From Myxococcaceae bacterium (GTDB taxonomy: Bacteria; Myxococcota; Myxococcia; Myxococcales; Myxococcaceae): a stretch of 56,920 nt of DNA. Of this stretch, positions 1 to 56,920 are shown one piece after another (positions within the stretch are counted from its first letter, which is position 1; every line of letters starts with the position of its first letter). The position numbers and the translations under genes were made by a program. Location of the stretch: positions 1 to 56,920 of the forward strand of contig JADGRA010000064.1 in assembly GCA_017881265.1 (NCBI GenBank). Direction: 5' to 3'. The notes beneath the pieces are model-generated. The model ran no database searches, was not told the origin of the DNA, and was given only the letters and a program-made list of their open reading frames with translations.

Positions 1-618
1 CGTCTCATGCGAGGGGCTTCTCTCACGGGCGTGAGTCGCCGTCGCTTCTGCGTCACCACCGTCCAGGACGCTGGGGCCAAGAAATCGCCGGACTTGGTGG
101 ATAGAAACTTCGCCGCCGAGGGGCCGAATCGCCTCTGGGTGGCGGACATCACCTATGTGCCGACGTGGGCCGGATTCCTCTACCTCGCTGTCGTCCTCGA
201 CGTCTGGAGCCGGCGCGTCGTCGGCTGGGCCATGGCCCCCCACCTCCGCACCGAGCTCGTCACCCAGGCGCTCGACATGGCCATCCGCCAGCGCCAGCCC
301 GCGTCTGTCATTCATCACTCGGATCGCGGCAGTCAATACACCTCCATTGCGTTCGGGATGCGCTGTCGCGAAGCGGGCGTCCAGCCATCGATGGGCTCGG
401 TGGGCGACGCGTACGACAACGCCATGTGCGAGAGCTTTTTCGCTACGCTCGAGACGGAGCTCATCGACAGGCGTCGATTCCGGACGCGACCCGAGGCCGA
501 GATTGAGGTCTTCGAGTTTATTGAGGGTTGGTACAACCCCCATCGTCGGCACTCCGCCCTGGGCTACCTCAGCCCCGCCAATTTCGAGCGCGCCCATAGC
601 GAGGACCTCGCGGCGTGA
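1..618 (+). CDS. IS3-family transposase OrfB, 5' end outside window
   Basis: Integrase-core (DDE) half of an IS3-family transposase, which cuts and joins the element's ends. Counting from the ATG at 7, the catalytic acidic residues are D47 (in VADITY), D106 (in HHSDRGSQYTS) and E142 (in DNAMCESFF); 35 residues separate the last two, the IS3 pattern. The C-terminal YNPHRRHSALGYLSP motif is also typical. The frame is open to base 1 (codons for R-L-M-R), so the ATG at 7 is probably internal and the true start, with OrfA, lies upstream of the window. Family assignment is secure; activity cannot be judged. Confidence 0.92.
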   Translation, partial: RLMRGASLTGVSRRRFCVTTVQDAGAKKSPDLVDRNFAAEGPNRLWVADITYVPTWAGFLYLAVVLDVWSRRVVGWAMAPHLRTELVTQALDMAIRQRQPASVIHHSDRGSQYTSIAFGMRCREAGVQPSMGSVGDAYDNAMCESFFATLETELIDRRRFRTRPEAEIEVFEFIEGWYNPHRRHSALGYLSPANFERAHSEDLAA

Positions 619-851
619 GTCGAAAGCCAAGAAATGAAGCTCGAGCTAAAGAAAACGGGGGCCCTGGCTGGCCCCAGGAACGACGATCTCAACCCAGGAC
701 GAACTCCAGCACCCCCCTTTTCGGGTCCTCAGAGCTGGAGCGCATCAACCGACTTCACGCAGAACGCTCGCCTCTTCATGCTACGAAGTATCCTTCCGGT
801 CTCGACTCCACAGCGAAGCCGGAACGACTCCACCAAACCGGGTCAACTCCA
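1..851 (+). mobile_element. Right part of an IS3-family insertion sequence
   Basis: Contains the transposase above and about 230 bases of non-coding tail. The segment 829-851 ends in CACCAAACCGGGTCAACTCCA; its complement begins TGGAGTTGACCCGG, which resembles the TG...CA terminal repeats of IS3-family elements. Directly after base 851 a protein-coding frame with recognisable domain sequence starts abruptly without a start codon. The left end is outside the window, so the inverted repeat and target duplication cannot be compared. The tail is long for an IS3 element, so the exact boundary is uncertain. Confidence 0.5.
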
Positions 852-2060
852 GTATTCCAAAATGGGTTGCCAGCTGCAAACGCAACCGTGGTCATTGGAA
901 GCCAGAGCACGACGACCGACACTGGCGGACACTTCACGATTTCCAACGTCGCAGCACCGTACGATTTGACTGTGGTGACCACTGTGCCGGAGTACGTTCC
1001 TGGTTTCGCCGACTCCCTTGCCGGGACCAGCGTGGTGTACCAGGGGCTGACGCGGACCAACCCAGTCATTACAATTCTTGTTTTTTTTGCCCAGACCTAT
1101 CCCAACAATGGGAGGGTGACCGGAACGATTTCCGGCGAAGACCCGCCTGGCGCAGACGGAGACCAAGACTACGTGTCGTTCGCGTCACCGGAAACAACCG
1201 CAGAAGGCGGCTCGGCGTATCCAGACCCGTACACTGTGTACACCAGTTGGTCGGAGCCAGCCTCGACCACTGGGACCCTACACGTATTGTGCTATGGAGA
1301 AGATTCCTCGAGCCTGTCCTCTATAGCGAGCGTGTACAAGGGTTCCGCCACGGTCCACAACGTGACGGTCACCGACGGTGGGAACACGACTCAGGACATC
1401 ACGCTCACGCCGGTGACTGCCGAACATATTTCGGGAACAATTACGGCTGCAGAGCCATTTCAATACAATGGTGCGCTTGCCTATCTTGAGTTCGATGACG
1501 GAGCGAGAATTCGCATCGTCTTCGATACCCCTTCCGCCTACAGCCCAGTGACACAAGTCGGCTTCGACTACCTCACTCCCTCCGGACTTGGGACAATCTC
1601 GCTGTCGGCGATGAGTTACAGCGCAAGCACAACGCACCCGGGACAGAGTTGGACTTATTTGTTTGGGCTAGCGCCGAACGCAACTGGCGTGTCGCTGCGA
1701 TTTCAGACCGCGCCCCAGCTATTGACTCCGGTGGATGGGGGTACCGCAATCACGACGTTGTCAGATTTCACGTGGACCGCTTTCACCGGCGGAATCAGCT
1801 ACGTCCGGGTCATTCCTCAAGGCCGCTACGTCCCCACCATCGCCATCGTGACTGCTGCGACGACTACGACGATTCCAGACCTCAGTGTGTTCGGGGTCGG
1901 CTTGGCGAGCGGTGGTGCGACCTACACTTGGTACGTTGAGGGGTTTGCTCCGTATGCTGATATGGACGCGCTCGCGGAGCGAGCACAGACGTTTCCCCCG
2001 CGCGGCACGACAGTCTTATACGAAGGCGGCAGTGTCCCTCAGACATTCACGACCCAGTAA
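852..2060 (+). pseudogene. Secreted carboxypeptidase-regulatory-like domain protein, 5' truncated
   Basis: About 400 residues of a probable surface or lipoprotein. The first part (NGLPAANATVVIG, then TTTDTGGHFTISNV) is a carboxypeptidase-regulatory-like beta-sandwich repeat; the rest is Ser/Thr/Gly rich with further beta-sandwich-like stretches and no catalytic motif I recognise. The frame is open upstream to 615, but the codons between 615 and 851 read through the insertion-sequence tail and look unlike protein. No signal peptide or lipobox is present and no good start codon follows base 851, so the native N-terminus seems to have been lost when the IS landed. The product may still be made from an IS-derived start, but this looks like a remnant. 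Confidence 0.6.
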
Positions 2061-2633
2061 GGATGCGATTTGATTTTGGTCTCGGGATTTAGACGTCCCT
2101 TCCGTCCGATTTGGCGACGGCAGTACGGCGTCCACCTCGTGCTTGAATGCCCGTGTGCCGACTCTGGCGCGCAGTCACAGCTGTCCTTCGTAAGCGCGTT
2201 CCCCAGCTTAAGTTCAGGCCGGAGTTTCGGTTCGGACACCCGTGGCTCGTCGTCTGGCTCGACTTCATCGAAGCGAATGTGGTTCACGACACGCTTCGCT
2301 TGGACTTCGATGGTCGCAGCATCCGGGGCGGCTGGAGTCCCAGTTATCTCAATTGGGACGATGGCGTCCCCGCCAAAGCCACTTAGAACTCTGCGCGCGC
2401 CGCGTACCACCGGGGGTACTTCTCGTTGCGACCCGCGGCACCACCCGCGGGCAAGGAGGTGTCCCGTGCTTATTCAGCCAAACGGTTTCCCGGGATGCTT
2501 CTTGGAGCGCGGATAGGCGTCGGTCGTCGCATTCCCAATTGACGGTCGTCTAGCTGGCGCGCGGCCAAGTAGCGCTGCGTTCTTGACCCTCGTGCACCGG
2601 CCGGTCGGCTGGCGCTAGCTGGAAAACCGTTTC
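2061..2633. other. Stretch without a confident gene
   Basis: Several open frames overlap here but none has a start with a ribosome binding site or a family I can name with confidence. The only protein-like stretch is the short plus-strand frame at 2147-2386, listed separately. Confidence 0.5.
2147..2386 (+). pseudogene. Possible small gene or gene fragment
   Basis: A 79-residue frame whose second half (FRFGHPWLVVWLDFIEANVV, then SYLNWDDGVPAKAT) has the hydrophobic and aromatic pattern of real protein, unlike the arginine- and serine-rich shadows around it. It resembles the middle of an uncharacterised protein with a WSP-x3-NWDDGV-type motif, and it stops abruptly. No ribosome binding site is obvious before the ATG. 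I cannot assign a function. Confidence 0.3.
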
Positions 2634-3065
2634 ATGTCCAAAAACTCTCGTCGTACGCAAATGCGTCACGCGCTGTCGGAGCTGTCTGCCTTTCAACCTG
2701 CAAACCAACCGGAGGATGCACTCGGCCATCGTCAGGGCCGCCTCGAACACATTCTGCGAGATGAAATCCAAGCCCTCATTCGCGATGAAGCAACGGACCC
2801 CTGTGTAGACGGTGTCGCTCTTCTCGCTGTTCACCTCTCACCAGACGGCGGTCATGCGCGCATTCCCTAGGCCGTCGTGGCACGTCTCGAGGAGGAACAA
2901 GACGCAAAGCGCACAAGCCAAGCGGGCCTGCTCAGGGCCACTGGCTTCTTGCGGGCGCGTCTGGCGCAGCAACTCGACCTGAAGAAGCTGCCCAAGCTGA
3001 CCTTCACATTCGTCGGCGTCGTGCAGCGCGAAGGAGCGACTGGAGGTGAGCCATGCCCCGAGTAA
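2634..3065 (+). pseudogene. RbfA-like ribosome-binding factor, interrupted by in-frame TAG
   Basis: RbfA is a small KH-fold protein that binds the 30S subunit near helices 44/45 during maturation. Residues from about 35 on fit the family: GRLEHILRDEIQALIRDE, DPCVDGVALLAVHLSPDGGHARI, then after the stop ATGFLRARLAQQLDLKKLP and LTFTFVGV. The two halves lie in the same frame, separated only by TAG at 2868-2870, where a Tyr codon (TAC) would be natural; the joined protein would be 143 residues including the stop position. It has an N-terminal extension of about 30 residues and lacks nusA/infB neighbours, so it is more likely a paralog than the housekeeping rbfA. Its TAA (3063-3065) overlaps the start of the rtcB-like gene. 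Confidence 0.72.
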
Positions 3066-4214
3066 TCCTCCCGCCCGCCGGAGACCGACACGTCCCCATA
3101 CATCTTTTGGGGACGGGCCGTCCCCGACGGAGCGCTGGAGCAGCTTCGACAAGTAGCCTCACAGCCGTACGTCGTCGAGCACGTAGCTGCCATGCCCGAC
3201 CTCCATGTCGCAAACGGAATCGCCGTGGGGACGGTGTTCGCCACCGAGGACACCATCGTGCCAGCCGCGCTCGGCGGAGACCTCGGCTGCGGAATGAGTG
3301 CCGTCCGTTTCGACTACCGGGCAGCAAACCTCACCAGGCTCGATTTGGGAAGGCTGCTCAATCGACTGAGCCACCTTATCCCAGCTGGGAATGCCACCCA
3401 TCGTGGGAAAGGGCTCTCGGTTCCTGAGGGCCTTCTGGCTGCTCCGCGCTCCACGACGACGCTCGAACACGCCCGCGAACGGCTTGCCCCGAGACACCTG
3501 GGAACGCTTGGTGGCGGTAACCACTTCATCGAGTTGGACCGAGATGGCGGCGGTGACCTGTGGCTCCTCGTGCACTCGGGGTCCCGAGGAATGGGGTCGG
3601 CAATTGCCGCACACCACGTACACGCGGCCCAAGCCGAGGGCGGCGGAGACATACCTGGCCTACGTCTCGACTCAAACCAAGGCTTGGCGTGCTTCTCAGA
3701 CATCGACTGGGCACTTCATTTCGCCCGCGCGAATCAGGACGCTCTGCTTCGCCGGGCCACGTCGCTCGTCACGGAACTGACTGGACAGGCACCCGACGCA
3801 TCCAGCCTGGTCGACGTCCACCATAACTTTGTTGCGCGCGAGGAGCACTTCGGTCGATTGCTGTTCATACATCGCAAGGGCGCCATCGCTGCGCCGGTCG
3901 GCGAGCTCGCCCTCATCCCCGGGTCGATGGCATCCGCCTCGTACATCGTCGAGGGCAAAGGCGAAGTCTATTCCTTCCGTTCCGCCTCGCACGGAGCCGG
4001 TCGAGTGATGACGCGCCGTGAAGCGCGAGAGCAAATCCGTCCGGAGCGCTTTGTTCACAGCATGCGTCGTGTCGTATTTGACGACCGCAAGCGGGCATCT
4101 CTGGTGGAGGAGGCACCTGCTGCGTACCGCGACGTCGGGCAGGTACTTGAGGACGAAGCGGATCTCGTGCGTCCTGTCATCCGCTTGGAGCCCTTAGCTG
4201 TTCTCAAGGGCTAA
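3053..4214 (+). pseudogene. rtcB: RtcB-family RNA ligase, frameshifted near the N-terminus
   Basis: RtcB joins RNA 2',3'-cyclic phosphate or 3'-phosphate ends to 5'-hydroxyl ends using GTP and Mn2+. Core motifs are intact: GGDLGCGMSAVRF (metal Asp and Cys), LGTLGGGNHFIELD, VDVHHNFVAREEHFG, FIHRKGAIAAPVG and SASHGAGRVMTR with the guanylylated His. The ATG at 3053 follows GGAGG by six bases and overlaps the upstream stop, so it is the natural start. That frame reads MPRVILPPAGDRHVPIHL, then the family sequence WGRAVPDGALEQLRQVA continues in another frame. The switch falls in the T4G4 run at 3105-3112, where removal of one T restores 386 residues. An internal ATG at 3192 would give a 340-residue product lacking the N-terminal strand. 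Confidence 0.85.
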
Positions 4215-4268
4215 GCGCCGTTGGCGTGCCTCAGCGCGGGCTTGTGGCATCAATGTTAGAACACAAAG

Positions 4269-4496
4269 ATGCTCCGCTTGAAGGTAAGAAGGATTGGGAA
4301 CAGCAACGGAATGCTCCTGCCGAAGGCCATCCTCGAGCAGTTGGACCTACAGGAGGGCTCCTTCGTCGTGGCCGAGGTCCGCGGTCGCGAGCTAGTCATT
4401 CGCGCTCCGCAGCAGACGCGCAAGGAGCGAGTGGCCTCTGCCCGCGCAGACGTGCACAGCCGTCATCGAGCGGCGTTCAAGAAGCTCGCCAAGTGA
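4269..4496 (+). CDS. AbrB/MazE-type DNA-binding protein (SpoVT-AbrB fold)
   Basis: A 75-residue protein with the swapped-hairpin AbrB pattern at its N-terminus: RRIGNSNGMLLPKAILEQLD, then a beta strand region ending VRGRELVIRAP. Such proteins bind DNA as dimers and usually act as antitoxins of MazF- or VapC-type toxins or as small regulators. The C-terminus is basic (KERVASARADVHSRHRAAFK). No toxin gene of the usual partner families follows; the next gene is an HTH protein. It therefore looks like an orphan antitoxin or a regulator. The 72-base upstream start in another frame is a shadow. Confidence 0.8.
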   Translation: MLRLKVRRIGNSNGMLLPKAILEQLDLQEGSFVVAEVRGRELVIRAPQQTRKERVASARADVHSRHRAAFKKLAK

Positions 4497-4534
4497 CCGA
4501 AGACGAGACTCCCTCAAAGTAGACGGCCGCGCCC

Positions 4535-4560
4535 TTGCATCCCCCCTTGTGCCGTATAAG
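4535..4560 (+). promoter_or_regulatory. Possible promoter for the HTH gene
   Basis: TATAAG at 4555-4560 is a good -10 match in GC-rich surroundings. A TTGCAT lies at 4535-4540, but the 14-base spacer is short, so the -35 assignment is weak. A start of transcription near 4568 would leave the GTG at 4589 as the first usable start. Confidence 0.3.
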
Positions 4561-4588
4561 ATACATGGACCGCCCAGACGGAGAGAAC

Positions 4589-4939
4589 GTGCGCGCCACC
4601 AAGAAGATGACCCCTGACCAGATGCTCGGCCGAGACCTCAAGAGCCCCGCGGCTCGGCGCGAGTACGACCGTGCCTCGTCGGCAATTCGCGACTTCGACG
4701 ACATCGTGCGGCGCATTGAAGCCGTGCGCGAGCAGCGTGGCCTGTCAAAGAAGGACATCGCGAAGGCGGCGGGCCTGAGCCCGTCCCTTGTGCGACGGTT
4801 GTTGACCGCTCCCGACCTCAATCCGAGTTGGAGCACTGTCCAGGCTGTAGCCCACGCCGTTGGCCTCCGGCTCACTCTGGAGCCGGTGCCCGCGAGTGAA
4901 AGGAGAACGCCGGTGCGTGAATTCGCTCACGCGCCATAG
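4589..4939 (+). CDS. XRE/HigA-like helix-turn-helix protein, probable antitoxin
   Basis: A 116-residue protein with a Cro/C1-type helix-turn-helix: RIEAVREQRGLSKKDIAKAA followed by GLSPSLVRRLLTAP and the capping helix WSTVQAVAHAVGL. The domain sits in the C-terminal two thirds, as in HigA-type antitoxins. I prefer the GTG at 4589 because GGAGAG precedes it by four bases and a TATAAG box lies about 30 bases upstream; ATG 4565 is the alternative. The toxin-like gene on the opposite strand ends 11 bases beyond its stop, so the pair is convergent. Antitoxin role is inferred from that neighbour. Confidence 0.7.
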   Translation: MRATKKMTPDQMLGRDLKSPAARREYDRASSAIRDFDDIVRRIEAVREQRGLSKKDIAKAAGLSPSLVRRLLTAPDLNPSWSTVQAVAHAVGLRLTLEPVPASERRTPVREFAHAP

Positions 4940-4950
4940 GCTGCACTGAG

Positions 4951-5391
4951 TCAATTCTCGGGGGCCACGATGCTTCTAGGAACCCGCTGCCGCATCTCGT
5001 CGTACCGGGCCCTAATCTTGGCGTATTCGGTCTTTCTAATCTCAGTCCTCTCGGGCTTGGTTCGACCGTCGATGAGCATGATGGCAGGACCCGCCAGACC
5101 AACGTCCGTGCCTGTCCTCTCCAACGAGCAAAACAGCCTGTAGAGCCAGCGTCCCGACTTGATCCTGACCTCGTACATCCCGGCCATCTCGCCGTGCATC
5201 GCTTCCCAAATTCCCCCTCCGCTGAACTGCGGCGGCGGCGCCGCTCGCACGGCGTTCAGGACCGCGAAGATTCGCACTCGAATGTTCAGCGGACAGCCGA
5301 GCAAGTAGTCGGAGGCCGGTGCCGAACGGGCCGGGTCGTCATCGACGTGTCGCTCGAAGAAATGCAGGTCCCAGACGCCGGGTTGGCTCAA
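4951..5391 (-). CDS. HigB/Gp49-like (RelE superfamily) toxin-like protein
   Basis: A 146-residue basic protein. The central part (GGGIWEAMHGEMAGMYEVR, SGRWLYRLFCSLE) followed by IMLIDGRTKPERTEIRKTEY and a final helix with RARYDEMRQR matches the phage Gp49/HigB layout: a beta sheet around a Y-E-V-R strand, a hydrophobic strand and a Lys/Glu-rich C-terminal helix. Such toxins cleave mRNA on the ribosome. The N-terminal 25 residues are extra. It lies tail to tail with the HTH gene rather than in one operon with it, which is unusual for a higBA-type pair. Function is inferred from fold-level resemblance only. Confidence 0.6.
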   Translation of the reverse strand: MSQPGVWDLHFFERHVDDDPARSAPASDYLLGCPLNIRVRIFAVLNAVRAAPPPQFSGGGIWEAMHGEMAGMYEVRIKSGRWLYRLFCSLERTGTDVGLAGPAIMLIDGRTKPERTEIRKTEYAKIRARYDEMRQRVPRSIVAPEN

Positions 5392-5933
5392 GGTCGGCCT
5401 CGAGCGGCAGCCCGGGCGGTGGATGACGTCGCTCGACCGGCGTCAACGACCGGACAACTCGTTAGTCTCGGTTGGTGTCGGCAGACCCCGAGCGCCGGCC
5501 AGTGGAGCATGCCACAGCATTCCTTGTGGCTCCGACGCTAGCGGCATCGCCGCAAAGAAAACGGGGCAAGCCATGTTGCGCCAGTGTTGCGCTAGCCAAT
5601 CAAACTCACCCCAACGCGACTCAACCCATGCAAGGGGCAACAACTCAACCTCAGGGATTCTGGACGGTTGGCCGCCAACGCCTTGGACTCATTTGGGCTT
5701 TTTCTTCGCCGCACCGGGTTCGCATCCTAGTTCCCCAGCTGTTTGGCCCAGACCCGTTCGCGTTTGTCCTGACGTCGAACCGTTGACGGGTAGACACAAG
5801 CGCGGCTCTGATTTGCCACCTCCTGAGGAGCGGCGTCATCGCCGGTGTACTCGAACACCTTCAGTCTGCTAGCTCGTACCGGGCAGCTCGCTCCCCGTTC
5901 AAACCAGTCTCTTTCGCTGCGAAAGGGCCACCC
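5392..5933. other. Stretch without a recognisable gene
   Basis: Open frames here are proline-, serine- and cysteine-rich and do not resemble proteins. A short direct repeat of TTGCGC at about 5577-5592 is the only local structure noticed. The region should hold the promoters for the minus-strand toxin-like gene and the plus-strand selenoprotein. Confidence 0.5.
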
Positions 5934-6500
5934 GTGAGCACTCTCCGCATACTCGTTGGGGCCGTGGCGCTGGCCATCGCGTTACCCGCATACGCCGACG
6001 CCCCCATCACGCACCTGTTGGGGCCCGGTGAGAAGGCGCCAGACTTCACCTTGCTGAGCGACGACTGGAAGGAGGTGAAGCTGAGCGACTTCCGTGGAAA
6101 GAAGAACGTCGTCCTCGTCTTTTACGTGCTCGCCTTCACCGAAACTTGAAGCAGCGAACTCAAAGCCTATCAGGTTGATGGGCCAAAGCTGGGCGCGAGC
6201 GACACGGTGGTTCTCGGAATCAGCGGTGACAGTCCGGCAGCAAATGCAGCTTTCGCCAAACAAATCGGCATACAGTTCCCGTTGCTAAGCGATACAGGGC
6301 TAAAGCTACTTCGGCAATACGGCGTACCCGTGCGCACGAAGCAGGTCGGAGGCACGAGTTACGAATTGGCTCAACGCGCAACGTTCGTCGTCGACAAACA
6401 AGGCATCATTCAACATGTCGACGTTGGACAGGATGCCGTGGATCCAGCGAAGACAGTGACTTCCTGTAGCTTGCTCGAGCATTCAAAGCCGCACCCGTAA
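5934..6500 (+). CDS. Secreted AhpC/TSA-family peroxiredoxin with selenocysteine at the peroxidatic position
   Basis: Peroxiredoxins reduce peroxides through an N-terminal peroxidatic Cys in a T-x-x-C motif. Here residues 1-21 are a signal peptide, then [25 protein letters not shown] and [12 protein letters not shown] lead to an in-frame TGA at 6147-6149 (codon 72), followed in the same frame by [15 protein letters not shown] and a complete thioredoxin-fold C-terminus ([39 protein letters not shown]). The TGA replaces exactly the catalytic Cys of T-E-T-C, and a SECIS-like hairpin follows. Full length would be 188 residues with a possible resolving C178. The start GTG at 5934 is chosen for the signal peptide; no strong ribosome site is visible. 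Reading the TGA as a stop would give two meaningless fragments. Confidence 0.88.
6165..6183 (+). promoter_or_regulatory. SECIS-like hairpin for UGA recoding
   Basis: GCCTATCA (6165-6172) can pair over eight positions, one of them a G-U, with TGATGGGC (6176-6183), leaving the apical loop GGT at 6173-6175. The loop begins 24 bases after the TGA. Bacterial SelB-binding elements are small hairpins at this distance with a GGU-type loop, so the element fits the known rules. The stem also encodes ordinary family residues (KAYQVDGPK). Confidence 0.75.
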
Positions 6501-6680
6501 TCGTCCGCGGGGTGGATGCCGCCGTAGCCCGACAATCGGCCGCCAGCCGACGACTACGTCCGGGCGCTCGGTAGCTTTCCGATGCGTTATGCCGAATGTG
6601 TGACCTAGAGGGTCAACGACGGATGCGGTTCGTCCCATCTGACGAACGCGGATCCCCGGTCGGACGCGGTCGATGGGCCA

Positions 6681-7880
6681 TTATGCGGCATCGCGAAACC
6701 AGTCACGAATCCGTTCGTAGACTTCAATACGACTCAGTAGGTCGAAGTGCCCTATCCCAAAGCCTATCCACTGATGCGCCGCAGGAAAGGCGAGCGTGAG
6801 CGCGACCCTCGAGTGCTTTCCGAGCGCGCTATTCACCGAGACGAGGCCATCCCCCGGCAGCGCGCGGCGCGCTTTCAGGGCCGTTGTTCCGGCGATGGCG
6901 AAGCAACCAACGCCCTTGGGGAGTGCGAGATGCTTACGAGAATCACCACGGCGCGAGAAAGGGTCCCGCCCCTGCCAGTCTTCATCGAGTACGTTCCCAA
7001 ATCGCAAATCGGTCACACCCGCACTCCGGATTCTTCCGAGGGCCGCAAGGGGGGCGCTATATCGATTGATGCCGATGAGCAGCTCGAGCCAATGCCCCGC
7101 GCGTTCGAGCGTTGACCCGTGGTGCGGAGTCCCGATGCACACAAGTTTCTTCAGCTTCGGCCGCCAGCGGCGGCGTTCGCCATAATGGCACGCGCTGCGC
7201 GCGACGAGCCCGCCCATACTATGAGCGAGCACCGCAATCTCCGAGACTTCGACAGGCCACGCATCCACGAGTTGCTCAAGCAACAACGCGAGCCCGCGCC
7301 CGTTCGTCGAAACGTGAAGTCCGCTATTGTAGTGAACGCCGATTGGCGTGTAACCAAGGTCTCGCGCGAGGGCGTGGCCATGATTGTGCCGATGTCGAGT
7401 CCACTGCAGGTCGTTCATTGACGAGCCGTGAACCAGTACAACCAGTTTCGAAGTGCGCCGGGGAAAGGCAAGCCGGACCGATTTCCGGGCGAGGTCAAGC
7501 GCCTCGCCGTCCTGACGCAGGCGCATTTCAATTGCCAGCGGATTCCTGGTCTCGGCCAAGTAGTCGCCAAGTACGCCGTTCAGCGCAGCGAGAAGCGCTT
7601 CCCGCTGCGGTCCGGGCACGCTCTCTCCGAGGAGCGGAGCGAGACGCGCGAGCGCAAGGTCGAGGCTTCCGCCAACCCGCTTTGTGACGCCACGAACGCG
7701 CTTGTATACAACCCCCGTGAGCGCACGCACGGGGCCCGCAAGCGGCTTTCCTAGAATTGCCGGACCCCCGGCGATTGTACGGTGCATCGCCTCAACCAAC
7801 TCCGTCACACCGATGGTCGCCTCGATGGCAAGCTTCGAAGCCCCGCGCAAAGCGTCTGCGTTCCTCTGACTCCTAGCCAT
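6681..7880 (-). CDS. Alpha/beta hydrolase, PGAP1/lipase-like
   Basis: A protein of about 399 residues. The C-terminal two thirds is an alpha/beta hydrolase: KLVVLVHGSSMNDLQW carries the oxyanion-hole HG, VLAHSMGGLVAR is the nucleophile elbow with Ser, KLVCIGTPHHGSTLE is the usual post-elbow motif of lipases and PGAP1-like esterases, and GIGHFDLL near the C-terminus supplies the His. The N-terminal 130 residues are helical and unassigned. There is no signal peptide, so it is probably cytoplasmic. The start is uncertain: ATG 7880 or GTG 7889, neither with a clear ribosome site. Substrate unknown; an ester or lipid is likely. Confidence 0.82.
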   Translation of the reverse strand: MARSQRNADALRGASKLAIEATIGVTELVEAMHRTIAGGPAILGKPLAGPVRALTGVVYKRVRGVTKRVGGSLDLALARLAPLLGESVPGPQREALLAALNGVLGDYLAETRNPLAIEMRLRQDGEALDLARKSVRLAFPRRTSKLVVLVHGSSMNDLQWTRHRHNHGHALARDLGYTPIGVHYNSGLHVSTNGRGLALLLEQLVDAWPVEVSEIAVLAHSMGGLVARSACHYGERRRWRPKLKKLVCIGTPHHGSTLERAGHWLELLIGINRYSAPLAALGRIRSAGVTDLRFGNVLDEDWQGRDPFSRRGDSRKHLALPKGVGCFAIAGTTALKARRALPGDGLVSVNSALGKHSRVALTLAFPAAHQWIGFGIGHFDLLSRIEVYERIRDWFRDAA

Positions 7881-8035
7881 GTCTGTCACGATAACACTTC
7901 GGTCGTACTACCCTGCTCGTACTCATGCCGGACCGAGCCATCGTGGCATCCACTTCGGACACGGCGTTGGGAAACACGACACGGATTGCATCAGCCATTC
8001 GAGGAGTCAGCCAGCGAGGAGGACGCCCTTGTGCA

Positions 8036-8854
8036 TCACGCTTTTGGGGGCCCCAGCGGACGAGCGCGGTCGTCGAAGGAGCGCAGCTGCTTCTGGGGTG
8101 TGAATGACAGGGCTCGGGCGAAGCGCGCCGCCATCGCTCCGGCCACCACTGCCACTGCCACGAGTTGGTACATGATGACTAGCTGGTACCGCACCGCCTG
8201 GCCCGGTGCCGTTCCGCTGACTATTTGCCCGGTCATCATCCCAGGCAGTGCAACCAGCCCCACGGTGAGCAGCGCGTTGATGGTCGGGCGAAGCGCGGCA
8301 CGCACGGCAGCCCGGGTATGGCGCTCGACCGCCTGCTGCGGCGTCGCGCCGAGGGAGAGCAGCTGCTCCACCGAGGCTGCGTCGTCGTGCACCGAGGCAA
8401 ACACGCGCTCGAATACGAGCGCCACGCCATTCATCCCGTTGCTGAGGATCATCCCCGAGATGGGGACGAGCAGCCGCGCCTCGTACCAGCGCGCCGGGCG
8501 AATGACGAAGGTAAAGACTGGGATGAGCACCACCGCGCCAGACACCAGGACGGCCAGGGTGGCATAGCGGAAGAGGACTCCCGTCCCGGGGCCGTAGGAG
8601 ATGCGGCGCGCCGCCGTCCAGCCCGCCACCATGACCATCACGGCGATCAGTCCCAAGACTGCGACCGGGTGCTCGTGCTGGAAGAGAAGTGCCAGCAGCA
8701 ACCCCACGGCGAAGAGCTGCATCGCCGCCCGAACGGTGCCGATGGCCATATCCTTCTCGAGTCCGAGCCCATCCCGTGCGGAAAGCACGATGGCGAGGGC
8801 CATCAGCCCCAGCGACGCCACCAGCTGCACGAGGGTGACGTTCACGTAGCTCAT
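8036..8854 (-). CDS. fetB: FetB-type ABC transporter permease (UPF0014)
   Basis: A 272-residue inner-membrane permease with about seven hydrophobic segments. Family signatures include GLGLEKDMAIGTVRAAMQL near the N-terminus, LVPISGMILSNGMNG in the middle and LPGMMTGQIVSGTAPGQAVRYQ near the C-terminus, all characteristic of the YbbM/FetB family, which with FetA forms a transporter linked to iron export and resistance to oxidative stress in E. coli. The start at 8854 overlaps the stop of the ATPase gene (ATGA), so the two are translationally coupled. Upstream in-frame ATGs inside the ATPase gene are not needed. Confidence 0.9.
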   Translation of the reverse strand: MSYVNVTLVQLVASLGLMALAIVLSARDGLGLEKDMAIGTVRAAMQLFAVGLLLALLFQHEHPVAVLGLIAVMVMVAGWTAARRISYGPGTGVLFRYATLAVLVSGAVVLIPVFTFVIRPARWYEARLLVPISGMILSNGMNGVALVFERVFASVHDDAASVEQLLSLGATPQQAVERHTRAAVRAALRPTINALLTVGLVALPGMMTGQIVSGTAPGQAVRYQLVIMYQLVAVAVVAGAMAARFARALSFTPQKQLRSFDDRARPLGPPKA

Positions 8855-9507
8855 TCCCTGCCGTCCGCTTGCAAGTGCCCGCCGGCGAGCGTGCAGCACC
8901 GGCCGCACAATCGTTTGAGGGCCCGTTCATCGTGGGTGACAACCAGTACCGGGGCGCCCTGGGCAGCCAGCGAGCGGAGGAGGTCCACGACAAGGTCGGC
9001 ACGCTCGGGGTCGAGGGCCGCGGTGGGCTCGTCGAGGAGCCAGGCCTCGGGGGACAGTACCAGTGCCCGCGCCAGTGCGACCCGGAGCTTCTCCCCACCG
9101 GAGAGGGCACGCGCGTCGTTCCTCAGCAGCTGAGCATCAAGCCCGGTGCGCTCGAGCGCTCTGCGGGCTTCCTCCTCGGGAAGGGACTTCCCCTGCAGAC
9201 GCGGGCCGGTTCGGACGTTGTCGAGCACCGTGCCCTCGAACATGGCCGGGGCCTGGGCCACCAGGGCTACCCTTCGTCGAACTTCTTCGGGCGACAGCGT
9301 GCGAACGTCGGTACCGTCGAGGAGCACACGACCCGACTCGGGTTCGGTGAGGAACCCGAGGATGCGCAGCAGTGTCGTCTTTCCCCCCCCGGACGGACCG
9401 CCGACAGTGGTGATGCTCCCGCGCTCTAAGGCGATGTCAACCCCGTCAAGCAGGACACGTCCGTCGTAGTGCTTACGGAGGCCCTTGGCCTCGAGGATGT
9501 TGGGCAT
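8851..9507 (-). CDS. fetA: FetA-type ABC transporter ATP-binding protein
   Basis: A 218-residue ATPase subunit with Walker A GPSGGGKTTLL, Q-loop VALVAQAPAMFEG, signature LSGGEKLRVALARAL, Walker B AWLLDEPTAALD and the switch His in VVTHDE. It precedes and overlaps the fetB-type permease by four bases, so the pair encodes one transporter, with a proposed role in metal (iron) efflux by family analogy. ATG 9507 begins the conserved MPNILEAKGLRKHYDG; the frame is open for another 107 codons upstream but that extension has no domain sequence. Confidence 0.9.
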   Translation of the reverse strand: MPNILEAKGLRKHYDGRVLLDGVDIALERGSITTVGGPSGGGKTTLLRILGFLTEPESGRVLLDGTDVRTLSPEEVRRRVALVAQAPAMFEGTVLDNVRTGPRLQGKSLPEEEARRALERTGLDAQLLRNDARALSGGEKLRVALARALVLSPEAWLLDEPTAALDPERADLVVDLLRSLAAQGAPVLVVTHDERALKRLCGRCCTLAGGHLQADGRE

Positions 9508-10108
9508 CGCGAAGCCTTTGGCAGGAGCTAGAACACTTGCAGTCCGAACGCCAGTTGCTCGTGGGCCTCGGCATAACGACGCGAGCACCGTCCCACCACT
9601 GCGACGAGGCTGGAGGCGGTGAGGACCTTCTGGTGGGCAAACCCCGGCGCCAACATCCGAAACTAGCCACCGAGAATGGAAGCCTAGCCCACGAGCGTTA
9701 CCTGCGCAGGCCAACCAGTTTCCCAACGATTGTGGCCACCGACAATCGAAGGGTGAGCAACAAATAGCAGACAGCCCACTAGCTGGATTTGCGTCACTGA
9801 ATTGGTTGCCCAGATCGAACAATTCCACGCTTCCGAAAAACTGAGCGCACTCAGAGCAGGACCCACCAGTTCGGAGATCTGCTTCGAACTTGTCAGCTCA
9901 ATCTCGGTTATGCGTGCCAAGCCAACGTCGCCCCAGCGGCGCCGATTTCGAGTCGCCTCTAGTTCCGCCCCAAGTTCCGCCCCAGGCCCCCCGGGCAAAG
10001 GGCTTATGGAACATGGCGCAAACGGCGATGAAGCCGTAACGTTTTCGGCCGAGGACACCACAACTCGTCGTCGCTACAAATTCCGCTTCGCGGCTGAGGT
10101 CTACTCGT
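9508..10108. other. Stretch without a recognisable gene
   Basis: 600 bases between the minus-strand transporter and the plus-strand acyltransferase. Frames on both strands are short and lack family features. A perfect 12-base tandem duplication is listed separately. Promoters for both flanking units must lie here but I see no clear boxes. Confidence 0.5.
9961..9984 (+). repeat. Perfect 12-bp tandem duplication
   Basis: AGTTCCGCCCCA occurs twice head to tail (9961-9972 and 9973-9984) in the non-coding stretch upstream of the acyltransferase gene. It may be a replication-slippage duplication or a pair of binding sites. Confidence 0.6.
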
Positions 10109-10966
10109 ATGGCTAACTTGTCGCTGGTCAAGAAGAAGGAGCTCTCGTCCTTTCGGAAAATCGCGCTCGGGACGTGGCAAACGACGTACGACCCTTCCAT
10201 CTACGGGACCATCATCCTCCGGATGGGCAAGGCGCTCGACTACATCGCGCGGTTTCGCGCCCGGACCGGTCGTAGGCTGACTGTCAGCCACCTGATGGCC
10301 AAGGCATCGGCGATGGCCCTCAAGGAGTGTCCCGAGGCAAACGCGATTCTTCGGTGGAACCGCATCTATCTGCGGCAGCGCATCGGCGTATTCTTCCAAG
10401 TGTTGATGGCGGACGAAGGCGAGGAAAAGGTCGATCTCTCCGGCGCGACCCTCTATGACATCGAGCGGAAGTCACTGTTGGAGATTGTCGACGAGTTCGA
10501 GACGAAGGTGGCTCTCGTCCGGCGACGCGAGGACCCAGCGCTCGAGAACACGCGTGCAACGTTCCAGAAAATCCCATACCTGCTCCTGAATCTGTTCCTC
10601 AAGGCGCTCTCCTTCTTCAGCTTCACGCTGAATCTGGATCTGCGCAGGTTCGGAATTGCCTCGGATCCCTTCGGCAGCGTGATGATCACCAATGTCGGCA
10701 GCTTGGGCCTCGACACCGCGTATGCGCCGCTGGTCCCCTTCTCGCGAGTGCCTATCCTCTTTGCGATCGGCGAGGTGCGGGAGCACGCGTTCGCGGAGAA
10801 CGGACGGGTAAGCGCCGAGAAGACCATGAGCGTGAACGCAACGCTCGATCACCGGGTCATCGACGGGTTCCACGCCTCGATGATCGCAAAGGTCTTGCGC
10901 GAGTGGATGGAGAATCCAGACGCACACTTCGATGCGCTGGAAGAGTCAACGAAACAACCCCGTTGA
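10109..10966 (+). CDS. Stand-alone 2-oxoacid dehydrogenase acyltransferase (E2) catalytic domain protein
   Basis: A 285-residue protein of the chloramphenicol acetyltransferase-like E2 catalytic fold. The C-terminus carries ATLDHRVIDGFHASMIAKVL, the DHRxxDG signature with catalytic His and Asp, and the middle has GIASDPFGSVMITNVGSLGLD, the usual pre-catalytic strand. The N-terminal lipoyl and E1/E3-binding domains of true E2 subunits are absent, and no E1 or E3 gene is near. A hydrophobic stretch (LLLNLFLKALSFFSF) in the centre is unusual and may replace a subunit-contact helix. Such free-standing domains are found in several bacteria with unknown acyl substrates. The ATG at 10109 has a weak GAGG upstream. 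Confidence 0.78.
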   Translation: MANLSLVKKKELSSFRKIALGTWQTTYDPSIYGTIILRMGKALDYIARFRARTGRRLTVSHLMAKASAMALKECPEANAILRWNRIYLRQRIGVFFQVLMADEGEEKVDLSGATLYDIERKSLLEIVDEFETKVALVRRREDPALENTRATFQKIPYLLLNLFLKALSFFSFTLNLDLRRFGIASDPFGSVMITNVGSLGLDTAYAPLVPFSRVPILFAIGEVREHAFAENGRVSAEKTMSVNATLDHRVIDGFHASMIAKVLREWMENPDAHFDALEESTKQPR

Positions 10967-11459
10967 CGGAGCGCTTGACCACCCGAGCCTTGCGTTTCCC
11001 CCCGGGGGCAAGAAGAAGCATGTTCGCTGGCGGCGCGCCCCGTGGTCCAAGCGTGCAAACCCTCACACAGAATGGCCACGACCCGGGTTCAGCGACAACG
11101 AGCGTCGCAGCAACTAGGACGGACTCGCCCGCTGGCAGCGGCGGCTTCCGCTCTGTCAAACCAGGCTTCGCCTGAGGGCCTCGCCGCGCACTATCTGCGG
11201 CTGGAGGACCCCTCAACGAGTGTTTGACGAGCGCACCGAGTCCCGCTCGTAACACTCCTAGTAACACCCAACATTCGCACGTCCCGCGACGGTCTTCTCT
11301 CGTTCGCCGGAACATTGCTCACAGTCTTGAGCGCGGGTGTGTTAATTCTCTCCATTGCGTTTTCACGCAGAGTGGGGCGCTCGTTTCCACCAGCGGAATT
11401 GGCACGTGCTCTGCACTGGCTCGCGCTCTTTGTCGGCCGTCGAGTTGCGGGGGCTAATC
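10967..11459. other. Stretch without a recognisable gene
   Basis: Nearly 500 bases with only short shadow frames. No repeats or strong promoter boxes stand out. The promoter of the downstream outer-membrane protein gene is expected here. Confidence 0.5.
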
Positions 11460-12206
11460 ATGTCGAGGATTCAGGCGCGGGCAGTGCTCGTTGTTAGCGC
11501 CCTGCTGTTAGCGGGGCCGGCATTCGCGCAGTACTACCCGAACACGCCGCCGCCGCCTCCGCAGTACTACCCGCCGCCCCCCCCGCCGCCACCACCTCCC
11601 CAGTACTACCCGCCACCGCAGCCGGTCTACTACCAGCCGCCGCCGATGGAGGAGAAGCCGAGCTACACCTTCCGCGCGTCCGGTGGTGTGTCCTTCATCG
11701 GCGCCGGGTACTACTGCGGCTACTACTACTATTACTCCCCCGTTTATGCCTGCGGCACCGGCTACTCGACGGCCTTCCCGGACGTCAACCTCGACGTCGA
11801 CATCTGGCTCAAGCCGTCGTTGGGCATCACCCTCGGCGCCAACGTCATGTGGGGCACGTACACGCCCTATTACAACACCGCCTACCTCGCCACGACGTAT
11901 TCCACCATCTGGGAACCCCACATCGACTTCCTGCTCGCTCCGCCCTACAGCCAGCAGGTGAAGGGGCGAGTGCGGCTGGGCTTCGGGCTCTACATCGCTG
12001 ACGTCAACAACGGCACACCCCCGGCGGGCGTGAAGCCGTACACCTTCAATGGCGTCGGCGGGGCGTTCCGGCTGGGCTTCGGGGCCAGTTTTCTGCCCAA
12101 GTCCAAGGTGGGCATCGGCATCGACGCCATCTTCGAGGCCGGCTGGATTGGCAGCAACTACGTCTCCACCGTGCAGTTGCTCATCGGCCCCGAGCTGAAC
12201 TTCTGA
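11460..12206 (+). CDS. Outer-membrane beta-barrel protein with Pro/Tyr-rich N-terminal linker
   Basis: A 248-residue exported protein. Residues 1-23 are a signal peptide ending AFAQ. A low-complexity segment of about 45 residues follows, made of runs of proline interrupted by QYYP units, then a beta-barrel-like C-terminus with alternating hydrophobic residues and a terminal Phe (LLIGPELNF), typical of small OmpA/OmpW-like barrels. A Gly-Tyr-Tyr cluster (GYYCGYYYYY) precedes the barrel. The ATG at 11460 directly precedes the signal peptide; the frame is open for 35 codons further upstream but those codons give no signal sequence. The linker could span the periplasm or contact peptidoglycan. 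Specific role unknown. Confidence 0.75.
   Translation: MSRIQARAVLVVSALLLAGPAFAQYYPNTPPPPPQYYPPPPPPPPPPQYYPPPQPVYYQPPPMEEKPSYTFRASGGVSFIGAGYYCGYYYYYSPVYACGTGYSTAFPDVNLDVDIWLKPSLGITLGANVMWGTYTPYYNTAYLATTYSTIWEPHIDFLLAPPYSQQVKGRVRLGFGLYIADVNNGTPPAGVKPYTFNGVGGAFRLGFGASFLPKSKVGIGIDAIFEAGWIGSNYVSTVQLLIGPELNF
11531..11650 (+). repeat. Pro/Gln/Tyr codon repeat in the barrel protein
   Basis: Imperfect repeats of CCGCCGCC and CAGTACTACCC encode alternating proline runs and QYYPP units. Such GC-rich slippage-prone DNA can vary in length between strains. Confidence 0.7.
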
Positions 12207-12283
12207 CCCTTACTGATTCGGACATCCGGACATGCGTCCGGTGCCCAGTTCTGCTATCTGTTGGTACCAACTTGGAGGGTGTC

Positions 12284-12523
12284 ATGGTCGGTTCACATTG
12301 GCTGAAGCGTGCCGTGCTAGTGCTCGGGTTAGCTGGGGCGCCAGCGTGTACGTACACCTATACCTGCGTTGCTACTTGCGATGGAGGAGCATTCTCGGGT
12401 TATGCGGGCGGCAATTTTAGCGAGAGCAGTGTGCAGAACGCCGTGAACGCGTGCGTGTCCGCCCTCCAGACCGCTGGGTGCGTCTCCCCCAAGGTTCCAG
12501 CCTGCGCCTGCGTTCAGAACTAG
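12284..12523 (+). CDS. Small cysteine-rich secreted or lipoprotein
   Basis: A 79-residue exported protein. The ATG at 12284 follows GGAGGG by four bases. Residues 1-22 form a signal peptide ending in a lipobox-like LAGAPAC, and five further Cys are spread along the mature chain (YTCVATC, NACVSAL, AGCVSP, PACACVQ), suggesting disulfides. The mature part also has a Gly/Ser-rich central segment (DGGAFSGYAGGNFSES). No family is recognised. It sits between two other exported proteins on the same strand. Confidence 0.6.
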   Translation: MVGSHWLKRAVLVLGLAGAPACTYTYTCVATCDGGAFSGYAGGNFSESSVQNAVNACVSALQTAGCVSPKVPACACVQN

Positions 12524-12819
12524 ACTCCGCTGAAGGCGGCCAGCCTCCCGTAAGCGCCAGCGACGCTGGCGGGCACTTGCCGTGCCGCCGCCAGATACAC
12601 CTGGGCCAAAACCTGCAGTTGAGCAAGCACCGCCCACCCCGGGCGAATCTCTGGTACAGCACTTCGGCCCTCGACGCGACGGAGCCCGGGCCCCGGTAGA
12701 AAAGCGGAGAAGGCGGAAAGTTGAGATTCACCTAGCCGCGATTCGCAGCAATCTGAACCTTTGCAGAAATCTACCGGCCCCAACCCGCTTCACGAGGCGG
12801 GGCTCCTAGGAGTCACATA

Positions 12820-13515
12820 ATGAAAAAGATTCTTTTCGTCTCGGCGTTCCTCGTCGGGTCGCTTGCGGCCTCGACAGCCAAGGCTCAGGGCGGAGGAGGA
12901 ATCCAGCAGCACGTCGCCGCGCTCAAGAGCTCGATGATCGCGAGCCAGCAGGACCTGCGCACCTACCAGTGGGTGGAAACCACCACGGTGAGCGTGAACG
13001 GGGAGCAGAAGTCCTACAAGGAGGAGAGCTGCTACTACGGGGCCGACGGCTCGCTCCAAAAGACGCCCATCACATCGTCCGCACCCCCGAAGAAGAAGTT
13101 CGGCCTGAGAGGTGCGATCCAAGAGTCCAAAACGGAGGAAATGACCGACACGATGAAGCAAGCCGTCGCGTTGGTGAAAAGCTACATTCCCCCGAACCCC
13201 GCCCTGCTCGACCAGGCTTCCAAAACGGGCAACGTCACGGTCGACATGATTCAACCGGGTCAGGTCGTCCGCCTGAACTTCAAGAATTACAAGCTTCCGG
13301 GCGACGTATTCAGCATCACGCTGAACATCCAGACCAATCGCCTTCTCGGCATGAGCGTCTCGACCTACATGGGCACCCCCTCCACCCCGGTCAGCATGGT
13401 CGCCCAGATGGGTACATTGATGGATGGGGCGACCTACACGGCCAGGACCGAGCTCTCGCTTCCCTCGTCGAATCTCGAGGTCGACGTAGTCAACACCGGC
13501 TACCGAAAAATGTGA
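12820..13515 (+). CDS. Exported protein of unknown function
   Basis: A 231-residue protein with a clear signal peptide (MKKILFVSAFLVGSLAAS ... AKAQ) and AGGAG-like ribosome site before ATG 12820. The mature part contains ALKSSMIASQQDLRTYQWVETTTV, a Lys-rich SAPPKKKFGLRGAIQESK segment and a C-terminal half with alternating strands (QVVRLNFKNYKLPGDVFSITLNI, RLLGMSVSTYM). The strand-rich pattern and size are reminiscent of outer-membrane-lipoprotein carrier-like folds (LolA/LolB), but there is no motif to prove it. Likely periplasmic. Confidence 0.6.
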   Translation: MKKILFVSAFLVGSLAASTAKAQGGGGIQQHVAALKSSMIASQQDLRTYQWVETTTVSVNGEQKSYKEESCYYGADGSLQKTPITSSAPPKKKFGLRGAIQESKTEEMTDTMKQAVALVKSYIPPNPALLDQASKTGNVTVDMIQPGQVVRLNFKNYKLPGDVFSITLNIQTNRLLGMSVSTYMGTPSTPVSMVAQMGTLMDGATYTARTELSLPSSNLEVDVVNTGYRKM

Positions 13516-13728
13516 GACGAGCGCATTTCCGCCCGCCGCCTTGGGAGCGCTAGGGACGCGACTCTCATCCCGGCGGACGGACTCCAGCTGCCACGCGTCG
13601 CCTCTCCACTGAAGGAAGTCTGCGAGGCCGTCGCCCTTCACACCCCACGCGGCGAGATGCCTGCACCATGTTCCGCCCCAACGGCGGCCGTGGATGCATC
13701 GTCGCGTCGATTCGGCTAGTGCGTTCTG

Positions 13729-14046
13729 GTGCTTGTCAGCCTCCTAGCTTCGCTCCTGCTCGCCACCTCAAGTTGCCACGTCAAGCGTGACAGCAAGAAC
13801 CGGATTGCCCGGGACAGACACCAGGTCACGCTCTTCCGAGCAAGCCACCCTTGCCCAGGCACGGGCAAACTGGGCGGGGTCTGCCACGGCTACGTGGTGG
13901 ACCACAGCTGCCCACTTACCTGTTGCGCGAACGACGACCCGAGCAACATGCAGTGGCAGACCACTGCTGACGCCAAAACCAAAGACGCTTGGGAGCAGAA
14001 CTGCTCAACGTGCACGGCCGACAACTCTCGCCGGCCCAGCGAGTAG
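13729..14046 (+). CDS. Small exported HNH-like nuclease domain protein
   Basis: A 105-residue protein beginning with a hydrophobic export signal (MLVSLLASLLLATSSC). The rest matches the secreted HNH-endonuclease-like pattern: HPCPGTGKLGGVCHGYVVDH with the D-H pair, then a Cys-rich turn, PSNMQWQT with the Asn, and a final AKTKDAWE where the third motif residue is Lys rather than His. Relatives carry a Gly-Gly pair where this one has CCAND. Start GTG 13729 has no strong ribosome site. It may be a secreted nuclease for nutrient acquisition or a toxin-like domain; activity is uncertain. Confidence 0.6.
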   Translation: MLVSLLASLLLATSSCHVKRDSKNRIARDRHQVTLFRASHPCPGTGKLGGVCHGYVVDHSCPLTCCANDDPSNMQWQTTADAKTKDAWEQNCSTCTADNSRRPSE

Positions 14047-14305
14047 CGTGTGGTCCGGGCGGTGGCACACGCAGCGATGCGCCGTCCCCAGCCTCGGACC
14101 CTGACCGCAGCGCTCAACCCAAGTCTTGGGCCTCGCGGACAGCGTCGCCATGCTGGGAGCAGTCGCCCGTTGGCGCTCGCTCCTTGGCCAAAGGCGCTTC
14201 GCAAACGTCTTCGCGCGATTGACAGACTTAGAAGTCAGCTACGGCCGTAGACGCAACGGGAAGCTTTGGACTTCCCATGAAGCAAACTGACAGTTTCTTG
14301 CTCGT

Positions 14306-15649
14306 CTATTGAGGGGTCGCGTTCGAGGACTTGAGGTTGTCTTTGAAGACCTTACCGTCCTTCATCACGAAGATAACCAGCTCCAGCGCTCGGACATCCT
14401 TCAACGGATCGCCCCGGACGGCAATGATGTCCGCGTACGCGCCAGGCGCCACGACTCCAAGCTCTCCCGCCATCCCGAGCATTTGTGCCGCGCGAGAGGT
14501 GGCGGTCTGAATCGCCGTCATTGGCGTCATCCCGAACTCCACCAGCCGTGGGAACTCCTGAGCGATGGGCTCGTTCCAGGAGAAGCCCCCGACGTCGCTT
14601 CCAAAGGCGATGTTCACTCCCGCTTTGATGGCGCGGCGCAGCGAGGCGCCGTGGACGGCAACCCGCTTGCGGTCCCGTTTGCCACCGGGCGTGCCTTCCG
14701 CTTCCCACCCTTGGTAGTAGACCGCCATCGTCGGGCAGAGCCACGTTCCCTGCTTCACCATCTGAGCAACGGCGGCTTCATCCAGCTCCAGCCCGTGCTC
14801 GATGGAATCGCAACCGCCGTCCAGCGCCCGCCGCAATCCAATTCCGCCGTATGCATGGCAAGCGACCTTCTTCCCCCAGCCATGCGCCTCATCGACGACG
14901 GCCCGCAGCTCCTCGACCGTGAAGGTGGGCTGCGAGACGAGGTTCCCTTGCGCATCCACCCACGACCGGTGGGTCATGTACACCTTGAGCCAGTCCGCAC
15001 CGTGGTCGAGCTGCTCGCGAGCGGCCTTGCGTGTCTCCACCGGCCCGTCAGCAATCTGGACGCCCTTGGGGACCGCCACCTCGGGCGCGTAGTCCTCGAG
15101 GTTGTACCCTCCCGTGCTGGACATGCCTCGGGTGGAGACGAACATGCGCGGGCCCGGGATGTAGCCCTCGTTGATGGCCCGCTTGAGGCCCACATCGCCG
15201 TAGCCCGCGCCCTCAGTCTCCACATCGCGAATGGTGGTGAACCCTTGTTCCAAGGCCCTCCGCGCGGCGACGGTTGCCCGTGCGACGCGGTACGCGAGCG
15301 GTTCCCGGAGGAGCTGGACGTCGTATCCACCCTCGGCTGCGTCCTCTCCGTGCAGCAGCACGTGGGTGTGTGCGTCGATGAGGCCGGGCATCACCGTCGC
15401 CCCCGAAAGGTCGATGAGCCGCGCTCCGTCCGGGATTTTCAGAGCGCCTGCGTCGCCCACGCTCTCGACCCGGTTCCCGCGGAGCACAATCAGTTGGTTG
15501 GACTTCGCCGAGGAGGAAACACCGTCGATGAGGACCCCGGCCCGGATGACGGTCACCGCCGGGACGGCGGTAGTCGGTTGAGCGGCGACGGCCGCACTCC
15601 AAACGAGTGAAAGCAGCAGCGTCCCGACCCCAGCCTGTCCTCGCATCAT
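14306..15649 (-). CDS. Exported metal-dependent amidohydrolase (imidazolonepropionase/prolidase-like)
   Basis: A 447-residue protein of the amidohydrolase superfamily. A signal peptide (residues 1-23) is followed by the N-terminal beta sandwich and then the TIM barrel with LIDAHTHV (H94, H96), the metal-bridging Lys in ADWLKVYMT, the two His in ACHAYGG and SIEHGLEL and the catalytic Asp in AFGSDVGG. This set matches periplasmic Xaa-Pro dipeptidase/organophosphate-hydrolase-like members, binuclear enzymes that cleave amide bonds. The start is the ATG pair at 15649/15646, preceded by a GGAGGG. It is the last gene of a minus-strand group with a GMC oxidoreductase and an aldo/keto reductase. Substrate unknown. 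Confidence 0.88.
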   Translation of the reverse strand: MMRGQAGVGTLLLSLVWSAAVAAQPTTAVPAVTVIRAGVLIDGVSSSAKSNQLIVLRGNRVESVGDAGALKIPDGARLIDLSGATVMPGLIDAHTHVLLHGEDAAEGGYDVQLLREPLAYRVARATVAARRALEQGFTTIRDVETEGAGYGDVGLKRAINEGYIPGPRMFVSTRGMSSTGGYNLEDYAPEVAVPKGVQIADGPVETRKAAREQLDHGADWLKVYMTHRSWVDAQGNLVSQPTFTVEELRAVVDEAHGWGKKVACHAYGGIGLRRALDGGCDSIEHGLELDEAAVAQMVKQGTWLCPTMAVYYQGWEAEGTPGGKRDRKRVAVHGASLRRAIKAGVNIAFGSDVGGFSWNEPIAQEFPRLVEFGMTPMTAIQTATSRAAQMLGMAGELGVVAPGAYADIIAVRGDPLKDVRALELVIFVMKDGKVFKDNLKSSNATPQ

Positions 15650-15696
15650 TCTGAGCCCTCCCTCTCCCTGCGACTCGAGCCTGCCCCGTTGGAGGC

Positions 15697-17355
15697 CTAA
15701 GCGTGTTTGAGCGCGCGAACCGCGACATCGCAGGCACGCGCCGTAACGGCCATCTCCGTGAGCGTGGGGTTTTGCCAGCCCGACGTCGGCCAGCAGGCTC
15801 CGTCCGTGACGAGGAGATTCGGAACGTCCCAGCAGGCACAATTCGGGTCGACGACGGAGTTGCTGGGGTCCGTTCCCATCCGGGCCCCGCCCACCTCGTG
15901 GGCAAACATTCCTGGCGTGGACAGGGTCCACTCCTTCTGCATCTTGTTGATGTGCCCCTTGACGAGTGGTGTGTAAAAAATATCCGTCACGCCGGCGCAT
16001 TTTCCACCCGCCGCCTCCACAATCTCCCTGGCCGCCTGGCGCCCCGCCTCGGCCAAAGCCAGGTCTTCTTTCTTCCATTCGCAGACCACGTGCGCGGCAG
16101 GGATGCCCCAGCGGTCCTGGACGTTGGGGTCGAGCTCGACGCGGTTGTCGTAGTGCGGCAAGACTTCCGAACGCGCACACAAGAACCCGAACGCCACATC
16201 CGGGTGGCGCCGCAAGAAGGATGGCACCGGAAGCCGCTGAATGCCGCCCCAGATTCCGAAGCCTCGCAGGTACTCCTCCCGCTTTGGCCCGAGGTTCTGG
16301 TAGCGCGGAATCATGATGCTGTCGCTTCCTAGCAACTCGTACGGGCCCCCGCTGTCCTTCACGTCCGGCATGTAGAAGTAGACGTTGCCCGCGCTGTGGT
16401 CCATCAGGTAGTGGCCGAGCGCGCCCGAAGCCGCACCAATCCCAGCAGGGTGCGCGCTACTGGTCGAGTTCATCAACAGGCGCACACTCTCGATCGTCGA
16501 TGCACACAACACGACGAGCTTGCCCCTGGCTTCCTCGGTTTTTAGAGACACCGCATCGACAAACTCGACGCCGGTGGCGTGCCGCCCTTCCTTGTCGACG
16601 AGGACGCGCGAGACAACGGCGTCGCTTCGCAGCGTCATGCGATCGGTTGCCCGCGCTGCCCGCAACGTAGTGGCGGGGCTGGAAATCCGAGAGAGCGACT
16701 CCCCGCGGTCGGGCGGCCGGCGAGCCGACAAGCCGCGGGAGATGATGACTGGGCGGTCTGCGAAGGCGCGTTCGACCCGGTCCTTAAAGACGACCTCGGC
16801 GGGCGTCATCGGGCGTGGGTCGCGAAAGTCCCCGTCTGGTATCTGCGGCAGCCCGTCCTTGGACCCATGGACTCCGTAGAAGCGTTCCAGGTCGCTGTAA
16901 TACGGGGCCAGGTCCGCGTGGCTGATGGGCCAGTCTGGGCCAAAGCCGTCCCGGCTTGCTGCCTTGAAGTCGAAGTCTGAAAAGCGCGGCGTCACCGCGT
17001 CCCAGACGAGGGACCGGCCCCCCACGCGGCGCGACCGAATCCAGCGAAAGGGCATGCCGGCGGGGGTGGTGTAAGGGTTGTCGACGTCATCGACGAAGAA
17101 GTCGGGATTGGTGGCCCAGTACGTCGGATGGCTCTTCTGGACGTCTTGCCGATGCGTGAAGAAGTGGCGGTAGAGCTGCTTGCACCCATTGGTGAAGAAG
17201 GAGCCATAGTCCGAGCGGCCAAGCACCGGCGCGCCAGCCTCGAGGACGAGAATGCGGAGGCCCAAGCCGGTCAGTTGTCGTGCCGCGGCGCCACCGGTGG
17301 CACCGGAGCCCACCACAATCGCATCCCACGTCTCAGACTTTCCGATGGTCGTCAT
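15697..17355 (-). CDS. GMC-family FAD-dependent oxidoreductase
   Basis: A 552-residue flavoprotein. The N-terminus has the FAD-binding VVGSGATGGAAARQL (residues 14-28) and VLEAGAP; the middle has VGGRSLVWDAVTPRF, the GMC signature 1 region; the C-terminus has HEVGGARMGTDP and the catalytic-domain end DGACWPTSGWQNPTLTEMAVT, where one expects the active-site His/Asn pair (here Q-N). GMC enzymes oxidise alcohols or sugars; this subclass resembles gluconate or glucoside 3-dehydrogenase large subunits, but no small subunit or cytochrome gene is adjacent. It starts exactly where the aldo/keto reductase gene stops, so they are in one operon. Confidence 0.88.
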   Translation of the reverse strand: MTTIGKSETWDAIVVGSGATGGAAARQLTGLGLRILVLEAGAPVLGRSDYGSFFTNGCKQLYRHFFTHRQDVQKSHPTYWATNPDFFVDDVDNPYTTPAGMPFRWIRSRRVGGRSLVWDAVTPRFSDFDFKAASRDGFGPDWPISHADLAPYYSDLERFYGVHGSKDGLPQIPDGDFRDPRPMTPAEVVFKDRVERAFADRPVIISRGLSARRPPDRGESLSRISSPATTLRAARATDRMTLRSDAVVSRVLVDKEGRHATGVEFVDAVSLKTEEARGKLVVLCASTIESVRLLMNSTSSAHPAGIGAASGALGHYLMDHSAGNVYFYMPDVKDSGGPYELLGSDSIMIPRYQNLGPKREEYLRGFGIWGGIQRLPVPSFLRRHPDVAFGFLCARSEVLPHYDNRVELDPNVQDRWGIPAAHVVCEWKKEDLALAEAGRQAAREIVEAAGGKCAGVTDIFYTPLVKGHINKMQKEWTLSTPGMFAHEVGGARMGTDPSNSVVDPNCACWDVPNLLVTDGACWPTSGWQNPTLTEMAVTARACDVAVRALKHA

Positions 17356-18279
17356 CTAGCCAGCACCCTCAAGCGAGTCCAGCTCTGCCCGTGAGAGGCG
17401 TATTGCCGAGGCTGCAAGGTTGGAGCGCATCTTCTCCACGGTGCTTGCGGCAACGACGGCCGACACGGGAAAGGGCTGGTGAAAGAGAAAGGCCAGGGCA
17501 ATCTGCGCAGGCGTCGCATCGTGCTGGGATGCAAGCTCCTGCAGTCGCTGCTTCCTGGCCAGGTTGGCGGCACTTCTGTAGTAGCGGCTGCCGCGACGGT
17601 CAGAGAGCAGAAACCCAGACCCAAGCGGACCCCAGGCCAGCACGTGCAGCTGCGTTCGCTCGTAGAAGGCACGGGCAGCGCGGTTGGCCGCCCCAGCGAT
17701 GCTGACCGAGCCCGGCCACGGCGTCCGAATCCAGTCGAACACCGAGTCGTGGGGGCTGCTGGCAGCCATGGGCGGCAGGCCTTCCTGCTGCGCCAGTTGG
17801 TCGATGGCTTGGATTCGGGTGTGCGTCCAGTTCGAGACGCCCCAGGCGAGAATCCTTCCCGCCCGATGGGCGTCTCTCAGCGTCAGTACCATGGGCTCCA
17901 GCGGAGCGCCCGGGAAATCTCGGTGGAGCAGGTAGAGGTCGACCCTATCTGTCCGGAGCCGTCGCAGTGTGGCCTCCAAGTCGGCGGCGATGGCGGAGGA
18001 CTGCAGCCGGTTCGGACGCACCACCGGGTATGGGTGCGCCCCCTTGCTGATGAGAAAAAGCCGCGCCCGATGGCCGCCAGTAGCCATCCAGTCGCCGATG
18101 AGTCTCTCGGTTCCACCGAGTTGATAGGAGGCAGCCAAATCGAACGCCGTGCACCCGGCCTCCACCAGGGCATCCAGCAACCGGAAGGTGGCGTCACGAC
18201 TGGACTTCGTTGGAAACGGTGCTGGAAGGACGCTCCCGAGGCGCGCGGTCCCCACGACGACACGCGGAATCGCCAGCAT
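17356..18279 (-). CDS. Aldo/keto reductase
   Basis: A 307-residue NAD(P)H-dependent oxidoreductase with the (beta/alpha)8 fold. The catalytic tetrad can be followed: Asp and Tyr in AFDLAASYQLGG, Lys in FLISKGAHP and His in LYLLHRD. The NADP-binding C-terminal part has VAASTVEKMRSNL. ATG 18279 starts the conserved strand IPRVVVGTARLG; the long upstream extension in the same frame has no domain sequence. Its TAG stop abuts the GMC gene start with no gap. Together the two enzymes could interconvert alcohols, aldehydes or sugars; the substrate is unknown. Confidence 0.88.
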   Translation of the reverse strand: MLAIPRVVVGTARLGSVLPAPFPTKSSRDATFRLLDALVEAGCTAFDLAASYQLGGTERLIGDWMATGGHRARLFLISKGAHPYPVVRPNRLQSSAIAADLEATLRRLRTDRVDLYLLHRDFPGAPLEPMVLTLRDAHRAGRILAWGVSNWTHTRIQAIDQLAQQEGLPPMAASSPHDSVFDWIRTPWPGSVSIAGAANRAARAFYERTQLHVLAWGPLGSGFLLSDRRGSRYYRSAANLARKQRLQELASQHDATPAQIALAFLFHQPFPVSAVVAASTVEKMRSNLAASAIRLSRAELDSLEGAG

Positions 18280-18308
18280 AACGGCCTGCGTTCTAGCACG
18301 GCGCAACG

Positions 18309-18800
18309 TCAGGCCGAGCGAAGCAACCTCACACGCGGATTGGTCAGGTAGTTCAGGCTGCTCGTCACCAGAGCGGCGCCGATAGCCAGGTTCACCGCGC
18401 CTCGCCAGAACGGTGGCACGCCACCCAGATTGAGCGCGAGGCTGATGGCGGCCATCAGCGCAATGACAATCCAGCTCCGCGCGCCGTACACGCGGATGGG
18501 CCGAAGGTTTCCGCTGATTCCACCGAGCCGCTCGATGTTGCGACTGGCGGTCTTGCTCAAAAGGAACCGGCCCTTGGCGATGCCGATGGCGAGCGAAACC
18601 ACGCCCCCGAGGGCAATTAGCCCGAGCGCCACCCCTTCCTTTTCGGCTTGGAGCAAGCGGCTGGTGCCCAGCGAGCACAGAACCACCCCGCCCAGAAGCC
18701 ACAACGCAAAAGCCAGCCACGCAAGGCGCCTGGGCGAGAGGCGGACCGGCAACGCCAGCAGCACCAGTGCGATGAACGGCATGATGGGAGGTGTGCTCAT
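18309..18800 (-). CDS. Small integral membrane protein of unknown function
   Basis: A 163-residue protein with about four to five hydrophobic segments (IMPFIALVLLALPVRL, WLAFALWLLGGVVLC, GLIALGGVVSLAIGI, WIVIALMAAISLALNLGG) separated by short basic loops. No motif is recognised. It lies 29 bases upstream of the aldo/keto reductase on the same strand and may be co-transcribed. Start ATG 18800 is chosen because it begins the first hydrophobic helix; no good ribosome site is seen. Confidence 0.6.
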   Translation of the reverse strand: MSTPPIMPFIALVLLALPVRLSPRRLAWLAFALWLLGGVVLCSLGTSRLLQAEKEGVALGLIALGGVVSLAIGIAKGRFLLSKTASRNIERLGGISGNLRPIRVYGARSWIVIALMAAISLALNLGGVPPFWRGAVNLAIGAALVTSSLNYLTNPRVRLLRSA

Positions 18801-19140
18801 TGGGTTTACACGGGCGCCGACCGCGACGACTCTACCGCCACCATATTGACGTGTGCCCGCCGTCGACACCTCCAACCCCTTCATTGCCCCACGCGGAATC
18901 GACTTCCCTTGCCTCCTGTCGATGCTCGGCGACTCCTTCACATGTCGCGGGCCAACACGATTGTCTGTGCCGGGGGCAAGAGGGATTTGGCGATGCAGCT
19001 TGTCTTCACACCGATGATTTGGCGGCTCACGGAGCGACGGAAGCAGACGCTCGCCATCTAAAGAAAGCGAAGTCCGGCGGAACGCCGAGCGAGCCGCTGT
19101 AAACACCACTCTTCCCTGCGGTCGGCCCCCCCGCCGGCCG
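18801..19140. other. Stretch without a recognisable gene
   Basis: Between the end of the act operon and the membrane-protein gene. Only shadow frames are present. A transcription terminator for the act operon would be expected near 19100-19140, where GC-rich sequence (CCCCCCCGCCGGCCG) could form a weak hairpin, but there is no T-run on the appropriate strand. Confidence 0.45.
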
Positions 19141-20214
19141 TCACGCCGTCGCTGGCGCGGTCCCTGGCATGGGAGTGAGCTTGCCGCCCACGGACAGCAC
19201 GAACGCACCCAGCATCCCGAGGGCGATGAGGAGGTCTCGCAGCCCAAGCGGCGCGGTACCGGGCGCAGAAAGTGACGGCAGGACCATGAGATTGCAGTTC
19301 AGCCACAGGCCCAACAGTTGTCCCAGCAACACCGTCCGAAGAACCTGTGCGGACCGCCGACCCCGCGGGTTGAGCAGGCCGAGAAATGGGACGACGAACA
19401 CGAGGACGACGACTGCGGCCACGACTGCGCCCCAACCGTCGATGCTACGCCGGAGGGCGAAACCAATCTCGTCCGGAAGGTTCGCGTACCAAATGGTCAG
19501 GTATTGCGACCAGAAGAGGTAGGCCCAGAAGATGGACATCGTCAGAAGGAGCGCGGCTGCATCGAAGCGCTGCCGGTCAGAAAGGACGCCTCGCGCCATC
19601 CCGAGCAAGGTAACAAACCCAGCCCCCGCGATGAACGACCCAACGAAGACGTAGGGCCCGATGAGGGTATTGCCGTAGTCCAGCGCCGGCCCGAGGACAA
19701 AGTCGAACGCCCAGATGGACAGCACCGTTGCGAAGAGAAGGAGATAGACGACCGACGTGCGGACCGTTGGCCCCCCGGTTCCGGTGGTCGCGCGAAACGC
19801 GCCGTAGGCCAGCGCGAAGAGCACGGCATTGACAGCGAGCTGCCGCACGACGAGGAGCGGCGTTGCCAGCCAGCCCTCGGGATGGGGAATCCATGGCGCA
19901 AGCCCTGCCCCCGCCAGGATGACCACGAGCAGGACTGCAGCAGCTGGGAGAAAGGCGGTTGTCGTTCCGGCCAGCGGACCAAGCGGACGGGCCCAGCCTG
20001 CGTTGATGAGACGGAACAGCGCGCGAAATGCCACAGCGCCCACCGCGGCACCCACGAAGAAGAGCCAGCTCGCGATGAGGGCCGCGAACGCCCTGGGCGC
20101 ACCCCCGCCCGTCAGTCCGGTGGCGAAGGCCGCAACCCCAAGCGCGACGGCGGCGACGGCCGCCCACATCGCCTGCGGTCCAAGTGCCGCTTCCACGCGT
20201 TGCTTCCAGCTCAC
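19141..20214 (-). CDS. actF: Alternative complex III membrane subunit ActF
   Basis: A 357-residue membrane protein with about ten hydrophobic segments. It is the NrfD-unlike quinol-side subunit of alternative complex III, which oxidises quinol and passes electrons to cytochrome c or directly to an oxidase. Family features include ALYGNTLIGPYVF-like sequence (here DYGNTLIGPYVFVGSFIAG), FWAYLFWSQYLTIWYANLPDE and a late GLWLNCNLMVLPS. Start GTG 20214 overlaps the actE stop by four bases (GTGA). It is the last gene of the operon; no oxidase genes follow in this window. Confidence 0.9.
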   Translation of the reverse strand: MSWKQRVEAALGPQAMWAAVAAVALGVAAFATGLTGGGAPRAFAALIASWLFFVGAAVGAVAFRALFRLINAGWARPLGPLAGTTTAFLPAAAVLLVVILAGAGLAPWIPHPEGWLATPLLVVRQLAVNAVLFALAYGAFRATTGTGGPTVRTSVVYLLLFATVLSIWAFDFVLGPALDYGNTLIGPYVFVGSFIAGAGFVTLLGMARGVLSDRQRFDAAALLLTMSIFWAYLFWSQYLTIWYANLPDEIGFALRRSIDGWGAVVAAVVVLVFVVPFLGLLNPRGRRSAQVLRTVLLGQLLGLWLNCNLMVLPSLSAPGTAPLGLRDLLIALGMLGAFVLSVGGKLTPMPGTAPATA

Positions 20215-20729
20215 CGGCCACTCCCTTCGGGCGCGACCGAAGTACAGCCCTCGGCCTGTAGCAAGCGCACGTACGCGACGGCATCCCAGCGGTCCCGTGA
20301 ACTCGTCCCCTCGCGCATCGTGGGCATGGCGCGCCCGCCCGCGGTGAGCGTGCCGTAGAGGTATCCATCACTGCGGTTGCAGATGGAACCGTGGCGCAGG
20401 TTTGGCGCCGGCGGGAACTTGGCCGAGACGGGACCATCCCCCTTCCCTTCGGGTCCATGGCACGGCGTGCAATGGATGGCGAAGATGCCCCGGCCGCGCG
20501 CCGCCGCGCTTGCGTCCAGGGGGTACGGCGATTTCACGTCCGAGACGTCTTCGCGGTCGGCCAGCGTCTCCACGCCGCCCAGGGGAATAGCGCCAGCAGG
20601 CGCCGCACGTGCTTCCGCACCAGGCCGGACGATGGGTTGCACGTCCATGCTGGCTGGCCACTGCTTGTTTTCGCAGCCGCCCGCAACCAGCCCAACCAGG
20701 AGTGTGGCCCAATGGGCACGGCAGCTCAT
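20211..20729 (-). CDS. actE: Alternative complex III monoheme cytochrome c subunit ActE
   Basis: A 172-residue periplasmic lipoprotein-type cytochrome. The signal ends in a lipobox (LLVGLVAGGC), giving a membrane anchor. One c-heme site CTPCH sits in GIFAIHCTPCHGPEGKGDGPV, and the axial Met is likely in AMPTMREG. The MQ-rich DVQPIVRP segment typical of ActE is present (SMDVQPIVRPGAE). Start and stop overlap actD and actF by four bases each, giving tight coupling. Confidence 0.9.
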   Translation of the reverse strand: MSCRAHWATLLVGLVAGGCENKQWPASMDVQPIVRPGAEARAAPAGAIPLGGVETLADREDVSDVKSPYPLDASAAARGRGIFAIHCTPCHGPEGKGDGPVSAKFPPAPNLRHGSICNRSDGYLYGTLTAGGRAMPTMREGTSSRDRWDAVAYVRLLQAEGCTSVAPEGSGR

Positions 20730-21232
20730 GGTGTGACCTCCGCCAGGGCGCCGCCGAGGACACCGCGAGCTGCGTCGCGGAGCTTCGGGTCCATGCCGGC
20801 CAGGGAAACCGTCACCACGATGCGCTCGCTGCTGACGAGGTCGCGCACGGCTTTGGCAACCTTGCGCCGCGAATGGGCCGAGAAGATGGCCAGCGCCAAG
20901 AAGTTCGACGCCCCGGCGAAAAGCATGGTCAGCTCGAACATCACCACCCCGAAGGCCGTCCAGGCGACGATGGGCTTGCCGCCGACGATGAGGCCCAGGG
21001 CCTTGGAGGTGCCGACCTCGAGGGCCGTCGCACAGGCGAGCCCGGTCAACCCCCCGACGAGCGCCACCCAGCCCAGCGCGCGCGAGTGGCCGGTGTGCTC
21101 GACCTCGTGCACCACTGGGAACGCAGCGGGGCTCGAGACCTGCGCGTTGGACACTCCGCGGTCGCGCAGGCTCAGCACCGCGCGCAGCGCCTCATCGGGG
21201 TCAGCGTAGACCGCCACCAGTTCCTCAGGCAT
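20726..21232 (-). CDS. actD: Alternative complex III subunit ActD (DUF3341)
   Basis: A 168-residue protein with an N-terminal ferredoxin-like domain (ELVAVYADPDEALRAVLSLRD) and two hydrophobic helices (LGWVALVGGLTGLACATAL and IVAWTAFGVVMFELTMLFAG), which is the DUF3341 layout of ActD, a subunit at the membrane face of alternative complex III. The C-terminal soluble tail (RKVAKAVRDLVSSERIVV) resembles a perioplasmic or cytoplasmic ferredoxin-like repeat. Start ATG 21232 overlaps the end of actC by eight bases. Confidence 0.88.
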   Translation of the reverse strand: MPEELVAVYADPDEALRAVLSLRDRGVSNAQVSSPAAFPVVHEVEHTGHSRALGWVALVGGLTGLACATALEVGTSKALGLIVGGKPIVAWTAFGVVMFELTMLFAGASNFLALAIFSAHSRRKVAKAVRDLVSSERIVVTVSLAGMDPKLRDAARGVLGGALAEVTP

Positions 21233-22559
21233 GGCTGGCCTCGGGGGTGACAGCGGCGTCAACGGCGTGCTGGCTCTGCATACTTTCGGAAATGGCCATG
21301 CAGGGGAACAGCTTGATGAAGATGAGAAAGAGCATGAGGAACCAACCAAATCCCCCAAGACAGATGAAGGACTCCTTCCAGCTGGGGATGTAATTCCCCC
21401 AATTCTGAGACACGAAACTTCTGGCCAGCGTGGTCACGATGAACAGAAAGCGCTCGAACCACATCCCGACCGTGACCAGCACCGAGATGGTGATGAGGGT
21501 CGGCAAGTGATTTCGTGCCCGTGACCAGAACAGCGCCAGTGGCGCGACGCTGTTGGAAATCACCACACCCCAGAACACCGGCGCGTACGTTCCCGTCGCG
21601 CGCCACCGGAACACTTCCATCTCCGCCTTGCTCCCCCGGTAGAACGCCATGAAGAACTCGGTGGCGTACACGAAGGTCATCACCAGCGACATCGCGAGCA
21701 ACAGCTTCGCGAGCATGTCGAAGTGCTTCGGAGTGATGTAGCGCTCGAGGTGATAGCCGCGCCGGAGTCCGGACAGCAGAAGCACCGCGACGGCGATGCC
21801 CGAGAAGATGGCTCCCGCGACGAAATAGGGCGCAAAGATGGCCGAGTGCCAGCCCGGCATCACCGTCATTGCGAAGTCCCAGGACACCACGCTGTGCACG
21901 GACACAGCGAGCGGAATCACGACGCCGGCGAAGATGGGGTAGGCCTTCTCGAAAATCCGCCACTCCCCATCCGTCCCCGAGAAGCCGAGCGAGAGCACGC
22001 GGTACAGCGGGCGTCGCCAGCTCTTCACCTGCCTCGCGAGGAGCGCCAGGTCCGGAAGCATCCCCATGTACAGGAAGAGCATGCTCACCGTGACGTAGGA
22101 CGTGATTGCAAAGACGTCCCAGGTCAGCGGTGACCGGAAGTTCATCCACAGCTGTCGCTGGTTCGGATAAGGCAAGACGAAGAAGAAGAGCCAGGAACGT
22201 CCGATGTGAACGATGGGGTAGAGGCCGGCGGTCATGATGGTGAACACCGTCATCGCCTCGGCGGAACGCCCGATGGCTGCACGCAGCGGGGAGCGCGTGA
22301 AGAAGAGGATGGCCGAGACCAGCGTCCCCGAGTGACTCACCCCGATGAAGAAGACGAAGGTGGTGATGAGCGCGCCCCACATCACCGGTTCATTCAGCCC
22401 GGTGATTCCCAGACCCTGGCGCAGGGCCACCGACCAGGCCCAGCCTCCCAAAGCGACGAGGGACAGGGCGATGCCGAGCGCGAGCCAATAGCGCCAGGTC
22501 GTCTCCGACATGGTCGCTACGGTGTCCTTCTCAATTTGCGCCAGACTGACTTCGCTCAC
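21225..22559 (-). CDS. actC: Alternative complex III quinol-oxidising membrane subunit ActC (NrfD/PsrC family)
   Basis: A 444-residue integral membrane protein with about ten helices of the NrfD/PsrC fold, the quinol-binding core of alternative complex III. Characteristic segments are GVSHSGTLVSAILFFTRSPLR, GRSWLFFFVLPYPNQRQLWMNF, SVHSVVSWDFAMTVMPGWHS and FMAFYRGSKAEMEVF. The GTG at 22559 overlaps the actB stop (GTGA); ATG at about 22511 is an alternative that would remove 16 residues. The frame is open further upstream inside actB but that is a shadow. Confidence 0.93.
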   Translation of the reverse strand: MSEVSLAQIEKDTVATMSETTWRYWLALGIALSLVALGGWAWSVALRQGLGITGLNEPVMWGALITTFVFFIGVSHSGTLVSAILFFTRSPLRAAIGRSAEAMTVFTIMTAGLYPIVHIGRSWLFFFVLPYPNQRQLWMNFRSPLTWDVFAITSYVTVSMLFLYMGMLPDLALLARQVKSWRRPLYRVLSLGFSGTDGEWRIFEKAYPIFAGVVIPLAVSVHSVVSWDFAMTVMPGWHSAIFAPYFVAGAIFSGIAVAVLLLSGLRRGYHLERYITPKHFDMLAKLLLAMSLVMTFVYATEFFMAFYRGSKAEMEVFRWRATGTYAPVFWGVVISNSVAPLALFWSRARNHLPTLITISVLVTVGMWFERFLFIVTTLARSFVSQNWGNYIPSWKESFICLGGFGWFLMLFLIFIKLFPCMAISESMQSQHAVDAAVTPEASHA

Positions 22560-25342
22560 GTCGAGCCTCTTCGGCGGCGGGCCAGATAGAAAACGCCCGG
22601 TTGGGTGTTGAGTTCCTCCAGCAACTTGTAGGCGCGCCCATCCGCCGCCCTTCGGGCGATGGCGGAATTGGGGTCCTTCAAGTCGCCGAAGACGATGGCT
22701 TGCGTCGGGCAGGATGCGGCGCAGGCAGAGACAATGTCTCCGTCGCGGAGCCCCCTCTTTTCGAACTTGGCCTGCTCCTCCCCCGTGCGGATTCGCTGAG
22801 AGCAGAGGGTGCACTTCTCGGTGACCCCTCGCTCGCGAACGGTCACGTCCGGGTTGAGGCCAAGCCGCTCCGACGGAGCCCGCGGCCAGTCGTAGAAATT
22901 GAACCGACGGACGCCGTAGGGGCAGTTGTTCTCGCAGTACCGGGTTCCGATGCATCGCGCGTAGACCTGTGCGTTGAGGCCCTCAGGGGTGTGGTAGGTG
23001 GCGAATGTCGGGCAGACCGACTCGCAGGGGGCGGCCGTACAGTGCTGGCACCCGAGCGGCAGGTAGGAAACCTCGGGCGTGCCATGGCTCTTGTCGACGT
23101 CGGCCATGATGGGAAGCCACGACATCGAGCGACCGCGCGCGACCTGGTCGGCGCCAACAATGGCGAGGTTGTTCTCGACGTAGCACGCGGCGGTGCAGGC
23201 TCCACAGCCGTTGCAACGATCGAGGTCGATGGAGAGCGCCCAGTGATGGACCGGGTGCTCGACGGGCGGATACATCGACGGCAGCGGCACGGCCGGCGGC
23301 AGCGCGGCCGCCGGCGCCTCGACGGTGCGGACGAGCTTCTCCGCGCCCTTGGCTCCCCCGACGCCGGTGTGCGACCGCTCCACCCTGCCCCCGGTGCGGC
23401 GAAGCGTCACGCGCGCACCGGCCCCGATGAAACCCTTGCTCTCGAGGAGCGCCGTCGCATCGCCGACCGGAACCGCGGCGACCCCCGCGCGGACCGAATC
23501 CGTCACGAAGGCCGGCAGCTCGCAGCGACCGCCAGGCCCCTCCAGGGCCAGGACGTCTCCCGTTTTCAGCCCGAGGGGAGAGGCAGTCGTCGAGTTCAGC
23601 TCGACCCACCCCGTCCATGAAAACCCCGAAAGCGGGTCGGGAATCTCCTGGAGCAGCGCGCTTCTTGGCTGCCGACCGTCGAGGTGTCGGAAGGTCGGCG
23701 CAATCACCAGCGGAAGGCCCTGCTCCGGGCCGTGGAAGGTGACAACGGACGGGAGCTGGGCAAGCACACCCGCCGAAAGCGATGGAACAACTGCCGCGAC
23801 CTCCTCCAGGCGGAACCCTTGCTCGATTTCCTTCGGCTGGAAGGTCGCCCTGAGCGCCTCTCCGAACGTCTCCTTCGGAAGACCGGTCGTCTTCCCGAGG
23901 ACGCGCGCGACGGCAAGGAACTCATCAGCGGCTGCGCGCGTCCCGAGGACCGGCTCCATCACCGGCTGCTGGATGCCCACGACGCCCGGACGCGTCCTGA
24001 CGTCCGACCAGTTTTCGAGGAAGTAGTTGTCGGGAAGCACCAGATGGGCCTTGCGGGCCGTGTCATCCAGTTCATTGACGAAGGTCGCGATGAACGGGAC
24101 GCGGGCCAGGGCTCCGGTGAGGCCGGCGTAGACCGGACCGTAGCCAGCCGGGTCGGCATGGTGGAAGACGACGGCACCGACGTCCCCCGCTGCGGCCTTC
24201 CGGGTCAGCTCTGCCAGCTCCATGGAGGGCTGAGCGGGGGCGGCCGGGAAGAAGCGCAGCGTTTGCCCGACGTTTCCAAGCACGGCGTTGAGGACCTGGA
24301 CCGTCTCGGCGAGCGCTGCGGCGTCAGCGCCTGCGACGGCGCGGCCCGGCCCGAGACAAAGGCTCGGACGTGCGCTGAGCAGCGCGGTCGCAACCTCCTG
24401 CAGCCTCTTGGGGTCGATTCGGGTGCGGGCAGCGACCGTGGCGGCGTCAAACGGAGCCAGCCGGCGCTGGAGGTTTTCGAGGGTGCCAGGTTCCAGCCCC
24501 GCTCGCGACCCGGCACGGTCGACCACCTGACGGAGCAGTCCAAGGACGAAGATGCTCTCCGTCCCTGGCTCCACCGAAATCCACTGGTCGGCCGCGGCCG
24601 CCGTCAGCGAGAGCCGGGGGCCGACGTAGATTGACCTGCCTCCGGCGGCACGCTGGTCGGCGAAGGCACGCGCTTGCTCAACCGGCGAGCCCTCCTCCAC
24701 GAAGTCATCTCCGATGGAGAGAATCAGCTTGGCCGATGCGAGGTCGGGGACGGCACGAAGGGCCGTGCCGAAGGCACGCTCCTGTCCCTGCCGCAGCCAG
24801 GGCCGGTCCATGGGGTCGAAGGTGACGACCTGCGCCGGAGCCTGCCCCAGTGCCTCGAGCCACGTGCCAAACAGCTTGCCGAGCTGGCCCGTCTCCGGAC
24901 GGGTGACGACAACCACCAGCTTCTTGTCGTCGAGCGCGCGCTGAAGGCCCGCGGCAAACTGCTTTTCGGCCTCTCCCCAGTCAATCTCCTTCTCGCCGGC
25001 GCGCGGCGTGCCGAGGCGCCCAGGCGCGTACAGCCCCTCGATGGAGGCTTGGCCGCGCGGGCACAGTGCACCGCGCCCGATGGGGTAGTCAGGATTGCCC
25101 TCCAGCTTGACGGCACGTCCCTCCCGCACCCGGGCGGTCGCCCCGCAGGAAGCCGGGCACTCGCGACAAACGGTGCGGTAGTGGCGCGCCAAGCCTGGGG
25201 TTGCGTCGTCGGGTGGAATGGCGTGCGGGACCAGGTACCGCGGAAGCTTGTCCGAGCAACCTGCCAGGGCCCCTGTCCCGAGAGCGCCAACCGCGGTCCC
25301 GAGGAAGCCTCTTCGTGAAACCTTCATCGGTGGTTTCCCCAT
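22556..25342 (-). CDS. actB: Alternative complex III iron-sulfur subunit ActB (molybdopterin-type domain plus ferredoxin domain)
   Basis: A 928-residue periplasmic protein with a Tat signal (RRGFLG near residue 8). Domain 1 is a molybdopterin-oxidoreductase-like fold with an N-terminal Cys cluster (CRECPASCG ... ALCPRG); in this family it carries no molybdenum. Domain 2 at the C-terminus is a ferredoxin array: CNGCGACTAACYVENN, CQHCTAAPCESVCPT, CIGTRYCENNCPYG, CTLCSQ and CAASCPT, enough for three 4Fe-4S and one 3Fe-4S centre. It passes electrons from ActC toward the heme subunits. ATG 25342 shares one base with the actA stop (TGATG). Confidence 0.95.
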   Translation of the reverse strand: MGKPPMKVSRRGFLGTAVGALGTGALAGCSDKLPRYLVPHAIPPDDATPGLARHYRTVCRECPASCGATARVREGRAVKLEGNPDYPIGRGALCPRGQASIEGLYAPGRLGTPRAGEKEIDWGEAEKQFAAGLQRALDDKKLVVVVTRPETGQLGKLFGTWLEALGQAPAQVVTFDPMDRPWLRQGQERAFGTALRAVPDLASAKLILSIGDDFVEEGSPVEQARAFADQRAAGGRSIYVGPRLSLTAAAADQWISVEPGTESIFVLGLLRQVVDRAGSRAGLEPGTLENLQRRLAPFDAATVAARTRIDPKRLQEVATALLSARPSLCLGPGRAVAGADAAALAETVQVLNAVLGNVGQTLRFFPAAPAQPSMELAELTRKAAAGDVGAVVFHHADPAGYGPVYAGLTGALARVPFIATFVNELDDTARKAHLVLPDNYFLENWSDVRTRPGVVGIQQPVMEPVLGTRAAADEFLAVARVLGKTTGLPKETFGEALRATFQPKEIEQGFRLEEVAAVVPSLSAGVLAQLPSVVTFHGPEQGLPLVIAPTFRHLDGRQPRSALLQEIPDPLSGFSWTGWVELNSTTASPLGLKTGDVLALEGPGGRCELPAFVTDSVRAGVAAVPVGDATALLESKGFIGAGARVTLRRTGGRVERSHTGVGGAKGAEKLVRTVEAPAAALPPAVPLPSMYPPVEHPVHHWALSIDLDRCNGCGACTAACYVENNLAIVGADQVARGRSMSWLPIMADVDKSHGTPEVSYLPLGCQHCTAAPCESVCPTFATYHTPEGLNAQVYARCIGTRYCENNCPYGVRRFNFYDWPRAPSERLGLNPDVTVRERGVTEKCTLCSQRIRTGEEQAKFEKRGLRDGDIVSACAASCPTQAIVFGDLKDPNSAIARRAADGRAYKLLEELNTQPGVFYLARRRRGST

Positions 25343-25908
25343 CACTTGTGGCACACCAGGCAGTCGCGGGACGCGTTGCGTTCCTCGTGGCACGTCAGAC
25401 AGCGGCCCATCGTGAAGGGCTTCTCCTGGCGGACAATCTTTCCCGCTGCCACGTCACCGTGACACTCCTTGCACTCGACCTTGGCTCTGACATGCATGCG
25501 GTGGGAGAAGTAGATGAAATCCGGCACCGCGAAGACGCGCTCCCAGCGGAGTGGCTGCCCGTCCTCGAAGCGCTTCACCAGGATTTGCACCTCGGGCTTG
25601 TCCTTGCCGACGAACTTGTGACAGCCCATGCACTTGCGTCCCGATGGCAGCCCCGCGCTGGGCGACTTGTCGGCATAAGCGTGGCAGTCCAGGCACGGGA
25701 TTTTGAACTGGCCGGCGTGAATCTGGTGGTTGAAGGGCACCTCGCCAGCCGGACTCGGCTGGCCAGGTGGCACCTCCGCGATGGCAGGCGGGGGCACGGG
25801 CGCAGCAGCTGATTGTGGATGCGCCTCGAAGGAGCCAAACGCGATGGCGATGGCAACCAGCGCGAGGGCAACCCCCGTCCAGCGGGCACTTCGACCAGGC
25901 CTAGACAT
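25342..25908 (-). CDS. actA: Alternative complex III pentaheme cytochrome c subunit ActA
   Basis: A 188-residue membrane-anchored periplasmic cytochrome. One N-terminal helix (VALALVAIAIAFGSFEA) precedes five c-heme sites: CLDCH, CMGCH, CKECH, CLTCH and CLVCH, the last at the C-terminus (CLVCHK). The distal His residues FNHQIHAG and FSHRMHVR are typical axial ligands of this family. It starts the act core after a cupredoxin-like gene, with six bases between them. Confidence 0.94.
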   Translation of the reverse strand: MSRPGRSARWTGVALALVAIAIAFGSFEAHPQSAAAPVPPPAIAEVPPGQPSPAGEVPFNHQIHAGQFKIPCLDCHAYADKSPSAGLPSGRKCMGCHKFVGKDKPEVQILVKRFEDGQPLRWERVFAVPDFIYFSHRMHVRAKVECKECHGDVAAGKIVRQEKPFTMGRCLTCHEERNASRDCLVCHK

Positions 25909-25914
25909 CGCCGC

Positions 25915-26514
25915 TCAGCGCTTGACTGAGAGATTCTGCGTAACGGTCTTGCCAGCCACGACGGTGACCGTCTCGGGGGCGGCCTTCAGCTTGTTCGCGT
26001 TCCAGACTTCGAGCTGCCAGGTCCCCGGCGGCACGTCCTTGAGGGTGTAGTTGCCCTTGGCGTCCACCGCCGCGGAGTAGGGGTTCTGGCCGACGAAGAT
26101 GTAGGCCAGCATCTCGGGGTGGATGCTGCAGAGCTGCGCGTAGACGCCGGTCTTCTTGAACGTGTAGCTGGCTTCCTCGCCCTTGGCGAAGTTGCCGAGA
26201 TTGTAGCTTTCACCATCGGGCGAGTAGACGTTGTGGGCGACGGCGTCGCTATTCAGAAACCGCACCGTGTCGCCCACGGTCACCGCCATGACGCGGGGGA
26301 TGAACTTCATCCCCTTCTGGTCCATGGCCAGTTTCTTGGGTGTGTACGTCCCGGGCACCAACTTCAGGTACACCACCGTGTCTTCCATGTACTTCGTCGG
26401 CGTGACGTCTACCTTGCCGGTGACGGTCCCTCCTTCAGCGAGCGCCACCGCAGGGAGGCAGAGGGCGAGGACGGCGATGAGGGGACGAACTGGGGCGCAT
26501 ACGCTGGGCGTCAA
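25915..26514 (-). CDS. Periplasmic cupredoxin-like (plastocyanin-type) protein
   Basis: A 199-residue exported protein. After a signal peptide ending AVALAEGG come two beta-sandwich parts: a cupredoxin-like domain with VTVGDTVRFLNSDAVAHNVYSPDG (first ligand His) and VYAQLCSIHPEMLAYIFVG, where C-S-I-H-P-E-M supplies Cys, His and Met of a type 1 copper site, followed by a carboxypeptidase-regulatory-like domain (GNYTLKDVPPGTWQLEVWN). The start appears to be TTG 26514, seven bases after AGGAGG; no ATG or GTG is available. It lies between a cytochrome-porin gene and actA, so an electron-transfer role with alternative complex III is likely. Confidence 0.8.
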   Translation of the reverse strand: MTPSVCAPVRPLIAVLALCLPAVALAEGGTVTGKVDVTPTKYMEDTVVYLKLVPGTYTPKKLAMDQKGMKFIPRVMAVTVGDTVRFLNSDAVAHNVYSPDGESYNLGNFAKGEEASYTFKKTGVYAQLCSIHPEMLAYIFVGQNPYSAAVDAKGNYTLKDVPPGTWQLEVWNANKLKAAPETVTVVAGKTVTQNLSVKR

Positions 26515-26572
26515 GGTGTGACCTCCTGGAACAGAAATGGTTGGATGGAACGTTGCTTCGCAGAGACACACC

Positions 26573-28051
26573 CTACATGGCGAACCCGAGATACACAGCG
26601 ATGGATTGGAACTCCGAGTACTTTGTCTTCGTCGTCGCGCCGCTCTGTGGGGCAATGACAATCGGGGCCCATCCGGATGACCCGACCGAAGCCGAACCAG
26701 CGGGCGGATAGGGGCCGGCCCATGACAGTGGCGAGTTGGTCGGGTCTGCAGGGAAGCCGCTCGCGAAGTCGAAGCTGCCGACGACAAGCACCTTGATGTT
26801 GGAGACGATGAGGAACGCGATGCCAGGCACGATGTGGAGGTCGCTCACGGTCGAGCCGCCCGTGGGGCTCAGCCAGATGTTCTCAACCCGAAGACTCGGA
26901 ACGAACCACGGCCAGACGACGTAGCTGAGCTCGCCGTAGACGACATTGGTCGTGACCTGGCCGAGGGCCCCCTGGAGGTTCACCCACCCAGCGTTGTGGC
27001 CCTGATTGTAGAAGCCGAGGTCGAGCTCTGCCGACCCGAGCATCCCGCGAGCGCCGAGACCCCAGGTGAAGGAGGTATCCGTGTACGGGGTCGCACCCGG
27101 CGGCGTCGTGGTGGGGTTCGCGACGTGTTCGTTCGAGTGGTAGACGAAGGCGTCCAGTGTGAGCGAGGTCTCGGCCCAGGGCTTCATCGGGTCCTCTGGC
27201 CCAGCGTAACCTTCCCCGTCGAGGCGCATCCCGCCGAGCTTGAAGCCAGCTTGTGCGTACCAGTTGGTGCTGTTGAACGCGCTGCCCCAGGAGTTCTTCC
27301 CGGCATTCCACCCGACCGCGTAGTCCAAGCGCCCGATGATGGTGCCGCGCACCTCGATGCCTGGATAGTTGTCGACGAGGACAAACGGGTCTCCGGAGAT
27401 TCCATAAATCCCCGTCACCGGTGCGTTCGGGATGAGCTGGTCGGCGATGTACGAGGAATGCGGCCCGAAGCTGCTGATGGTCGGAAACCCAAGGCCCACC
27501 ACCAAGTTGAAGGCGTGCTGGGGCTGGAAGAGGTCGTTGAAAAGCAGCTGAGCGTGCTCGACCGAGAGCGTCCCATCGGCCGCGAATGTCACCTCTCCCC
27601 AGGCGGTGATGGTGTCAGTGAAGGAGGCTCCGAACCACATGTGGAGCTCCTCGACTTCTGAATCCAGGATGACTTGGCTTCCATTGTTCGCGCGGGGGAC
27701 CGTCGAGTTCTTGTCGGGGTAGAACTGCACCTGGCCATTCATCCCGATGGAGAGCGGGACCGAAATCGGGATGGTGCTCGGCCAGACGGCATTCGGGAAG
27801 CTCTTCTTGTTTGCTTCCTGGCCGAGGGCGACCGTCTCCTGCTTTACGTAGTCGCTGTCGACGCCCGGAAACAGGTAGCCATTTCGACGGAAGGCTTCGC
27901 CGAAGGGCGTCAGCTTTGGGTAGACGGTGTGGCAGGTGAGGCAGCTGGTCCCGTACTTGCGCGCGAACGCCGGGATTGCCTGCGCTGGACCTGCTGCCGT
28001 GAGGACCACGGCGGAAAGGACGAGTTTGATTGCGAGGTTCCGCCGGGTCAC
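26573..28051 (-). CDS. Monoheme cytochrome-porin fusion, outer-membrane protein
   Basis: A 492-residue exported protein. The signal peptide ends about residue 25 (AGPAQA), immediately followed by ARKYGTSCLTCHTVYPKLTPFGEAFRRNGY with a single c-heme site CLTCH. The remaining 430 residues are strand-rich with alternating hydrophobics and a terminal aromatic-hydrophobic strand (SIAVYLGFAM), the pattern of an outer-membrane beta barrel. This N-terminal heme plus barrel layout resembles Cyc2-type cytochrome-porins, though I cannot show homology. GTG 28051 follows GGAGGGG. It heads the act operon, so it could carry electrons across the outer membrane or anchor a carrier near it. Confidence 0.82.
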   Translation of the reverse strand: MTRRNLAIKLVLSAVVLTAAGPAQAIPAFARKYGTSCLTCHTVYPKLTPFGEAFRRNGYLFPGVDSDYVKQETVALGQEANKKSFPNAVWPSTIPISVPLSIGMNGQVQFYPDKNSTVPRANNGSQVILDSEVEELHMWFGASFTDTITAWGEVTFAADGTLSVEHAQLLFNDLFQPQHAFNLVVGLGFPTISSFGPHSSYIADQLIPNAPVTGIYGISGDPFVLVDNYPGIEVRGTIIGRLDYAVGWNAGKNSWGSAFNSTNWYAQAGFKLGGMRLDGEGYAGPEDPMKPWAETSLTLDAFVYHSNEHVANPTTTPPGATPYTDTSFTWGLGARGMLGSAELDLGFYNQGHNAGWVNLQGALGQVTTNVVYGELSYVVWPWFVPSLRVENIWLSPTGGSTVSDLHIVPGIAFLIVSNIKVLVVGSFDFASGFPADPTNSPLSWAGPYPPAGSASVGSSGWAPIVIAPQSGATTKTKYSEFQSIAVYLGFAM

Positions 28052-28718
28052 TGTTCCCCTCCATCACGCGGGACCGCCAGCCCAGGGGTGGCTGGGCATC
28101 CGCCAAGAGTCACCCTGCGCAGTGCGGTCCGCCGCGCAGTTCCTCCCTTCTCCGCTGCAACCTCTGCGTGGCCCTTTGTGCAATCCCACGGCCAACCTTT
28201 ACGGGCCCCTTTCCGGGGGCTTGCGCGGGCATGACTTGCGAATCGGGGGCTCGCTGGCGAAAAAAATTCGCCAATCTCCCACTGGGCGCAGCAATCGCTG
28301 CGCGTGACCAGTTTTCATTCAGTCCCAGGCTACGGGAGGGGAGCTCGCCGCAGACGTAGGGACGGACAAGCGACAGCAAACTCCAGGGCTTACTCGACCC
28401 GAGCGGGGAGGAGGGCTAACCAGGGGTGACTCCAGTGGGTCCCTGTCGCCTTCGGCCCGTCACGCGCTGCAAACGCGCCGAAGGCGCAAACTCCGTCAAA
28501 GATGAGTCGCTCCGCTTGGCCAAATCCGGACCCCTGACGTGCCGATGCCATCAGAAGCGCACAATTAATTGCTCGGAGCGAGGCGGCGCCCTGAGGGTGT
28601 TTTTCGAGAGGAGCGACGCCTGCTTCAGCGCGCTGGTCCTTGTCCGGTGGCGCGGCGGACCGCTTACCGGGGACCTCGGCGACACTGCAGGTCCGCACCC
28701 GCGCGGCGACGCGCGTCC
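28052..28718. other. Intergenic stretch upstream of the act operon
   Basis: No gene recognised. It should contain the operon promoter. The perfect palindrome CAATTAATTG lies at 28562-28571 in an AT-rich island, a possible regulator site. A hairpin-capable GCCCC TTTCC GGGGGC is near 28205-28220, without a following T-run. Confidence 0.45.
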
Positions 28719-30023
28719 TCACCAGTCAAAGAAGTAAGAGAAATTGAAGCCCACCCCGAAGTTGAAGGCGTCCTGTCGTCCCACCGTGTTGAGAGTGACC
28801 TGGTACCAGGCCGAGATGGAGAGGTCCCGTCCGATGAGCTTCCCGCCCTGGAACCGCATCACCGGGACGAAGATTTGCTTGAGGAAGTCCCAACCGAGCT
28901 TCGTGTCAACTGACAGGAAGGTCGTCGAGGGAAGGTTGAAAACGAGGATGGGTCGGAGGAAGAGGAGATTCACTCCCGGGTAGCCGCCCACGTTGCCCAC
29001 GGATTTGCTCCAGCTGAGCTCCGTTGTCAGCGACACCCAGCCGGCCAGTCCAACAGCGACTGCGTAGACGGGCGTCAGCACCCACGGCGCCCCGATGCTG
29101 GCCTCCGAAGCGCTGTTCCACTGAAGCGAAAGCGCCGCATATTGGCGCACGCTCCCGCGTGCGTAGAAGGCCCAGGCGAAGGCTGTGTTGACGCTGGCCA
29201 CACCCGAAACCGAGGGCGGCTGGGGTGCCGGAGGGTGCACCGGGTCGGGAAAGATGGCCGCGACCGGCACCTTCACGGCCACTGCGAACTGGTTTCCTTT
29301 TCCGAAGACGAGCAATGGATTGAGGGTGATTTGGTCCAGATTTGCGGGCTTGGCCGCCGGCGACTGCAGGTAGTCGAAGTACATCGCGATTTGGTTCCGC
29401 GAGAAGGCAACCGAGTTGAGGCCTTGCAGAATGGCAACGGTGTCATCGATGCGAGCCTGGCTCGTCATCGTGTTCACCGTGTCGACCAGAGTCGCGGCCT
29501 CGCTGGCGATTCCCGGCTCCGCCGCTTTGCAGGCGGGCGAGAGCTCCGCCTCGTTCTCTTGGAGGCAGCTGAGCAGGTCCCCGGCTTGCGACATGAAGTT
29601 CGCGCACAGCCGCTGGGCCTCCGGCCGGCACGCCGCCTGCAGCTGACCAATTTTTTCCCGAGCAGTGTCAATCTTCGCCACCTCGGCCGCGCACCGCGGC
29701 GAGAGGACGTAATCATTGCGCGTCAAACACTTGAGCATCCGGCCCTCACCGGGCCGGACGTTGGCGCAGAGCCGTTGGGTGTCGCTGGAGCAAGCATCCG
29801 AGAACTCTGCGATGAGTTCCTTGGCTTTCGTGGCTTCCGCTACGAGCTTCGCCTGGCAAGCGGGGGTGGCTTGGCTCTGGTGCTGGACCAAGCACTTGTT
29901 AACCCGCCCACCGCCTGGCTTGACGTCGGCACAGAACGCCTTCACGTCATCACTGCAGGGGTCCGCCGCGCGGGCTCGACCGGCAAGCAGGAGCACGGTG
30001 AGAACTACCAGCCTTCGCTCCAT
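28719..30023 (-). CDS. Exported protein with three cysteine-rich (GLG1-type) repeats fused to a beta barrel
   Basis: A 434-residue protein. After the signal peptide (ATG 30023, preceded by GGGAGGGG) come three repeats of about 45 residues, each with the spacing C-x7-C...CL...C: PCSDDVKAFCADVKPG, ACSSDTQRLCANVRPGEG and ACRPEAQRLCANF. This is the cysteine-rich repeat first described in eukaryotic Golgi apparatus protein 1 and seen in some proteobacteria. From about residue 190 the chain becomes strand-rich and ends in NFSYFFDW, like an outer-membrane barrel with a terminal aromatic. Repeats in the periplasm plus barrel in the outer membrane is the likely arrangement. Function unknown. Confidence 0.75.
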   Translation of the reverse strand: MERRLVVLTVLLLAGRARAADPCSDDVKAFCADVKPGGGRVNKCLVQHQSQATPACQAKLVAEATKAKELIAEFSDACSSDTQRLCANVRPGEGRMLKCLTRNDYVLSPRCAAEVAKIDTAREKIGQLQAACRPEAQRLCANFMSQAGDLLSCLQENEAELSPACKAAEPGIASEAATLVDTVNTMTSQARIDDTVAILQGLNSVAFSRNQIAMYFDYLQSPAAKPANLDQITLNPLLVFGKGNQFAVAVKVPVAAIFPDPVHPPAPQPPSVSGVASVNTAFAWAFYARGSVRQYAALSLQWNSASEASIGAPWVLTPVYAVAVGLAGWVSLTTELSWSKSVGNVGGYPGVNLLFLRPILVFNLPSTTFLSVDTKLGWDFLKQIFVPVMRFQGGKLIGRDLSISAWYQVTLNTVGRQDAFNFGVGFNFSYFFDW

Positions 30024-30430
30024 CGCCCCTCCCGTTCCGAACTGTCTTCCTGCGCGCGACCCGACGAAGTCGCACGGCAAAGTCATTTGGTTCGTCCCTC
30101 GCTGCTCGGTCACCTTCATCGCAGGGCACGGCTGCACACGCTACCCGAGCGTAGTCGGGACCTCCGGTCAAGCCATTAGGGAACGTCAGCGACGGTACAG
30201 CTTCATCGCGTCAATGAGTTGCTGGGCGGACTCGGCGACGTCGCCGAGGTGCTTCGGCTGGGGTCGACCATGCGGAACTGAACGTGGTCCTCGACCCGCC
30301 CACGGCGGTCCACAGGGCGAACCTGGCATCCTCCGGTGTGGTATTCGACCGGTCGGTCTGGAACTGTCCGGTTCGGGAAGACCGCTGGCCGTCTAGCTCC
30401 TCCACCCTGTTCGACCGTCCAAGGCGCGAC
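30024..30430. other. Divergent intergenic stretch with a possible gene remnant
   Basis: This lies between a minus-strand exported protein and the P-type ATPase. On the minus strand 30186-30290 reads ...QPKHLGDVAESAQQLIDAM then KLYRR and a stop, which looks like the C-terminus of a helical protein, but the frame has no credible start, so it may be a remnant. No magnesium riboswitch could be recognised. Confidence 0.35.
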
Positions 30431-33079
30431 ATGCTCCCGCAACCTCTGGGTGACGCTGGCGCTCCCCTCACCGGCGGGCCCCCGCCAAAGAAGGAAGCCT
30501 CGGCCGCGCGGTCCGAGAGCGCGGCCCAGCTCCGAGAGGCGGCGCGTGCCTCGGTGGACGAGCTCTACCAGGCCAAGCAAACCGGGCCGCAAGGCCTCGC
30601 CACCCTGGTCGCGGAGGAGCGACTTTCGACCCACGGTCCCAACCAGGTCGCGCACGAGCGCGCGCTGCCCTGGTACTTCCAGCTGTGGCACGGATTTGCG
30701 AACGCCTTCTCCGCCCTCCTGGCGGTGCTGGCCACCGTGTCCTGGTTCACCGGCGACAGGGAATCCGCCCTCATCATCGCCGCCATGGTCTTGTTGAGTG
30801 GCCTGCTGCGCTTCTTCCAGGAGCGCCGTGCCAGCCTGGCCGCGCAGAAGCTGCAGGAAATGGTCCGCGTCACCTGTACCGCCATCCGGTGCGACGAGAA
30901 CGGGGCAGTCAACGACGTCGAGCTCCCCATTCGGGAGCTGGTGCCAGGGGACCTGGTCAAGCTCTCGGCCGGCGACATGATTCCAGCGGACCTGCGGCTG
31001 GTTGCCGCCAAGGACCTCTTCATTGCCCAGTCCGCCCTGACCGGGGAGGCGCTTCCGGTCGAGAAGACGGCCACCAGCGTCAGTTCCCCGGCGACCAACC
31101 CCCTGGAACTCGGCAACGTGGCCTTCCTCGGCACCAACGTCACCAGCGGCACGGCGGTCGGCCTGGTCATCAACACGGGCCAAGCCACGTATTTCGGCCG
31201 CATCGCAGAGAGTCTCACCGGGCGGCGTGCCCTGACCAGCTTTGAGAAGGGCGTCCGCGGCGTCAGCCTCCTCCTCCTGCGCTTCATGGCCGTCATGACG
31301 GTCCTGGTCTTCTTCATCAACGGCTTCACCAAGCACGACTGGAAGGAGGCCTTCTTCTTCGCGCTGGCCGTCGCGGTCGGCCTCACGCCGGAGATGCTGC
31401 CGATGATTCTCTCCGGCACGCTCGCCATCGGCGCCGTGGCGATGTCGAAGAAGAAGGTCATCGTCAAGCGGCTCAACTCGATTCAGAACTTCGGCGCGAT
31501 GGACGTCCTCTGCACCGACAAGACCGGAACCCTGACCGAGGACCGCGTCGTGCTCGAGATGCACTGCGACGTCGTGCGCGAGGAGGACGAGGGTGTCTTT
31601 GAGTTGGCGTACTTCAATTCCTACTACCAGACCGGTCTGAAGAACCTGCTCGACAAGGCACTGCTCGCACACGGGAGCGTGTCCACCGCCAACGTCACCA
31701 AGGTCGACGAGATTCCCTTCGACTTCTCCCGCCGCATCATGTCCGTGGTCGTGGACATCGGGGGGCAGCGCCGGCTCATCGCCAAGGGCGCTCCGGAAGC
31801 AGTCTTCAAACGGTGCTCGCTGGTCGAGGTGAACGGCGAGATTCAGGACCTCGACCCCCTACTGCTCCCGGACCTTGGCGAGGAGCTCGACCACCTCCAG
31901 GCGCAGGGCTTCCGGGTCCTGGCCATCGCCTACAAGGACGTCCCGCAGGACCGCACAGTCTACTCGAGCCAGGATGAATGCGACTTGGTGCTTCGGGGCT
32001 ACGTAGCGTTCCTCGACCCACCCAAGCTGTCTACCCGCAGCGCGCTGGCCGCGCTCGACAAGCACGGCGTGCACGTCAAGGTGCTCACCGGAGACAACGA
32101 CATCGTCGCCAGGAAAATCTGCTCGGACGTGGGCCTGACGGTGGGACGGGTGGTGCTCGGTCAGGACGTGGAGGCCGCGACCGACCACGAGCTGGATGCG
32201 CTGGTTGAGCACGCAACGCTCTTCGCGCGGCTGGCCCCGGCGCACAAGGAGCGGGTCGTCCATGCCTTGCAGCGCAATGGCCACGTCGTGGGCTTCATGG
32301 GCGACGGCATCAACGACGCTCCGGCGCTGCGCGCGGCCGATGTTGGCATTTCCGTCGACAACGCCGTCGACATCGCCAAGGAATCGGCCGACCTCATCCT
32401 TCTGGAGAAGGACCTCCTGGTTCTGGAGGACGGCGTGCTGGAAGGCCGGCGGGTCTTTGGCAACATCACCAAGTACATCAAGATGGGCACCAGCTCGAAC
32501 TTCGGGAACATGTTCTCCGTCGTCGGCGCGAGTGCGTTCCTGCCGTTCTTGCCCATGCTTCCCATCCAGCTGCTGACCCAGAACCTTCTTTATGACTTTT
32601 CGCAGCTGGCGATTCCCTTTGACCGTGTCGACGACGAATACCTTCTCAGCCCTCGTCGCTGGAAAATCGATGACATCGGTCGATTCATGCTGTTCTTCGG
32701 ACCGGTGAGTTCCGTCTTTGACTACGTGACCTTCGGCTTGATGTTCTTCTTTTTCAAAGCCAACACCCCAGAGCACCAGGCCCTCTTCCAGTCAGGATGG
32801 TTCGTCGAGGGGTTGCTGTCACAGACACTCATCGTCCACATGATTCGGACGCGGAAGATTCCCTTCCTGCAGAGCCGTCCGGCACTGGCGCTCGGGCTGT
32901 CGACGCTGGCAGTGATGGCGGTGGGCATTCTTTTGCCCTTCACCGGGTTCGGCCGCTCCCTCGGGATGACGCCCCTGCCCCTGGCCTTCTTCGGGGCGCT
33001 CGCCTTCATCCTTCCGGCGTACATGGTGCTCGCTCAGGTCGTGAAGACCTGGTTCGTGCGCCGCTACGGCTACAACTGA
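30431..33079 (+). CDS. mgtA: P-type ATPase, magnesium-transporting (MgtA-like, type IIIB)
   Basis: An 882-residue inner-membrane transporter that imports Mg2+ at the cost of ATP. The actuator loop has SALTGEALPVEK, the phosphorylation site is LCTDKTGTLTE, and the nucleotide/P domain carries VLTGDNDIV and GDGINDAPALRAADVGISVD. Transmembrane helix 4 has VGLTPEMLPMILSG, and VLCTDKTGT is preceded by RLNSIQNFGAMD, both typical of the MgtA/MgtB group. The N-terminus has a poorly conserved 30-residue Pro/Ala/Lys-rich tail. ATG 30431 is preferred; the frame continues upstream without domain sequence. Confidence 0.94.
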   Translation: MLPQPLGDAGAPLTGGPPPKKEASAARSESAAQLREAARASVDELYQAKQTGPQGLATLVAEERLSTHGPNQVAHERALPWYFQLWHGFANAFSALLAVLATVSWFTGDRESALIIAAMVLLSGLLRFFQERRASLAAQKLQEMVRVTCTAIRCDENGAVNDVELPIRELVPGDLVKLSAGDMIPADLRLVAAKDLFIAQSALTGEALPVEKTATSVSSPATNPLELGNVAFLGTNVTSGTAVGLVINTGQATYFGRIAESLTGRRALTSFEKGVRGVSLLLLRFMAVMTVLVFFINGFTKHDWKEAFFFALAVAVGLTPEMLPMILSGTLAIGAVAMSKKKVIVKRLNSIQNFGAMDVLCTDKTGTLTEDRVVLEMHCDVVREEDEGVFELAYFNSYYQTGLKNLLDKALLAHGSVSTANVTKVDEIPFDFSRRIMSVVVDIGGQRRLIAKGAPEAVFKRCSLVEVNGEIQDLDPLLLPDLGEELDHLQAQGFRVLAIAYKDVPQDRTVYSSQDECDLVLRGYVAFLDPPKLSTRSALAALDKHGVHVKVLTGDNDIVARKICSDVGLTVGRVVLGQDVEAATDHELDALVEHATLFARLAPAHKERVVHALQRNGHVVGFMGDGINDAPALRAADVGISVDNAVDIAKESADLILLEKDLLVLEDGVLEGRRVFGNITKYIKMGTSSNFGNMFSVVGASAFLPFLPMLPIQLLTQNLLYDFSQLAIPFDRVDDEYLLSPRRWKIDDIGRFMLFFGPVSSVFDYVTFGLMFFFFKANTPEHQALFQSGWFVEGLLSQTLIVHMIRTRKIPFLQSRPALALGLSTLAVMAVGILLPFTGFGRSLGMTPLPLAFFGALAFILPAYMVLAQVVKTWFVRRYGYN

Positions 33080-33184
33080 AGTCGGGCGGGGCGTCCAGCG
33101 GCCGGCGCCCGAGGGGGGGCAAGCGCCCGAGCGCCCTCCTTCCGCAGCGGCCCGCTGCCCCGGGGCACGGGCAGAAGCGTTGGC

Positions 33185-33874
33185 CTACGTGGCCCCAGGG
33201 CGGACGCGTCGGGACACCCGGCCCTGCGTGTCTTCAATCAAGACGACGTCGGCTTCGTTCAGAAAGAGGCCGTGACCGACGACCCCTGGAAGGGCGTCGA
33301 GTGCCATGCCGAGCTTCGCCGGGTCCATTCCCGCCGGAATCGGAGCATCCACCACCGGGTTGCCATTGTCGGTCTCGTAGACGGCGCCCCCTTCCCTCAC
33401 TCGCAGCGGTCCGTGAAGGCCCAGCTGACGAAGGGCTCGCTGGGTAGTCGCCAGGCCGAAGCGCAGCAGCTCGACCGGCAAGGGCGTGCCGCCCCCAAGG
33501 CGCTCGACCAGCTTGGTCGCCTGGATGAGGTAGACGCGGCGCCCAGCCGCGTGGGCGACAATCTTCTCGCGCGTCATGGCTCCGCCCCTTCCCTTAATCA
33601 TCCGCAGACCCGGGTCCACGGCGTCGGCCCCGTCGAAGAGGTAGTCGACCCTCTCGACGCCCTCCATCGGCCGGACCTCGAGTCCGAGGCGACGCCCCAG
33701 GGCGTCCGACTCCTGGCTGGTGGCCACGCAGACGACCTTCAGATGCTCGGCCGTGGCCCGGCGGGCGAGCGCTTCGATGGCCCGGGTCGCCGCGCGCCCC
33801 GTCCCAAGCCCGACCGTCATTCCGGTTCGAATCTCCTCGACCGCAGCAGCTGCCAGTGCGTCGACGCGCGTCAC
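33185..33874 (-). CDS. rpiA: Ribose-5-phosphate isomerase A
   Basis: A 229-residue enzyme that interconverts ribose 5-phosphate and ribulose 5-phosphate in the pentose phosphate pathway. Motifs are MTVGLGTGRAATRAIEAL (phosphate loop), VATSQESDALGRRLGL, VDYLFDGADAVDPGLRMIKGRGGAMTREKIVAHAA (catalytic Asp and Lys region) and HGLFLNEADVVLI. GTG 33874 starts the family N-terminus; a GGAGGG lies 14 bases away, slightly far, so an upstream start is possible. It is convergent with the P-type ATPase and has no obvious partner. Confidence 0.93.
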   Translation of the reverse strand: MTRVDALAAAAVEEIRTGMTVGLGTGRAATRAIEALARRATAEHLKVVCVATSQESDALGRRLGLEVRPMEGVERVDYLFDGADAVDPGLRMIKGRGGAMTREKIVAHAAGRRVYLIQATKLVERLGGGTPLPVELLRFGLATTQRALRQLGLHGPLRVREGGAVYETDNGNPVVDAPIPAGMDPAKLGMALDALPGVVGHGLFLNEADVVLIEDTQGRVSRRVRPGAT

Positions 33875-33988
33875 GGTGTCCAAGCGGCTTCCCTCCAGTC
33901 TGGTCTGCAGACGCCACCAACCTACCAATCTTCTCGAGGGCGGGGTCGCCCTGCGCACCCTGCGCCTTTTCCGCTGGCAACTTCCCTT

Positions 33989-34747
33989 TCAGCGCCCGTG
34001 GCGACCGGCACCGGCGCTGAAGCGCAGCGCTCCCTCGCTCGTTTCGCCCGAGGCAAGCGTCAATAGGCCAAGGCGGATTTCATTTCGCATCGCGGCGTCC
34101 TCGGGCAAATCCAGAGATTCGAGCATCGACAGACGGTCGTTGCGCAGGCACCTTTGGGGAAGCGCGCTGAGCTGGCGCGCCAGTCGTACCGCCTGCGCCA
34201 GGGCCTCTCCCTCCGGGACCACGCGGTTGACGAGTCCCATCGAGAGCCCCTCCTCGGCCGAGACGGCACGGCCCGTCAAAAGCAGGTCCATCGCTCGGCT
34301 GAGCCCCAAGAGGCGGGGGAGCCGAACAGACCCCAAGTCGACCAGCGGTACGCCAAAGCGGCGGCAGAAGACGCCGAAGACCGCCGTGGTTGCCGCGACT
34401 CGCAGGTCGCACCACAGTGCCAGTTCGAAGCCTCCCGCGACGGCGTGGCCCTCGACGGCGGCAATCACCGGCTTGGAAAGCCGCATCCGGGTCGGCCCCA
34501 TCGGCCCGTCCCCGTCGGGCACCACCGGCCGCGGTTCGCCCTCCCCCAGCGCCTTGAGGTCCGCCCCCGCGCAGAAGGTCCCGCCTGCTCCCGTGAGGAC
34601 GGCGACGCTTGCGCCAGGGTCGCCGTCAAAGCGGCGAAACGCTTCCACCAGTGCCGATGCGGTGGCCGCATCCACGGCATTTCGACGCTCGGGCCGATTT
34701 AAGGTGACGACAGCGACCGCATCCTCGACTGAGTAGTCGACGCTCAT
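33989..34747 (-). CDS. Enoyl-CoA hydratase/isomerase family (crotonase) protein
   Basis: A 252-residue crotonase-fold protein. The CoA/oxyanion segments are VVTLNRPERRNAVDAAT, GGTFCAGADLKALGEG and VEGHAVAGGFELALWCDLRVA. The region that in true hydratases bears the two catalytic Glu is shortened (FGVPLVDLGSVRLPRLLG), with Asp in place of one Glu, as in a common subgroup of uncertain substrate. It may therefore be an isomerase or other crotonase rather than a classical hydratase. ATG 34747 begins the first strand; the long upstream extension in this frame overlaps a plus-strand gene and is a shadow. Confidence 0.88.
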   Translation of the reverse strand: MSVDYSVEDAVAVVTLNRPERRNAVDAATASALVEAFRRFDGDPGASVAVLTGAGGTFCAGADLKALGEGEPRPVVPDGDGPMGPTRMRLSKPVIAAVEGHAVAGGFELALWCDLRVAATTAVFGVFCRRFGVPLVDLGSVRLPRLLGLSRAMDLLLTGRAVSAEEGLSMGLVNRVVPEGEALAQAVRLARQLSALPQRCLRNDRLSMLESLDLPEDAAMRNEIRLGLLTLASGETSEGALRFSAGAGRHGR

Positions 34748-34993
34748 GGAGGCAGCCTCGGACGCAGGCCTCCCAGCCGTCCAGTGCTGCTGGGGCACCC
34801 CGGGGCTGCCAGCGGCCAGGCTTGGCCCTCCTGGGTACAGCCCCGGCGGCCGGGGCCTTTCGACGAGTGAATTCCAAGGCTTAGGACACCAGTGGCCGCG
34901 CGAGAATAGGCTGCGTGTCCGGGACGTCAGAAGGGGTGAGGAGCCCAGTGGTACCGCGCGGCGAGCCGCGTTAGGCAGGTGGAAGGCGGTGCG

Positions 34994-35842
34994 ATGATGA
35001 AAGCGCTTCTGGTAGCAGTCCTGGTGTCGAGTACCGCGCTGGCCCAGACGGTGGGCGGAAGCGACTCCAGCCCCACGGTCGTTCAGCCTGCCGCCCCGCA
35101 GCCCGCGATGACGCCGCCCGCGCCACCCGACGCCCCGGCGGCGCCGCCGGAACAGGGCGTGGCGACGCAACAGGCCCCTGCCAGCGGCCAGTGGGTTTAC
35201 ACCGGGCAGTACGGTTGGGTGTGGATGCCGTACGGGGATTCGTACACGTACCTGCCGACCGATGGCGGGGCGCCGGACATGTACGTGTATTACCCGACGG
35301 TCGGCTGGTGCTGGGTGGTCGCGCCGTGGGTCTGGGGCTGGGGACCGGCGCCTAACTTCGGCTACTACGGGACCGGGCGCTACGGCTGGTACGGTTACGG
35401 GTACGGCCACTGGTACGGGTATGCCGGGGCTTACGCCAACTGGTACGGCCGGGGCTACTGGACGGGCGGCCGGTGGTATGGCCCCGGTGGCGGCTACCCG
35501 ACGCCCTACCACCCGGCAGCGCCTCGCAACGGCTATGTGCCACCGCGCGGCGCTTACAACACCGTCGGGCGCGGGGCCTACGGGGCCCCCCGTGCTGGGT
35601 ACGCGGCTCCCCGCAGCGGTTATGGCGGCTTTGGCGGCGCCAACTACGGCCACATGCCGGGCGGCTTTGCAGGCCATCCGGCGGGCGGCTTCGGCGGTCA
35701 TCCAAGTGGCGGCTTTGGTGGCGGGCATGCCGCCGGTGGCTTCGGCGGCGGGCATAGCAGCGGCGGCTTCGGCGGCGGCCATGGCGGCGGTGGCGGCGGT
35801 GGCGGCGGTGGCGGCGGCCATGGGGGCGGCGGTCACCACTAG
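34994..35842 (+). CDS. Exported Trp/Tyr/Gly-rich protein with Gly-His tail
   Basis: A 282-residue exported protein: signal peptide (ATG 34994 or 34997), a Pro/Ala-rich linker of about 55 residues, then an aromatic core with GQWVYTGQYGWVWMPYGDSY and YYPTVGWCWVVAPWVWGWG, a run of GWYGYGYGHWYGYAG, and finally a tail of GGFGGH-type repeats ending in poly-Gly and HGGGGHH. A paralog with the same core lies at 37649-38365. The aromatic and Gly/His composition suggests a surface, adhesive or metal-binding role; this is speculation. GGAAGG precedes the start. Confidence 0.75.
   Translation: MMKALLVAVLVSSTALAQTVGGSDSSPTVVQPAAPQPAMTPPAPPDAPAAPPEQGVATQQAPASGQWVYTGQYGWVWMPYGDSYTYLPTDGGAPDMYVYYPTVGWCWVVAPWVWGWGPAPNFGYYGTGRYGWYGYGYGHWYGYAGAYANWYGRGYWTGGRWYGPGGGYPTPYHPAAPRNGYVPPRGAYNTVGRGAYGAPRAGYAAPRSGYGGFGGANYGHMPGGFAGHPAGGFGGHPSGGFGGGHAAGGFGGGHSSGGFGGGHGGGGGGGGGGGGHGGGGHH
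35660..35836 (+). repeat. Gly/Phe/His codon repeat
   Basis: Imperfect repeats of about 24-27 bases encode GGFAGHPA, GGFGGHPS, GGFGGGHAA, GGFGGGHSS and GGFGGGH, followed by short GGCGGT units. It is the 3' end of the aromatic-rich gene and is likely to vary by slippage. Confidence 0.7.
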
Positions 35843-35908
35843 CCCAACCGCACGCCTGGTCTCGGCCCCGCGTGGCGGCTTGGCAGGCGAGGGCGCTGGG
35901 CGGCCCTC

Positions 35909-37309
<1,401 letters not shown>

Positions 37310-37605
37310 GGGCTCCTCCCGGGCCTTGCGGTGTCCTCTCCTGCCCCCCGGCGTCCGCAACCCGCCGGAGTCTCCCCGCGCCCGCGCTGACAACCGCGAC
37401 TATTGCTCGCGCCCCGGGACAGACACAGGGCCCAAGGGACGTTCCACTGAATAACCGCGCCCGAGGTCCGTCTGCGCCTACCCCGTGGCTTCCCGTGTCC
37501 GCCTTGCCTTCCCCCCTCTCGTCCGCTGGGGCGGGGGCGCGCCGGGGCGGCGTGAATTCGGCCACTTAGCGCCTGGCCGCACGGCCAAGGCACCGCAACC
37601 CGGCC

Positions 37606-37633
37606 TTGCTGGCCGGTGTTGGACGGTTACAAT
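37606..37633 (+). promoter_or_regulatory. Predicted sigma-70 type promoter
   Basis: TTGCTG (37606-37611) and TACAAT (37628-37633) are separated by 16 bases, upstream of GGAGG at 37641 and the ATG at 37649. In GC-rich DNA this is a relatively strong match and would give a very short leader. Confidence 0.45.
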
Positions 37634-37648
37634 CTTATTGGAGGCGCG

Positions 37649-38365
37649 ATGAAGTCCCTGGTGCTGGCCGTATTCTTGGTGTTGCCCGGCCTGGCGGCTG
37701 CGGGCCAAGACGCCGCTGCCTCCCAAACGACGCCGGCGCCTCCGACTCAGTCACCCCAGACGCCGGTGTTGCGGGGGCAGGCGGGTGCACCGACGGCACA
37801 GCCCGTCCAGCCCACCGCGCCCGCGCCGGACGTCATCCCGGCCGCGCCCCCGGACAAGCCCACTCCACCGGCGGACCAATCCGCGGTGATGACCCAGCAG
37901 ACGCCAGTCGCGACGGGGCAGTGGGTTTACACGGCCCAGTACGGTTGGGTGTGGATGCCCTACGGCAGTGCGTACGCCTATGTCCCACCGAATGGTGAGG
38001 CGCCGGACATGTACCTGTACTACCCCAACGTCGGGTGGGCGTGGGTGGTCGCCCCGTGGATTTGGGGCTGGGGCCCGATGCCGTACTACGGCCTCTACGG
38101 AACCGCCGGCTTCGGCTGGTACGGGTATGGCTATGGGCGCTGGTACGGCTACGCAGGCCCCTATTCCGGCTGGTACGGGCGCGGTTACTGGTCAGCCGGC
38201 CACTGGTACGGGATGGGGGCGCCCTACCACTACGCCGCTCCGCGAGGTGGCCCCTACGTGCCGCCTGGCGGGGGCGCGCATGGCGCCTTTGGGGCCCCTC
38301 ATGGCGGTGCAAGCTACGGCGGCCACGCCGGCGGCGGCGCCCACGTGGGTGGCGGCCACCACTAG
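37649..38365 (+). CDS. Exported Trp/Tyr/Gly-rich protein, paralog of the gene at 34994
   Basis: A 238-residue exported protein with the same layout as the 282-residue protein upstream of fumC: signal peptide, Pro/Gln/Ala linker, then GQWVYTAQYGWVWMPYGSAY, YYPNVGWAWVVAPWIWGWG and GWYGYGYGRWYGYAGP, and a Gly/His tail ending GGGHH. The tail is much shorter and lacks the GGFGGH repeats. GGAGG lies just before ATG 37649 and a promoter is predicted immediately upstream. The pair looks like a duplication with fumC between the copies. Confidence 0.75.
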   Translation: MKSLVLAVFLVLPGLAAAGQDAAASQTTPAPPTQSPQTPVLRGQAGAPTAQPVQPTAPAPDVIPAAPPDKPTPPADQSAVMTQQTPVATGQWVYTAQYGWVWMPYGSAYAYVPPNGEAPDMYLYYPNVGWAWVVAPWIWGWGPMPYYGLYGTAGFGWYGYGYGRWYGYAGPYSGWYGRGYWSAGHWYGMGAPYHYAAPRGGPYVPPGGGAHGAFGAPHGGASYGGHAGGGAHVGGGHH

Positions 38366-38382
38366 GGCGGTTCCGCCCAGTG

Positions 38383-39290
38383 TCACTGCGCCGTCATGAC
38401 GAAGGCGAGCAGGAGCACTGCCGCCCCCTGGTAGCCGACGTCTGGCTCGGTCACCTCCCAGGAGGAGGCGGTGCAGCTGCTGCCATTCCAAGCGCAGCCC
38501 ACGGAAAAGTCCCGGTAGGCGTAGGCAGGGTACGTCCGGCCCGGAATGACGTAGGTCCCGTCGTAGTACCAGTTGGCTCCGCCCGGCACCAGGCCGGGAG
38601 CGGGCCCGTACGACGACGTCGCGCTGTCGCTTGGGTAGTAGGGGTAGAGCGGTTCCACGACGGTCTGCGGCTTCCCGTTGTAGGTGCTGTTGCCACGGTC
38701 TCCGTCGTTGACGGTGAAGGAGAACCAGCTGTGGAAAATCTGAAATGACGAATGTTCTCCCCCGTAGGCCGCCATGTTCGTCATGTAAACCATGTTGAGC
38801 GGGTTGAGCCCGAGCAGGTAGTGCACGTGCTTGTGCGCGAGCGCGAGCACCAGCGCCTCGGTGTGTGAGCCCACAATCCCCTGCCGGGCGGCCATGAAGA
38901 GGTCGAGGCCGTAGAAGGCCTGGTTGCGGTTGCTCCCCCAGCTCCAGTCCCAGCCGTTGGTGGAGTTGCCAAACATTCCGCCGTAGGGCCCGTCCGCCGT
39001 GAAAGCCGGGTCCACCAGGCCCTGCTGGACCCCCGTGCGAATCTTGGCTTTCACCGAGGCCGAGCCGGCCGGATTCATCAGGTAGTGCCAGGCTCCCGTC
39101 GAGATGGTGCCCTCGCCCGGAGTCACCGTGCTCGGAATCATCCCGTCCCAGGTGTCCCACGGAAACGCATCGGCGAACGCCTGCGCCGACGTCTGCGTGG
39201 GGTCCATCCGGAAGACGGCCGCGGCGGCCGCAGCCTTGATGTCTTTCTCGCTCCCGCTGCTGGTTGAGGTAGTCGGCGAGTGTTGCCGCG
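38383..39290 (-). pseudogene. GH9 endoglucanase remnant, 5' truncated and frameshifted
   Basis: The frame ending at 38383 carries the C-terminal part of a family 9 glycoside hydrolase: KHVHYLLGLNPLNMVYMTNM, GEHSSFQIFHSWFS, PGLVPGGANWYYDG, YAYRDFSVGCAWNGSS and WEVTEPDVGYQGAAVLLLAF; the Asp and Glu of the last stretches belong to the GH9 active-site region. Upstream, a neighbouring frame reads TMACAATLADYLNQ just before the sequence GSEKDIKAAAAAAVFRMDP continues in the main frame, indicating a shift near 39260. Further upstream the RND gene begins to end (stop at 39330), so the N-terminal half of a normal enzyme (with the nucleophile region) is missing. Probably not functional. Confidence 0.65.
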
Positions 39291-39329
39291 CAGGCCATCG
39301 TCGCGCGTGCCCGAGGGCGCCGGCCAAAT

Positions 39330-42300
39330 CTAGAGGGAGTTGGGAACGCCAGCGCCTCTCGCGCTGCCTGCCAGCAGAGGGACCAGCAGCAATGTGGCTA
39401 GCGTCGAGAAGAACAGCCCTCCCACCACGGCGATGGCGAGCGGCCTCAACAGCACGCCACCAGAGCCGATGCCCACCACCAGCGGCGTCAAGGCCACGAG
39501 CGTGGCGAGCGTCGTCATGAGGATGGGGCGGAGGCGGATTCGGGGGGCGGACTCGAACGCCTCCCGTCGCCCCATTCCGGCCTCCTGGGAGACGATGGCC
39601 TGGTCGACCAGCAGGATGCCGTTCTTCACGACGAGGCCCACCAAGAGGATGACGCCCATCAACGACGAGACGTTCAGGGACACCCTGCACGCCCAAAGCG
39701 TGAGGACCGCGCCCCCCACGGCGACCGGCGCGGCCGCTAGCACCGCTCCGGCGTACCGGAAAGAGCGGAGCTGGAAGAGCAGGACGCCCAAGACCCCGGC
39801 CAGGGCTCCGCAGAACACAGTGAAGAGCGAGCGGAAGCTGCTGCGCTGCTGGTCCAGCAGCCCGCCGAGTTCCCAGGTGTAACCGACCGGAAGGGGCAAG
39901 TCCTTGAGACGCTGGCGGACTTCTTGCGCAGCCGTCCCGAGGCTTGTGCCCGACAGCCGCGCAGTCAGATGCACCATGTTTCGCTGGTTCTCCCGGAGGA
40001 TGACGGCCGTTGGGCACGCACGGGTGACTTGGGTCAGTGCCATGACGGGAACTGCCGTCCCGGAAGGCGTGAGTACGCGTGCCTCCTCGAGAGACGCCGG
40101 GGAAGGCGGCAGGAGCGGGTCGATGCCGCTCAGCTTCACCCGCACATCCTCCAGCCGGTCACTGCGCCGCACCTGTGTCGCCACCTCTCCGGTGAACGCT
40201 GCGGCCAGCTGGTCGGCAATGGAACTGGTGGCAAGTCCGACACGCGACGCGGAGAAGGAATCCACGCGCAGGTCCGTCTCGGGCGCGCAGCCCTCATCCC
40301 CATCGAAGAAGTCCACCAGCCCCGGAGTGCCCCGAATCCGCTTCGCCGCGTCGGCGGCGGCGCGCCGCAGCACGGCAAGGTCGGGACCAAACAGCTTCAC
40401 CTCGATGGGCTCGGGCGAGCCCTGCAGGTCGCCCAGCATGTCGGTCAGCACCTGGACGAACTCGACGCGGAGCCCGGGCGCAAGGTGCGCGATGGCCTCT
40501 CGCTGCGCGTCAACAATCTCCTCGATGCCGCGGTCGCGCTTGCTGGAAAGCCGGACCGCGACGTCGCCCCGCGAGGGCAGAGTCGCCACCGGCGGGCCGA
40601 GCTCCGTCCCCAATCGGCGGTTGAAGGCCGTCACCTCGGGCGTCTTCCGGAGGACCTCTTCGATGACGCTCGCCAGGCGGTCCGTCTCCGCGAGCGATGA
40701 GGCGACCGGGGCAAAGTAGTCGATGACGTAGGAGCCCTCATCTGCCTCGGGCAGGAAATCCGTCGGCAGTCGCGTCGCCACCAGACAGGCAAGGATGAGA
40801 AAAGCTCCGGCAGCGCCAAGCGCACGCGCCGGCCAACGGAGGACGGTCCGGTGCAGTCTCTCGTAGAGGCGCGTCGACGCCCGTTCCCGGGCGGTGACAG
40901 GAATGGGCCGGAGCCAGCGGGCGGCCAGGGCCGGCAATACCAACAGGGCAACGGGCAACGAAATCAACACGGCCGCAGCGAGGGACAGCGACAGGGACAG
41001 GAAGAATTGGCCGGCCACGCCCGACAGAAAGCCCAAAGGCAGGAACACGACGACGGTGGTGAGGGTCGTGCCGACGACGGGCCAGAAGAGTTCATCCGTG
41101 CCTCGCCGGGCGGCCTCGACTGGCCGGACGCCCGACTCCAGGTGCCGGTGGATGGCTTCCACCACCACCACCGCATCGTCGATGACCAGGCCGACGGCAA
41201 TGGCCAGGCCGCCGAGCGACATGAGGTTGATGGTCTGCCCGAGGGCAGCCAGGACGAGCAGAGTCGCGCCCAGGGTGAGCGGGAGCGAGCTAGCGACCAC
41301 CAGGGTCGCCCTCCAGTCCCTCAGGAACGCTGCGAGCACCAGAACCGCGAAGAGCGCTCCAAACAGCACGGCATCTCGGACTCCCCTGACGCCGTCCGCG
41401 ATGAACTCGGACTGGACGTAGACGGGAGTGATGGTGACGCCCGGCGGCAGCGCGGAGCGGAGCTGCTCGAGCCGCGCCCACACCGCGGCGGCCAGCTCGA
41501 GCGCGTCGCCACCTGGGCGACGGGCGACGTTGAGGATGACCCCCGGGTGTCCGTCCGTGCGAATCACCGTCGTCTGCGGCGCCAGTCCCTCCTCCACCGT
41601 CCCGAGGTCGGCCACCCGGATGGGGTCGAACTCGGTGCCTGCGACGACTGTGCGCGAGACCTCGTCGGCCGTCTGAAAGCTGCCGGTCACGACGCCCAGG
41701 GAGAGTTCGTGGAGGTCCGTCAGCCGGGCCACGGACTGAACCTGGTTGTGTTGCCGAAGCCGGTCAGCAACCTGCGGCACGGTGAGGTGGGCCGCGGCCA
41801 GCCGGTTGGCTGCAAGCAGGACGTGGAGTTCCGGAACGTCGGAAGACTGGACAGAGACCAGTCCAGCACTGGGAAGGCCCGAAAGCGCCGGGCGGAGGGT
41901 GTACTGGGCCAGCAGGTAGAGCTCGCTCGCCGGGTAGGGTCCCTCAACGTTGAGGGACAGAATGGGGAAGCCGCTCGGCAGAACGCGAGTCGCCGTCACC
42001 TCCGTGCCCGGGGGGAGCACCTCGCGCAGCTCCGCCGCCCGGGCCAGCACCTGCGGGTGGAGCGCTGTCATGTCCGCGTCGGGAGCGAAGTACAACGAAA
42101 GTTCCGCCGCGCCGCGGACGGTGCGACTGCGCACGCGCACTACCCCGGGGATGGAGGTGAGGACTTCCTCCAGGCGACGCGTGACTCCGGCCAGGACAGT
42201 CTCGGCCGGCGCCCCGGACAGCAGGGCAACCACCTGCTCGCGTGGAAAGCTGACCTCCGGGTAGATGCCCTTGGGCAGATTTCCGGCCTCGAAGACGCCA

Positions 42301-42371
42301 CCCAGGGCGGCGAGGACGGCGAAGAAGACGAACGCGCGCCCGTGACGGAGCGCAAAGCTCCCGACGCTCAT
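39330..42371 (-). CDS. RND-family efflux transporter, inner-membrane pump
   Basis: A 1013-residue pump of the AcrB/MdtC-type HAE family. It has the paired layout of a TM helix (FALRHGRAFVFFAVLAALGG), a porter loop with VRVRSRTVRGAAELSLYF, a helix bundle with the proton-relay Asp pair in GLAIAVGLVIDDAVVVVEAIHRH and a second half ending with GVILLVGLVVKNGILLVDQAI. It exports drugs, metals or lipids out of the periplasm; substrate cannot be told. Its ATG (42371) overlaps the membrane-fusion gene stop by one base. No outer-membrane TolC gene is adjacent. Confidence 0.92.
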   Translation of the reverse strand: MSVGSFALRHGRAFVFFAVLAALGGVFEAGNLPKGIYPEVSFPREQVVALLSGAPAETVLAGVTRRLEEVLTSIPGVVRVRSRTVRGAAELSLYFAPDADMTALHPQVLARAAELREVLPPGTEVTATRVLPSGFPILSLNVEGPYPASELYLLAQYTLRPALSGLPSAGLVSVQSSDVPELHVLLAANRLAAAHLTVPQVADRLRQHNQVQSVARLTDLHELSLGVVTGSFQTADEVSRTVVAGTEFDPIRVADLGTVEEGLAPQTTVIRTDGHPGVILNVARRPGGDALELAAAVWARLEQLRSALPPGVTITPVYVQSEFIADGVRGVRDAVLFGALFAVLVLAAFLRDWRATLVVASSLPLTLGATLLVLAALGQTINLMSLGGLAIAVGLVIDDAVVVVEAIHRHLESGVRPVEAARRGTDELFWPVVGTTLTTVVVFLPLGFLSGVAGQFFLSLSLSLAAAVLISLPVALLVLPALAARWLRPIPVTARERASTRLYERLHRTVLRWPARALGAAGAFLILACLVATRLPTDFLPEADEGSYVIDYFAPVASSLAETDRLASVIEEVLRKTPEVTAFNRRLGTELGPPVATLPSRGDVAVRLSSKRDRGIEEIVDAQREAIAHLAPGLRVEFVQVLTDMLGDLQGSPEPIEVKLFGPDLAVLRRAAADAAKRIRGTPGLVDFFDGDEGCAPETDLRVDSFSASRVGLATSSIADQLAAAFTGEVATQVRRSDRLEDVRVKLSGIDPLLPPSPASLEEARVLTPSGTAVPVMALTQVTRACPTAVILRENQRNMVHLTARLSGTSLGTAAQEVRQRLKDLPLPVGYTWELGGLLDQQRSSFRSLFTVFCGALAGVLGVLLFQLRSFRYAGAVLAAAPVAVGGAVLTLWACRVSLNVSSLMGVILLVGLVVKNGILLVDQAIVSQEAGMGRREAFESAPRIRLRPILMTTLATLVALTPLVVGIGSGGVLLRPLAIAVVGGLFFSTLATLLLVPLLAGSARGAGVPNSL

Positions 42372-43525
42372 CAGGGCTTCTCGCTGCGGACACCGCCGTC
42401 CGCTACCTGGACTGCCGTCCCATCCGGCAGTGAGTAGCTGCCGCCGAGGACGACGCGGTCCCCCGCAGCGACCCCCGAGAGAATCTCCGCGTACACGGCG
42501 TCCTTGACACCGACGTCCACGGCTTGTCGTCGCACGTGTCCGTCGGCGGTGAGGACGTTGACGGACGCTTCGAGCGAACCGGGGCCCGCCGGGATGAGGG
42601 CCGCGAGCGGGACCCGAATCGCCTCTGGAATGAGGCGCAGCACGACGCGCGCCTCGGCCGCCACGCCCACCTTCAGGCGACTGTTGGCGTTGGGGACCTG
42701 CACGCGGACCCGGACCAGCCCCGAGGCCGGGTCGACTGCAGGAGAGACGGCACGCACGACACCCGGCTCGGTCTTTGGCGTACCGGCGACGGCCACTTCC
42801 GCCGGCTGCCCGGGCGCCACACGTCCCGCGCGCGCCGGCGACACCCCGCCTTGCAACTCGAGGACTTCCACCTGTGCCACTTCCAGAATGGGTTTGCCAG
42901 TCCCATCCATTGGTTCGCCCACCGCCGCGTAGACATGGGAGACGACGGCATCCATCGGCGCGATGACCTCACCGCGCGTCGTCTGGTTGGCGGCGAGAGA
43001 GACCGCAGCGGTGCTGGTCTTGACGCCGGAGAGTGCTGCGGCCAGCTGGGCCTCGGCGTCCTCGACATCCCGGCGCGGTCCCGCGCCTGCGTCCCACAGG
43101 TCGGCGGCACGGGCGAGGTGCTGGCGCGCGTTCATGGCCAGCGCCTCCGCCTGCTGCAGCGCCGCCTCGGCCTGCAGCTTGCTGTCCCGCAGCGGCGTCG
43201 GCTCGAGGCGCGCCAGCACCTGGCCGCGCTGGACACGGTCTCCCTCGGCCACGCTGAGTTCAGCCAGCCGGCCCGGGACCAACACCCCAAGCCGTGCACT
43301 CTTCCCGGGAGGCGGTTCGAGCGTCCCCGACACCAGGAGCAAGTCCGACACAGGCCCCGTGTCCACCAACGCAGCAGTCACGACGGGGTCCGGGGCAGCT
43401 TGGGCCGAGTCCGGACGCCGCGCGCAGCCCACCGTCAGCAAGGAGAACCCCAGCAGCACCGTGGCCGGGGCGGTCCACGCTTGGCGTTGCTCGCTCGCCG
43501 AGCGAGCCGTCGGGAGGGGGGCCAC
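42371..43525 (-). CDS. RND efflux membrane-fusion (periplasmic adaptor) lipoprotein
   Basis: A 384-residue adaptor. The signal ends in a lipobox (LLTVGC), then GRLAELSVAEGDRVQRGQVLARL is the first barrel/lipoyl half, an alpha hairpin of Ala-rich helices follows (ALQQAEALAMNARQHLARAADLWD) and MDAVVSHVYAAVGEPM closes the lipoyl domain; the C-terminus is beta-barrel. It links the RND pump to an outer-membrane channel. The pump gene follows with a one-base overlap. GTG 43525 is the only start before the signal peptide. Confidence 0.9.
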   Translation of the reverse strand: MAPLPTARSASEQRQAWTAPATVLLGFSLLTVGCARRPDSAQAAPDPVVTAALVDTGPVSDLLLVSGTLEPPPGKSARLGVLVPGRLAELSVAEGDRVQRGQVLARLEPTPLRDSKLQAEAALQQAEALAMNARQHLARAADLWDAGAGPRRDVEDAEAQLAAALSGVKTSTAAVSLAANQTTRGEVIAPMDAVVSHVYAAVGEPMDGTGKPILEVAQVEVLELQGGVSPARAGRVAPGQPAEVAVAGTPKTEPGVVRAVSPAVDPASGLVRVRVQVPNANSRLKVGVAAEARVVLRLIPEAIRVPLAALIPAGPGSLEASVNVLTADGHVRRQAVDVGVKDAVYAEILSGVAAGDRVVLGGSYSLPDGTAVQVADGGVRSEKP

Positions 43526-43622
43526 GCCCGGTGGACCCTACGCCAGCTCCCGTCAAATGGCATACAAGACGAGAGGGCTGCCCGTGTCCGCCCGGCCCTG
43601 GGGCACCGGCGGCGGCACGCCG

Positions 43623-44083
43623 TCAGAAGTAGCCCCGCATCAACCGGGCCACCCACCGCGGCTCCACCGGCCAGGGCGCCCGGTCGAAGGGTGTGAAGTA
43701 GGGCTTGACGTCCAGGATGGGCGAGCCGTCAAGCGCGTCGAGGCCTTGGACCCTCAGCACCACACCCTGGTGGCCAAGCAGGCGCACAACGGTGGCCCCC
43801 AAGCCGTTGGGCCGGCCGGAGGCGCGCTGCGCGAAGATGCCGAGACACGGCATGTCCGCCTCCGGCACGGACGCCGGAGCAAGTCCCTCCGAGGATGGAA
43901 CGACGCCCGGTGCATCCAGAAGAGCACGAGGAGGTGGGAAAACGCGTCGATGCCCTGGAGGCCCTCGGCCATGGCCTCGGTGAAGTGCAACTCCGAGACG
44001 ACTTTCCCCCAGCGGCCAGTGCGTCGCGCGCTCACCGGGGAGCGGACTTCCCCAACTGGCTTCAAGGCAAGCCTCATCTGCAA
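43623..44083 (-). pseudogene. trmO: TrmO-like tRNA methyltransferase, frameshifted
   Basis: TrmO (TsaA, UPF0066) methylates N6-threonylcarbamoyladenosine-37 of tRNA. The first half (from ATG 44083) reads LALKPVGEVRSPVSARR, KVVSELHFTEAMAEGLQ and GIDAFSHLLVLFWMHRASF; the second half reads MPCLGIFAQRASGRPNGLG, VVRLLGHQGVVLRVQGLDAL and DGSPILDVKPYFTPFD, both family-typical, but in a different frame. The switch is near 43860-43875; the total span is one base short of a whole number of codons, consistent with a single-base deletion. The gene is probably non-functional unless this is a sequencing slip. Confidence 0.75.
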
Positions 44084-44160
44084 CCCGGACCCAGTTCCGA
44101 GGCCAACGTCGCGTGCGGAGGACGGGGCCAGCCTGCAGTGGCCCTTCGTGTCGTCCGCGG

Positions 44161-44934
44161 CTACTGCACCGTGAGGTTGTAAGTGAGGGTGAGGTTGGTC
44201 CCGTGGGTGTCCTTGGCGTTGTAGACGAGCGTGTGGGGCCCAGCCGCCAGCGGCTTGAGCATGACAACGAAGGCATCCGAGACGGCGCGCTGGGCAGTAC
44301 CCGTGATGCAGCCGTCCAGCGACGACTGCAGGCTGAGGTTGCCCGTCACGCTGAAGAGGTCGTCACTCGTCTCCCGGTAGTCGAAGAGGTGCTTGAGCGC
44401 GACTCCATCCACGGAGAGGCTCTGGGCGGTAAGTGAGTTCGGCCCCCCTTGGGCACCTGCGAGCAGAAATTCGTACAGCGTCTGGCCGTCGGCCGGCTGG
44501 AAGCTCGGGTCCGGGCACGGGTAGTCGTTGAGGACCGCAGAGGTGAGCATCAGCAGTGCCTTGTCATGCGGGATGGTGCAGGTACGCGTGAAACTGGCGG
44601 TTCCGCCTGGGCCGAGAACGGGCGGCAGGAACCACACCGGCCCGTCTGGCTGCGCCACCGCGCAGTCGACGCCTGAGGTATCGAGGAGCGGGTTTGTGGT
44701 GGTCGGGACAGAGTACGCCCACTGCCACAGCCGCTCGCTCCAGCGCTCCAGAGTCGTCCCAAACGGACGGCTGTGCGGCTCATAGGCCTGGGGATTGCGC
44801 GGTGTGTCACCAGCCGTGTTCACCACCGAGGTCGCCACAGGGCCTTGCGGGCTGCCAGTTGCATCCATCGCGGCAGAGCCACAGGCGGCCAAAGCGAGGA
44901 AACCAAGAGCACCAACTGCAAAACCGGGACGCAT
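44161..44934 (-). CDS. Lipoprotein of unknown function
   Basis: A 257-residue protein. ATG 44934 starts a signal with lipobox LGFLALAACGS, so it is a lipid-anchored protein. The mature part has an aromatic segment ERWSERLWQWAYSVPTT and later Cys residues (SGVDCAVAQ, TRTCTIPHDK, DYPCPDPSF, LDGCITGT) that may form disulfides. The C-terminus (HTLVYNAKDTHGTNLTLTYNLTV) looks like a beta sandwich. A W-x-x-W-x-x-S-like start is shared with some uncharacterised deltaproteobacterial lipoproteins. No enzymatic motif. Confidence 0.65.
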   Translation of the reverse strand: MRPGFAVGALGFLALAACGSAAMDATGSPQGPVATSVVNTAGDTPRNPQAYEPHSRPFGTTLERWSERLWQWAYSVPTTTNPLLDTSGVDCAVAQPDGPVWFLPPVLGPGGTASFTRTCTIPHDKALLMLTSAVLNDYPCPDPSFQPADGQTLYEFLLAGAQGGPNSLTAQSLSVDGVALKHLFDYRETSDDLFSVTGNLSLQSSLDGCITGTAQRAVSDAFVVMLKPLAAGPHTLVYNAKDTHGTNLTLTYNLTVQ

Positions 44935-45108
44935 CCTGTCGGGCCTCCTTGAAGGGCCCGCCAAAAATGGCTCCTAGAGTGTCGACAAGGAGGATCCAGT
45001 TTCCCGAAAGCCTGGGTGCCACCCCCAACAGGCTGCTTCCGGGGGGGGACCACCCAGAGCGCCGTCGGTCTGCGCTAGGCTTCCGTTCCAGGGGAGGCGG
45101 CAGAACCG

Positions 45109-45300
45109 ATGCTCTTCCAGCAGCTATTCGCGGGACTTGTCCTCGGAGGAGGAGCGGTCGCGGCGACGACGTCGGGCTGTGCGCCGCGCGCTGCTGCGCA
45201 ATCCGCAAGGCCAAGGCCCACCGACGCCCGCAACGGGGCTGGTGCCGCGGAGGCCGGGCCGTGTGCCGGCGTGCCGGGCGGAGGAGTGCCGGGCGGGTGA
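45109..45300 (+). CDS. Short lipoprotein-like leader overlapping the ferritin-like gene
   Basis: A 63-residue frame starting at ATG 45109 with GGGGAGG upstream. It has a hydrophobic signal (QQLFAGLVLGGGAVAATTS) ending in Cys (SGC), then a Pro/Ala/Arg-rich tail with PGGGVPGG. The TGA stop overlaps the GTG of the next gene (GTGA), so translation could be coupled. It is either a small lipoprotein or the signal-peptide part of the ferritin-like protein separated by a frame change. No family recognised. Confidence 0.5.
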   Translation: MLFQQLFAGLVLGGGAVAATTSGCAPRAAAQSARPRPTDARNGAGAAEAGPCAGVPGGGVPGG

Positions 45301-46061
45301 CCTCGGACTTGCAACAGCTGGTAGGCGAGGCGTGGGCCTTTCGCGCGCACGTCGAGGTGGACGCAGCGCTTCGCTTCACGCGGCTGGCAGCGGCCATCTC
45401 CGACTTCGACCCCGAGTCCCCCGCCATCGCGCTCATGCGGCGGGCCGCCCAGGACGAGGAGCGCCACGCTGCACTCTGCGTGGAGCTCTCGGCGAGCTAT
45501 GGAGTGCCGGTGGAGACGACGCCCCACGGCGCCAACGACATCGCCCCGTCAGGCCTGTCACCTCGTCAGGCAGTCCTTTACGAAGTCGTCGCCGCCTGCT
45601 GCATCACGGAGACGGAAAGTGTGGCGACACTGGCCACCCTGCTCGAGGAGCAAGCCGAGCCACGCGTCCGCACCGTCCTCCACGAGATTGCCCGAGACGA
45701 GGTCCTCCACGGGAAAATGGGGTGGGCCCACCTGGCCCGGGAGGCGGCGCTGCTCGACGTCACCTTCCTTGCCCCTTGGATTCCGGTGATGCTCGCCGGC
45801 ACCATCGACGACCGTTTGTTTTCGCCTTCCGCGTCCCAGGGGGAGCCCGAGGGGCTGCTTCTCCATGGGGTGCTTCCGCATGAACGCAAGCGAGAGGTCT
45901 TCGTTCGGACGCTTCTCGATGTCGTCTTCCCCGGCTTGGACAAGTTCGGCGTGGACTCGGCGCCCGCTCGCTCCTGGCTGGCGGAGCGGCTGCCCGAGGC
46001 GCCCCACCAGCCAAAGTTTGAGCACGGTGCGGCGGGCCCGAGGCCCCGGGAACCGGTTTAG
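45297..46061 (+). CDS. Ferritin-like domain protein
   Basis: A 254-residue helical protein. GEAWAFRAHVEVDAALRFTRLA and AAQDEERHAALCVELSASYG are the first helix pair with the E-x-x-H-type ligand set (EERH), and ATLLEEQAEPRVRTVLHEIARDEVLHGKMGW is the second with E and H ligands, the pattern of ferritin-like or VioO-like di-iron proteins common in myxobacteria. Start GTG 45297 is inferred from the GTGA overlap; GGAGGAG is about 13 bases upstream. The frame is open another 200 codons upstream but overlaps the lipoprotein gene and is not protein-like. Its stop overlaps the end of the minus-strand gene at 46058. Confidence 0.72.
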   Translation: MTSDLQQLVGEAWAFRAHVEVDAALRFTRLAAAISDFDPESPAIALMRRAAQDEERHAALCVELSASYGVPVETTPHGANDIAPSGLSPRQAVLYEVVAACCITETESVATLATLLEEQAEPRVRTVLHEIARDEVLHGKMGWAHLAREAALLDVTFLAPWIPVMLAGTIDDRLFSPSASQGEPEGLLLHGVLPHERKREVFVRTLLDVVFPGLDKFGVDSAPARSWLAERLPEAPHQPKFEHGAAGPRPREPV

Positions 46062-46807
46062 GCGGCGCGGCCGCCGGCCGCCGGCGCGGCACGCTCCGGT
46101 GCTTCGGATGGAAAGAGGCGCGGGAGCAGCAGCCCGGTGCGCGCCTTGTAGCGCGCCCAACCTGGATGCCGCGAGAGCGAGACGTCCTTCAACAGCATGT
46201 TGGGCAGGAAGAAGAAGCCCCACACCCACGCCAGGACCAGCCAGGGAATCCAGTGCCCCACCAGCAGGGCATACGCGCCGTACAGCATCATCTCGCCGAG
46301 GTAATTGGGGTTGCGGACGTAACCGAACATCCCATCCTCGATGAGGCCTTTGCGGTACTTGAGGGTAAAGTATTTCTGGCAGTCGGCGCTCATCATGATG
46401 ACGACGCCCAGGGTGTGAAGCCCGATGCAGAGGGCGAGCAAAGCGCTCGAGGGTGCCCGCGGGCCCAGCACCGGTGAGATGAGCAGCCAGGGGAACAGCC
46501 AGTACAGGCCGAGGACCGAGGCAAAGGCCATGAAGGCTCCTCCGAAGGTCACCCGCACCTGCCACGCCGGGTCGGGGAACACGGAGTCCTTCAACACCCA
46601 GCACAGGCCGTAGGTGCCGTGCAAGGCGAGATAGACCCAAGCCGCGGTGGAGAAGTTCTGGTACCAGAGCATCAGCGCGCCAATGAAGAGAAGCGTGCCA
46701 CCCTTCTGGAAGTTGATGACCCAGGCCAGCTTCAACACCCTCGGCCCGCCCAAGAAGTCCTGGCTGACGAAGTGGGTGAAGGCACTCCACGACTTCACGA
46801 GTTGCAT
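46058..46807 (-). CDS. DUF1295 / isoprenylcysteine methyltransferase-like membrane protein
   Basis: A 249-residue polytopic protein with about six hydrophobic segments. The C-terminal GMFGYVRNPNYLGEMMLYGAYAL and the basic loop SLSRHPGWARYKARTGLLLP are hallmarks of the steroid 5-alpha-reductase C-terminal / ICMT superfamily, membrane enzymes that reduce steroids or methylate prenyl-Cys with a cofactor bound near N-P-N-Y. Nearby sterol genes make a role in sterol modification conceivable but not shown. ATG 46807 begins the chain (MQLVKSWSAF). Convergent with the ferritin-like gene. Confidence 0.75.
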   Translation of the reverse strand: MQLVKSWSAFTHFVSQDFLGGPRVLKLAWVINFQKGGTLLFIGALMLWYQNFSTAAWVYLALHGTYGLCWVLKDSVFPDPAWQVRVTFGGAFMAFASVLGLYWLFPWLLISPVLGPRAPSSALLALCIGLHTLGVVIMMSADCQKYFTLKYRKGLIEDGMFGYVRNPNYLGEMMLYGAYALLVGHWIPWLVLAWVWGFFFLPNMLLKDVSLSRHPGWARYKARTGLLLPRLFPSEAPERAAPAAGGRAA

Positions 46808-46834
46808 GGCGTGCTCCGCGCCCCCGTTGGGGCC

Positions 46835-47113
46835 CTAGAAATTTCCCGACATGGACGACGGCACGGAGCCAATGAGCGCCGCGGTGAACAGGGCCCCTCC
46901 GGCACCGCCGATGCCGAGCGCGAGCCCTAAGGGGCCGAGCACCCACAGCCGTGCAAGCAGGTCGGGGTACGCCGTCAGCGCCCCACCGGTGATGGCACCG
47001 ACCAGGCCAATGATGACGTCTGCCACGAGGTTGATACCCGTCCGGCGCCCGAAGGCAGCATGCCAGAAGATGCCAAGCACCGCGCCGAGGATGGCAAACA
47101 GAAAAACACTCAT
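46835..47113 (-). CDS. Small GlsB/YeaQ/YmgE-family membrane protein
   Basis: A 92-residue protein with three hydrophobic helices: FAILGAVLGIFWHAAFG, GINLVADVIIGLVGAITGGALTA and LGLALGIGGAGGALFTAALIG. The layout (Gly-rich helices with a basic turn GRRTG between the first two) matches the stress-response YeaQ/YmgE family. Lies 27 bases upstream of the membrane protein and may be in the same transcript. Function unknown in this group. Confidence 0.65.
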   Translation of the reverse strand: MSVFLFAILGAVLGIFWHAAFGRRTGINLVADVIIGLVGAITGGALTAYPDLLARLWVLGPLGLALGIGGAGGALFTAALIGSVPSSMSGNF

Positions 47114-47188
47114 GGCAGACGGACCCTCCGGTCGGACTTCCCTGATGGGGAGGTGTCTAGCGTACCCGCATCGGCACGGGAAGAACTC

Positions 47189-48601
47189 TCAGAAGAAGAA
47201 GGCCAGGGAGAAGAGGAGGCTGAGCGTCTGAAGCGTCAGCTTCTGCTGGGCGCCATTCTGAGGCGGTACCCCCGGGGGGGTGACCTCGAAGAGGGCGGTG
47301 GAGGAAGTGCCGAACTGGTAGCCGAGGCCCACAGAGCCAGCGATGCTGGGGGTGGTGATGGACGCTCCCCCGCGAACGCCGTAGAGGGAGATGGTGCGGT
47401 AGACGACCGAGGGGACGTTGGCCGGCGCCAGGTCCGAGTAAAAGCCCGCGTGCAGGCTGATGAGGTTCGTCAACTTGAGGTGGCCCCCCAGGTTGAAGTC
47501 CAGGACGCCACGCGTACCCCAGACCTGCGTGGGCAGACTGCTGACGGTCGTCGCGGGCGCTGTCCCCTTTCCGGAGTTGACGGTGTAGACGGGCACTGAA
47601 GAGCTGATGACGTCGTAGGGCCCGGTGCCGAGGTACCAGTGGGCGTCGAGCTCGACTTCCACTGGACCAAAGTGCAGCGCGAAGCCGACCGAAACCTCAG
47701 CAGGAATCTCGTAGTTGAACGTTGCGCCGGTGTCGCGGAAGCTCAGTTGCTGGGTCGAGTTCCCACTGGCCGAGGCCGAGTTGGAGACGGCCTGCAGCGT
47801 CAAGCTCCCGCCTCGCAGGATGCGGAGCCCCGGCGGCGACACCATGGCACCGACGGCCAGCCAGTTGAGCGCTTCCCACTGGAAGCTGGCCGCTGGGAAG
47901 ATGTGAAAGTTGTAGCCACTGAAGGCCACCGTTCGCAGAGAGCCCACCGCCTGGCTGCTGCTGCGCAGAGAGCCGGTCAGCTGCCCCGCGTTGTTGGCCG
48001 TCGTGTAGGGGACAGACAGGGAAAAGCCGAGGCGGAATTTGGGGCTCACCGCCCAGCTGACGGCCGCTTGTGCCTGGAACTGGTCGAAGCTGGAATTGAC
48101 TTGGTACAGCGCGCTGGTCCTGGTCGCCGATGTGCTGGATAGGTTGATGCCCTGGGACCAGGAGATGGAGTTGCTCATGGCGAACCCGAAGCGGACGGTC
48201 TTGAGCGGGATGACCTCCTCCCCGAGCACTAGCCCGACGAAGCTCGGCACCCCTCGAAAGTTGGAGACTTGCGCCCCCTGCTCGTTGAAGCCGGTGCCGG
48301 TGAGGAGCGTGGCCTCGTAGCCCTGGAGGCTCGCGTTGAGGGCGGTGCGGCTGGAGAGCACCAGGCCGGCCGGGTTGTACCAGACGGCCGGCGCCGTCCA
48401 CGCACGGACCAGGTCGGCGCCTGACTCCAGAGACTCAGTCAACCCCGGGAAGACGTGGTTGTAGTTCGGGACGAGCAGCGTTGGAGGAAAGACAATCTGC
48501 GACACCTGCGCGTTTGCGGGCATCGAAGCCACGGCTGCCCCGGCCACCGCCAGCGCGACCCACCAACGCCCACCCGTCTCGCCCGCGCCGCGAGCGCCCA
48601 T
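47189..48601 (-). CDS. FadL/OmpP1/TodX-family outer-membrane channel
   Basis: A 470-residue exported barrel. The start ATG 48601 has AAAGGAAAACC upstream and is followed by a signal peptide (WWVALAVAGAAVASMPANA). The N-terminus after the signal contains ESGADLVRAWTAPAVWYNPAGLVLSSRTALNASLQGY, the 'hatch' region of FadL-like channels with the W-x-N-P-A motif; the rest is strand-rich and ends LSLLFSLAFFF. FadL-type channels take up long-chain fatty acids or other hydrophobic compounds. It lies near sterol genes, so hydrophobic cargo is plausible. Confidence 0.85.
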   Translation of the reverse strand: MGARGAGETGGRWWVALAVAGAAVASMPANAQVSQIVFPPTLLVPNYNHVFPGLTESLESGADLVRAWTAPAVWYNPAGLVLSSRTALNASLQGYEATLLTGTGFNEQGAQVSNFRGVPSFVGLVLGEEVIPLKTVRFGFAMSNSISWSQGINLSSTSATRTSALYQVNSSFDQFQAQAAVSWAVSPKFRLGFSLSVPYTTANNAGQLTGSLRSSSQAVGSLRTVAFSGYNFHIFPAASFQWEALNWLAVGAMVSPPGLRILRGGSLTLQAVSNSASASGNSTQQLSFRDTGATFNYEIPAEVSVGFALHFGPVEVELDAHWYLGTGPYDVISSSVPVYTVNSGKGTAPATTVSSLPTQVWGTRGVLDFNLGGHLKLTNLISLHAGFYSDLAPANVPSVVYRTISLYGVRGGASITTPSIAGSVGLGYQFGTSSTALFEVTPPGVPPQNGAQQKLTLQTLSLLFSLAFFF

Positions 48602-48694
48602 GGTTTTCCTTTGCGCAGGCACCCCGATGTGCCGCGCGCGGCCAAGCTAGCGCAGCCACGAAGGGAGAGCACCCGTGGAAGGAGGCGCGGACGT

Positions 48695-50656
48695 TCATCC
48701 CACGCTGACTCCATCGACGAGGGCGAGCGCCCACACCGGGAAGACCCGAAGGTATGCGTCGTAGTGAATGGCGCATGTCTTGTTGAAGACACCCGCGATG
48801 TGCTCTTCGGGCCATCGCCCATCCGGCTGCTGCCGCGCCCGTAGGAAGGCCGCGCCGCGCTGCGCCGCGCGGCTCGGCCCCTCCCCGCAGGCGTGAAGGG
48901 CGAGCAGCGCCCAGGACGTCATCACCGCCTGCCCACCCTCGGCGTGCACCCAGGTGCGCTGCCGGCAGCTCTCAATGGTTTCCCCCCAGCCCCCGTCTGC
49001 CAGTTGGTGCGCACGCAGGTACGCCGCCGCACGCCGTAGGGCTGGGTGTTCCACCTCCACGCCGGCCGCCCGAAGGCCCCACGTCCCAAACCACGTGCCA
49101 TAGCTGAAGCACACGCCCCAGGACCCCTCCCAGCCACCATCCTCGCCCTGGGCACGGAGGATGAAGTCGCGACCTCGGCGCACGGCGCCTCGCAGGGCCT
49201 CGGCCCGGGAGGCTGGGAGCGCCTTGGACGCGTGCAGGTACGCCATGAGCGCCTGGACACAGGCCGACGTGCACTCGACGTAGGAATAGTCGACCATGAT
49301 GTCGCCGAAGACGTCCGATGGGTTGAGCAACTCGAGCCATCGCGGTCCGCGCCTCAACTCATAGGTGGCCCAGCCCCCGTCGCCATTCTGCATCGAGAGC
49401 AGCAGGCTCACCGCGTCCGCCAAGCGTTCTGCCGAAAGCGTCAAGTCGAGTGGCTCCAGCGCTGCCAGCAAGAGGCTGGCCTTGAGGCCCTCCGCAGTGC
49501 AGTCGCTGATGGGCCAGCCGTGCTCCCGGGTGCTGAACGGCCAGCCGCCCTTGCTCGGGTGCCGGTAGTGGCGCTCGGGTTGCGGACTGTCCTCGAGGAC
49601 CTGCTGGTCAACGATGAAGCGGTATGCGCGGGCCAGCGTGGGACGCATGCGCTGGGTCTGTCCGGTGGCGGCAATGGCTTGCACGGCAAAGGCAGTGTCC
49701 CAAAGCTCCGAGGAGTTGTAGCCATTCATCTTCAGCCCGTCGCGGTTCTCCCACAGGTAGTCCGCCAGGCGGGCGACGTGCGCCTCGACCTCCGCCCCGC
49801 CCGGGCGCTCGAAGTGCCACACCAGCGTGTTGTAGAGCTTGTTCACCGGTCCGATGCAGATGTGGTGGGTCGCCTCGTCCTCCGCCCGGATTTGCTGGAG
49901 GACTTCCGCCAACGCCCGCTCGCGCAGGGCGCCGGAATGCATGCCCTCGTACGCGCCGAGAAGCCGGTTGACGCGCTGGAGGAAGGCCGTTCGTGGCGTG
50001 TAGACGTCCGTCGGCGCCAGTCGGTCCCGCGCCGCCCTCCAGTCGATGGCCGCATACGGCTCGGCGTAGATTTCTTCCCGGAGGGCGCGCAGCACGGGCG
50101 CGTCCGCGACCCGGGCCCGCCGGCCATACAGGTGACTCATCGGCAGGTACACCATCCGGCAGTGGCACCAGAGTCGGCCCGGGTGGAATGGCAACCAGCG
50201 CGGGAGCAGCCACAACTCCGGCGGGACCGGGTAGAGGCCCTCGTACTCGTAGAGGCCGAGCACGCAGAGCATGAATTTTCCCCAGGACGCCGACGCCAGG
50301 GCGCCGCCGTGGGGCAGGAACCAGGCCCGCGCCCGCTGAAGGCCTGCGTCCTCGGGTGGGACGCCGAGGAGCCGCAAGGCCACGTAGTTAAGGACGGAGG
50401 TGAAAACCTGACTGCTTCCCTCCACGTCCAGCCCCCAGCCCCCGTCGCCGTTCTGGTGGGCGCGGAGGTAGCGGAGAAAGCCTGCCCGGGTGGACGCGTC
50501 GGGCACGCGTCCAAGCGCGTACAGGGTGCCCACGTAGAGCGGGGGGAGAAACAGGGGTCCGCCGTAGTCCCCCTTCCAGCTTCCCGAGGGGTCCTGGGTG
50601 GCCACCAGGACGTCGAGGCCCTTCTCGATGGGGGAACGTCCGGCGGGTGCGCGCAT
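48695..50656 (-). CDS. Oxidosqualene cyclase (lanosterol/cycloartenol synthase type)
   Basis: A 653-residue triterpene cyclase. Five QW-type repeats are seen, e.g. AHQNGDGGWGLD, MQNGDGGWATYE, AQGEDGGWEGSWG, HQLADGGWGETIES and QQPDGRWPEE. The catalytic region reads DCTAEGLK (D385), the oxidosqualene-cyclase form; squalene-hopene cyclases have DDTA. VYLPMSHLYGRR and GVFNKTCAIHYDAYLRVFPVWAL are further eukaryote-like OSC signatures. It converts 2,3-oxidosqualene to a sterol skeleton. It starts eight bases after the squalene-synthase stop, so the two form an operon; the start ATG 50656 lacks a strong ribosome site. Confidence 0.9.
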   Translation of the reverse strand: MRAPAGRSPIEKGLDVLVATQDPSGSWKGDYGGPLFLPPLYVGTLYALGRVPDASTRAGFLRYLRAHQNGDGGWGLDVEGSSQVFTSVLNYVALRLLGVPPEDAGLQRARAWFLPHGGALASASWGKFMLCVLGLYEYEGLYPVPPELWLLPRWLPFHPGRLWCHCRMVYLPMSHLYGRRARVADAPVLRALREEIYAEPYAAIDWRAARDRLAPTDVYTPRTAFLQRVNRLLGAYEGMHSGALRERALAEVLQQIRAEDEATHHICIGPVNKLYNTLVWHFERPGGAEVEAHVARLADYLWENRDGLKMNGYNSSELWDTAFAVQAIAATGQTQRMRPTLARAYRFIVDQQVLEDSPQPERHYRHPSKGGWPFSTREHGWPISDCTAEGLKASLLLAALEPLDLTLSAERLADAVSLLLSMQNGDGGWATYELRRGPRWLELLNPSDVFGDIMVDYSYVECTSACVQALMAYLHASKALPASRAEALRGAVRRGRDFILRAQGEDGGWEGSWGVCFSYGTWFGTWGLRAAGVEVEHPALRRAAAYLRAHQLADGGWGETIESCRQRTWVHAEGGQAVMTSWALLALHACGEGPSRAAQRGAAFLRARQQPDGRWPEEHIAGVFNKTCAIHYDAYLRVFPVWALALVDGVSVG

Positions 50657-50664
50657 GGCGTTTG

Positions 50665-51723
50665 CTAGACAGCGGGCGCCGGTAACCCGGCGGTGTACCT
50701 CCGGAAGGCCATGCGCAGCGCCCAGTCCTGGTCCACCAGCGCCCGGGTGAACAGCATCACCCGCTTGACGGAAGCACGGGTGATTTTGACGGGCGGCCCG
50801 CTGAAGACCTCCGGGTTGCCACGCAGCGCACGCATGGTGAGAACCGCCAGGAAGAGCGGCCACAGGCAGAAGAGCCGGATGCCCCTCTCCTCGCGCGGAA
50901 GCAGCAGGGTGTACTCCAGCGATGTTTCTGCCTCGCGGTGGGCGACCGCCAGCATGTCGTCGAGGAACTCCAGGGCCGCGGCGCGATGGTCATGCAAGAG
51001 CAGGTTGTCAGCGGTCAGGCCGTGGCGCGCCATCAACGTCCGGGGGAGCCAGCAACTCCCGCGCTCGCGGTCCTCGCGGATGTCTTTGAGAATGTTGGTG
51101 AGCTGCAGTGCGCGACCAAACGCAGCGGCGCGCGGCTCGAGCTCTCCGCGACGCAGCGCCACCGACGGGGCGTAGCCGGCGAACAACTCGGTGAGCATTT
51201 GGCCCACCGTGCCGGCCACGTAGTAGCAGTAGGTGAGCGTCGCGTTCAGGTCGTCGAATCCCAGCGCCGCGCCCTGCCGCTCGACCCCTTCCATCACCTG
51301 TGCCATGCCCGACGTCATCTCCCGCACGCACCGGTCGATGGCGGGCCTGACCCACGGTGGCAACTCGGAAACCGTCTCGAGGACGCGCGACGTGCCCCGC
51401 AGCAGCCGCACCTCAGCGGGTGGTGCCGACGGACGCAACGCGGCCACGGCCGTGGCCGCAAACCGCTCGGCGGCCATGGGCCAGTCCGGAGGGAGCGTGC
51501 ACAGTCGTGCAAACTCGCCCATCAAGGGTCGACGCGCGGCTGAGGACGCCATCGACTCGTCCTCCAGCGTGTCGGCGATTCGGCAGAGGAGGTAGGCAAC
51601 CGTCACCGCCAGGTCGAGCGGTGCAGGAAGCAGCGGAATGTTGAGGGCGAAGGTCCGGGAGACCTCAGGAAGCGCAGCCCGGCAGAAACCCTGAGCGGAT
51701 TCGACACGAGACGCAAGGCGCAT
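50665..51723 (-). CDS. Squalene synthase (squalene/phytoene synthase family)
   Basis: A 352-residue prenyltransferase that joins two farnesyl diphosphates to squalene. The first Asp-rich motif lies in LLCRIADTLEDE, the second in TNILKDIREDRERGSCWLP; SRTFALNIPLLP and YCYYVAGTVGQMLTELF are also typical. The neighbouring oxidosqualene cyclase and a squalene-epoxidase-like gene make squalene the likely product rather than phytoene. ATG 51723. Two further helices near the C-terminus (LFCLWPLFLAVLTMRAL) resemble the membrane-associated tail of eukaryotic squalene synthases. Confidence 0.88.
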   Translation of the reverse strand: MRLASRVESAQGFCRAALPEVSRTFALNIPLLPAPLDLAVTVAYLLCRIADTLEDESMASSAARRPLMGEFARLCTLPPDWPMAAERFAATAVAALRPSAPPAEVRLLRGTSRVLETVSELPPWVRPAIDRCVREMTSGMAQVMEGVERQGAALGFDDLNATLTYCYYVAGTVGQMLTELFAGYAPSVALRRGELEPRAAAFGRALQLTNILKDIREDRERGSCWLPRTLMARHGLTADNLLLHDHRAAALEFLDDMLAVAHREAETSLEYTLLLPREERGIRLFCLWPLFLAVLTMRALRGNPEVFSGPPVKITRASVKRVMLFTRALVDQDWALRMAFRRYTAGLPAPAV

Positions 51724-52002
51724 GGGTGGGTCGCATCCGGTCCGATGGGGCCGCCGGCCGCAGGCCGTGACCGGATGGAAAGTGCGGGCGTTTTAACAGG
51801 GCGCTGTCCACGCCCGCAACCCTCCGGGAACAACTCGGCTTTTCGGGTGGGCGCCAAAGCCCCTTCCCGCAAGCCGCCCCGGGGGGCGTCTGCCTCCTGG
51901 TGGAACTGGGCTCCCACCACCGGTCCCGCGCCTTCAAGGACGGCGCGGGACCCGAAGACTGGGGCGTTGCCCGTGAAGGCTTGCTCGCGGGCGGAGCCCT
52001 GG

Positions 52003-52770
52003 CTACTTGGCCGGGATGTAGCTGAGGTCGGCGCGGTACTTGTAGATGCTGGTGTGGATAGAGTGGAACGTCTTCCGGAGCGAGGCCATCAGGGCTGCAC
52101 CCTCGTCCTTGCCGTATGCCTCCGCCATCGCCGCATCCAGCGTCTTGTCGTTCGGTTGGAAAGCGCCCCAGTTGGCGCGGTCACCCACCAGCACAAAGGT
52201 GGGGTTCTCACCGCCGTTGACGAGTTGGTACCAGCGACTCGGCCCCGCAACCGCGTAGTTCGTCTTCTTGATGCCCTCGTTGATTTTCTTCACCGCGTCG
52301 ACGAAGTCATTCACCGCGTCGGGCCGGAGCAGGTACGTCGCGATGGCCATCAGCGGAGTCGGAGACCAGCCGGCCGCGATGGGCGACTGGCTGATGTCGG
52401 TGCGTTCGGTCCAGTAACTCGCCATCGAACGGGCCAGCGTCGGACCCATGGTGGCATAGGCGTCTGCCAAGTCCGCCTTCGCCGTCGCCTCGCGCGCGTC
52501 CAGTTCCTTCCACGCGTGCCCGAGGGTGCCGACGACGTAGGCGCCCGTGTTGTCTCCCGAAACCACCTGCCAGACGTAATACGTCCAGGCGTCCTTCTGG
52601 CCCTTGTGCCAACCCCAGTGCTTCGTGCGGGCGGCCTCATACTGCTTCGCCTCTCCCGGCTTCGGGAACTGGGAGTTGATGATGGTGACGTTGGCGCTCT
52701 GCTGCGCAAACACCGGGAACGCCGGTGCCACGGCGAACAGCACTCCCAGGACTGCACTCTTGACGCGCAT
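52003..52770 (-). CDS. Exported protein of unknown function
   Basis: A 255-residue protein with a signal peptide (VLGVLFAVAPAFPVFAQ), start ATG 52770 after GAGGAG. The mature part is helix-rich with Trp/Tyr residues (HWGWHKGQKDAWTYYVWQVVSG, GPTLARSMASYWTERTD) and a C-terminal SIHTSIYKYRADLSYIPAK. It looks like a periplasmic soluble protein of a dimeric alpha/beta-barrel (ABM-like) kind but no catalytic motif is evident. It lies between squalene synthase and the divergent epoxidase-like gene. Confidence 0.6.
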   Translation of the reverse strand: MRVKSAVLGVLFAVAPAFPVFAQQSANVTIINSQFPKPGEAKQYEAARTKHWGWHKGQKDAWTYYVWQVVSGDNTGAYVVGTLGHAWKELDAREATAKADLADAYATMGPTLARSMASYWTERTDISQSPIAAGWSPTPLMAIATYLLRPDAVNDFVDAVKKINEGIKKTNYAVAGPSRWYQLVNGGENPTFVLVGDRANWGAFQPNDKTLDAAMAEAYGKDEGAALMASLRKTFHSIHTSIYKYRADLSYIPAK

Positions 52771-53101
52771 GGGGCTCTCCTCGCTGCGGATGAATTGGGC
52801 GCCGGGGTGGAGTCTCTGGCTGCGTGGAAGCCAGCTTGGATGCCCCCCAAGCAAACGGCCGATGGCCTATAACACGTTTGCTGGAGGACAATGACTGAGA
52901 GTGGCGAGACACGGGCCCCGGGGATGGCCTTCTCCTGTCTCGCGGTACCTGCGCCCGAGAGGAGTGGGCCCCCGGGGACTTCAAGCCCGCGACAGCCTGC
53001 GCTTGGAAACCAATCCCCCGCGTCCCACCTCTCCATCCTGCCGCGCTGACAGCAGCGTCCTGGGTTACATAGCCGCAGGGCCGGTGGAGGACAGAAGACG
53101 C
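52771..53101. other. Divergent promoter region, no gene
   Basis: Separates the minus-strand exported protein from the plus-strand squalene-epoxidase-like gene. GC-rich; no clear -10 box or operator seen. Confidence 0.45.
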
Positions 53102-54493
53102 GTGGACTGGCAGGGTGGTGCAGTCGTGGTGGGCGCCGGAACGGCCGGATGTGCCGTCGCGGCGGCCTTGGCAAGTCTCGACCTCGACGTGCTGGTGGTG
53201 GACGCAGGCATGGACCGCACGCGCCAGCTTGCCGGCGAGCTGATGCACCCCTCGGGCGCCGCCGACCTTCAGGCACTCGGCTTCCAGGACGCGCTGCGCG
53301 CGACTGGCGCCGTGTCCGTCCGCGGCTTCGCCGTGGTGGACGCGACCGAACCGTCGGACCCGTCGACGTGCCTTCTGCCCTATGGCCCTCTCGGGGAAGG
53401 GGTGGCCATGGAACACAGCGCGCTGGTCGCGGCGCTGCAGGCTTCACTGGTGGGCCGCCCTCACGTCACCGTCTGGGACGCCTCCCGCGTCGTCCGCGTT
53501 GCGCGGAATGGGGCTGACGGAGTCGAGGTGGATGTCCTCCGCCCGGACGGAACCGAGGCCCGCGTCGCGGCCCGTCTGCTGGTCGCCGCCGACGGACGCG
53601 CCTCCAGGGTGCGGGGGATGCTCGGCATCGAGGAGGAAAATGTCCGTCTATCCACCATGTCGGGGACGCTGGTCGACGCCTCGCACCTGCCCCATCCTGG
53701 CTTCGGACACCTCTTCGTGGGCGGCCCGGCGCCGGTGCTGGCCTATGCCATCTCGGCCGACCGAGCGCGCGTGATGATGGATTTGCCGACGGGCGCAGAG
53801 CCGACGACGCCCCTGCGGGAGCCGCACTACCTGCGGGCGCTGCCGGCAGGCCTGCAAGCGGCCGTGACAAAGGCGCTGGCCCAGGACCGACCCTTGGCCT
53901 CGGCCAATTTCACTCGCCTTCCCAAGCAAGTCGCGCGCGGCTCGGCGGTCCTGGTCGGGGACTCCGCCGGTTGCTGCCACCCGCTCAGTGCCAGTGGGAT
54001 GGCCTCGTGCACAAGGGACGCGCTGACGCTTGCGCACGTGCTTCGCGAGAGGGGCGGCGACATCCCGGCTGCCCTCGCCAGCTACGCGCTGGTGCGCCGC
54101 GGGCCGCAGCGGACACGCCTCAACCTCGCATCCGCGCTCTACCGGTGCTTCTCGGAGGCCAGCCCGGAGATGACGGCCCTCCGCCAGGGCATTGTCCGTT
54201 ACTGGATGCGAAGCCCCGCCGGGCGAGACACCTCGATGGCACTGCTCTCCACGCGCGAGTCGCGGATGTGGGTGATGAGCTTCGAGTACGCCCGCGTGGT
54301 GGGGCATTCCTTCGCCGCGCTGGCACGACGCCTGCTGAAAGGAGCCGTCCCGCTGGGCACGGCCGTCCGCGCCTCGCTGGGTCTCGTCCGCTCTACCCTG
54401 CCCCACGTGGGCGAAGCCGCTCGCGCCCTGTTTGAGGACGCCGGGCTGCGGCGCGCAGCGGCTGCTTCTGGAAGGCGCTCCGCTTCGGCCTGA
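53102..54493 (+). CDS. Squalene-epoxidase-like FAD monooxygenase
   Basis: A 463-residue flavoprotein of the UbiH/squalene-monooxygenase family, which inserts oxygen into squalene to give 2,3-oxidosqualene. The FAD-binding VVVGAGTAGCAVAAALAS is followed by GELMHPSGAADLQALG (eukaryotic squalene epoxidases have a GELLQPGG-type stretch) and GDSAGCCHPLSASGMA, the second FAD motif with the HPL seen in squalene epoxidases. The start could be GTG 53102 (GGAGG 11 bases upstream) or GTG 53084. With squalene synthase and oxidosqualene cyclase nearby, the sterol role is well supported by context but not proven. Confidence 0.8.
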   Translation: MDWQGGAVVVGAGTAGCAVAAALASLDLDVLVVDAGMDRTRQLAGELMHPSGAADLQALGFQDALRATGAVSVRGFAVVDATEPSDPSTCLLPYGPLGEGVAMEHSALVAALQASLVGRPHVTVWDASRVVRVARNGADGVEVDVLRPDGTEARVAARLLVAADGRASRVRGMLGIEEENVRLSTMSGTLVDASHLPHPGFGHLFVGGPAPVLAYAISADRARVMMDLPTGAEPTTPLREPHYLRALPAGLQAAVTKALAQDRPLASANFTRLPKQVARGSAVLVGDSAGCCHPLSASGMASCTRDALTLAHVLRERGGDIPAALASYALVRRGPQRTRLNLASALYRCFSEASPEMTALRQGIVRYWMRSPAGRDTSMALLSTRESRMWVMSFEYARVVGHSFAALARRLLKGAVPLGTAVRASLGLVRSTLPHVGEAARALFEDAGLRRAAAASGRRSASA

Positions 54494-54512
54494 TGCCAGA
54501 CCGAAGCAGCCC

Positions 54513-55703
54513 TCAGGCTCCCCCGCCGCTCCTCAGCTTCGCCGAGGCGTCCAGCCGGTAACTTCGCCCGCGCCAGTCCACGTTGCGGTTCAGCTTGGTG
54601 GACAAGGCCACCAGGGCAGCGACGACGGGCAGCACCACCGGCACCCAGAGGTGCCGCCACGCCACCGACGGACCGCCCAGCCGCTTCTGCAGGTCGAGCT
54701 GGCTCCAGACGAAGAGAGCCACCGCCGCCGCAGGAAGCACCGCTCCCAGCCAGGCTCCGGTAGCTAGCGCCGCCGCTGTCGCTCCCAGCGCCGAGAAGTA
54801 GAGGATGCCACGGACCCAGTTCGGCCGGACGAACGCCGCCGGCAGCCCGCCTTGCGAAAACAGCATCCAGCGGCGAAAGACGCGGATGAACTGCCTTGCC
54901 CCAAGACCGCCTGTGACGACGCGCAAGGGGTACGGGACGATGACGTTCTTGAAGCCGGCGCGGGCGATGCACTGGCCAATGTACATGTCGTCGACGAATT
55001 GGCCCTCGGCGCACTGCACGCCGCCCACCGCGGCCAGCGCCTTGCGGGTGCAGACCATCATCTGCCCCATGATGAAGGGAAGCTCGCCGCGAGTGCCGGC
55101 TGCGAGGGCCACCGAGGCGCCGTACCAGGGGTTGACCAGCAACTCGTAGCCGACATCCCCGGCCTGCGTCTCGTCGGACTGGGCGATGATGGGGGCAAAC
55201 GTGTCGCCGGCCTCCGGCCGGGCGATGAGTTCCTCGACCAGGACCCGCACCAGATGGGGACCCGGACGGGTGTCCGAGTCGCTGAAGGCAATCAACTCGC
55301 CTTGGGCGCGCGCTTCACCAAGAATCATCGCGTTCAACTTCCCGGTCCGTCCGGGGGGAGGCTTGCCGGCGAGCAGCACTTCGGCGCGTCTCTTCGCCGC
55401 GGCAGGCCGAGCGCCGACGACCTCCACCATTACCGGGTAGGCGGGGTCGGACTCCGTGTCGAGGATGAAGAGGGTCTCTAGCTCGCCCGGGTAGTCCTGA
55501 TTGAGCAGAGCCACCGCGTTCTCCCGAGAGCCGATGTCCAGCCCGCGGATGGGTCGAATCATGGTGACCGCCGGGTACTGCTGAAGGCGCGGAGGGGGAA
55601 TGGCGGGTCGCTGGATAGCCCGCGCCAGCTGCCGGTGGCCCACCAGGATGAGCACGAAGAGGAGGGCGCCGAGCGCCGGGAAGACCAGTGGGACGAAGTT
55701 CAT
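54513..55703 (-). CDS. GT21-like glycosyltransferase (ceramide glucosyltransferase / HpnI type)
   Basis: A 396-residue membrane glycosyltransferase. One helix at the N-terminus (VPLVFPALGALLFVLILVG) is followed by the GT-A domain with ENAVALLNQDYPGELETLFI, the Asp motifs LIAFSDSDTRPGP and GQFVDDMYIGQ, and the RVFRRWMLFSQ (Q/RxxRW) acceptor motif; two or three helices close the chain. Relatives glucosylate ceramide or hopanoid-type lipids, so lipid glycosylation is inferred. Its ATG (55703) overlaps the stop of the MMPL-type gene (ATGA), so the two are coupled. Confidence 0.82.
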   Translation of the reverse strand: MNFVPLVFPALGALLFVLILVGHRQLARAIQRPAIPPPRLQQYPAVTMIRPIRGLDIGSRENAVALLNQDYPGELETLFILDTESDPAYPVMVEVVGARPAAAKRRAEVLLAGKPPPGRTGKLNAMILGEARAQGELIAFSDSDTRPGPHLVRVLVEELIARPEAGDTFAPIIAQSDETQAGDVGYELLVNPWYGASVALAAGTRGELPFIMGQMMVCTRKALAAVGGVQCAEGQFVDDMYIGQCIARAGFKNVIVPYPLRVVTGGLGARQFIRVFRRWMLFSQGGLPAAFVRPNWVRGILYFSALGATAAALATGAWLGAVLPAAAVALFVWSQLDLQKRLGGPSVAWRHLWVPVVLPVVAALVALSTKLNRNVDWRGRSYRLDASAKLRSGGGA

Positions 55704-56920
55704 GGGAGATGGTCTGGGTGCCGAGCACGCCAGCCGGCGAAGGCCCGGGCGATGGGAGCAGGGGCCCACCAGTTGAGGTGACCGAGGAGGCGCATGGTGG
55801 AGGGGACGATGAGAACCCGCACCAGCGTGGCGTCCAGCGTGACCGCGATGGCCATCGCCACCCCCATCGCCTTGACCACCACCACCGTGGCCAGAGAGAA
55901 GGCGACGAAGACGGCGACCATGATGGCGGCGGCGCTGGTGATGAGGCCTGCGCTCTTTTCCAGGCCCTCGGCGACCGCCCGGGTGTTGTCCCCCGTCCGC
56001 AGCCACTCCTCGTGCATCCGACTCAGCATCAGGACCTCGTAGTCCATGGACAGGCCGAAGACGGCGCAGAAGAGAAGGATGGGCAGCGCCGGCTCGATGG
56101 GTCCCGGCCGAAAGTGGAGGAGCCCTCTCAGGTGGCCTTCCTGGAAAATCCACACCAGGGCCCCGAAGGAACCAGCGATGGACAAAAGGTTCATCAGGAC
56201 GGCTTTGACGGGCAGCACCACGCTGCCGAGCAGCAGAAAGAGCACCAGCAGTGTCACCAGCACGACGCTGGCCACGGCCCGGGGCGTATGGGCGCGAACG
56301 AAGTCGGTCGCATCCACGGCGTGGGCGAGCTCGCCGCCAACGAGGAGCCGGCCCGACCCCACCTGCCGGTTTGCCCGAATGGCATCCACCAAGGTCTCTG
56401 CCTCGGGGCTCGCCGGCTCGGCGGAAGTCAGGACATTAAGGACGGTCAGCCTCCCGGCCACGCTGCCGCGGAGCGCGAAGCCGAACTCCGGGGGCAGAAA
56501 GGCCGGCGGCATGGACGCCAGCTGCTGGTACCCCTCCCGGTCGAGATTCGGGTCAATGTCGACGATGCTCTCGACGCCGGTCACCCCGGGCAGCGCACGG
56601 TAGCGGCGGCTCGCGTCGTAGAGTTCCCCGAGGCGCTCGGGGGTGAAGGCCGCGCCATCCGGGAACTGCACGGCGACCACCACCCGATTGGCCACCTGAA
56701 CGGGGAACCAGCGCTTCAACGCGTCGTACCCCTGCCGCGCCTCGTCCGTCTCTGGCAACACCCGGACGTCAGCGGCGGCCATCCGCAGGCGGAGAAAGGG
56801 TGCGCCGATGAGAAGGAGCAGGACAAGCGTTGGGACGAGCACCAACACCGGGCGCCGCATCACCCAGGTGGCCAGCCCGTGCCACAACCCCGCGCGCATC
56901 GTGAAGGACGGGAATGGGAC
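55700..56920 (-). CDS. MMPL/RND-type lipid transporter, partial at window edge
   Basis: The C-terminal half of an MMPL-type pump. The frame stays open to the edge of the window, so the 399-residue stretch from an internal ATG at 56899 is not the full protein (family length about 750-850). Visible parts are the second transmembrane-1 and periplasmic loop (RRPVLVLVPTLVLLLLIGAP ... LPETDEARQGYDALKRWFPV) and the helix bundle with GLSMDYEVLMLSRMHEEWLR, the MMPL signature. It overlaps the glycosyltransferase start by four bases; such pumps carry lipids to the periplasm or outer membrane, fitting a glycolipid partner. Confidence 0.85.
   Translation of the reverse strand, partial: VPFPSFTMRAGLWHGLATWVMRRPVLVLVPTLVLLLLIGAPFLRLRMAAADVRVLPETDEARQGYDALKRWFPVQVANRVVVAVQFPDGAAFTPERLGELYDASRRYRALPGVTGVESIVDIDPNLDREGYQQLASMPPAFLPPEFGFALRGSVAGRLTVLNVLTSAEPASPEAETLVDAIRANRQVGSGRLLVGGELAHAVDATDFVRAHTPRAVASVVLVTLLVLFLLLGSVVLPVKAVLMNLLSIAGSFGALVWIFQEGHLRGLLHFRPGPIEPALPILLFCAVFGLSMDYEVLMLSRMHEEWLRTGDNTRAVAEGLEKSAGLITSAAAIMVAVFVAFSLATVVVVKAMGVAMAIAVTLDATLVRVLIVPSTMRLLGHLNWWAPAPIARAFAGWRARHPDHLP

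Follow-up and report, generated by a model that had tools for sequence, protein, structure and literature searches.

The ligase RtcB2 and the release-factor paralogue PrfH form a two-gene operon that is the main bacterial example of mending cut rRNA inside assembled ribosomes. PrfH–RtcB2 operons are sporadic, and some copies are disrupted (PMC1586002, PMC9223846). Colicin E3 cuts helix 44 (h44) of 16S rRNA at A1493/G1494, and RtcB2 reseals E3-cut 30S subunits and, together with PrfH, restores function (PMC9223846). The authors of that study suggested a possible role for PrfH in drawing RtcB2 to damaged ribosomes (PMC9223846). RtcB can also reverse cleavage by Escherichia coli MazF, which cuts 16S rRNA just 5′ of h45 (PMC5408214). 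RbfA, a 30S assembly factor, binds in the neck of the 30S subunit, where its helix-kink-helix points towards the h44/h45 junction; once bound, the 30S is unsuitable for 50S joining (PMC8201178). A literature search conducted outside the main RNA-repair operon catalogue (Burroughs and Aravind 2016) returned nothing relevant on RtcB with RbfA, nor any paper devoted to RbfA paralogues like those described here.

We analysed a window of 56,920 nucleotides, which is contig C20 of the draft genome G000 (4.4 Mb, 81 contigs). The initial annotation had placed an RbfA-like gene ahead of an RtcB gene and overlapping its start, with an rtcB start codon at 3053 and a GGAGG sequence. Matches to the RbfA and RtcB families (Pfam accessions PF02033 and PF01139) and the coordinates confirm each of these elements. 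The features of the locus are as follows:

2621–2632, plus strand: leader element GGAAAACCGTTT, directly 5′ of the rbfA2 ATG; related elements occur in about half of the relatives.
2634–3065, plus strand: rbfA2, an RbfA paralogue frame of 143 codons interrupted by TAG (PF02033, 56.6 bits; cut-off 34.7).
2868–2870, plus strand: in-frame TAG within rbfA2; Tyr in L036, L051 and L035.
3042–3046, plus strand: GGAGG ribosome-binding site of rtcB, within rbfA2; a Shine-Dalgarno-like sequence is kept at most junctions.
3053–4214, plus strand: rtcB of the RbfA2-linked clade (PF01139), with its body frame at 3192–4214 shifted relative to ATG 3053; catalytic residues are intact in the body.
3105–3108, plus strand: TTTT run, the site of a net +1 frameshift in rtcB, by comparison with L035, L037, L046 and L051 (..PI-x-LWGRxVP..).

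The rbfA2 stop codon lies at 3063–3065, and the 13-nt overlap arises from the position of ATG 3053 inside the end of rbfA2. The window RtcB matches PF01139 at 299 bits (cut-off 27) over profile positions 1–426 of 426, and its named relatives belong to Myxococcota. The window RbfA2 exceeds the PF02033 cut-off, and some distant relatives fall below it.

Two other genes in the window deserve mention. An IS-type transposase with an integrase core domain lies at 7–618, at the contig start and 2 kb 5′ of the broken pair. A peroxiredoxin-like gene (family assigned by eye; 5883–6500, plus strand) has an in-frame TGA at 6147–6149, the expected position of the peroxidatic Cys (..FTET*SSELKAY..), and a predicted stem-loop 3′ of this TGA. 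Because G000 carries tRNA-Sec (67.3 bits), the peroxiredoxin-like gene is a candidate selenoprotein.

A phylum-wide search of 195 genomes, plus follow-up, found this RtcB subfamily in 73 genomes of Myxococcota. RbfA2 is encoded directly upstream of RtcB in all 73, as is an RbfA paralogue in 19 of the 19 closest relatives in our genome collection (L035–L053). By contrast, RbfA2 is beside none of the other RtcB paralogues at the 18 loci checked. These comprise ten loci of ~40%-identical paralogues (L173, L175, L176, L178–L184), seven more distant loci (L185–L191) and L134, the second RtcB of G000, which has no RbfA2 beside it. The gene-neighbourhood check proposed in the initial annotation thus found the linkage conserved across Myxococcota, and conservation in 73 of 73 genomes rules out chance adjacency. 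Translational coupling is conserved as well: 66 of 72 distinct rbfA2–rtcB junctions overlap by 1–13 nt, and at least five of six Shine-Dalgarno bases are present at 57 of 68 scored junctions.

The pair spans many families (codes f1, f3, f5, f8, f13, f15 and f17), is patchy within Myxococcota, and is present in a Myxococcus xanthus strain and its close relatives. Flanking genes are common within Myxococcus and Pyxidicoccus and different elsewhere. Because the pair persists in genera whose neighbouring genes differ, the conserved unit is the pair alone; the varying flanks rule out a larger fixed cluster. Two genomes (G005 and G045) keep RbfA2 without this ligase, and G036 has a divergent RbfA2-like orphan. 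The RbfA2 of G045 clusters with the RbfA2 of the congeneric G090, a genome that carries the pair.

Beyond Myxococcota, no second RbfA was found in 198 genomes from the phyla of L114 (Desulfogranum) and L054 (Acidipila). Viral contigs contained no RbfA2 relative, which speaks against a phage-borne module, and matches in the phage collection were weak. Plasmids encode distant RtcB only (at most 39% identity among the best matches listed), which speaks against a plasmid-borne one. A PADLOC search did not match the pair to a known defence system. As far as tested, this two-gene module is restricted to Myxococcota.

In other Myxococcota families, RtcB adjoins an RbfA-like partner that has diverged strongly (in L132, ..LQLCRQVERTL..). 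The loci concerned are L132 (from G042), L130 (from G036), L169, L174 and L177, the orphan in G036 among them, and they may represent a second subtype of the pair.

The upstream gene is a duplicated, diverged copy of RbfA. A strong canonical RbfA is present in 60 of 60 relatives searched, and a second, weaker RbfA is present in 19 of these, 16 of which have it adjoining RtcB. The canonical gene of G000 sits between infB and truB. G000 therefore possesses the infB-linked rbfA that the initial annotation had asked about, and the idea that the window gene is the sole genomic copy is ruled out. RbfA2 proteins miss the RbfA equivalog cut-off (TIGR00082, 51.15 bits) with scores of 40.4, 45.1 and 39.6 bits, compared with 93.5 bits for the canonical RbfA of G000. 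A 130-column tree separates RbfA2 from canonical RbfA, with the weak support expected for a short protein, and the nearest relatives of the window copy are the RbfA2 proteins of L036 and L035.

Structural comparisons agree with this assignment. The RbfA2 profile matches solved RbfA chains at 1e-15. We built an AlphaFold model from the relative L036 rather than from the broken window copy (mean pLDDT 74.6), and all of its top Foldseek matches are RbfA (target TM up to 0.78), including the 30S-bound RbfA of E. coli and Staphylococcus aureus. RbfA2 is thus predicted to keep the RbfA (KH) fold. Most members retain an A-x-G-type kink (ASG, ATG or ANG) before a conserved Arg, and the basic N-terminus is disordered in the L036 model. 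RbfA2 therefore has the fold and family signature of canonical RbfA but differs from it in being a second gene outside infB–rbfA–truB, in scoring below the TIGR00082 cut-off, in its basic N-terminal tail and in its coupling to rtcB.

RbfA2-linked RtcB proteins form one clade (support 99/96; 96 in a wider set), which is separate from RtcA-linked and PrfH-linked RtcB. The RtcB body in the window contains the motifs GGDLGCG, GGGNHFIEL, VHSGSRG, DVHHNF and SHGAGR and a C-terminal KG, and its residues for metal and GMP binding line up with those in the RtcB structure from P. horikoshii. We take the aligned motifs to be the metal-binding Asp/Cys/His residues and the guanylylated His. The window ligase keeps its catalytic residues and is predicted from sequence to join 2′,3′-cyclic phosphate and 5′-OH ends.

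This ligase is not RtcB2. The TIGR03073 (RtcB2) cut-off of 271.8 bits is missed by the RtcB proteins of the window (153.7), L051 (170.1) and L043 (139), and score and tree together rule out membership in the PrfH-linked group. PrfH (TIGR03072) scores over its cut-off in none of 11 pair-bearing genomes checked. This result fits the suggestion that an RbfA-like protein stands in PrfH’s place, but because the ligase lies outside the RtcB2 family, the suggestion holds as an analogy and not as an orthologous swap. Archease is absent from 7 of the same 11 genomes, including G000, and is present in several; a separate rtcB–rtcA operon also occurs in several pair-bearing genomes. Large myxobacterial genomes (G007, G011, G022, G028 and G034) have six to eight RtcB matches each, some of which are pieces of one gene. 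These belong to several distinct lineages, with one RtcB next to RtcA, another next to a gene resembling archease and the rest on their own.

The region upstream of rbfA2 has a conserved leader. An element resembling GGGAACCGTTCGTCC lies 10–16 nt before the rbfA2 start codon and is conserved between genera (the window and loci L035–L214). Three genomes contain the exact motif, each a single time. Near-matches in genomes are no commoner than those of a reversed control, and a regulon defined by the motif is therefore unsupported. Inverted copies of AAACCGTTT lie ~140 bases apart at 2480–2490 and 2621–2632, and similar pairs occur in L035 and L036. This long-range inverted repeat is confined to the window and a few relatives (6 of 68). 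We found no sigma-54 site upstream of the pair.

For the window pair itself, the gene identities, adjacency and overlap given in the initial annotation stand, but neither reading frame is intact. Close relatives (L036, L051 and L035) read HARVAYAV, with Tyr, where the window rbfA2 has TAG. The frame that begins at ATG 3053 reads MPRVILPPAGDRHVPIHL and then runs out of frame, and the RtcB body goes on as WGRAVPDGALEQLRQ in another frame. This break lies near codon 18. Because relatives are unbroken there (PIRLWGREVP or PIFLWGRAVP), one extra base in the TTTT run at 3105–3108 explains the frameshift. The first start codon in the body’s own frame is ATG 3192, with which ~45 residues would be lost. 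The body is otherwise well preserved: it is open for 357 codons, contains all catalytic motifs, and departs at 4 of 106 columns that are invariant in 35 relatives, only slightly above the relatives’ own departures. Pairwise dN is ~0.22 with dS saturated, and dN/dS well below 1 indicates that the ligase is under purifying selection.

We also identified broken copies in five further genomes. Myxococcus dinghuensis (L048; also G134) has an extra base in the N-terminal region of RtcB. An internal deletion is present in G017 (L123), whose congener G032 is intact, and a deletion in G130 (L212) fuses the two genes, which are intact in the congener G131. Frameshifts affect RbfA2 in G119 (L163) and the C-terminal end of RtcB in G150 (L211). 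This comparable damage in five other genomes indicates that the RbfA2–RtcB module is expendable.

The window copy is probably a recent pseudogene that has no function in G000, whatever the intact module does elsewhere, and the module in this genome is probably dead or dying. The TAG in rbfA2 together with the frameshift in rtcB, the transposase at the contig start and the like lesions in the five other genomes argue for this reading, whereas the open 357-codon body, its complete catalytic residues and its few departures from invariant columns argue against it. The less likely alternative is that both lesions are sequencing or assembly errors and that the module is intact in G000. A draft assembly of 81 contigs and a little-decayed ligase body are consistent with such errors, but a TAG substitution and an indel would both be needed within ~240 bases, and comparable lesions occur elsewhere in the group, in near-complete genomes too (G134 and G017). 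We consider this alternative unlikely.

What might the intact module do? The docking site of RbfA at the h44/h45 junction covers known 16S break sites that RtcB enzymes seal (PMC8201178, PMC5408214, PMC9223846), in agreement with the initial annotation, and this coincidence gives the pair a clear prediction. We infer contact between RbfA2 and RtcB, 16S rRNA as the substrate and, from homology, 30S binding by RbfA2. On free 30S subunits, RbfA2 would dock in the small-subunit neck, facing the h44/h45 junction. Its targets would be subunits whose 16S rRNA has been cut close to the decoding centre or to the 3′ end, either at A1493/G1494 as by colicin E3 or 5′ of h45 as by MazF. RbfA2 would keep these damaged subunits out of translation and hold or present the broken 16S ends to the co-translated RtcB, which would reseal the 2′,3′-cyclic phosphate and 5′-OH ends. 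We give an even chance to the central claim, that RbfA2 binds damaged 30S subunits at their h44/h45 neck and brings RtcB to 16S breaks close by.

Some observations count against delivery. RbfA2 or an RbfA2-like gene occurs without this RtcB in two or three genomes (G005, G045 and G036), and 30S binding could have been lost, since RbfA2 falls below the RbfA equivalog cut-off. A search for a colicin E3-type nuclease gave no match in 60 relatives, but the control search was silent too. In the window, moreover, neither gene of the pair is intact.

Two other functions can be weighed against delivery. In one, RbfA2 serves conditionally in the maturation or storage of 30S subunits, and RtcB mends other RNAs during the same stress, so that the genes have an operon in common but not a substrate. 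Members of an operon often work in parallel, and orphan RbfA2-like genes exist (L116 and L131), but RbfA2 accompanies this RtcB clade wherever the clade was found (73 of 73), and gene order and overlap are fixed while the neighbours change; we regard this parallel function as improbable. The other, in which RbfA2 is an archease-like activator or cofactor of RtcB with no action on the ribosome and RtcB acts on tRNA or other RNA, is quite improbable. A 1:1 complex would suit a partner that is small, conserved and translationally coupled, and RtcB may need another helper where archease is absent, but RbfA2 has the predicted RbfA (KH) fold and RbfA-family residues with no archease match, RtcA-linked and unlinked RtcB proteins of the same phylum lack RbfA2, and several pair-bearing genomes do possess archease.

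Delivery of RtcB by RbfA2 remains our preferred reading, and a broader interpretation of it is more tentative. RbfA may have been duplicated to become the subunit through which an RNA ligase recognises damage and is delivered to it. Such a subunit would spot 30S subunits that have been cut and are in a maturation-like state, so that they return to use. The system would perhaps answer rRNA-cutting toxins in these predatory, multicellular bacteria and would solve the problem of ribosome repair a second time, independently. A phylum-wide fixed RbfA2–RtcB pair, as a system independent of RtcB2–PrfH, suggests a dedicated repair kit for cut rRNA, and the M. xanthus strain that carries the pair makes knock-out and cleavage assays feasible.

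Among known systems, the RtcB–archease association resembles the pair in placing a ligase beside a small partner gene (for example L188, with the partner named by eye). It differs in that the partner of the pair has an RbfA fold and many pair-bearing genomes lack archease. The RtcR-regulated RtcBA operon likewise encodes an RtcB ligase for RNA repair, but the RbfA2-linked RtcB has no adjoining RtcA, belongs to another clade and lacks a sigma-54-like site upstream. The RtcB2–PrfH operon (TIGR03073/TIGR03072) shares several features with the pair: two translationally coupled genes for RtcB and a paralogue of a ribosome-binding factor, a patchy distribution with disrupted copies in some genomes, and the same expected ligase chemistry. 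However, PrfH is a release-factor paralogue that is encoded downstream and acts on 70S ribosomes, whereas RbfA2 is an RbfA paralogue encoded upstream of rtcB, and its ligase misses the TIGR03073 cut-off and belongs to a clade of its own. The principle of coupling RtcB to a ribosome-binding factor is thus already known, and the pair described here joins a different factor to a different RtcB lineage.

Follow-up and report, generated by a model that had tools for sequence, protein, structure and literature searches.

The window, meaning the whole stretch of 56,920 nucleotides analysed here (contig JADGRA010000064.1 of the Myxococcaceae bacterium assembly GCA_017881265.1), carries on its reverse strand a gene whose product combines three cysteine-rich repeats with a predicted outer-membrane beta-barrel. 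The features of this gene, together with its divergent neighbour, are the following.

28719..30023, minus strand: coding sequence, cysteine-rich repeats plus outer-membrane barrel, 434 amino acids plus stop
29964..30023, minus strand: probable Sec signal peptide, residues 1-20 (judged by eye)
29856..29957, minus strand: PF00839 repeat 1, Cys23-Cys56 (Pfam, cysteine positions)
29691..29792, minus strand: PF00839 repeat 2, Cys78-Cys111 (Pfam, cysteine positions)
29529..29630, minus strand: PF00839 repeat 3, Cys132-Cys165 (Pfam, cysteine positions)
29397..29516, minus strand: predicted long helix 170-201 and conserved pre-barrel segment to Arg209 (alignment, AlphaFold2)
28722..29396, minus strand: predicted 12-stranded beta-barrel, strands 210-432, C-terminus at residue 434, ...YFFDW (model, structural and profile matches)
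30284..33079, plus strand: divergent neighbour, magnesium-translocating P-type ATPase of the MgtA type (TIGR01524)

The MgtA-type neighbour scores 1188 bits against TIGR01524 (cut-off 610.75), and 260 bp separate the start of the fusion gene from its first possible start. The promoter scan returned 0 sites, and the terminator scan found 3, compared with 2.9 in shuffled sequences. An assembly accident is an unlikely source of the fusion, because the same fusion is present in four other genomes (G018, G026, G096 and G098), the last of which is the complete chromosome of Anaeromyxobacter oryzae.

Cysteine-rich repeats

The initial annotation had described the N-terminal half as three repeats of the Golgi apparatus protein 1 type with regular cysteine spacing, and our analysis bears out both points: PF00839 (Cys_rich_FGFR) matches three stretches of the 434-residue protein (E 1.1e-18, 67.4 bits, curated Pfam cut-off 22), and the spacing C-x7-C-x12-C-x11-C is exact in three of three repeats. 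The twelve cysteines (23/31/44/56, 78/86/99/111 and 132/140/153/165) are the only ones in the protein, the barrel domain having none, and a PF00839-repeat search of the source genome placed the repeats at 29877-29963, 29715-29819 and 29553-29645. All twelve were invariant in the 13 three-repeat proteins chosen for alignment A9 (five fusions and eight stand-alone proteins; L014 and L031, which also have three repeats, and the two-repeat proteins were left aside), and all 13 rows match PF00839 at E <= 0.01. Single PF00839 matches above the cut-off were also obtained in G018, G026, G096 and G098. The protein resembles the Golgi apparatus protein 1 repeat family in its four-cysteine repeat above cut-off, present in three copies, and in its probable signal peptide, and differs in that the three repeats are here fused to a bacterial barrel.

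The same annotation had called the repeats eukaryote-like, which is true of the name of the Pfam family only. Within the phylum 14 of the 195 genomes contain PF00839, by eye mostly in stand-alone proteins with two or three repeats, and 13 rhizobial plasmid records have matches to the repeats. Two stand-alone PF00839 proteins are encoded in the source genome itself, by adjacent genes (L061, 8756-9160 and 9296-9796, both on the minus strand), and one more lies 0.7 kb after the A. oryzae fusion. Because the repeats also occur as stand-alone bacterial proteins, the term overstates the case and should be dropped; the repeat is at home in bacteria. Our search of the open-access literature found no paper on a bacterial role of PF00839 repeats.

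A 180-residue model of the repeats alone, built from 13 sequences, reached a pLDDT of 81. Structural searches with it gave a best Foldseek E of 2.3 and a best Z of 4.0, so that no known fold could be named, which does not prove a new one, and the repeat profile had no convincing match among PDB sequences (best 0.093). Two of the 13 repeat rows touch the CHCH model weakly (1.4e-6 at best). CHCH domains are helical hairpins held by two disulfides, and this match fits, if weakly, a picture of disulfide-stapled helices. In exported proteins, cysteines that are even in number and strictly spaced are commonly paired as disulfides, and each repeat is probably stapled by two such bonds. Such bonds are plausible in this organism because its genome contains seven DsbA-family matches and one VKOR match. 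At G000:C44:79267-80412, VKOR and DsbA-like matches lie 0.3 kb apart, each in a 442-residue frame, and this pair is probably one fused disulfide-forming enzyme.

Barrel fold and the wider barrel family

The AlphaFold2 model, calculated from the seven-sequence alignment A1, shows helices up to residue 201 followed by 12 strands between residues 210 and 432, with moderate confidence (mean pLDDT 71, pTM 0.51, 7 sequences). Arg209, at the end of the pre-barrel segment, is invariant in the seven aligned barrel sequences, as is the C-terminal aromatic residue Trp434, which in one row is followed by one further residue. Foldseek with this model retrieved 226 PDB chains at E <= 0.001, and the best 50 of these are, by title, nearly all outer-membrane or designed barrels, 9j9n being an artificial metalloprotein. 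In VIA-align comparisons the highest score was that of FapF (5o65_C, Z 21.7, 217 residues, rmsd 2.6), followed by KdgM (4fqe, Z 20.9, 170 residues), NanC (Z 20.2, 187 residues), the COG4313 channel 4rl8 (Z 19.4, 219 residues) and the autotransporter NalP (Z 18.0, 204 residues). The modelled fold is clearly that of a closed 12-strand outer-membrane barrel, in agreement with the initial annotation, and a soluble fold for the C-terminal half was ruled out by the 12-strand model and these barrel matches. Which of the 12-strand barrels are the nearest kin is not settled by the modelled fold alone.

At the sequence level the barrel has no Pfam or NCBIfam family, its profile (A3) matches no PDB sequence at E <= 10, and PF13505, a general barrel model, gives a hit at 0.031 to a single member. 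None of the seven barrel members matches PF13557 up to E 10, and profile comparison by hhalign gave a probability of 0.1% against six PF13557 proteins of relatives and of 0.24% against FadL, so that kinship with PF13557 or FadL was rejected. The net charge of the barrel ranges from -4 to +9 over the seven sequences, and because its sign is inconsistent no ion selectivity is argued from it.

For FapF of Pseudomonas, PMC5557850 describes a trimer of 12-strand barrels in which a helical plug is connected with a coiled-coil platform in the periplasm. It resembles our protein in placing a 12-strand barrel after periplasmic helices (Z 21.7), although other barrels score nearly as high and it is not singled out by the comparison. 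It is set apart by the stretch ahead of its plug, which comprises a helical region of 39 residues and a disordered linker of 42, and by its service in amyloid export (PMC5557850), and its sequence identity to the window barrel is 13%. The likeness could be taken to mean that our protein is a FapF-like exporter of a polypeptide or polymer, in which the repeats take the place of the coiled coil, providing both the platform for trimer formation and the gate. By Z score no structure matches better than FapF, which also shares the order of periplasmic helices, pre-barrel segment and 12-strand barrel (PMC5557850), but KdgM and NanC come close to it, and those neighbours that could be identified, by eye and with Pfam, are small-solute transporters and sulfatases, which makes an exporter quite unlikely in our estimation. 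Because confidence in our model is only moderate, a pore plug is allowed by it, though not visible in it.

Beyond the closest copies, weak hits of the A3 profile led to a second barrel type, A7. The A3 and A7 barrels align by hhalign with a probability of 94.3 (E 1.1e-7, 138 columns), whereas 30 column-shuffled and one reversed A7 control scored 0.0-0.6% against A3. The A7 profile, which finds 27 of 193 genomes, in return detects the G096 fusion (E 2.1e-8, profile columns 18-271), the G102 copy that a contig end truncates (3.9e-7) and two of the copies without repeats (3.0e-5 and 4.7e-5). Judged from these profiles, the fusion barrel and a broader barrel family that likewise has no Pfam model are homologous. 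The two types are alike in this homology, detected both ways, and in some kinds of neighbour, and they differ in that the aligned A7 members have no cysteine repeats; in a tree of 14 barrels the A7 barrels form a separate group (support 100/100). One A7 protein matches 156 plasmid records, mostly rhizobial, and among 15 of these matches listed two have an annotated gene, in both cases a 'transporter'.

Distribution of the fusion

With the A3 profile, barrels were found at E <= 0.001 in 13 of the phylum's 195 genomes; in eight of these the hits are strong, and they fall at ten places. Repeats and barrel share one frame at five of these (the window, G018, G026, G096 contig 165 and G098), so that the survey of this domain pairing called for by the initial annotation yielded the source genome and four relatives. 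The sixth copy (G102 contig 111), cut by the contig end, begins at the apparent last cysteine of repeat 3. The remaining four copies (G072, G096 contig 227, G087 and G102 contig 97, the start of the last being uncertain) have no repeats; with four of ten strong copies lacking them, the barrel does not need the repeats. In the tree, the barrel-only copies fall inside the fusions (support 96/94 and 100/99). This placement would mean that they lost the repeats, a reading that is unsafe because they sit on a long stem (1.21).

Genomes outside the phylum were covered by a scan of 84,980 species genomes, for which the pattern consisted of four fusions, so that distant copies may have been missed; it returned five loci, including the A. 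oryzae chromosome, and all matching named records are Myxococcota. The fusion is rare and conserved; the repeat and the kind of barrel are each known, and we found no paper on their combination in the open-access literature. A phage or mobile origin was considered and rejected: none of the 16 stretches of viral contigs picked up by the pattern scan is a relative, PHROG gave no match at E <= 1, and the plasmid records all fall short of 80% coverage of the protein, their matches being confined to the repeats. A defence system was likewise rejected, as PADLOC had no match.

Gene neighbourhoods and a possible transport role

In contrast to the divergent MgtA-type gene of the window, the other fusions have upstream neighbours of several kinds. 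A sodium:solute symporter gene (SSF) precedes the G018 fusion; SulP and DUF2252 genes, in overlapping called frames, precede that of G096; that of G026 has upstream a sulfatase, a small protein that Pfam does not match and, 17 bp away, FadL; and for that of G098 the upstream gene is Na_H_Exchanger, and next comes a polytopic protein, also unmatched in Pfam. In three of the five fusions the gene directly 5' encodes an inner-membrane transporter, a post-hoc test to be read against 11 polytopic genes among 89 called genes of the source genome (a crude hydropathy count with our own gene caller and cut-off, on stretches of which L061 and L111 overlap by 3 kb). The barrel-only copies in G072 and G096 have AspT 26 bp upstream, if ATG is the start, and that of G087 has AspT and an asparaginase within 6 kb, while none of the recurrent partners was found within the 6 kb read around the barrel-only copy of G102.

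Additionally, at 18 further A7-type loci, none of them the source of a query, SulP was found near 12, AspT near 6, sulfatases near 4 and CorA near 2. Because genomes hold 0-5 SulP genes each (25 genomes), the chance of finding one within 6.5 kb of an A7-type barrel is by arithmetic below 1 in 50; the SulP-positive loci are not independent, since 10 of the 12 come from one genus (g23), the others from g26 and g8. Five A7 loci have no partner nearby, namely two of the source genome (L155 and L156), L158, L159 and L160. Altogether, SulP, AspT, other inner-membrane transporters and sulfatases recur near both barrel types, mainly in one genus. As a separate observation, the A7-type barrels at L109, L110, L144-L154 and L157 lie near SulP permeases, some also near AspT-type permeases or sulfatases, and an open frame first seen downstream in L109 recurs in most of the 18 loci. 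These SulP-neighbouring loci, in one genus and two others, are a possible transport cluster, on which a literature search turned up nothing.

The sulfatases and FadL could also indicate a channel that takes up hydrophobic or sulfated compounds, as has been put forward for the COG4313 (PF13557, Phenol_MetA_deg) channels, and that is coupled to these proteins. In one fusion locus FadL precedes the fusion by 17 bp within a run that contains a sulfatase, and 4 of 18 A7-type barrels have sulfatases nearby; most other partners, however, belong to families that move ions or polar acids. The barrel fold itself is alike (Pput2725, 4rl8, Z 19.4), and this channel is 12-stranded with an N-terminal segment inside the lumen, according to PMC4493636, but the window barrel has neither a PF13557 match (none up to E 10 in seven of seven) nor profile similarity to six PF13557 proteins (0.1%). 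We regard such a channel as unlikely.

The twelve conserved cysteines, together with the divergent MgtA gene and with CorA near 2 of 18 A7-type barrels, could instead be read as a barrel-anchored periplasmic receptor whose cysteines bind a metal or ligand, perhaps linked to the magnesium pump. Cysteines of this number and spacing nevertheless commonly form disulfides in exported proteins, DsbA-family and VKOR matches are present, and none of the other four fusions was found to have MgtA next to it, so that a receptor of this kind appears very unlikely. Ligand capture or metal binding, which the initial annotation had put forward, found no support here, and the neighbouring genes suggest a transport channel instead.

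The repeats would lie in the periplasm, because they are N-terminal to an even-stranded barrel. This position also bears on a comparison with the myxobacterial TraA/TraB system, in which TraA has cysteine-rich repeats and TraB is a barrel. A cell-surface adhesin or recognition system of this kind would have to accommodate repeats that probably face the periplasm, and TraA is a separate protein; we hold this explanation to be highly improbable.

Our data would be best accounted for if the protein as a whole were an outer-membrane solute channel with a periplasmic, disulfide-stapled stalk, working with an inner-membrane transporter, a reading to which we assign a probability of roughly 55%. Within this reading the domain architecture has good support, while the disulfides, the gating and the cargo are inferred. 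The 12-stranded C-terminal barrel would let a small solute or ion through the outer membrane, the three N-terminal PF00839 repeats would form a periplasmic rod of helices, each disulfide-stapled, and the long helix and conserved pre-barrel segment would link this rod to the barrel, at its mouth or in its lumen. Rod and pre-barrel segment could hold, plug or position the pore, as in FapF, whose plug is a precedent for such a role, and the rod may reach toward the inner-membrane transporter encoded alongside. The variety of partners suggests that the channel serves whichever transporter is at hand. No single partner is common to all five fusions, and our best guesses for the cargo, made from the neighbours, are small anions, C4 acids such as aspartate or sulfate-linked compounds.

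A more specific proposal, which we consider distinctly improbable, is that the repeats act both as a redox-sensitive, disulfide-stapled gate, opening or closing the channel, and as a bridge that docks it onto varying inner-membrane transporters (SulP, sodium symporter, cation antiporter, magnesium pump); if true, this would make a conduit through both membranes with neither a TonB nor an ABC system. The solute channel with its stalk would add a disulfide-built periplasmic element to the few known ways of gating outer-membrane channels or tying them to inner-membrane transporters. Furthermore, a barrel family without a Pfam model gains a likely transport context, and the bacterial fusion of repeats and channel would offer a tractable system in which to learn what the PF00839 repeat does.

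Lastly, the genes adjoining the fusion on its other side appear to belong to electron transfer. The minus-strand run at 21225-28051 encodes a haem-motif protein, a cupredoxin-like protein, a c7-type cytochrome (QrcA-like), a molybdopterin-like plus iron-sulfur protein (QrcB/QrcC-like, with scores under the equivalog cut-offs) and NrfD, and by this gene content it is a putative module of the menaquinone-reductase or alternative-complex-III type. The haem-motif protein (26573-28051, minus strand, 492 aa) has no Pfam, NCBIfam or PADLOC match and, judged by eye, combines a probable signal peptide and a single haem-c motif (CLTCH) with a beta-rich remainder; it is perhaps a cytochrome fused to an outer-membrane barrel, for which we take Cyc2 to be the comparison. 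Its relatives were found in 16 of 60 genomes, many of them matching only about residues 6-65, the haem part.
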